Source of the DNA: Candidatus Kaiserbacteria bacterium
Lineage (GTDB): Bacteria; Patescibacteriota; Minisyncoccia; Phycocordibacterales; UBA2100
Assembly (NCBI GenBank): GCA_016217935.1
Contig: JACRFJ010000019.1
Span: 1-32,796 of the forward strand
Reading direction: 5' to 3'
DNA length: 32,796 bases
The notes under the pieces are model-generated. The model was given only the letters and a program-made list of their open reading frames with translations, was not told where the DNA came from and made no database searches. Made by a program: the position numbers and the translations under genes. How positions within the stretch are numbered: the first letter of the stretch is position 1; each line of letters starts with the position of its first letter. This document shows, in pieces, positions 1-32,796 of this stretch.

Positions 1-3000
1 ATCATCGAGCGTAAATGGCACGTACGGAGCCGGTGTTTCAGGTGGTGCAGGAGGTGCGATCGTGGGCGTTTCTGATCCTGGCGTTGCAACCGCAGGATTT
101 TCTACCGGAACGGTCGGGCCACTCGGCGTGTTCGCGATCTGCTCGGGACCGAAGGTTGTGTAACCAATCACGACTCCACTGAGACCAAGTATGAATCCGC
201 CAAGCGCATCTTTGAGATATGACTTTGGCCCGATAGATTCTGTAGGTCGTTCGCCCCCTGGCGGCGTGCCACCTCCGAAAATTCCGCGCGCACCGCCGCC
301 TGTATTGCCTCCGCCTCCTCCGCTGCCACTGCCTCCGCCAGCAAGTGGTCTTCGATCAGCAGGCCTCGTACCGCCTGATTCGGAGTACAAGTCAGCCACG
401 GTTGGTTCGGCAGATTTTTTGCCAAACATGCGCTCCCACGCTCGCTGCCAGAACGAGGGGACCGCGGCAATCGGTGCGGACGCGGGCGTTGGACTCTCTG
501 CCCCGACTGGAGGTGCGGTTTCAGATTCGTACAGATCAGCAACCGTGCGCTCTCTCGTCGGTGTCGGCTCCGCTGTATAGAGATCCGCGAGCGTGCGTTC
601 CGGCTCGGCGGGCACAGGTCTCGGCACGTACTCCATTTGTGCTTCCGTGAGCGTAATAATCTTCGTCGTATCGAGTGGATATACCGGCCAATTCATATCG
701 ACAAATTCTCCGCGCCCGGTCCAGCCTGCAGAATTGTAAACGGGTGTGAGAACCGGGGCTTCAACCGATGAAGGTGTTCCGCTCGGGATTTTTTGCATCG
801 CAACCCCATCGGATGTCACATACATCGTCGGCAGCGATTCCCCTGGACCTCGTGGCGAAGGTGCGCGTGCCGGAGGATTATGTGTCGCAAGAATGAGTGC
901 GCGATCGGGCGGCAGCGGTGTTATCGGCTGATACGTGGGCTCTGGCGCGGACGGAATTCGTGAAGTAATTGCATTCCACACGTTCTTGGGAACTTCCGCA
1001 AGTGTCTTCCCAATATTTTGCAGCCATGCGAGCTGTTCTTGTACTTCTGCTCCTTGCGCTGGAACTTCTATCAACGGTGTGGGAGGTACTGGTGGGATTT
1101 CTGATGCCGGAGTTGTTTCAGATGGATTGGTTGGCGTTTCCTCGCGCGGAGTTCCTGGCCGTATGGCGACCGGTACAATCGGTGGAACAGGATTTGGTGT
1201 TGGAGATATCGGCGCTTGCCGTGCAAGCTCGACACCGTGCGTGATCGAGGCCGCATACTCTTTTACACCCTGCCACGCATGCGCAATCCCCTCTCCAATT
1301 CTCTTCCAATTGGATAGGTCTTGCGCAGCGATCGCGTCGCGAATATCGCGCGTTAGCTGCTTGCCAGTGACTTCGACTGCATCTGGTGTAGGAATTCTTT
1401 CCGTGATTTCTGTCGTTCTTGAATTCTGTATATCCGGAAGCGGCCCACGCTCAATGGCAGCAGAGGGATTCGGCTGCTCTATATCCGATCCTCGATTCAC
1501 CGCAATCACTGGACTTCGCTGCTCAAAGAGAATCTGGAACGGTCTGTAATCGACGGTGAGCGTACCGCGTGCTCTCGAAAGAGCGCCTCGCAATTCCGCT
1601 ACCCGAGTAGTACGTTCTATACTTTCCGCCACTTCTTGCTGTGTCCGCGGTCCAAAGATTGGATAGGTGAGAGATTCCTGGGCAAGTTTCGTTTCCGCAT
1701 CTTTAAATAATTGCGCAAGATCTTCCTGCGTCTTCGGTCCATAGAGTCGATAGTCGAGCTCACGAGATGCGAGAGACTGCTCTAAAATGTTTGAAACCTG
1801 TTCTCCGTTCTTTGGTCCGAGCACTTTATAGTCGAGTGATTCTTGCGCAAGTTTTGTCTCGATCTTGCGATTCATAATTTCCACGTCTGCCTGACTTCTC
1901 GGTCCATACGTTCGATAATCCAACTCCTCCATTGCAAGTCTGAGTTCTTGTCTCAGAGTTTCTTCTGCCGCACGCTGCACCTCTTGAGTCAACTGCTCTC
2001 CTGATGGGAGTTCCGCTGTAGGCAGCCGTATGTCCACGTGCGTCGGACCGGTTGGTTGTGGGATCGCAGAGGCCGTGGACGCAAGAGGTGCTGAGGGTTG
2101 CGCAAGCGCTGGGCCAGCTGCTGGATTATCCCAGAGCGCCACAATCGCGCTTCGTAACTCTAGACTCAAATCTATTGGTTTACCTGCGGTGAGCGCTGGT
2201 GTGAGCTCTGCAATACGCGCAGGGACTGCAATTGGCCCAGCCGTCCACACAGGCGGAATATTGCTGTTGAGTATTGTTTGCATCCAGGCAGTACCGCGGG
2301 GAATGTTGGTGCCGTAGCCTCTCATTTGTTTCATCCTTACGAGCGCCTGCCGGAGTGTCGTCGCGCCGCAGATCTTGTTGTTGCACAGCGCGCGCAGCAC
2401 CGCGCGACCGAGCGGCTGGTCGAGATTAAGACCGTTCACGTTGAGCGATGGCGCAAGCTGTCCAGAAACCTGGATCAGGTATCCCTGTGTTCGAGGATCG
2501 CCAGGAGCAACCGCCTGAATGTTGCGAATCGGATAGAAGGTCTTCCCCCATTCAGGCGGGCCCATTTCCATATGCCGTGCGGCAAAGAGCCATGCGCCGT
2601 CGACTGGGTTGAATCGCGGATCCGCTGCTTTTGGATTTCGATCAATCCATGCACGTGTTCGCACGAGGACCTGATCGATCTTTTGCCGCTCGATTGGGGT
2701 GACCGCCGTCGAATTGCGAACTTTGATGAGATTATTGTATGCGGTCTCGGTCGTCAGACGACTGAGCTGCCCGAGTCCCTGGTACCTCGATCCCCTATGC
2801 GGCGTTGTGGGATTGCAGTGCGACTCCTGTACGCACGAAGCAGCTATCGCCTGTGCATAGGTAGTCCCATCGCATCCATATGCTTTGCAAACTACGACTG
2901 CGGCATGTGCGAGTTCCACTCCGACCCGGACATCGAGATCAAATGCGATATTGCGTTGCGGCACGATCCGTCGTGCTGCATTTGCGGGATTGAGCACAGC

Positions 3001-6000
3001 GTCAGCGAGGATTCCAGTCCCAATCGTTGCTGGCACGGTCATGGGACTGGTAAGCAGTGGGATACTCGCTGCAATAGCGCGGACGGAGTTCAGAATTGGA
3101 GATACCTGCTGCACTGGCGTCGGCGCAAGTGGAGTCTCGACCGGAATTGCTGCAGCAATTTTTAACTGTGACTCATTGAATGCTTTTGTCGTCTCCTGTT
3201 TGCCGCGCTCAAATAATTGGTCAATGTAACTCTTATCGACATATTCGGTCACGTCACCAAGATTCAGCTTATGAGTGTTGTAGTTGTAGAGTACGTCCGA
3301 GAGTACCGAGTCGCTGTTCTTGCCTGTGCCAAGTGCTTGCACACCGGTTCGTGCATGGAGATCTTCAGCAAGCTTGAACGCTTCAAGATTCGCCAAACGT
3401 TCGGAGCGCTCCGTCTCGTCGACGTAGGTCTTCTCAAGAGTTCGCATTCGCTGTTCCTGAACCGTAGTTAACCCTTGCGGGCTTTTCTTGATTTCCTCGA
3501 GCACTCCGATTTGCTTGACAGTAGAAATTAGCACGTCGCTGCGATTTCTGGCGTGCCCTATCTCGTGGAGGACATCCCGCAAAAATAGCGGTTCGTGTGG
3601 TGACGTCGCAATCATGACACACTGATTCTCCCAGTCGCATGCGTTTTCGCGATCTCTAACAAATGTGTATCCCTTCGGCAAGAATTCCGTGATGTCCGTG
3701 TCTCCTACGTACACTTTCACAGATTCGTCGGGCTTTATCGCCATAACGATTTCCGGTGCTACCTGCGCTGGGGTTCCCGGAGTAGCCAGCGCAACAGGAT
3801 CCCACCATCTCGCAGGAGCAGAAACGACTATATCGTCCGGCGTTATCGCACGCGTGAGCGATGGTGCAGGTCTTGTCGGGACCGAAGATGGTGCTGGGAT
3901 TGAAAGCTCAGGTGTGGGCGCGAGAGCCACTTTTGCAAAACGCGTCTGCGGCTCTTCTTTCAGGACTGCTTTTGCCTCAGCGATTGTATCTTCGGTCGGA
4001 GCGAGGGATTGCGGTACCGCATACGGAGCAGCGCCAGGTACTTGAACAGGAAGAGGATATGCGACCGGATCTTTGGTGTCCGCTCGCACAATTACCCCAT
4101 CTGTCGGTCGCTGCGTAAGTCCGGCTTCAGCAAGACCCTTGAATGCTTCAGAGACTCGCTCTGCATTTTTTGTTTCTCGATACGCGGCGAGGTCTGGGTC
4201 GACTGTAGGAGCTGTTGGCTGCGAGAAATTCGCAAGCGCCGTATTAAAATTGCTAATCGCGAGCGCCTCAGTTGGAGAGAGAGGGTCAGGCGAGACAGTT
4301 TCTTTTGGACCGAACAAAAAATCACGAATGTTCTGGAACAAACCACTTTCTCGTGCAAGGCTAGCGGCAGGCACCGAAGGAGTCTCTCCGATCGGTGGAG
4401 TTGCATCGACCGGTCGGAGAGCCGGTACATCCCCAACGGGTGCGGGCTTCATTTCGAAGAGCGGAATCTGGAGCTCCGGTTCTCGTAGCGCAATGCGCGG
4501 ACTTTCCGGCGTGGGTGCGGGTTCTGCAGAACGAACTGGTTGCGCCGCCGGTGTTTCTGAAATTGGAGACGCGGTATGTTCAATCGGTGCAATAGGTTCG
4601 ACCGGGCGAGCAGCTGGGCTCTCAGGAACAATGGGTGGACTTTCAACGACCTTGACACCTGCGCGCTCGGCGATCGTTTCTGGGGCAGGAATCCCGAGTC
4701 GCTCCTGTGCCCATGTGGGTAGTTGTGTTTCTGGGATACCTGCTGTTCTATACGTTTCTCTCAAACCCTGCGCCACCTGAGTTTCGGCATCAGTAATAAC
4801 GCTTCGCCCTGCGGTAACCGCTGCATCATACGGAATAAGTGCGCGCGACACAGGAATCGGCTCAACTGATGCAAGCGGAACTTCGGTGCTCAGCGGCCCT
4901 GGCAGATTACCAGTTACTTTGATCGCGGCTCCCGCTTCCGGAGCTCCGGCGAGACCGTATACACCGGGTCGAATTTGTGTAAATTCGAGATCGGTGGCAC
5001 GCGTGCCAAAATCGGACGCGATCCTCCCTTCGATTCCCGTAAGTGCCTCACCGGCGATGCCTCGAAGCCCCATAAAAGGTTGTGCAATTATTGTTGCGTT
5101 CAGCGCTGTGAATGCCACATCGTTTCCGTAATCAAAAAAGCGCTGAGTCGGTGAATCTGAGATGCGTGCAAGCTGCACCGAGGGCGGGGGTTCTCCAAGT
5201 ACTCCGAGAGCGGGGTTTACTACAGCCGAGCCAACATAGGCGCCGATCTTCGAGAGTACGCCATATTCCGAGAGCGGAGCATTCTGAACCTTGTGCAGGT
5301 ATTCCGCAAACTCATGTGCTGGAGCGAATATACCTGTATTGCCCGCGATGGAATCAAGCGTGTTCTCCACGCGCGGTTCCATGCGCTTGAGTCCAAGTAA
5401 TTGATCGATTGTATCGTTGCCACGATTAATCGGGTCAATATAGGCTTCGTGATTCCAATTGTAAAAACTGTCTCCCAAGAACCGACTGAACTTACTGTCA
5501 ACGCTTTCATTGTTCTCGTACCGAGCGAGACGCGTTTGCTCATCGGTGAGTTTCAATACTTCTTGAATGAGCGCTGTCTTTGTCGGGTCTCCCCCGTGAA
5601 TCATTGTGTCGGCAAATGTGTCTCCGCGAACGTCGGTGAGCATGAAGCTGATCAATTTTTCGTTCGTGGTGATCTTTTTTTCCAACTCTTCATTTTCTCG
5701 CCTGAGAAACTCGTTACGCTGACCTTCTTCAGGCGTATACCCTTTGAAGGTTTCTCTGTTTGCGTCAAATCGTGCTTTAACATCGGCCGCAATCTTATCG
5801 ATCTCCTGCTGATTGTTGTAAAGTCTCTCTTGTGCATCTAGTTTTGAATTTTGAAACGCATCGAACATTTTTGTCGATCCGGGAAGCTCACTGTATTGGG
5901 TTACCAGTTTGTTGAATTCGCCGACGTCATCTTTCAATTGTGATCGCAAGAGATCGTTTGAAATAGTCTCTGTTTTTAGGGCGTTATACGCATTGAGCGA

Positions 6001-7167
6001 ATTATTCGTCAACTGTCGGTATGCGTTTACATCCTCTTGTTTCCCAAAGGTAAGCTTTCCATCCGTATCAACGGCAACGATGTTTCTATCGCGAAACTGA
6101 ATTCGCCCTGCTTCAATACGCTCTGCTTCTTTCGCGAGTCTCTCTAATTCGGTATTGGACTTTTGGATACGTTCGATCACGGGATCTATCTGATTATTCT
6201 TGATTTCCTCCATCTCTTTCCGCAATGTATCCGCGGATGGTCCTTGAAGATCCGCACGTGGGATTTCGTTGCGCGGCACTGGCTTGTCCTCGGATGGCGG
6301 GGCTGGAGGAGGATTTTGTGGAGCCTCGGGATTCGTGGGCGCCGGCGGGATTGATGGAGGACGTGTAAAGTAATCGACAAGTGCTGATTTGATGTTTCCG
6401 GTAAATTCTTTTACGTTCCCCAACCAACTGTTTTCTTTTGGCACAAAACTCCCACCCACTGGTGTCTCAGCACCCCCGATGGGATTGTTCGTAAATGTGC
6501 TGCCAGAAATTGGGGTTGTTTGTGTAGAAACTGGTTTTGTTTCTCCAAGTGCATCGGGGACTTGCGAAGGTGGGGTGAGCTGCGACGGAGTGCTTCCGTT
6601 TGGGAATGAGATGAGGTCGCGGAAGGTTTGGCTGACATCTTTTTTCAATTCCTGGAAAAAACCTGGTTGTGGTGAATCTTTTATGGTCTGTTCGAAATTC
6701 GTTGCCGAAGGAGGCGTTGGTTTCTGCTCGGCAATTGGAGTGGGGTTGAAAAGCGCCTGATCCCACATCGAGGTCTGCGGTGTCGGCTGTGTCGTGGGGC
6801 TCGTGGTCTGAGGAATGATTGGGCACGGCCCGCCCACACAGTTTTGCTTTTGCTCAGTCGTCGCTTGCTTGGGTGTTTCGCCCTCTGCAGTTTGCGTCGC
6901 CATGCACTGCAAAGGCTTTACACACGTCCCTTTGACTGTTTTTCCATTCGATATTTCATCGCAGACGCATCCTTTACCTCCGATCTTGCCTGTCTCTTTG
7001 CCACTTGCATCCTTCTCTTTCTCACCGCACTTCACCGTATAGACCCACGCGGCCCGACAATCGGAATTGTATGTAATCGTTTGCGCTCTGAGGAGCGCAG
7101 GTACCAGAATGAGGGAAAAACAAATCGCTCCAACGAGAAAAAGAGGCGCGGTGTAGGCGCGATTCAT
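1..7167 (-). CDS. Giant secreted/surface multidomain protein, C-terminus beyond window edge (at least 2389 aa)
   Basis: Reading the minus strand from ATG at 7167-7165 (preceded by in-frame TGA) I found no stop in this frame to position 1. N-terminus MNRAYTAPLFLVGAICFSLILVPALLRAQTITYNSDC looks like a Sec signal peptide. HEIGH (codon top 3567) and ESHCN (codon top 2826) are in the same frame as the ATG. Absent from the ORF track because no stop lies inside the window. Confidence 0.9.
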   Translation of the reverse strand, partial: MNRAYTAPLFLVGAICFSLILVPALLRAQTITYNSDCRAAWVYTVKCGEKEKDASGKETGKIGGKGCVCDEISNGKTVKGTCVKPLQCMATQTAEGETPKQATTEQKQNCVGGPCPIIPQTTSPTTQPTPQTSMWDQALFNPTPIAEQKPTPPSATNFEQTIKDSPQPGFFQELKKDVSQTFRDLISFPNGSTPSQLTPPSQVPDALGETKPVSTQTTPISGSTFTNNPIGGAETPVGGSFVPKENSWLGNVKEFTGNIKSALVDYFTRPPSIPPAPTNPEAPQNPPPAPPSEDKPVPRNEIPRADLQGPSADTLRKEMEEIKNNQIDPVIERIQKSNTELERLAKEAERIEAGRIQFRDRNIVAVDTDGKLTFGKQEDVNAYRQLTNNSLNAYNALKTETISNDLLRSQLKDDVGEFNKLVTQYSELPGSTKMFDAFQNSKLDAQERLYNNQQEIDKIAADVKARFDANRETFKGYTPEEGQRNEFLRRENEELEKKITTNEKLISFMLTDVRGDTFADTMIHGGDPTKTALIQEVLKLTDEQTRLARYENNESVDSKFSRFLGDSFYNWNHEAYIDPINRGNDTIDQLLGLKRMEPRVENTLDSIAGNTGIFAPAHEFAEYLHKVQNAPLSEYGVLSKIGAYVGSAVVNPALGVLGEPPPSVQLARISDSPTQRFFDYGNDVAFTALNATIIAQPFMGLRGIAGEALTGIEGRIASDFGTRATDLEFTQIRPGVYGLAGAPEAGAAIKVTGNLPGPLSTEVPLASVEPIPVSRALIPYDAAVTAGRSVITDAETQVAQGLRETYRTAGIPETQLPTWAQERLGIPAPETIAERAGVKVVESPPIVPESPAARPVEPIAPIEHTASPISETPAAQPVRSAEPAPTPESPRIALREPELQIPLFEMKPAPVGDVPALRPVDATPPIGETPSVPAASLARESGLFQNIRDFLFGPKETVSPDPLSPTEALAISNFNTALANFSQPTAPTVDPDLAAYRETKNAERVSEAFKGLAEAGLTQRPTDGVIVRADTKDPVAYPLPVQVPGAAPYAVPQSLAPTEDTIAEAKAVLKEEPQTRFAKVALAPTPELSIPAPSSVPTRPAPSLTRAITPDDIVVSAPARWWDPVALATPGTPAQVAPEIVMAIKPDESVKVYVGDTDITEFLPKGYTFVRDRENACDWENQCVMIATSPHEPLFLRDVLHEIGHARNRSDVLISTVKQIGVLEEIKKSPQGLTTVQEQRMRTLEKTYVDETERSERLANLEAFKLAEDLHARTGVQALGTGKNSDSVLSDVLYNYNTHKLNLGDVTEYVDKSYIDQLFERGKQETTKAFNESQLKIAAAIPVETPLAPTPVQQVSPILNSVRAIAASIPLLTSPMTVPATIGTGILADAVLNPANAARRIVPQRNIAFDLDVRVGVELAHAAVVVCKAYGCDGTTYAQAIAASCVQESHCNPTTPHRGSRYQGLGQLSRLTTETAYNNLIKVRNSTAVTPIERQKIDQVLVRTRAWIDRNPKAADPRFNPVDGAWLFAARHMEMGPPEWGKTFYPIRNIQAVAPGDPRTQGYLIQVSGQLAPSLNVNGLNLDQPLGRAVLRALCNNKICGATTLRQALVRMKQMRGYGTNIPRGTAWMQTILNSNIPPVWTAGPIAVPARIAELTPALTAGKPIDLSLELRSAIVALWDNPAAGPALAQPSAPLASTASAIPQPTGPTHVDIRLPTAELPSGEQLTQEVQRAAEETLRQELRLAMEELDYRTYGPRSQADVEIMNRKIETKLAQESLDYKVLGPKNGEQVSNILEQSLASRELDYRLYGPKTQEDLAQLFKDAETKLAQESLTYPIFGPRTQQEVAESIERTTRVAELRGALSRARGTLTVDYRPFQILFEQRSPVIAVNRGSDIEQPNPSAAIERGPLPDIQNSRTTEITERIPTPDAVEVTGKQLTRDIRDAIAAQDLSNWKRIGEGIAHAWQGVKEYAASITHGVELARQAPISPTPNPVPPIVPVAIRPGTPREETPTNPSETTPASEIPPVPPTPLIEVPAQGAEVQEQLAWLQNIGKTLAEVPKNVWNAITSRIPSAPEPTYQPITPLPPDRALILATHNPPARAPSPRGPGESLPTMYVTSDGVAMQKIPSGTPSSVEAPVLTPVYNSAGWTGRGEFVDMNWPVYPLDTTKIITLTEAQMEYVPRPVPAEPERTLADLYTAEPTPTRERTVADLYESETAPPVGAESPTPASAPIAAVPSFWQRAWERMFGKKSAEPTVADLYSESGGTRPADRRPLAGGGSGSGGGGGNTGGGARGIFGGGTPPGGERPTESIGPKSYLKDALGGFILGLSGVVIGYTTFGPEQIANTPSGPTVPVENPAVATPGSETPTIAPPAPPETPAPYVPFTLDD
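380..597 (-). repeat. Three [LV]ADLY short linear motifs in the giant protein
   Basis: RTLADLYTAE, RTVADLYESE and PTVADLYSES at roughly 568-597, 519-547 and 380-402, upstream of a Gly-rich tract. Confidence 0.7.
1630..1923 (-). repeat. Four in-frame protein repeats LxYxxxGP[RK]xxxx[VL], about 26-29 aa period
   Basis: LDYRTYGPRSQADV (1882-1923), LDYKVLGPKNGEQV (1795-1836), LDYRLYGPKTQEDL (~1717-1759), LTYPIFGPRTQQEV (1630-1671), with linkers ETKLAQES in two copies. Confidence 0.8.
2569..2886 (-). other. Lysozyme/lytic-transglycosylase (SLT)-like segment inside the giant protein
   Basis: Translation YGCDGTTYAQAIAASCVQESHCNPTTPHRGSRYQGLGQLS...NPVDGAWLFAARHM resembles the catalytic-Glu 'ES..N' and 'GL.Q' motifs of the SLT/lysozyme superfamily. 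Confidence 0.55.
3328..3600 (-). other. HExxH metallopeptidase-like segment inside the giant protein
   Basis: Translation PHEPLFLRDVLHEIGHARNRSD...DETERSERLANLEAFKLAEDLH; HEIGH at 3553-3567 followed by an acidic helix that could supply a third zinc ligand. Confidence 0.6.
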
Positions 7168-7267
7168 CGCTCAATTGTAACAGCGGGCCGCCCCCTTAAA
7201 TGCTGTATGTGTGGACTCCCTAGCCCGTAGCGAGGCAGCAGAGAATTTTGAGGGCTTTCGAGCGCCA

Positions 7268-8917
7268 CTAGTAATCCTCCCCCATTCCCCCCGGCATACC
7301 TCCTGCCGCCGGTTTCTTTTCTTCAGGGATATCTGCAATCGCGGCTTCGGTCGTGAGCAAGACTGCGGCGGCAGACGCTGCATTCTCTACTCCTGATCGT
7401 GTGACTTTCACCGGATCGATGATCCCCGCTTCGTACATGTCAACAATATGCTCCGCATCACCTTCGTGCGCGGCATTGAATCCGAACGCTCCGCCCTTTT
7501 TTACAACATCTTGCAGAATCACCGCACCATCTTCGCGTCCGGCGTTCTTTGCAATCTGGAGGAGTGGTGCGTTCAGCGCACTGAGGAGTATGCGGTAGCC
7601 AATCGTGTATTCATCGTGCGCATCGCCTTTCACTTTCTTCGCGAGTGCGTGTGAGACTTTGGCAAGCGCGGCACCTCCGCCCGGGACGATACCCTCGGCG
7701 ATCGCAGCTTTCGTCGCGTGAACGGCGTCCTCGATTTTGTCTTTGAGGTATTTCATTTCCGTTTCGGTCGCAGCGCCCACTTTGATGACCGCGACTCCAC
7801 CCGTCAGCTTCGCGATGCGTTCATCGAGTTTCTCTTTGTCGAATTTTGAATCAGTGTTTGCGGATTGGGTGCGCAGACTCGCAACCCGCGCTTCGATATC
7901 AGCTTTCTTGCCTTTTCCCCCGACGATAACCGTCGAATCTTTCGTGGCAACGACACGTTGCGCGCGTCCGAGCATATTAATCTCGGCGGTCTCAAGTTTG
8001 AGTCCCACATCTTCCGAGATCACTTGCCCTCCTGTCATGATCGCGATATCAGCGAGAATTTCTTTTTTGCGATCGCCATATCCCGGTGCTTTCACCGCGA
8101 GCACGTTGAATGATCCGCGCAACTTATTGACGATGAATGTCGCGAGCGCTTCGCCGTCGACATCGTCTGCGATAATGACGAGATCTTTCTTGCCTGCCTG
8201 CGCAACTTTTTCAAGAAGCGGCAGAATATCTTTGATCGTTGAGATCTTTTTATCGGTGATGAGGATCGGCGCGTCTTTCATCTCAGCCTCCATGCGCTCC
8301 GCATTCGTAATGAGATACGCGGAAACGTATCCTTTGTCGAATTCCATTCCCTCGACAAAATCGCTCTCGATCCCGATTGACTGTGACTCTTCGACAGTAA
8401 CGACGCCGTCCTTACCGACCTTCTCGACAATATCCGCGATCGTTTTCCCAAGCTCTTCGCTTTCAGCTGAAATCATCGCGACTTGTCGTGTGTCAATCTT
8501 CCCTTTGATTGGCTTTGCCATCTTCCGCAATTCCGCGACCGCATCGCGTGCCGCAGCTTCGATACCGCGGCGCACCATCATCGCGTTTGCTCCCATTGCG
8601 GTGCGTTTCAAACCTTCGTGCACGATTGCTTCGGTGAGTACTACTGCGGTCGTCGTACCGTCGCCCGCCTTATCATTGGTTTTGTTGGCGACTTCTTTCA
8701 CGATCGACGCACCCATGTCTTCAAATTTGTCGGCGAGCGTGATTTCTTTCGCAATCGAGACCCCGTCGTTGGTAATCGTCGGACCTCCCCAAGATTTGCT
8801 GATAGCGACGTTGCGGCCCTTGGGACCAAGCGTGACTTTAACTGCGCACGCAACGATATCAACACCGCGCTTGAGCGCAGAGCGCACCTGTTCGTCAAAA
8901 AGTACTTGTTTTGCCAT
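7268..8917 (-). CDS. groEL: 60 kDa chaperonin GroEL
   Basis: [59 protein letters not shown]...; C-terminal [11 protein letters not shown]. Confidence 0.98.
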
Positions 8918-8956
8918 AGTTAGGTATGAATGTCAAAAGGACATCGTAAGTCCTTT

Positions 8957-9286
8957 TTATCTAATAATTGCTAATATATCCGACTCTTTGACCAAGAAAT
9001 ACTCCTCGCCGTCTTCTCCCATGTTCACTTCATTGTCCCAGCCGGCATTAAAGACGACTTTTGCTCCCACCCCGATAGCCATGGGAATGATCTTGCCATC
9101 ATCGTTGATACGCCCCGGGCCGACCGCAATGACGATACCAATTTTTGATTTCTCTTTTGCCGCGGTGTCAGGAATGATGATCCCTGCGGGAGATTTTTTG
9201 TCCGGTGCGTCTTCGCGTTTTACCAATACCCTGTCGGCCACTGGCTGAAGATTCATTTTCTTCGTTTTCTTTGCGTCTTTCGCCAT
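8957..9286 (-). CDS. groES: 10 kDa co-chaperonin GroES
   Basis: NLQPVADRVLVKREDAPDKKSPAGIIIPDTAAKEKSKIGIVIAVGPG...; directly upstream of groEL. Confidence 0.96.
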   Translation of the reverse strand: MAKDAKKTKKMNLQPVADRVLVKREDAPDKKSPAGIIIPDTAAKEKSKIGIVIAVGPGRINDDGKIIPMAIGVGAKVVFNAGWDNEVNMGEDGEEYFLVKESDILAIIR

Positions 9287-9327
9287 AACTAAAATTTACT
9301 CTTATAAAAATGTTTGGGTTGAGGCTC

Positions 9328-9339
9328 GCACGATCGTGC
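9328..9339. promoter_or_regulatory. Perfect 12-bp palindrome gcacgatcgtgc upstream of groES
   Basis: gcacgatcgtgc in the divergent intergenic region between groES (-) and the 9443 ORF (+). Confidence 0.3.
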
Positions 9340-9442
9340 AAACCGTCGGGCACAATATACATGAATATGAACTGTCGCGGCAACTTGACGAATGCTGGAT
9401 TTTGTTTGATTCTTAAATGCGGTTCCCATCGAGGGAAGGACA

Positions 9443-9670
9443 ATGCGATTCACACTCGTAACGTTCGTGTTTTTTGTTGTCATCTGCCTTTTCAGCTTTA
9501 CTGGGCTGATCGCGTACAGCATGGTTATGTACGGCATGCCCTACGATGATGCCCACCGAATCACCAGTCAGGTGCTACTCGCGGCAAGCTTCGCGAAGAA
9601 AGCGCTGTTGATGTTCGTACTCGGTGGACTCGCGTACGGCTGTACGTGGTGGACGTATAGACACTCATAG
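9443..9670 (+). CDS. Small two-TM membrane protein
   Basis: 75 aa with two hydrophobic helices; GGAAGG ribosome-binding-like site upstream; followed by an intrinsic terminator. Confidence 0.65.
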   Translation: MRFTLVTFVFFVVICLFSFTGLIAYSMVMYGMPYDDAHRITSQVLLAASFAKKALLMFVLGGLAYGCTWWTYRHS

Positions 9671-9680
9671 CCGTTTGAAG

Positions 9681-9710
9681 ACGGGCCGAATTTTCGGCCC
9701 GTACATTTTT
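9681..9710 (+). terminator. Rho-independent terminator
   Basis: acgggccgaa-tt-ttcggcccgt followed by acattttt. Confidence 0.85.
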
Positions 9711-9774
9711 CAAAACTGAACGATTTTACTACGCTCTTTGCAATATTACGTACGGTCTGGTAAGCTTCCCGGAC

Positions 9775-10008
9775 ATGGTGTTCCTCCAAGGAGTGCTGCC
9801 CTACGTGCAGATAGTTCTCGCCGCGCTCATCATCGTCGCGGTTGCTCTGCAGCGCACGGGAGCGAGTCTCGGCGGAGCATTCGGAGCCGATAACTTCTCG
9901 TCGGGCTTCCACACTCGTCGGGGTCTCGAGCGCACGCTCTTCTTCACGACGATCGCGCTTGGAATTGCATTTGCATTGTCAGCGCTTATAAATCTCTTCA
10001 TTAGTTAA
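9775..10008 (+). CDS. secG: Preprotein translocase subunit SecG
   Basis: LPYVQIVLAALIIVAVALQRTGASLGGAFG...HTRRGLERTLFFTTIALGIAFALSALINL. Confidence 0.85.
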   Translation: MVFLQGVLPYVQIVLAALIIVAVALQRTGASLGGAFGADNFSSGFHTRRGLERTLFFTTIALGIAFALSALINLFIS

Positions 10009-10066
10009 ACGTACTTCCAGAGGCACGTGCTGCTTTCTCGGATTGGACGCGTGCAGATCACGCGCT

Positions 10067-11851
10067 ATGAATTCTCCTCACGACATCAAAGGTACACTTT
10101 CAAAACATCGGAAGGTCTCCTTCCTCTCACGTGTCGAGTACCTGCTCGAGCGATTTTCACCCAGTGAGCGGCTCATGCTCTACGTGCTTTCGGTCCTCCT
10201 CGCGGGGAGCACGCTCGCACTCCTCGCCGGTATGAATGCAGCGGTTTCGGTCACCGTGCCGACCGACGGCGGATCACTTACCGAAGGGGTACTCGGTCCC
10301 GCACGATTCGTCAATCCCGTACTCTCTATATCAGGGGCAGACGAAGATCTTTCGGCCCTCGTCTATTCGGGACTCATGCGCTCAACGCCAGACGGTACGG
10401 TAGTTTCTGATCTCGCATCCAATTTCGATGTATCAGAAGACGGGACCACCTACACGTTTACGATCCGCACGGAAGCGCTATTCCACGATGGAGAAGCGGT
10501 GACTTCATCGGATGTCCGCTTCACGATCCAAAAAATCCAAGATCCTGCGATCAAAAGCCCCCGAAGAGCGGACTGGGAAGGTGTGACGGTCTCGACACCA
10601 GATTCACATACCGTCGTGTTCAAGTTACCGCGCGCATACGCCCCTTTCCTTCAAAACACAACGCTCGGCATACTCCCCGAACATCTCTGGCACGATACAA
10701 AAGCCGAAGACTTCCCTTTCCATGCGCTGAACACTCACCCCGTCGGAAGTGGTCCTTTTGCGATCGATTCTGTGGATACCGACACGAGTGGTTCCGCGAC
10801 TCGTTTCGTACTTTCTGCTTTCAGGAACTACGCGCTCGGACGACCGCATCTCAACTCCTTTGTCATGCGCATATACCCGAGCGACGACACGCTTGAGCGC
10901 GCATTCAATAGACAAGAGATCGATGCGATTGCCGGTATTCCTGCAAGCGCACTCAAAGACCTTTCTGCCACCGGCGCACACGTCATGCGTATTTCTCTCC
11001 CGCGCGTATTTGGCGTGTTCTTCAACCAAGGGCATGCGGTGGTACTTGCGGATAGCTCGGTGCGCGAAGCACTCGATGCCGCGGTCGATAAACATCGACT
11101 CGTCGATATTGTGCTCGGAGGATACGGAGAGCCGCTCACGGGCCCGATTCCACCCGGAGTACTCGATCGCGAGACAATTTCAATTGAGCTTGCATCAACC
11201 ACACCGATCTCAACGGCGTACACGCAGGAGACCTTGGATAAGGCGCGCACCATCCTTTCTCGCGGCGGTTGGAAATACGATGAAGCGACTGGCACATGGA
11301 CAAAAAACAAGCAGCAACTTGCATTTACGCTCGCAACCGGCGACGCGCCCGAGCTGACTGCCACCGCAAACGCGGTCGCGACGGCATGGCGGCAAGCTGG
11401 AGCGAAAGTAACGATGCAAGTTTATCCACTTTCAGAACTCAACATCAACGTAATCCGACCGCGCGAATACGATGCGGTGCTTTTCGGCGAGGTCGTCGGG
11501 CGCGAACTCGATCTATTTGCCTTCTGGCATTCAAGCCAGCGAAACGATCCCGGATTGAACCTCGCCTTGTATGCCACTGTGAAGGCTGATACACTGCTCT
11601 CACAAGCACGGGCGACGACCGACAAGGGTGCCCGCGACAAGCTCTATCGGGAATTTGCGGACCTCATCGAGAAAGAGAAGCCTGCTGTCTTTCTGTATGC
11701 TCCCGAATTCCTCTATGCGGTCCCGAGAGATATGCACGGTATTGAGCTTGGTGCACTCACGACACCAGCGGAAAGATTCCTGAATGTACACGAATGGTAT
11801 CGAGATACGGAGCGTGTGTGGAATATTTTTACGAATGAATCAGCAGAATAA
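10067..11851 (+). CDS. ABC-type peptide transporter substrate-binding protein (family 5)
   Basis: N-terminal membrane segment then ALVYSGLMRSTPDGTVVSDLASNFDVSEDGTTYTFTIRTEALFHDGEAVTSSDVRFTIQKI; typical SBP_bac_5. Start set at internal ATG (ORF opens at 10043). Confidence 0.88.
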   Translation: MNSPHDIKGTLSKHRKVSFLSRVEYLLERFSPSERLMLYVLSVLLAGSTLALLAGMNAAVSVTVPTDGGSLTEGVLGPARFVNPVLSISGADEDLSALVYSGLMRSTPDGTVVSDLASNFDVSEDGTTYTFTIRTEALFHDGEAVTSSDVRFTIQKIQDPAIKSPRRADWEGVTVSTPDSHTVVFKLPRAYAPFLQNTTLGILPEHLWHDTKAEDFPFHALNTHPVGSGPFAIDSVDTDTSGSATRFVLSAFRNYALGRPHLNSFVMRIYPSDDTLERAFNRQEIDAIAGIPASALKDLSATGAHVMRISLPRVFGVFFNQGHAVVLADSSVREALDAAVDKHRLVDIVLGGYGEPLTGPIPPGVLDRETISIELASTTPISTAYTQETLDKARTILSRGGWKYDEATGTWTKNKQQLAFTLATGDAPELTATANAVATAWRQAGAKVTMQVYPLSELNINVIRPREYDAVLFGEVVGRELDLFAFWHSSQRNDPGLNLALYATVKADTLLSQARATTDKGARDKLYREFADLIEKEKPAVFLYAPEFLYAVPRDMHGIELGALTTPAERFLNVHEWYRDTERVWNIFTNESAE

Positions 11852-11876
11852 TAATTGACGAGTAGTTTCCCACAGT

Positions 11877-13826
11877 ATGGATTCAGAATTTTCAAATAAA
11901 GGTGGTGCGTACGTGCCGGCCTCAGGGGCGCAGGGCGAAAGCCGCGCTCAAGGGCCTCGACGAGGTGCCCCGCCGCAAAGACGACCTGGTCGTCATCCTC
12001 GCCCCGCTCCCGATCGCGCACCGGGAAGGGGTCGCGGGGGTGGGGGGCGCCGTTTTGGCGGACCGGGAGGATCACGTCCTCCGCGGCGTGGTCGCACACG
12101 CGTCGAGCATCAGGCGCCTCGCAAAGAGCGCTCCGGTGCCGAGATTCCAGCCCCGCGCGAAGATGTCGTTCGTATCATTCCGCTCGGTGGTGTGGAAGAA
12201 ATCGGTCGCAACATGACCGCGATCGAATACGGTGATGATATTTTCGTGCTCGACGCAGGATTCGCATTCTCCGAAGAAGATACACCAGGTATTGATTACA
12301 TTTTGCCGAATACCGGCTACCTCGAAGAGCGTCGCGACAAAATCCGCGGGCTCCTCATCTCGCATGGTCACCTCGATCACATCGGCGGCATTCCTTACAT
12401 TCTCGATAGGATCGGTAACCCGACGATCTACACACGCCGACTCACAGGCAAAATGATTCAAAAGCGTCAGGAGGAATTTGCGCAGACAGCACCCGTTACG
12501 ATCCGCGAAGTCGAGAAGGATGAAGTGATCAAGCTGGGGGGCGCAACGATCCGATTCTTCGGCGTCACGCATACCGTGCCGGATAGCATGGGTATTATCA
12601 TCGAGACCCCATGGGGCGATGTCGTCTTCACCGGAGATATCAAGCTCAACCACGAAAACGGGGTGCCATCCGCTGAAGAAATCCGTGAATTTGGCATTTT
12701 CAAAAATCGAAAAGTGCTCGTCCTCCTCATGGACTCCACAAACGTCTGGCAGCCGGGTTTTTCGATTCCGGAATCAACGGTGTATCGCACCCTCGAAGCA
12801 ATCATCGAGAAAGCAACTGGCCGCATGATTATCGCGATGTTTGCATCGCACCTCGAGCGCCTCATCCGCGTCGTAGACTTTGCAGAGAAATACGGTAAGA
12901 AAATTGTGATCGACGGACGCTCGATGCGTACCAATATCGAAATCGCCCGCGAGCTCGGGCTCATAAAATACAAAGACGAGACGGTCATCAATGTGGAAGA
13001 TCTCGACCGATTCCCGCCAGAAAAAGTCATTATCCTCGCAACCGGCGCACAGGGTGACGAATTTGCCTCTCTCGCTCGCATCGGCAACAAATCGCACAAA
13101 TACATCCGCCTCACACCGCAAGACACCGTGGTACTTTCTTCTTCAGTGATTCCCGGCAATGAGCGCGCTGTGCAGAAATTGAAAGACAATCTCTCGCGCC
13201 AGGGTGCGCACATCATCACCTACCATGCATCTGATGTGCATGCCTCCGGCCACGGCAACCGCGAGGAAGCGGCGTGGATTCACAAGCAGGTAAAACCAAA
13301 ATTCTTCATCCCCGTGCACGGTTATCACTACATGCTTCGTGTACATGCCGATCTTGCAGTCGAAATGGGGGTACAGCCACAAAATGTGATGGTGCCCGAC
13401 AACGGATCGATCATCGATATCAAAGCGGGTGAAAAGATCGAGAAGCACCAACTCAAAGCGCCAGCGGAGTTGCGCGTCGTCGAAGGCCAGACAGTTTCCG
13501 AACTCTCCGATGTCTTGATGCGCGATAGGAAAGCCCTCGGCCAGGAAGGATTCTGTGTGGTTGTCGCGACCGTCGATCGTCGTACAGGTAAACTCCATAA
13601 ATCTCCCGATATCATCTCGCGCGGATTCGTATACCTACGCGACAACAAAGATCTCATGGATCAAACACGACTCATCATTCGCAAATCCGTCGAAGGAAGC
13701 ATGCGCAATCCACGCGCAGCCGATCTCGACCAAGCGCGCGAAGATCTCGCCGAGAGCGTTTCCCGCTTCCTTCTCTCGCGCACCATGAAGCGCCCGATCG
13801 TGATCCCGGTGATCGTAAGCATTTAA
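11877..13826 (+). CDS. rnj: Ribonuclease J with Arg/Gly/Pro-rich N-terminal extension
   Basis: VVRIIPLGGVEEIGRNMTAIEYGDDIFVLDAGFAF...LLISHGHLDHIGGIPYI metallo-beta-lactamase core; KPKFFIPVHGYHYMLRVHADLA. Confidence 0.95.
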   Translation: MDSEFSNKGGAYVPASGAQGESRAQGPRRGAPPQRRPGRHPRPAPDRAPGRGRGGGGRRFGGPGGSRPPRRGRTRVEHQAPRKERSGAEIPAPREDVVRIIPLGGVEEIGRNMTAIEYGDDIFVLDAGFAFSEEDTPGIDYILPNTGYLEERRDKIRGLLISHGHLDHIGGIPYILDRIGNPTIYTRRLTGKMIQKRQEEFAQTAPVTIREVEKDEVIKLGGATIRFFGVTHTVPDSMGIIIETPWGDVVFTGDIKLNHENGVPSAEEIREFGIFKNRKVLVLLMDSTNVWQPGFSIPESTVYRTLEAIIEKATGRMIIAMFASHLERLIRVVDFAEKYGKKIVIDGRSMRTNIEIARELGLIKYKDETVINVEDLDRFPPEKVIILATGAQGDEFASLARIGNKSHKYIRLTPQDTVVLSSSVIPGNERAVQKLKDNLSRQGAHIITYHASDVHASGHGNREEAAWIHKQVKPKFFIPVHGYHYMLRVHADLAVEMGVQPQNVMVPDNGSIIDIKAGEKIEKHQLKAPAELRVVEGQTVSELSDVLMRDRKALGQEGFCVVVATVDRRTGKLHKSPDIISRGFVYLRDNKDLMDQTRLIIRKSVEGSMRNPRAADLDQAREDLAESVSRFLLSRTMKRPIVIPVIVSI

Positions 13827-14749
13827 GCGATTCGCCAACTCCCCTTTTCTGATGTCACCAGGCCATCGCGGGCAAGGCCCGCGAGCGCATCGCGGACCAT
13901 TTTCTCGTCAAATGAAAGCTTTTGGGAAATAGCAAGGTCCCCATGTGATCCCGCATTCAATACCTTGAGCACGGCACCGCGTACCTGTCGAAGCGAACCT
14001 TCGAACTTCGATTGCATCACATAATGTTTACTTTTACGCGTGGGATTATCATGAAGTTTCTTGATGTGTGCACCGTAGTCCATGAGTGCTGAGTGCCAAT
14101 TCCGCGGGTCCTGCCCGTGCGCGCCTTTTTCTATAAGTACACTGAGCTGCGCATCATCAACTCTTTTCTTCGCCTGAAAGAAGTGATGGATGTATGCGGC
14201 TCGAATGTTGGTCTCGACCATTGTATGCGGTTCGTTGAAGGCAAAAGCACGCACTGCCGCGCGCGTGTACGGTCCGACGCCAGGGAGGGTATGCATGGTT
14301 GCATTCTTTATATTGCCTCGATGCTCGGTGACAATTACCTTGGCAGCGTCGTGCAGATACTTTCCTCGCCTGTTGTAGCCAAGCCCACTCCACATCTTGA
14401 GCACGTCCGAAAGTTTTGCTCTCGCGAGTGCGCGTACGGTCGGAAACACGCGCAGGAATTCTTTATACTTATCAATTACACGCGGCACCTGGGTCTGCTG
14501 CAACATGATTTCAGAAACTAAAATGCGATATGGGTCTTTGGTTTTTCTCCAGGGGAGACTGTGCCGACCATGCTTCTTCCAATAGCCAAGGACTTCCTCG
14601 CGGAATTTCTGTATTTCTTTCTTCCCCGCCTGACGACCGCGGAGTGCTAGGGTTTTCGCAAAGTCCCCCGCAGCTGCGGACGCGACGAGAGGAGTAGATT
14701 CGCGATCACGCGAATACGCACGCTTTGTCGAAACCACAGCACGATTCAT
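13823..14749 (-). CDS. MutY-like A/G-specific adenine glycosylase (HhH-GPD), no Fe-S cysteines
   Basis: PWRKTKDPYRILVSEIMLQQTQVPRV, LPGVGPYTRAAVRAFAF; VETNIRAAYIHHFF at the catalytic-Asp region; no Cys anywhere in the protein. Confidence 0.85.
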   Translation of the reverse strand: MNRAVVSTKRAYSRDRESTPLVASAAAGDFAKTLALRGRQAGKKEIQKFREEVLGYWKKHGRHSLPWRKTKDPYRILVSEIMLQQTQVPRVIDKYKEFLRVFPTVRALARAKLSDVLKMWSGLGYNRRGKYLHDAAKVIVTEHRGNIKNATMHTLPGVGPYTRAAVRAFAFNEPHTMVETNIRAAYIHHFFQAKKRVDDAQLSVLIEKGAHGQDPRNWHSALMDYGAHIKKLHDNPTRKSKHYVMQSKFEGSLRQVRGAVLKVLNAGSHGDLAISQKLSFDEKMVRDALAGLARDGLVTSEKGSWRIA

Positions 14750-15435
14750 AGCCTATATATGACGTCTTTTCGCTCGACCACAACGTCCCACGAGAGGCGC
14801 TTGGCGGTGCGGTAGAGCTTCTGATTTGGGTTGAAACAAATCGGCTTCGTCACCATCTCGAGAAACGGAATGTCAGATTCCGTATCCCCGACGCCGACTG
14901 AATGATTGAGCGTCAGGCTTTCTTTGTCTACAGCACGCTTCACAATATTGGCTTTGTTGAAAATCAAATGTTCGTCAACCACGTGCCCCGTGAACAGGTC
15001 CTGTGGGCCGATTTCGTAAATGAGCCCATACACTTTGTTGAATCCAAGCTTGGGGCAGAATTTGTCGAGCACTGTTTTTGGCGAATGCGATACGGCGAGG
15101 AGGTAGTATCCCTTCTCTTTCAAATCTTTGATGAGATCGCGCGTGAATCGGTATGTACGCTTCCACTGCTCAGAGACGATTTGCTCTGCCGCATCGACGA
15201 GCTCACCGTAATAAACGCCTTTGATGTGCTCGCGAAACGCTTTCACCACGGCCATGATGTACTCCTCATAGTCACCTTCCCGATCGAGCCATTTGCGATG
15301 CTCCTTGTCGAATGTTTCTCTCGCTTCTGGCGGAAACGCTCTGCGCTCGATGAGAACATCGACGAGTTGAATGAGGAGAGAGGATCGAAAGATCGTCCCA
15401 TCCACATCGAATATCGCCACTTTCTTATCTGCCAT
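14746..15435 (-). CDS. HAD-IB family hydrolase (phosphoserine phosphatase-like)
   Basis: VAIFDVDGTIFRSS motif, VSHSPKTVLDKF, GVGDTESDIPFLEMV; overlaps the next gene by 4 bp. Confidence 0.88.
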   Translation of the reverse strand: MADKKVAIFDVDGTIFRSSLLIQLVDVLIERRAFPPEARETFDKEHRKWLDREGDYEEYIMAVVKAFREHIKGVYYGELVDAAEQIVSEQWKRTYRFTRDLIKDLKEKGYYLLAVSHSPKTVLDKFCPKLGFNKVYGLIYEIGPQDLFTGHVVDEHLIFNKANIVKRAVDKESLTLNHSVGVGDTESDIPFLEMVTKPICFNPNQKLYRTAKRLSWDVVVERKDVIYRL

Positions 15436-15499
15436 ATACCCATCCTACTCCACACCTAAAAACATGCGAGTGCCTAAAAAATTGAGGTATTGTGAGCTC

Positions 15500-16405
15500 A
15501 TGGCAGAGGTGGCAATACTCATGGGCGGCTGGTCCGCTGAACGAGAAGTATCACTTCGCTCAGGAGCGGCTTGTGCGAATGCGCTCGAGAACTCCTCGCA
15601 TACTGTGTACGCGATTGATGTGGGGCGTGATACCGGTGAGAAACTTCGGCAGAATAAACCTGAAGTCGCTCTCAATATGCTTCATGGGCCACTTGGAGAG
15701 GACGGATGTATCCAGGGTCTGCTCGAGATACTGCAAATCCCGTATTCGCATTCGGGAGTGCTCGCCTCGGCACTCGCGATGAATAAACCGCGAGCACGCG
15801 ATATCTTCCAACGTGCCGGTATCCCGGTCGCCGTAGGTAAGGTTGTATCCAGATTCTTCGCCGCAGAAAATCATCCTATGCGTCCACCCTATGTCATAAA
15901 ACCAATTGCAAACGGTTCGAGCGTCGGAGTTTTCATCGTGGATGAAAAAGACGAGCCGAAAACTGAACTTGGTGCATCTGATTGGAAATATGGAGATGAA
16001 GTGCTTGTCGAGATGTACATCCCCGGAAAAGAATTGACGTGTGCAGTAATGGGCGAGAATGCGCTCGGCGTAATTGAAATTACGTCTGATCTCGAATTCT
16101 ACAACTACGATGCAAAGTATTCACCCGGTGGTTCGAAGCACCTTTTACCTGCTCCTATTCCAGAGTATATGTACGAGCAAGTGCGAAACCTTGCGTGCGC
16201 GGCACATCGTGCACTCGGATGTCGCGGGATATCGAGAAGCGATTTCAGATACGATCCCCATACAGGCACTCTTGTGTGTCTTGAGGTGAATACGCAACCC
16301 GGTATGACCGAAGTCTCACTTGTGCCCGAGCTTGCAGCTTATGCGGGCTATACGTTCCCGCAGCTTGTGGAGTGGATGATTGCGGACGCATCTCTCAACA
16401 GATAA
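15500..16405 (+). CDS. ddl: D-alanine--D-alanine ligase
   Basis: MAEVAILMGGWSAEREVSLRSGAACANAL...LHGPLGEDGCIQGLLEILQIPYSHSGVLASALAMNK; start chosen at internal ATG. Confidence 0.92.
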   Translation: MAEVAILMGGWSAEREVSLRSGAACANALENSSHTVYAIDVGRDTGEKLRQNKPEVALNMLHGPLGEDGCIQGLLEILQIPYSHSGVLASALAMNKPRARDIFQRAGIPVAVGKVVSRFFAAENHPMRPPYVIKPIANGSSVGVFIVDEKDEPKTELGASDWKYGDEVLVEMYIPGKELTCAVMGENALGVIEITSDLEFYNYDAKYSPGGSKHLLPAPIPEYMYEQVRNLACAAHRALGCRGISRSDFRYDPHTGTLVCLEVNTQPGMTEVSLVPELAAYAGYTFPQLVEWMIADASLNR

Positions 16406-16483
16406 CAACTTGCCCGGAAGCTTTTCAAGGCTATAGTGAGCCACAGCAGCGCTGGGGAGCGTCCAGAGCTCAGGGAGAGGCGA

Positions 16484-16831
16484 ATGCACGCAAGCAACCT
16501 GCCGGAAACAGTGCGATCCAGTATCTTCTTGTTCCCGAACCGGGCCCGGTCGGCATGTCCGCAAGACCTTGAACACCTGTTTGCCGATACTCCGACGAGC
16601 GAGCGACGCCGGGCATGCTCAGTGGTCCGCCGAGGGATCTCGCGAATTCATCTGAGAACCCTCGACGACTGGATCAACGAGATCTGGCCCGGCGGCAAGA
16701 AACCGACGTGCGAGCAGCGCGAAGCAATGACGGCATTTGTCGTCCTCGAATATGCCGAGCATGCGAATCTGTCGATCATGGATGCGGCGTACGCGATCAC
16801 CAATGGTCGTCTCAGGGAGGTCATCGCCTGA
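16484..16831 (+). CDS. Hypothetical protein
   Basis: 115 aa from ATG with GGGAGAGG upstream; followed by a terminator; no family recognised. Confidence 0.5.
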   Translation: MHASNLPETVRSSIFLFPNRARSACPQDLEHLFADTPTSERRRACSVVRRGISRIHLRTLDDWINEIWPGGKKPTCEQREAMTAFVVLEYAEHANLSIMDAAYAITNGRLREVIA

Positions 16832-16857
16832 ATCTGATCTCAGCACCCTGAATTCGA

Positions 16858-16883
16858 AACGCCGGAATCCCCGGCGTTTTTAT
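16858..16883 (+). terminator. Rho-independent terminator
   Basis: aacgccgg-aatcc-ccggcgtttttatttt. Confidence 0.8.
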
Positions 16884-17542
16884 TTTGCCTTGGGCCAACG
16901 TTTGTTGGCCTCGGGCCAGATTTTGGTGAGTGGATGCGCGAGACAATCGTGGGTACGGGCATTGCAGATATAGCGGCCGTAGAGCACGAGACCGTTGTTT
17001 ACATATTTCCAATCTCTTTTTGGTACGAGCGCTTCAAGATCTTTTGAGATCTTGAAAAGATCGGTGTTGTCCGAGAGATCAAAGCGATTCGCAAATCGCT
17101 TCACGTGCGTATCCGTCGGTATCCCCTCCCAAATATCGTGGAGCTCGCCGAGCACGACATTGGCTGTCTTGTATGCGACTCCGGGCAAGAGCGAGAGCTC
17201 TGGTACTGTGCGTGGAATTGTACCTTTAAAATCTTTCTGGACAATCTTTGCCGCAGCGATTACCGCTTTTGCTTTGTTGCGATAAAACGTCACTGATGAA
17301 ATCTCTTTCGTAAGTTGATCGAGATTCGCTTTTGAGAAATCTTTTGGAGTTTTATATTTCTTGAAAAGATTCTCCGTAACTTTATTCACCACCTTATCGG
17401 TACACTGTGCCGAGAGTAACACCGCAACTACAAGCTGAAATGGTGTCGAATATTTGAGTTCCGTTTTCGGCTTCGGATACGCTTTTTTAAGATACGCGAC
17501 GAGCTTTCTCGCTCGCAATTTCCGCTCTTCAAGTTTCGACAT
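16880..17542 (-). CDS. nth: Endonuclease III with degenerate Fe-S motif
   Basis: STPFQLVVAVLLSAQCTDKVVNKVT, LPGVAYKTANVVLGE (catalytic Lys), PTDTHVKRFANR (catalytic Asp); C-terminal CNARTHDCLAHPLTKIW. Confidence 0.92.
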   Translation of the reverse strand: MSKLEERKLRARKLVAYLKKAYPKPKTELKYSTPFQLVVAVLLSAQCTDKVVNKVTENLFKKYKTPKDFSKANLDQLTKEISSVTFYRNKAKAVIAAAKIVQKDFKGTIPRTVPELSLLPGVAYKTANVVLGELHDIWEGIPTDTHVKRFANRFDLSDNTDLFKISKDLEALVPKRDWKYVNNGLVLYGRYICNARTHDCLAHPLTKIWPEANKRWPKAK

Positions 17543-17594
17543 TGCGATATCCTATCATGATCAAAAAATGCTATACATATAGGAGGAGGCTCCC

Positions 17595-17765
17595 ATGCCC
17601 GACGCCGCCAACTCAAACGACTCCGGCTCAAATATTTGCAAGTTGCAGTCGAAACCGGAAGAGCACCGCCCTCTGAGTCGGGCCGAAATTCAGCTGGCCC
17701 TTTCTTTGCTGAGAAACCCTCGAGGCCAGCGCGCAAGCGATAACGTCGACTGGCCAAAGAAGTGA
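17595..17765 (+). CDS. Small protein, 56 aa, hypothetical
   Basis: aggaggaggctcccATG strong Shine-Dalgarno; MPDAANSNDSGSNICKLQSKPEEHRPLSRAEIQLALSLLRNPRGQRASDNVDWPKK*; below the ORF-track length cutoff; followed by a terminator. Confidence 0.6.
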   Translation: MPDAANSNDSGSNICKLQSKPEEHRPLSRAEIQLALSLLRNPRGQRASDNVDWPKK

Positions 17766-17785
17766 ACGGTTCGAAGTCGCTGTTT

Positions 17786-17813
17786 GTCCGCCGCCTCGGC
17801 GGACTCACTTTTT
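17786..17813 (+). terminator. Rho-independent terminator
   Basis: gtccgccgcctcggcggac followed by tcacttttt. Confidence 0.8.
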
Positions 17814-18294
17814 AGTCTATTGTGATCGGAACAGAAATTGATTCTTCGTATTGCGGAAGGCCGGAAGGATTGTCGCGTTTCAGCACGAGCTTCGCAGGAC
17901 CGGAATAGCCGGATACTTTTATATCTGCCTTGAACGCCACATCGTCAGTAGTCATCCAATCAGTGAGCGCTTGCGCCGGTACCTGCGCGATCACTTCTCC
18001 ATCCAGTTTTTGCACTTCTACAGGAAATGAAGCCTCGAAGTACCAATTGCCAGGTGCCTTGCCCGTTACTGAAAAATATTTCGCTACGTGTGAATTTGGC
18101 TTCGGCGTGATCACTGACACGCGACCGGCAAGCGTAGTCGGATTTGCGTTTTCAGAATTTGAGACATTTCCCTGAGAAGTCGGCTGTTTCGTGTCGAGCG
18201 CGAGCCACTGCGGAGGAGCGATCATCGCCCATGCGAGAGCGACGATGACGAGAAGCAACACAAAGATTAAACTCCACCATGCACGTGTTCTCAT
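17812..18294 (-). CDS. Membrane-anchored Gmad2 immunoglobulin-like domain protein
   Basis: N-terminal TM; VTGKAPGNWYFEASFPVEVQKLDGEVIAQVPAQALTDWMTTDDVAFKADI matches the Gmad2 pattern. Confidence 0.75.
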   Translation of the reverse strand: MRTRAWWSLIFVLLLVIVALAWAMIAPPQWLALDTKQPTSQGNVSNSENANPTTLAGRVSVITPKPNSHVAKYFSVTGKAPGNWYFEASFPVEVQKLDGEVIAQVPAQALTDWMTTDDVAFKADIKVSGYSGPAKLVLKRDNPSGLPQYEESISVPITID

Positions 18295-18406
18295 AATGTA
18301 AGTTGCTGATGCGCGTACCTGAACGACGTTTTGGAACAGGCTTCATGACACGGCGGTAAAAAGGTGCATACGGTGCGCGTCTTTGTTAGTATAGCCCGAC
18401 ACTTGT

Positions 18407-19402
18407 ATGAAAGCCAAAAAACGCAAGCATATCGTCGTTATTGGAGGTGGGACCGGCAGCTTTACGGTCCTCTCGGGTCTCAAGAAATACCCAGTCAATC
18501 TGACCGCTATAGTCGCCATGTCAGACAGCGGTGGCTCGACCGGGATTTTGCGCGACGAACTTGGGGTACTTCCACCGGGAGATGTGGCACGGTGTCTCGT
18601 GGCACTCTCTTCATCCGACACGCTCATGCGCACCCTCATGGACTATCGCTTCGACAACGGCAACCTCAAGGGTCATCGATTCGGCAATCTGCTCCTCTCC
18701 GCACTTGAAAAGATGACGGGCAGTTTCGATAGCGCAGTCGAAAAAGTGAGCGAGATTCTCCGCATTGATGGACGCGTCATTCCGGTCACGCTCGACAAAG
18801 TAAATCTCATGGCGAAAGTTGGCAAGCGAATCATCCACGGTGAGGAAAAGATTCAGATGACGAGATTGAATGGTTCGCTCGAGCGCATCTGGCTCGAGCC
18901 GGTCGCACGAGCAAACCCCAAAGCGCTCGCGGCGATTCGCGCAGCGGATGCGATCGTGATAGGCCCGGGAGGATTTTATACTGGCGTCGTCACGAATCTA
19001 TTGGTGCGCGGCATCCCCGAAGCAATACAGAAAAGCAAGGCCAAGAAAATCTTTGTCTGCAATCTCATGACCAAGGTAGAGCACACGCGGGATTACAGCG
19101 TCAGAGACTACACGCGTGCACTCGAGAAATACCTCGATGGATCAGTCGATGCGGTCGTGTATAACAATAAGCAACCTGCCTCCTCGCTCATTAAACGCTA
19201 CGCACGCGAGGGCGACACACTCACCTCGTGGGATGACGTGCCCGCAGAGCACGAACTCATCGGCGCGAATCTACTCTCACATCGCGAATCAAAATTCCAG
19301 AAAATCGGGACGCCGAGCAAGGAGGCGTCGCTCGTACGTCACGATCCAGTGAAATTAGCTCAGATCATTGCGAAAATTGTTGGTGTCAAAAACGGGAAAT
19401 AA
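18407..19402 (+). CDS. yvcK: YvcK/CofD-like gluconeogenesis factor
   Basis: HIVVIGGGTGSFTVLSGLKKYPVNLTAIVAMSDSGGSTGILRDELGVLPPGDVARCLVALS. Confidence 0.93.
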   Translation: MKAKKRKHIVVIGGGTGSFTVLSGLKKYPVNLTAIVAMSDSGGSTGILRDELGVLPPGDVARCLVALSSSDTLMRTLMDYRFDNGNLKGHRFGNLLLSALEKMTGSFDSAVEKVSEILRIDGRVIPVTLDKVNLMAKVGKRIIHGEEKIQMTRLNGSLERIWLEPVARANPKALAAIRAADAIVIGPGGFYTGVVTNLLVRGIPEAIQKSKAKKIFVCNLMTKVEHTRDYSVRDYTRALEKYLDGSVDAVVYNNKQPASSLIKRYAREGDTLTSWDDVPAEHELIGANLLSHRESKFQKIGTPSKEASLVRHDPVKLAQIIAKIVGVKNGK

Positions 19403-19451
19403 TCTTGCGCGCGCATCTGTGTGTGCTAGAGTGAACCGACAACTGAATATC

Positions 19452-19542
19452 GTATCAAGAGTGTGGCGAGAGTTTCGGCTCAGAGACCCACCAGCAACCT
19501 ACCCGACGGCAAGGTGCTCCATCCGGCCCTTTGGGAAGATAC
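19452..19542 (+). ncRNA. SAM riboswitch (SAM-I clan-like) upstream of metK
   Basis: gtATCAAGAGtgtggcgagag...acccaccaGCAACCtacccgacggcAAGGTGCTccaTCCggccctttgggaagatac: conserved S-box blocks in order, closing P1 gtatc/gatac, immediately upstream of metK. Confidence 0.8.
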
Positions 19543-19554
19543 CATTTACAAAAT

Positions 19555-19574
19555 AATCTCCCGTTGGGGAGATA
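19555..19574 (+). promoter_or_regulatory. Candidate expression-platform hairpin between riboswitch and metK
   Basis: atctccc-gttg-gggagat, about 14 nt before the metK ATG at 19588. Confidence 0.5.
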
Positions 19575-19587
19575 TTTCGTTGAAACC

Positions 19588-20643
19588 ATGTTCCACCTTC
19601 TCGAACGATACACAACAGAGAGCGTAACCGCAGGTCATCCAGACAAAGTGTGTGATCAGATTTCTGATGCAATCCTCGATGCCTGCCTCGCTCAGGATCC
19701 CAAAAGTCGCGTTGCGGTCGAGACATTCGGAAGTCACGGAACGCTCATGATCGGTGGAGAAATCAAGACGGGCGCTGATTTTGATGCCGAGCAGATTGCA
19801 AGAGAAGTGTACGCACACATCGGGTACACAGAAAATCTCAAGGTCTTGAATACGATCGCCAAACAATCTCCTGACATCGCACAAGGAGTCGATACAGGAG
19901 GCGCGGGAGACCAAGGCATCATGTACGGTTATGCGACCGACGAGACACCTGAAATGCTTCCCAAGGGCGTCGTGCTCGCACACGCGCTGGCCCGACGACT
20001 CGAACAACTCCGCCGCAACAACACGCTCCCCTGGCTGCGTCCTGATGGCAAAACCCAGATCACAATCAACGGCAAACAAGGAGTGCTCACCGCACTCTGT
20101 TCCACACAACACGCTGAGGAAACATCGCAAGAAGAAATTCGCACAGCATTGATTGAACACCTCTTTACCCCCGTGCTTGGCTCCATCGAAAACATCGAGA
20201 TACTGGTGAATCCCACAGGTAAATTCGTGCTCGGTGGCTTCACCGCTGATGCGGGACTCACCGGCCGAAAAATTCAGGTGGATACCTACGGCGGCATCGC
20301 GCCTCATGGAGGTGGTGCGTTTTCTGGCAAAGATGCGACAAAAGTCGATCGTTCCGCTGCATACATGTGTCGCTTCGTCGCGAAGAATTTGGTCGCCAAC
20401 GGCTATGCGAAAAAAGCACTCGTCTCCGTCGCGTATGCAATCGGTCGTGCAGAACCGGTCATGATCGAAGCGTTCAACGATGAAGACAAGAACCTCACTG
20501 ATGTGGTCGCGAAGAATTTCGACTTCAAACCGCGCGCCATCATCGAGCGTCTCGGCCTCACGCGGCCGATCTTCCAAGAAACCGCCGCTTACGGTCACTT
20601 TGGTGTTGTGGGCCGATCGTGGGAAGCAGTAGAGAAGATATAA
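19588..20643 (+). CDS. metK: S-adenosylmethionine synthetase
   Basis: LLERYTTESVTAGHPDKVCDQISDAILDACLAQDPKSRVAVE...GAGDQGIMYGYATDETPEMLP...GGGAFSGKDATKVDRSAAYMCRF. Confidence 0.96.
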   Translation: MFHLLERYTTESVTAGHPDKVCDQISDAILDACLAQDPKSRVAVETFGSHGTLMIGGEIKTGADFDAEQIAREVYAHIGYTENLKVLNTIAKQSPDIAQGVDTGGAGDQGIMYGYATDETPEMLPKGVVLAHALARRLEQLRRNNTLPWLRPDGKTQITINGKQGVLTALCSTQHAEETSQEEIRTALIEHLFTPVLGSIENIEILVNPTGKFVLGGFTADAGLTGRKIQVDTYGGIAPHGGGAFSGKDATKVDRSAAYMCRFVAKNLVANGYAKKALVSVAYAIGRAEPVMIEAFNDEDKNLTDVVAKNFDFKPRAIIERLGLTRPIFQETAAYGHFGVVGRSWEAVEKI

Positions 20644-20673
20644 AAGAAATGCCCCAAGCACGCGGCCGGGGCA
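20642..20673 (-). terminator. Rho-independent terminator for the 20942-20727 unit
   Basis: On minus: TGCCCC-ggccgcgtgctt-GGGGCA followed by TTTCTTTTA. Confidence 0.6.
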
Positions 20674-20726
20674 AGTCGGGGTTTCCCTATGACCCTATCG
20701 CTTTGCGCGATTTGATTCGCAGCCTT

Positions 20727-20942
20727 TCAAGGCGCTGATATTGTTGGGGTCGCAGCGCAACCCGACCGCCCCTGGACGAGAATCGGATAGACGGACTCAT
20801 TGTCTCGAACGACCCAGCCGATCGCCCCGATACAATGCGGTGCTACCGCGATGTAGGATTGCGGCACGTACGAAGGCCGCAACGGACGATCGTGAACTGG
20901 TTTTCGATCCAGCGGATCGGAAGGCGCGAGATGATCGCGCAT
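20727..20942 (-). CDS. Small hypothetical protein, 71 aa
   Basis: Minus strand AATAGGAGGTTTCCTCAAATG gives a strong Shine-Dalgarno; MRDHLAPSDPLDRKPVHDRPLRPSYVPQSYIAVAPHCIGAIGWVVRDNESVYPILVQGRSGCAATPTISAP. Confidence 0.5.
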   Translation of the reverse strand: MRDHLAPSDPLDRKPVHDRPLRPSYVPQSYIAVAPHCIGAIGWVVRDNESVYPILVQGRSGCAATPTISAP

Positions 20943-21031
20943 TTGAGGAAACCTCCTATTGAGCAAGAGCGCGCCCTCCGAGCGAGAGCGTGCCATTGAT
21001 TGTGCCTGCTGTTTGCTGAAGCGCAGATGAA

Positions 21032-22858
21032 TTATTCGACGGTCACCGATTTCGCAAGATTTCTCGGCCTATCCACGTTGTATCCTTTTTCACGTGCAAA
21101 AAAGTAGGCAAAAAGCTGCAGAGGAACGACATTGAGAATTGGCTGCAGCATTTCAATCGTCTTCGGCACATACATCACATCGTCTGCAAGCTGCTTGATC
21201 TCGTCGTTGCCCTCTGAAGCGATTGCAATCAGTGGTCCTTTGCGCGCTTTGATCTCCTGCATATTTGAAGCCATCTTTTCGTACACACTATCCGAGGTTG
21301 CGATTGCAAGAGTTGGGAACTTCTGGTCGATCATCGCAAGTGGTCCATGCTTCATCTCGCCTGCTCCGCATCCCTCTGCATGGATGTAGGAGATTTCTTT
21401 GAGTTTGAGTGCACCTTCAAATGCGATCGGGTAATTATACTTGCGCCCGATATAGAGAAAATCGCGTGCGTTTTTATATTTCTTCGCCATTTTTTGGATA
21501 CCGTCACGAGTATTCAGGATTGCTTGAATCTGCTGGGGAAGCGCGCGCAGCGCTCGCGCAATTTCACGTCCTTCGTGCGCAGACATGCCTCGCTGACGCC
21601 CGAGAAAAGTGGTGAGGAGCGCGAGTGCAGAGAGTTGTGAGACGAGCGCTTTTGTAGATGCAACGCCTATTTCAGGACCCGCGTGATTGTAGACTCCCGC
21701 ATCAGTTTCGCGCGCGATCGTAGAACCGACGGTATTCACGATGCCGAGCGTGAGCGCACCGCGCCGTTTGCCTTCCCGAATCGCCTCGAGCGTGTCGAGT
21801 GTCTCTCCAGATTGAGAGATCGCAAGCACTATCGTGCGACCGTTGACGACAGGGTTTCGATAGCGGAATTCCGAAGCAAGTTCCACTTCTACAGGAATGC
21901 CCGCGTGCTCTTCGAGCATGTACTCTCCCGTGAGACCTGCAAAGTAGGCAGTGCCACATCCGACGATAATGATCCGATCCATTTTCGCAAGATCGCGCTC
22001 AACGCTCTCGAGACCGCCGAGCTTCGCGAGTCCTTCGCTCTCTCTCAGGCGCCCGCGTATGGTGTTTTCAACCACCTCGGGACCTTCCATAATTTCTTTG
22101 AGCATGAAGTGATCATAGCCACCACGCTGCGCCGCCTCGGCATTCCAGTCGATGTGTTCAGCTTCTCGGCTTACTTTCGTACCTGCAAGTTTGTAGATCG
22201 TGTGACTTTCCGGCGTAATCGAAGCAACTTCTCCATCCTCAAGAAACACAACCTGACGTGTGTGCCGAAGAATTGGGGATGCGTCCGATGCAATAAACCG
22301 CTCACCTTCTCCGAGCCCCAGCACCACCGGAGAGCCCATACGCGCACCAATGACGCGCGAGGGGTCCCCGCGGTACTGCATCGCGATTCCATAGGTACCT
22401 TTGACTTCATTGAGTGCCAGGAGTGCCGCTTTGGTGAAATCTTTTTCCGTTTTCAGGTGCTCCTCGACGAGATGTGCGAGGACCTCGGTATCGGTCGCTG
22501 ATTTGAACGTGTGTCCGAGTGTCTCGAGTTTCTTTTTCAATGCTTTGAAGTTCTCGATAATGCCGTTGTGTATGACCCACACATCGCCGCTGCAGTCCTG
22601 GTGCGGGTGCGCATTTTGCTCGGTCGGCTCTCCGTGTGTCGCCCACCGCAAGTGCGCGATACCGCTCTTGCCAAAAAAACCCGCGGGGATTTTACGCCGA
22701 AGCTGAGCCGCAGCACCGACCGCTTTGATACTTCCAGACTCAGGTGTGAAGATCCCAGCAGAGTCGTAGCCGCGATACTCAAGAGACATCAGCCCATCCA
22801 TCAGGACCTCCGCCGCATTCTTCCCGTTTTTAGTCGTAAATGCGAAAATCCCGCACAT
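21032..22858 (-). CDS. glmS: Glutamine--fructose-6-phosphate aminotransferase (isomerizing)
   Basis: MCGIFAFTTKNGKNAAEVLMDGLMSLEYRGYDSAGIF...; HLRWATHGEPTEQNAHPH; C-terminal LAKSVTVE. Confidence 0.97.
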   Translation of the reverse strand: MCGIFAFTTKNGKNAAEVLMDGLMSLEYRGYDSAGIFTPESGSIKAVGAAAQLRRKIPAGFFGKSGIAHLRWATHGEPTEQNAHPHQDCSGDVWVIHNGIIENFKALKKKLETLGHTFKSATDTEVLAHLVEEHLKTEKDFTKAALLALNEVKGTYGIAMQYRGDPSRVIGARMGSPVVLGLGEGERFIASDASPILRHTRQVVFLEDGEVASITPESHTIYKLAGTKVSREAEHIDWNAEAAQRGGYDHFMLKEIMEGPEVVENTIRGRLRESEGLAKLGGLESVERDLAKMDRIIIVGCGTAYFAGLTGEYMLEEHAGIPVEVELASEFRYRNPVVNGRTIVLAISQSGETLDTLEAIREGKRRGALTLGIVNTVGSTIARETDAGVYNHAGPEIGVASTKALVSQLSALALLTTFLGRQRGMSAHEGREIARALRALPQQIQAILNTRDGIQKMAKKYKNARDFLYIGRKYNYPIAFEGALKLKEISYIHAEGCGAGEMKHGPLAMIDQKFPTLAIATSDSVYEKMASNMQEIKARKGPLIAIASEGNDEIKQLADDVMYVPKTIEMLQPILNVVPLQLFAYFFAREKGYNVDRPRNLAKSVTVE

Positions 22859-22889
22859 ACGCGCACTCTATCAAAGCGCTGGGTCTTCC

Positions 22890-23450
22890 TCAACGCACTG
22901 ATGTCGCCTTACCTCTCCGGCGCATATAGTACGCTTTTGCTTGCAGGCTCTCGGGCCATTCTGGCCAGTGACGGTAAAATACTCCGTTATCGCCTTTTGT
23001 CGTATCTATTTCGAAACCCCACCGTTCGTACATTTCTATCGCATTTTGATTGTGCGCATAGAGATCAAGAGCGATGTCCTTGCCCGTGCTGAATTCTAAT
23101 GCTCTTTCCCACAGGGCCCGTCCGACTCCTTTGCGTTGATGTTGGGGTGCTACGTAAAAACCAGAAAGTTCGCACTCCTCCCCTTTGTCCGTAATCGTAA
23201 CCGCACCGACGAGAGTTCCCCCCGCTTCAGCGAGCCAGGTGCGCTGGTTTTCTTTTTGCTCTAGCTTCGATCGCAAATAGTTTTGCGTGTCGTCATTGTT
23301 AAAAATTTCTTTCGAGAAGTGTTCTTTCGCAAGACCGATTGTTTCGTGCACATACGCGCTCTCGTATGTTCTTTGGAGGAGGTCCGTATATGCAGAAAGA
23401 TCCGCGAGAGTAGCTAACCGAAAGGAAATATCCTCGGAAATGCGTTCCAT
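22890..23450 (-). CDS. GNAT family N-acetyltransferase
   Basis: ECELSGFYVAPQHQRKGVGRALWERALEF...LDLYAHNQNAIEMYERWGFE. Confidence 0.9.
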   Translation of the reverse strand: MERISEDISFRLATLADLSAYTDLLQRTYESAYVHETIGLAKEHFSKEIFNNDDTQNYLRSKLEQKENQRTWLAEAGGTLVGAVTITDKGEECELSGFYVAPQHQRKGVGRALWERALEFSTGKDIALDLYAHNQNAIEMYERWGFEIDTTKGDNGVFYRHWPEWPESLQAKAYYMRRRGKATSVR

Positions 23451-23453
23451 ATA

Positions 23454-24446
23454 TTAATTGTGTTCCGAGAAAACAATGTCCGCAATATCTGATCGAAATA
23501 GGTTGATCGCTGAACTCTCAGACATCGCATCAGTTGGCCGCTTCGGATACGTGCGATTCGAGAGTATGACAAACCCAACATCGCGCGCTCGATCGACACA
23601 GATACTCGTACCCGTAAAGCCGGTTTTCCCGAATGTTTCGGGACTTGCATGCCGTCCCATGAAATACGACTGATCGACCTGCCAACCGAGACCCGCCTCG
23701 GCTCCCGCGATGATGGGTTTCGTAAATCCATCATTTTGTAAGAGTGCTTCAAGAAACGTAAGGAGGTCATGTGCGGTTGAAAATAGCCCAGCGTGGCCTA
23801 CAGAGCGTCTCGCCTTTGCGAATGCATATGCGCTTTCGTCGTGGGGTAACCCGCGCACTTCACCGCGCTCATCGATTTCAGTCGGTGCGCAAATAGATGC
23901 ATGCGGAAAAAATGTCGTCTCGTTCATATCCAGAGGCTCAAAAAAGTATCGGTGCGCGAGTGTGGCGAGCGATGCACCCCCTACTCGTTCGAGCATTATG
24001 CCGAGTAAAAATGCGGGCACATTCGTAAATGCATTTCCCTCGGCACGTTTGAGTCCTTGTTCGAATATATGTGTTCGAATTTCTTCAAATGTTTTGAGCC
24101 GAAGCATCGAAAGTCGTGGCCCCTGTACACGGTACCTCAGCAGATCTTCGATTGCTGCATCCTGATCGTTTTGTAATTCTGGAATGTATTTCTTGACGAG
24201 GTCGTCGAGAAAAAGCTTCTCCTCTGCGACGAGCGTGAGGACGAGTAATGCAGTCGGAACTGATTTGGTGATCGATGCGAGATCATAGAGCGTGTTTTCT
24301 TCGACTTTTTCTTTGCCCTCGTACGTAAGCGAGCCAAACGGGAGCGTTATTCTCTTTCCGTTCGTTTGAACAATACCAATTACGCAGCCGGGAAAGACTC
24401 GCCCCTCTATTGCTTGCTCGACCCTTCCACGAATTGCCTCAAGCAT
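23454..24446 (-). CDS. Serine hydrolase, beta-lactamase/PBP-like family
   Basis: LYDLASITKSVPTALLVL (SxxK), VGHAGLFSTAHDLLTFLEALL, GKTGFTGTSICVDRARDVGFVILSNRTYP; start set at the ATG overlapping the upstream gene. Confidence 0.85.
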   Translation of the reverse strand: MLEAIRGRVEQAIEGRVFPGCVIGIVQTNGKRITLPFGSLTYEGKEKVEENTLYDLASITKSVPTALLVLTLVAEEKLFLDDLVKKYIPELQNDQDAAIEDLLRYRVQGPRLSMLRLKTFEEIRTHIFEQGLKRAEGNAFTNVPAFLLGIMLERVGGASLATLAHRYFFEPLDMNETTFFPHASICAPTEIDERGEVRGLPHDESAYAFAKARRSVGHAGLFSTAHDLLTFLEALLQNDGFTKPIIAGAEAGLGWQVDQSYFMGRHASPETFGKTGFTGTSICVDRARDVGFVILSNRTYPKRPTDAMSESSAINLFRSDIADIVFSEHN

Positions 24447-25518
24447 TTCCGTACGTCTCTTTGATTTCCTTTGCGAGAGACGGATTCCACATCGCACCTG
24501 TTGCGGTCATAACACTATCTGCCCCGGCGTCTCTATATTCTTTATAATCCGCTGGTATCGTTACCCCACCCACGCCCTCAATCGAGAACGTAAATGCTCT
24601 TTTGTCTCTGATTGCTTTCAGTCGCCTCACGAAATCGAGTCCCGCCCATTTGATACCCGCACCACATACACCGCTACGTAGTCGTGCAGGAGAACCGGGG
24701 AGCGCTTGGTTGCCGGCCGCATCGCGAATCTCAGCTTGTAAGGTGTTGATGCCAGAAATGCTATCGGCGTATTCATTCGCAATTTCGGCAAGCTGTTCCA
24801 GTTGCACATCATCATGGTAATAACCGACCTTCAGAATAAGCGGGGTCTTGCCGATCACGCTGCGAATGCCCTTCGCGACTTTCTCCGTTACACCAAGGTT
24901 GTAACAGACTAATCCTTCGTTGCCGATATTCGGGCAGGAAAAATTGGTTTCGAGGACCTTTGCACCGGTCTCCGCAGAGAGTCTCGCGGCGAGCACGTAG
25001 TCGTCGATAAATTCTGCTTCTGTTTGATTTGGCTTCACCGTACCCATAAAACTCAGTACCAGCACTTGCCCTTTTCCCGCAGCCTCAACCGCTTTTTTTG
25101 CATCTTCTTGCCATATAGCCGCATCTTTCGAAGGAACTCCGAATGAGTTGGTGATGGAGAGTGGGAGAGAGTACGTCGTGTCCGCAATCAGAGGACTCTT
25201 CAGCGCTTCGAACGTAAGGTCGCCGTCAGGATGAATGGCGAGCACGTTCGGAAACGGGTGGCATGGGAATACTCCACTGCGGACAGTCTTGTATACGCAA
25301 ACATCAAATCCTTTCTCAAAGGCAGCTTTGCAGAATGCGCTATTCAGGAGCGGCCCCGCTGGGATACCGAGCGGAAGGTAGACTTTGTGTCCGAGGAAGT
25401 CCGCAGATGGTTCACCGGTGACTGCTATTTGATTGTGATCAGCAAAAATACCGAAAGGGCCCGTATCATAGTTTTCTTCGTAAGATTTGAGTGGATCGAA
25501 AAACGGTGTCTGCAACAT
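24439..25518 (-). CDS. Dihydroorotate dehydrogenase-like flavoprotein
   Basis: VLETNFSCPNIGNEG, KTPLILKVGYY, CGAGIKWAGLDFVRRL, FSIEGVGGVTIPADYKEYRDAGADSVMTATG. Confidence 0.8.
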   Translation of the reverse strand: MLQTPFFDPLKSYEENYDTGPFGIFADHNQIAVTGEPSADFLGHKVYLPLGIPAGPLLNSAFCKAAFEKGFDVCVYKTVRSGVFPCHPFPNVLAIHPDGDLTFEALKSPLIADTTYSLPLSITNSFGVPSKDAAIWQEDAKKAVEAAGKGQVLVLSFMGTVKPNQTEAEFIDDYVLAARLSAETGAKVLETNFSCPNIGNEGLVCYNLGVTEKVAKGIRSVIGKTPLILKVGYYHDDVQLEQLAEIANEYADSISGINTLQAEIRDAAGNQALPGSPARLRSGVCGAGIKWAGLDFVRRLKAIRDKRAFTFSIEGVGGVTIPADYKEYRDAGADSVMTATGAMWNPSLAKEIKETYGNA

Positions 25519-25535
25519 GGGGGTATCCTAGCATG

Positions 25536-26141
25536 CTAGTTTGGAAGAAGCGTCGCGTACACCACGATACGATGATCGTAGGTTTTGTCGTTTTTGATCC
25601 AACGCCCACCGCAGGTGATGAGATTGAGACGTGCCGTGTCTGTTCGCTCAAAAAGCTTTTCAAGCGGGACATTTTTATAGTCATAGACTGCAATTTCTTC
25701 GACAACAAAATGGAGCCGGCTTCCGCCCTTCGTAATAATATATACGTCGTCTCCACGCTCCATACTCCCCAGATGCTTGAATACTCCTGAGAGCCCGAGG
25801 CCGTTATCAACGTGTCCATCGATAACCGCGCTTCCCTGTTCCCCCGGGAGCGTCCCGTATCGATACCACCCAACGTCGCTGTAGTTCGATGGAACGGCCA
25901 TGTTTCCACTGACACCGCGACCAACGTGCTGCACGTTCGTATCGATATGCAATGACGGAATTTCGAGTCGTCTCGGCACGTTGGATGATGATTCGTGTTC
26001 GAGAGTGATGTCTTTCTCGCTGGCTGGAAGTGGTACTTCGCGTTCAGGTGCGTAAAAAACTGCACGCACAAGAGTGCCCCCGAAAACTGCAACGCCTCCG
26101 ATAAAAAGCATCGCAGCGATGACTTTCTTGAAATGTTGCAT
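25536..26141 (-). CDS. Sortase
   Basis: N-terminal TM; RLEIPSLHIDTNVQHVG, AVIDGHVDNG, LNLITCGGRW (TLxTC-type catalytic Cys). Confidence 0.85.
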   Translation of the reverse strand: MQHFKKVIAAMLFIGGVAVFGGTLVRAVFYAPEREVPLPASEKDITLEHESSSNVPRRLEIPSLHIDTNVQHVGRGVSGNMAVPSNYSDVGWYRYGTLPGEQGSAVIDGHVDNGLGLSGVFKHLGSMERGDDVYIITKGGSRLHFVVEEIAVYDYKNVPLEKLFERTDTARLNLITCGGRWIKNDKTYDHRIVVYATLLPN

Positions 26142-26149
26142 ACGCACAG

Positions 26150-26172
26150 GCAGCGGGCATAGCGCCCGCTGC
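26150..26172 (-). other. Perfect 9-bp-stem hairpin between sortase substrate and sortase
   Basis: gcagcgggc-atagc-gcccgctgc; 8 nt upstream of the sortase ATG, no T-run. Confidence 0.7.
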
Positions 26173-26187
26173 ACGCATTGTAGCTCT

Positions 26188-26406
26188 CTATTTGGGCCCT
26201 GTGCGACGTGCGAGGTACGCGAGCCCCGCAAGCGCAACGAGCGCAGAGCCTGTGAGGACAATCACATTTGCAACCGAGCCGCCGCCAGCACCCGTATTCG
26301 GTGTACCGACTGTCGATGTGCTTGAGGAGCTTGTCTGTGCGCTCGCAACCCCGGCAGTCAGTGCCACGAGAAGCGCTGTCGCGCCAATGAGCTTATGTAC
26401 TGTCAT
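26188..26406 (-). CDS. Tiny sortase-substrate-like surface protein (72 aa)
   Basis: MTVHKLIGATALLVALTAGVASAQTSSSSTSTVGTPNTGAGGGSVANVIVLTGSALVALAGLAYLARRTGPK: signal peptide, TPNTG, hydrophobic segment, basic tail. Confidence 0.8.
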   Translation of the reverse strand: MTVHKLIGATALLVALTAGVASAQTSSSSTSTVGTPNTGAGGGSVANVIVLTGSALVALAGLAYLARRTGPK

Positions 26407-26496
26407 AAAGACAATGTGTTTATGAATGAGTAAGGTCGGGTCCCCCCGACACACCCCAGTGTATGGAACGGGCAGTGAAAGACGGGTGAAGCACTC

Positions 26497-27459
26497 TCAC
26501 TTTTTTGCAAAATGACAAACGCTCTGGAGCGCTTCGATATCCGCCCTCGTTGGAACTTGATTGGTGCCCTGGTTTAAACGGTACATGATGGCACGATTGT
26601 CATCCACATGTTCAATATCGAGCGCATGGCCGAACTCGTGCGCAAGTACACGCCGCAGGCGCTCTGGTCCATCAAATTCATATACTTCAATCGATTCTTG
26701 TCCCGCGCGTTTTTCATAGAGCGCTTCCTCAAACTCGTCGCCAACACTGGTCCCAACCTTGTTGTAGGTCGCAACATTCGAGTTGAGTGCCCGTGCCATG
26801 TGATTTAACTCGTCAACGAGCGCATTTACCGTATCAGCATCCTTTTGTAGAGTCCGCGATCGAGCCTCAAGATCTGCCTGAATGCTCTCAAGCGCTGATC
26901 GCTCGCGATCGAGCCGCTCTGCCGCTGAAGCATTGACACCGCCGCGCGCGTTCCACATCTTGACCTCACGTTCATATGCAGATGCTCGCGCAGTAAAAGC
27001 GGCGCTCTCTTGCTCGATCGTAGAGTGCTTGCTCTCGTATGCACTCTTATACGTACGATACTTTGCTTCAAGGGCATGGTATGACGCAAGATCGCTGTCG
27101 AGCGAGAGACCAATATCTTTGAGACGCTCAGTCGTTGCTTGCCGCTTATCATAGACGAATCGAACCGTGATCACCGCGTCGCCCTCTGGCACATACCGAA
27201 AAAGATCGCGCCCCGCGACTTTCTCCCACGTACTCTCGGCGTGACGGAGCGCATCGAGAACCTGCGCGTTGGAGATTCCAAATCGTGAGTCGATCGATCC
27301 TATCCTATACGAAATCGGTACCGTGCACGGAGCAACCGTTTGGACAAGCTGAAGCCCCAGGATGTGAATTTCCGTACGAAACGTGTATGTAAGAGCACCG
27401 ATAATAATTATCGGTATGATCGTTTGTGTGATTCGCTGCATATGATTCAGCGTCGTCAT
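26497..27459 (-). CDS. Membrane-anchored matrixin-like (metzincin) protease with long coiled-coil insert
   Basis: HEFGHALDIEHVDDNRAIMY (HExxHxxxxxH plus Met-turn); N-terminal TM; ~150 aa heptad-like segment between the N-terminal fold and the zinc site. Confidence 0.82.
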   Translation of the reverse strand: MTTLNHMQRITQTIIPIIIIGALTYTFRTEIHILGLQLVQTVAPCTVPISYRIGSIDSRFGISNAQVLDALRHAESTWEKVAGRDLFRYVPEGDAVITVRFVYDKRQATTERLKDIGLSLDSDLASYHALEAKYRTYKSAYESKHSTIEQESAAFTARASAYEREVKMWNARGGVNASAAERLDRERSALESIQADLEARSRTLQKDADTVNALVDELNHMARALNSNVATYNKVGTSVGDEFEEALYEKRAGQESIEVYEFDGPERLRRVLAHEFGHALDIEHVDDNRAIMYRLNQGTNQVPTRADIEALQSVCHFAKK

Positions 27460-27521
27460 TCTACTCTATGATGCACAAAAATGTCGCATGGAAATGAGCC
27501 ATGCGCATAAGGCAATTCTCA

Positions 27522-27692
27522 CTATTTCATCTTGACGCCTTTGAACGCCCTTCCCTTCTTCGCCATCTGGTCTATGAACCTGCCCGTTTTTGCATTCACC
27601 TTGGTCCATCGTTTATTGCGACCACTCAAAACTTGTGAACGACTCTTGACCTCGCCTTTTCGGCCATGACCTTTTGGACCGTTTCTTGCCAT
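27522..27692 (-). CDS. Small basic protein, 56 aa
   Basis: MARNGPKGHGRKGEVKSRSQVLSGRNKRWTKVNAKTGRFIDQMAKKGRAFKGVKMK*; below the ORF-track length cutoff; resembles small conserved KxRSQV...WTK proteins. Confidence 0.7.
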   Translation of the reverse strand: MARNGPKGHGRKGEVKSRSQVLSGRNKRWTKVNAKTGRFIDQMAKKGRAFKGVKMK

Positions 27693-27802
27693 GCTCGTAT
27701 TCTAGCCTAGCCTCCCGCTTGCCAACTCGCGATAGCGGGAAAGACGTGGATAAGGTTGATCACATTGAGAATAAAGGAATCAGCGAGAAATTCTCGATCT
27801 CG

Positions 27803-28438
27803 TTACGGAGTAGTTGTCGTACGCGCTGTCCCTGCGGTCAGTCGGAGTGAATTGCGAATAGCATCGAACGCCGTAATCAGCGCGTTTCTGTCAAATTCTC
27901 GAACAGTGCCAGGCTCGTAGTTGCCAATGTTCGTCGAGTGAATGAGGTAGCGCACAGCTGTGCATGGCTTACTTCCAGAAATGGCGTACACCATTTCTTC
28001 GTAGAAATTTCCCGCTCCTGCGCCTGTAGTCGTTGCTACAGAATATGTCGTGCTACCCATCGTCGTCGTGACCGACCGAACATTGTCCGCAAGATAGATA
28101 TCGCCGGTGCAATTCTTTGCACGGGGAAGCCATTCTACAGAAATCCCTGAGTCAGCCGAAAGATTTGTACCCGATGCCATCGAGCCGGGAATAGTAAATT
28201 TCACGCCCGCTATCGGCTTTTTGGGATTGACCCTATCATTCATGTACGAATCGTTTACGGTATAGTCGGCCGGATAGGTTACAGAGAACGTCGAGGTAGC
28301 ATAGGTGCGCATCTGCGGTTCTTGCACGTTTGACGAAGGCGTAAGCCTCATTGAGTCCCCGCGCATTGATTTCCACGCGTACCAACCACCACCAATAATG
28401 AGGACGAGTCCAATCGCTCCAATTAGATATTTGGCCAT
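27803..28438 (-). CDS. Membrane-anchored hypothetical protein
   Basis: N-terminal TM then STFSVTYPADYTVNDSY...; long unique ORF. Confidence 0.7.
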   Translation of the reverse strand: MAKYLIGAIGLVLIIGGGWYAWKSMRGDSMRLTPSSNVQEPQMRTYATSTFSVTYPADYTVNDSYMNDRVNPKKPIAGVKFTIPGSMASGTNLSADSGISVEWLPRAKNCTGDIYLADNVRSVTTTMGSTTYSVATTTGAGAGNFYEEMVYAISGSKPCTAVRYLIHSTNIGNYEPGTVREFDRNALITAFDAIRNSLRLTAGTARTTTTP

Positions 28439-28475
28439 ATGGCAGCATCATGCCATAGATCAATTTTTTGCAAAA

Positions 28476-29699
28476 CTAGGCCGGTGAAGCCTCTTTCACA
28501 CGTCCTAATATTGCGAGTCCGAATGCGCCGAGCACTCCCATAGCGATTAAACCGAGTCGATAGCCTAGTTCCCCCTCCCCAAAGCGCATCAGAACCGCTA
28601 CCCATACGAGGGGACCGACAAATGTCGCAAACCGTTCGGCGATGATGTAGTAGCTAAACGAGGACGCAATAAATTCTGGTGGTGCAAGCTGTGCGACCAT
28701 CGCCCTGCTGATCCCCCAGACGGGACCGAACAGAAACCCCGCGATAAGGCAGATGAGAATTGCGAGCGGAAAATACGAAGTGATCGCGAGTGCCGGAAAA
28801 AGTACCATGTAGCCAAGCAGGATCATGACGAGTGTTTTTCTATGTCCAATGCGATCTGCGATACATCCGAAGACTGGTGCCCCAATCGAAGCGAGGAGGA
28901 GGATGCCGATTGTAAGGAACGCTTTTATGGTATCTGGTGAGTGAAATACCTTCTCAAGAAAGAGCGGGAAGTTATTCGTAAACGTGAGGAGCGCGTCGCT
29001 GAAGAAGAAGTACGCGAGAAAAAGGAATGCGAGCGGACGATGTGCCAGAATGATGCGGACCAATGAAAGTGGATTCACTGAATCGCGTGCTGTGCGCAGG
29101 ATGACTGCGTGTTCCGTCTCTCGATAGAGCGCAAGCAGAGGCAATGCGAAGAGACCGAAAAGTGGAACCGATATGAGGAGTGCCTGTGCGCGGCCAGGGT
29201 CGCCAAAGAGCGTGATTGTGCCGATCGCAAACGGCAATGTGAGAATGAGACCAACGGCCTGTCCGAACGAATTCATACCCTGGCCGATGCCAGAAACTCG
29301 TGCACGATTTTCAGGGGTCGATAGGTCAGAGAGCATCGGCGTAAAGTAGAGAAATGCCATGAGATACGCATACATGGAAAATGCATAGAGCATCGTCGCG
29401 AGTACATCGAGCGTGTTGGAGAGAGCCGCAATGACAGCAACTGATCCGAGACTAAGGAGAGCGATGCCGGTCCATATACGCAGTCCACGTAATTTTTTCC
29501 CGGTTGCATCGATCGTGCGGCTGAGCATGGGCGTCGAGAGAATAAAGAGAAGCGAGGCCGCAACGAGCGCAACGTTGTACCACCATGCGGGTCTCCCCTG
29601 TTCTTCGACAAGCCATTGCGAGAAGTAGAAGAGAAACGCGACAAGTACGATCGAATTCGCAAAATCATACAAACCCCAGTAGAAAATCCGCCGATTCAT
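28476..29699 (-). CDS. MFS transporter, UMF1-like
   Basis: MNRRIFYWGLYDFANSIVLVAFLFYFSQWLVEEQG...; 12-TM-like hydrophobicity. Confidence 0.85.
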   Translation of the reverse strand: MNRRIFYWGLYDFANSIVLVAFLFYFSQWLVEEQGRPAWWYNVALVAASLLFILSTPMLSRTIDATGKKLRGLRIWTGIALLSLGSVAVIAALSNTLDVLATMLYAFSMYAYLMAFLYFTPMLSDLSTPENRARVSGIGQGMNSFGQAVGLILTLPFAIGTITLFGDPGRAQALLISVPLFGLFALPLLALYRETEHAVILRTARDSVNPLSLVRIILAHRPLAFLFLAYFFFSDALLTFTNNFPLFLEKVFHSPDTIKAFLTIGILLLASIGAPVFGCIADRIGHRKTLVMILLGYMVLFPALAITSYFPLAILICLIAGFLFGPVWGISRAMVAQLAPPEFIASSFSYYIIAERFATFVGPLVWVAVLMRFGEGELGYRLGLIAMGVLGAFGLAILGRVKEASPA

Positions 29700-29731
29700 C
29701 AGCGCATTATGCGCATTATCTTTTGATATGC

Positions 29732-29764
29732 AAAAAAATCGGCCTCCGACCACAGACCGGAGGC
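29732..29764 (-). terminator. Rho-independent terminator of the guanylate-kinase-like gene
   Basis: On minus: GCCTCCG-gtctgtgg-tCGGAGGC followed by CGATTTTTTT. Confidence 0.8.
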
Positions 29765-29766
29765 TC

Positions 29767-30381
29767 TTACTGTGCGTCGTACGAGCACATGATTTTCAGC
29801 ATCCGATCGAGAACGGCCTCCAGATCCATGTGGGATCCGTCGACGTTGCCGATCATTGCGAACCCCTGCCGCATTGCCTGTTCGCGCCACCCTTCAGTTT
29901 CAGAGATTTTCTGCGCGATCTCGTCGGCATCGTGACCACGCAACGTAAGACGTGCCTCAAGGTCTTCTTCATTCACATCAAGGTACATCAACGCAAGCGT
30001 GATCTGGGGATCCGAGAAGAACTCTCTCGCCTTTCGGGAGAGATCCATGGGTAAGTCCACGACCACCCAGCCGGGAAAATCTTTTGTCTCCTCGATCATC
30101 GAATGGAGGAGCCCGTATGCGGTGCCATCGCGGCCTTTCCCCACGTGCACAAACTTTGCATCCGCTTCCCACGTAGCAAACAGAGCGGGGGTCACGTAGG
30201 CATATTCACCCCACGCTGGGTTATGTGGATGAACAACGTCTTTGTTCCGCTTCTCACGTGCAGCGACGATCGTGAGACATCGGATGCGCATTGGATCGTG
30301 TTTGAGAAGAGCCCGTATGAGCGAGCTCTTCCCTGCGCCGCTTCGGCCGCAGATAAGTGCCAGCTTCATCGGTTTCTCCAT
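29767..30381 (-). CDS. Guanylate-kinase-like P-loop protein
   Basis: MKLALICGRSGAGKSSLIRALLKHDP (Walker A); LTLRGHDADEIAQKISET; start may be the ATG at 30369. Confidence 0.7.
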   Translation of the reverse strand: MEKPMKLALICGRSGAGKSSLIRALLKHDPMRIRCLTIVAAREKRNKDVVHPHNPAWGEYAYVTPALFATWEADAKFVHVGKGRDGTAYGLLHSMIEETKDFPGWVVVDLPMDLSRKAREFFSDPQITLALMYLDVNEEDLEARLTLRGHDADEIAQKISETEGWREQAMRQGFAMIGNVDGSHMDLEAVLDRMLKIMCSYDAQ

Positions 30382-30446
30382 CGCCCGTTTCCATTCGGGC
30401 CTGCATCTCTTTACCCTGGGCTGCACATACTGTCAACCGCGATCAG

Positions 30447-30911
30447 CTAGCGGACACGGGTGAACCTGAGCGTATTGCCGCGATCGAGGTAGTTGAGTTC
30501 TAATTCGGCATCATTGATCTTCACAACGCTGAAAAACAGCACTTCGTATTGGCCTTCGATTTTGATGTATGTGATACCGGAGACGAGCTTTTCAGATATT
30601 CCAGGGTCTGGATTCGTGCTCGTAAAAGCTTCCCACGATCCGATCTGTGTCGCGGACTTTTCCCCTTCGTACCGGTCGATCGATGTGCCATCTGCTTTAA
30701 ATTCCCGGGTAAATTTTGAATCCTCGGCGCTTCGCCAAGTGCCGATGAGCTTTGTCCTCGTATTCGTCTCAGTTGGTTTCTGCTCGATTTCTGTATTGCT
30801 TTTTGTATTTCCGACGGAGCGCCCCCATCGATGACCGTACTCAAAATAATACCCCGCCCCCGCAAAGAGAATTGCAGCCACAATACCTACGATGATGGTA
30901 GCTCTACTCAT
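30447..30911 (-). CDS. Membrane-anchored hypothetical protein
   Basis: N-terminal TM; KLIGTWRSAEDSKFTREFKADGTSIDRYEGEKSATQIGSWEAF. Confidence 0.65.
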   Translation of the reverse strand: MSRATIIVGIVAAILFAGAGYYFEYGHRWGRSVGNTKSNTEIEQKPTETNTRTKLIGTWRSAEDSKFTREFKADGTSIDRYEGEKSATQIGSWEAFTSTNPDPGISEKLVSGITYIKIEGQYEVLFFSVVKINDAELELNYLDRGNTLRFTRVR

Positions 30912-30993
30912 GCTCTTATTCTACCCGACTTGCAGAGATTTTTGGGGAGCGTATGCTCAAAGTACGTTCAACCTGGGCCATAAAGGAGGCTGC

Positions 30994-31417
30994 CATGAAG
31001 TTGAACAAGGTGTGGGCCCCGGCCCTCGTGGTCCTTTACATGTTAACGACACCGGCCGCGAAAGCCGACCCGCCGGCGCCAGCGATGTCGCCGGGGACGC
31101 GATCTCCGGCTCCGCATTCGCATCCACCGCAGGATGCTCTGCTGCACGAGGAGTTCTACGCGACCTGGTACATGCCGGATCAGCCGACGAAACCCTGCTG
31201 CAACAAAGCCGATTGCTACCCGACCGAAATCAAGATCGAGGGGGGCAAGATCTTTGCGCGGCGCCGCGAGGACGGGAAATACTTACTCGTCCCGCCAGTG
31301 AAGGTCGAGCGGCATCGGGACAATCCCGATGGTCGCAATCACCTCTGCGCACCGCCCCCGCATGCGAGTTATCTACCTGACACGGTCTTCTGTTTTTCAC
31401 TCGGCGGCGGTACCTGA
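30994..31417 (+). CDS. Secreted Cys-rich protein resembling an alphaproteobacterial hypothetical family
   Basis: AAAGGAGGctgccATG; MKLNKVWAPALVVLYMLTTPAAKA signal peptide; MPDQPTKPCCNKADCYPTEIKIEGGKIFARRREDGKYLLVPPVKVERHRDNPDGRNHLCAPPP...DTVFCFSLGGGT. Confidence 0.75.
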
Positions 31418-31439
31418 TCCCGCCACGCGAAAAGTTCCT

Positions 31440-31461
31440 GGCTCCCGCTTACACGGGAGCC
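31440..31461 (+). terminator. Candidate terminator hairpin
   Basis: ggctcccg-cttaca-cgggagcc followed by the weak T-rich ttgccttta. Confidence 0.55.
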
Positions 31462-31479
31462 TTGCCTTTAGGTTGGACA

Positions 31480-31519
31480 TCGGCCACAAAGTGTCACGGT
31501 CGTGACACTTTGTGGCCGA
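31480..31519. repeat. Perfect 19-bp inverted repeat with 2-nt spacer
   Basis: tcggccacaaagtgtcacg-gt-cgtgacactttgtggccga. Confidence 0.9.
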
Positions 31520-31524
31520 GATGA

Positions 31525-31917
31525 TTAGCTCTCTTCCAAATCGAGGCAGACGGAATTGATGCAGTAACGCTTCCCCGTCGCAGTCGGTCCGTCGTCAAAT
31601 ACATGTCCGAGGTGCGAGCCGCACCGTGCACAGGTGATCTCGGTGCGACGCATGCCGTGTGAATTGTCGACATGCTGCTCGATTGCACCAGGGAGTGCCT
31701 GATCAAATGATGGCCAGCCTGTCCCAGATTCAAACTTTGCATCTGATGAGAAGAGCGGATTCCCGCACGCTTTACATTCATATGTACCATCTGCCTTTTC
31801 ATGCACGTATTCACCCGTAAAAGGTGCCTCGGTTCCCTTCTCGCGAAGTACCTGATATTGCTCGGGAGTTAACATCCCTCTCCACTCCTCATCGGATTGC
31901 GGCATGGGTCTTTTCAT
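31525..31917 (-). CDS. msrB: Peptide-methionine (R)-S-oxide reductase
   Basis: [26 protein letters not shown]...[16 protein letters not shown]...[11 protein letters not shown]. Confidence 0.96.
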
Positions 31918-31924
31918 GCCGTGA

Positions 31925-32572
31925 TTATAACAAACGGGCTTTGTGATCTTCGAGGATTTTCGTTACTTCTTCGTCCGCGACCTGTTCAAAGTCTCCGTAT
32001 GCTTGTCCGATCGCATGCATATCGGTACGCGCATCGAGGCACATGATTTCATCCGCGAACGAGTGCACGTGGTGTGCCGCATCCCCGAGACAAATCGGCA
32101 CGACGAGCACGATGTGCGCTTTCGGGTGCCGCGCGCGTGCCGCGACGAGCGCCGCCTTCGCGGTGAGCCCGGTCGCGATACCGTCGTCGACGATAATCAC
32201 GGTCTTCGGGATGTACCCCGCGGCAAAACTGCCGCTTCGGTACGCATCGATGCGGCGGCGCATCTCGGATTGTTCTTTACCGATAACTCCTTCGACTGCG
32301 GCGCGGGACGACCCGGATGCACGTATCGATTCGTCATCGAGAATGACCGTGTCGTGCGGCCCGAGAGCGCCGACAGCAAATTCGGGATTGAATGGTGCGC
32401 CGATTTTGCGCACGACGAACGTATCGAGCGGACAGTAGAGTGCACGGGCGATCGGAAGCGCAACGGGGACGCCGCCGCGCGCGAGTGCGAGGACGAGCGG
32501 CTGGGGCATGTTCGTTTTCTGCAGCTCATCCGCGAGCCGCTTCCCTGCTTCTGTCCGATCCGCATAGAGCAT
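31925..32572 (-). CDS. Phosphoribosyltransferase family protein
   Basis: [65 protein letters not shown] loop. Confidence 0.88.
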
Positions 32573-32594
32573 GCGGATAAGTATACAAAACCGG

Positions 32595-32796
32595 CTATCC
32601 CCGACGCGATTTCGAACGTTCTGTTTCGGAGAGAAATTGCTTGCGGAGCCTGACGGATTGCGGGGTGATCTCGAGGTATTCATCTTCTGCCATCACCTCT
32701 AATCCGCGCTCGATCGAAAGTTCAAAAGGAGGTACCAAGTTGATCGCCTCATCGGAGGACTTCGAACGCATGTTCGTAAGCTGTTTTCCCTTCGTC
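32595..32796 (-). CDS. typA: GTP-binding protein TypA/BipA, C-terminal part (5' end outside window)
   Basis: Minus translation TKGKQLTNMRSKSSDEAINLVPPFELSIERGLEVMAEDEYLEITPQSVRLRKQFLSETERSKSRRG*. Confidence 0.85.
   Translation of the reverse strand, partial: TKGKQLTNMRSKSSDEAINLVPPFELSIERGLEVMAEDEYLEITPQSVRLRKQFLSETERSKSRRG

Follow-up and report, generated by a model that had tools for sequence, protein, structure and literature searches.

The window, by which we mean the whole 32,796-nucleotide stretch analysed, corresponds to contig C2 in its entirety, from a 764-kb genome in 47 contigs. At one edge, groES and groEL are followed on the same strand by a gene for a giant secreted protein that runs off the contig. 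The features referred to below are as follows.

8957..9286 (-), groES, which precedes groEL
7268..8917 (-), groEL, a conserved gene that flanks the hotspot
1..7167 (-), gene for a giant secreted protein, 2389 codons or more, its 3' end lying beyond the contig
7078..7167 (-), signal peptide, residues ~1-30 (MNR, hydrophobic core, LRA|Q), with similar N-termini in relatives
6823..7077 (-), Cys-rich N-terminal module, residues ~31-115; C69, G80, C82 and C88 invariant in 18 proteins
6268..6867 (-), Pro-rich linker by composition, residues ~101-300, 17-20% Pro
5368..6270 (-), charged, low-Pro, putative coiled-coil region, residues ~300-600, from composition only
3133..3750 (-), HExxH metallopeptidase-like segment, residues 1140-1345, from similarity to a stand-alone protein
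3553..3567 (-), HEIGH motif, residues 1201-1205
2224..2940 (-), GH23/SLT-like segment and putative lytic transglycosylase, residues 1410-1648
2824..2826 (-), predicted catalytic Glu, residue 1448, invariant in 7/7 homologues
1644..1923 (-), four copies of a 26-29-residue repeat, LDYRxYGPxxQ...
223..360 (-), Gly-rich hinge (approximate)
151..207 (-), weak hydrophobic segment, residues 2321-2339, mean hydropathy 1.62

The giant gene stays open in one frame over 2389 codons, from an ATG to contig position 1, where it runs off without having met a stop, as the preliminary description had claimed; its spacing from the groEL stop, given there as 100 bp, was measured as exactly 100 nt. At the composition of the window, a random open run of this length has a probability of about 1e-44, and the GC content by codon position (62/49/50%) is compatible with coding. 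Comparison with Pfam, NCBIfam and PHROGs gave no match over cut-off (a hit to Csx26 of NCBIfam, E 0.046 and 13.5 bits where the cut-off is 50, was taken as chance), and a search of 41 genomes with the whole protein gave no match at E<=0.001 beyond its genus. When the window's own genome was searched for the missing C-terminus, neither lemA nor htpX was found; the assembly gap at position 1 therefore probably covers the end of the giant gene plus both of these genes. Assemblies L035, L042 and L094 also break within or just past the giant gene, and such breaks could stem from variation between strains at this locus.

The protein exceeds 1000 residues and carries a signal peptide. This peptide, the Cys-rich N-terminus, the Pro-rich linkers, the Gly-rich stretch, the repeats, the HExxH and the lysozyme-like segment had all been proposed from a first reading of the DNA, and each is present; two related copies of the repeat also occur in the giant of genome G004. 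The proposed coiled coils were judged from composition alone, with which the charged, low-Pro region is compatible. The hydrophobic segment near the contig edge exists, but it is borderline and weaker than had been claimed, and is absent from most relatives' giants. The available part of the protein, which lacks the C-terminus, shows no clear anchor, and retention at the surface is a tentative suggestion.

Residues 1410-1648 are homologous to segments of six other large open reading frames in the genus, three of which lie directly after groEL. The alignment of these seven divergent sequences keeps E49, G65, Q68, P118, G125, Q171 and P174 of the segment. The motif in the window protein is ES..N..YQGxGQ; the Glu (E1448) is followed by Ser in 6/7 sequences and by Thr in the remaining one, and the second, GLMQ-like motif retains its Gly and Gln throughout (GLGQ, GFGQ, GLFQ, GLAQ, GIGQ, GLPQ). 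The combination ES...GLxQ is the signature of GH23 lytic transglycosylases. An AlphaFold model of the segment is confident and all-helical (pLDDT 83, pTM 0.82) and locates the predicted catalytic Glu at the end of helix 35-50. The best 12 Foldseek matches in the PDB are all Escherichia coli MltE (probability 0.57-0.95, TM 0.36-0.47), followed further down by Pseudomonas aeruginosa Slt and a GH23-type chitinase. The E-values are not significant (best 0.09, TM about 0.45), which makes a lysozyme-like, GH23 fold likely rather than proven, and nothing relevant came up when PDB sequences were queried with the SLT alignment. As no family profile matches over cut-off, we name the segment GH23-like and do not place it in the GH23/SLT family.

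The HExxH segment resembles a stand-alone Paceibacteria protein, with 36% identity over 56 residues including HEIGHA (E=1e-5). Its fold model, built from two sequences, has a pLDDT of 48, and a downstream Glu is a candidate for the third zinc ligand. Apart from G398, weak class-wide matches to this segment were taken as chance; the three inspected by eye were gyrase-like, solute-binding and helicase-like proteins.

The order groES-groEL-lemA-htpX is conserved. The named relatives that share the window's flanking genes are Candidatus Kaiserbacteria (Paceibacteria), to which the window's organism belongs as well. We read the stretch after groEL in 45 genomes of the genus, in 34 of which lemA lies downstream on the same contig. 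The site is empty in 12 of these 34, where lemA follows groEL after ~0.1-0.8 kb. The other 22 carry one to three open reading frames of 308 to 4137 residues in the gap, each with a signal peptide or an N-terminal hydrophobic stretch and with Cys residues soon after it. Six more genomes, including that of the window, are occupied and their sequence ends before lemA (one frame has at least 4470 residues), giving 28 occupied genomes; the remaining 5/45 are unresolved or rearranged. The search of relatives for giants adjoining groEL that the preliminary description had suggested thus found secreted genes there in 28 Kaiserbacteria genomes.

That description had also noted that homologues split into several separate genes would argue against a single giant. 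Where two or three giants are consecutive, they are not pieces of one split gene, since every one of them begins with a signal peptide or a hydrophobic N-terminal stretch of its own. A frameshift or split-gene artefact was likewise rejected, since the window frame is continuous and at least one frame over 1000 residues is found in 17/22 occupied complete intervals. Two neighbourhoods differ in content: in G007 a REP-associated transposase-like protein (by eye; L037:1820-2527) separates groEL from three consecutive giants, and in G015 (L039) a subtilase-like gene (by eye) on the opposite strand follows groEL, and a 1258-residue Ig/SdrD/SpaA-type surface protein replaces the typical giant.

No giant was found after groEL in the more distant Paceibacteria L108, L110-L113, L115 and L143, all of which retain groEL-lemA-htpX. 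With these outgroup sites empty, the giants were most simply gained within the Kaiserbacteria lineage and then lost or re-gained. Their presence on the GroEL tree is patchy (8 changes against a mean of 9.7 in shuffles).

The giants themselves are hypervariable. G436 and G454 have GroEL proteins that are 95.2% identical, yet the alignment of their giants covers 15% and has 33% identity. G008 and G017 (GroEL 92.9%) have giants without any alignment, although the G008 protein has just 308 residues. Among 406 genome pairs, 307 lack any alignment of their giants, and only one pair aligns over half. What the giants have in common are modules: the Cys-rich N-terminus, Ig-like (TxTV) or endolysin-type C-termini, and internal domains at shifting places. 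A profile of the N-terminal module finds it in 45/52 genomes of the genus, in 0/18 family genomes of other genera and in 0/~380 others in the class. This module has a second recurrent carrier, a secreted protein of 400-550 residues right after polA-holA (G000:C40:4-132; L167:1054-2292 in G447; L032:8230-9600 in G007), which in several genomes is encoded on the same strand as virB4, ~12-23 kb away. The giants of L036, L063, L066, L070 and L049 form a group that, in place of an Ig-like end, carries at the C-terminus or close to it a shared Y-GT--QN--LL motif or a match to endolysin-family/DUF3597. In the giant of at least 4470 residues (L075:5391-18801, G442), residues 3659-3971 match an intein splicing domain (Pfam E=5e-16); an intein inside a secreted giant would be unusual.

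Pfam domains in the positional homologues are DPBB_1 (RlpA), Amidase_2, Peptidase_M15_3 and PG_binding_1. With a small iterative local profile that extends the Pfam set, and of which the G452_2 and G433 members are marginal, RlpA-type DPBB domains were found in 12 giants of 11 genomes; the GH23-like domain occurs in the hotspot giants of four genomes, the window's included. The two types never occur together in the hotspot giants of one genome among the 28 occupied. Endolysin-family matches lie toward the C-terminus in three further genomes, and one genome has PG_binding_1 only. Overall, 19/28 occupied genomes have a wall-related domain (15/28 of the lytic-transglycosylase type) and 9/28 have no recognisable wall domain. 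What recurs is a job rather than a sequence: the proteins are secreted, very long and apparently able to bind or cut peptidoglycan, and two unrelated lytic-transglycosylase types take each other's place. The catalytic-Glu motif, the AlphaFold model with its MltE matches, and the Pfam domains of the relatives suggest that the window protein, too, may act on peptidoglycan.

It is conceivable, but improbable, that the giants instead form a fibrous coat that attaches to surfaces, their enzyme-like domains being wall anchors or degenerate. Ig-like C-termini, PG_binding_1 and repeats would suit such a role, and in Vampirococcus lugosii giant proteins have been associated with host attachment and with a surface that is fibrous (PMC8080830). 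Against it, the predicted catalytic Glu is invariant across the GH23-like set, and the RlpA domains of several giants retain the NDRGP..GRxIDL core.

We consider slightly better than even the chance that the window encodes a secreted giant of modular build that acts on peptidoglycan and belongs to a diversifying Kaiserbacteria locus, with a probable use on the wall of a host or neighbour. The signal peptide and Cys-rich module would export the protein, the Pro-rich and helical spacers would hold its working domains apart, and the GH23-like putative lytic transglycosylase and the zinc-peptidase-like segment would have peptidoglycan at the cell surface as their substrate. Between groEL and lemA-htpX, at an insertion site specific to Kaiserbacteria, giants would have come and gone repeatedly and been reassembled through domain shuffling, with RlpA-type and GH23-like enzymes interchangeable there. 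Most likely this tiny, probably host-dependent bacterium would use the protein to open, or take hold of, a host's or neighbour's wall locally. The preliminary description had proposed a cell-surface machine for contact with a host or neighbour; what stands is a giant, secreted, multidomain protein of the Patescibacteria that is adjacent to groEL in relatives. Its domain content points to the processing of peptidoglycan, and the hypervariability of the locus and its restriction to the genus fit contact with other cells.

RlpA- and SLT-type enzymes usually work on the cell's own wall. The giants could accordingly be murein hydrolases and wall scaffolds for the cell's own division and separation, their divergence stemming from unconstrained linker that makes up most of their length; the fast evolution of Pro-rich linkers and the stable position beside conserved housekeeping genes agree with this. 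We nevertheless regard it as rather unlikely. The giants are dispensable, given the empty sites in 12/34 linked genomes and in the outgroups, their distribution on the GroEL tree is patchy, and the enzymatic domains, not just the linkers, are exchanged between unrelated folds. We infer that dispensability, patchiness and hypervariability fit changing partners better than maintenance of the own wall.

A role as a VirB1-like accessory that clears peptidoglycan for the channel of the Patescibacteria type IV secretion system (T4SS) seems very improbable. VirB1-type hydrolases are reported with this system, and monoderm VirB1 proteins typically combine SLT with a peptidase (PMC12102498), but the size and hypervariability of the giants are unlike VirB1. 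The earlier proposal to look downstream for pilus or secretion genes met with a negative answer, none being seen beside the giant. In the window's genome, virB4 lies on a different contig (G000:C40), and in G443, G447 and G024, where both genes are on one contig, it is 210-277 kb from groEL. We consequently rejected T4SS membership, the virB4 cluster being too distant. As regards polymorphic toxins of the CDI or Rhs type, complete relatives often have an Ig-like or endolysin-type module in common at their C-termini (that of the window protein lies beyond the contig), and lemA often follows the giants so closely in complete relatives that it leaves no room for an immunity gene.

Returning to the action on foreign walls that we favour, the spot between groEL and lemA appears to be a rapidly changing gene site that serves interaction with other cells. 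More speculatively, and with distinctly less confidence, the interval might be a host-range locus, in which each giant would open the wall of a particular host by means of an exchangeable lytic transglycosylase and would be replaced or rebuilt, as hosts change, by recombination on the Kaiserbacteria-specific N- and C-terminal modules.

What is new here is the groEL-lemA-htpX site that variably holds secreted giants in Kaiserbacteria; we found no description of it in the open-access literature searched. For the question of how most Patescibacteria attach to and open their hosts, and of who these hosts are, the locus gives a direct way in: every assembled Kaiserbacteria genome can be inspected for it, its content can be set against the hosts that co-occur, and its domains can be tested one at a time. 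The swapping of unrelated lytic-transglycosylase folds at one position would be an unusually clear functional replacement within a giant protein.

The GH23-like segment shares with MltE and Slt the catalytic-Glu helix and the ES..NP...GLxQ motif, and these are its best fold matches; it differs in falling below the Pfam cut-off, in a fold E-value of 0.09 and in being part of a ~10-fold larger protein. RlpA-type DPBB lytic transglycosylases are found in the positional homologues but are absent from the window protein. The T4SS wall hydrolases of the VirB1/PrgK/TraG type likewise combine SLT with a second hydrolase and are secreted, whereas the giant lies outside the virB4 cluster, is far larger and is hypervariable. 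A gene module of Thermococcales is also a hypervariable locus with a large Ig-domain protein (PMC8416519). We compare it by description, and it is archaeal, whereas wall enzymes dominate the Kaiserbacteria locus and lemA-htpX lie downstream. For Vampirococcus lugosii, a predator of the CPR, the available portion of the published account lists predicted giant surface proteins of 1392-4163 residues with WD40, TRP and PKD domains, and secreted murein hydrolases as separate proteins (PMC8080830). That portion describes no fixed hotspot or positional hypervariability, and the lineage is distant; yet both organisms belong to the CPR and encode giant predicted surface or secreted proteins as well as murein hydrolases, putative ones in the case of the window.
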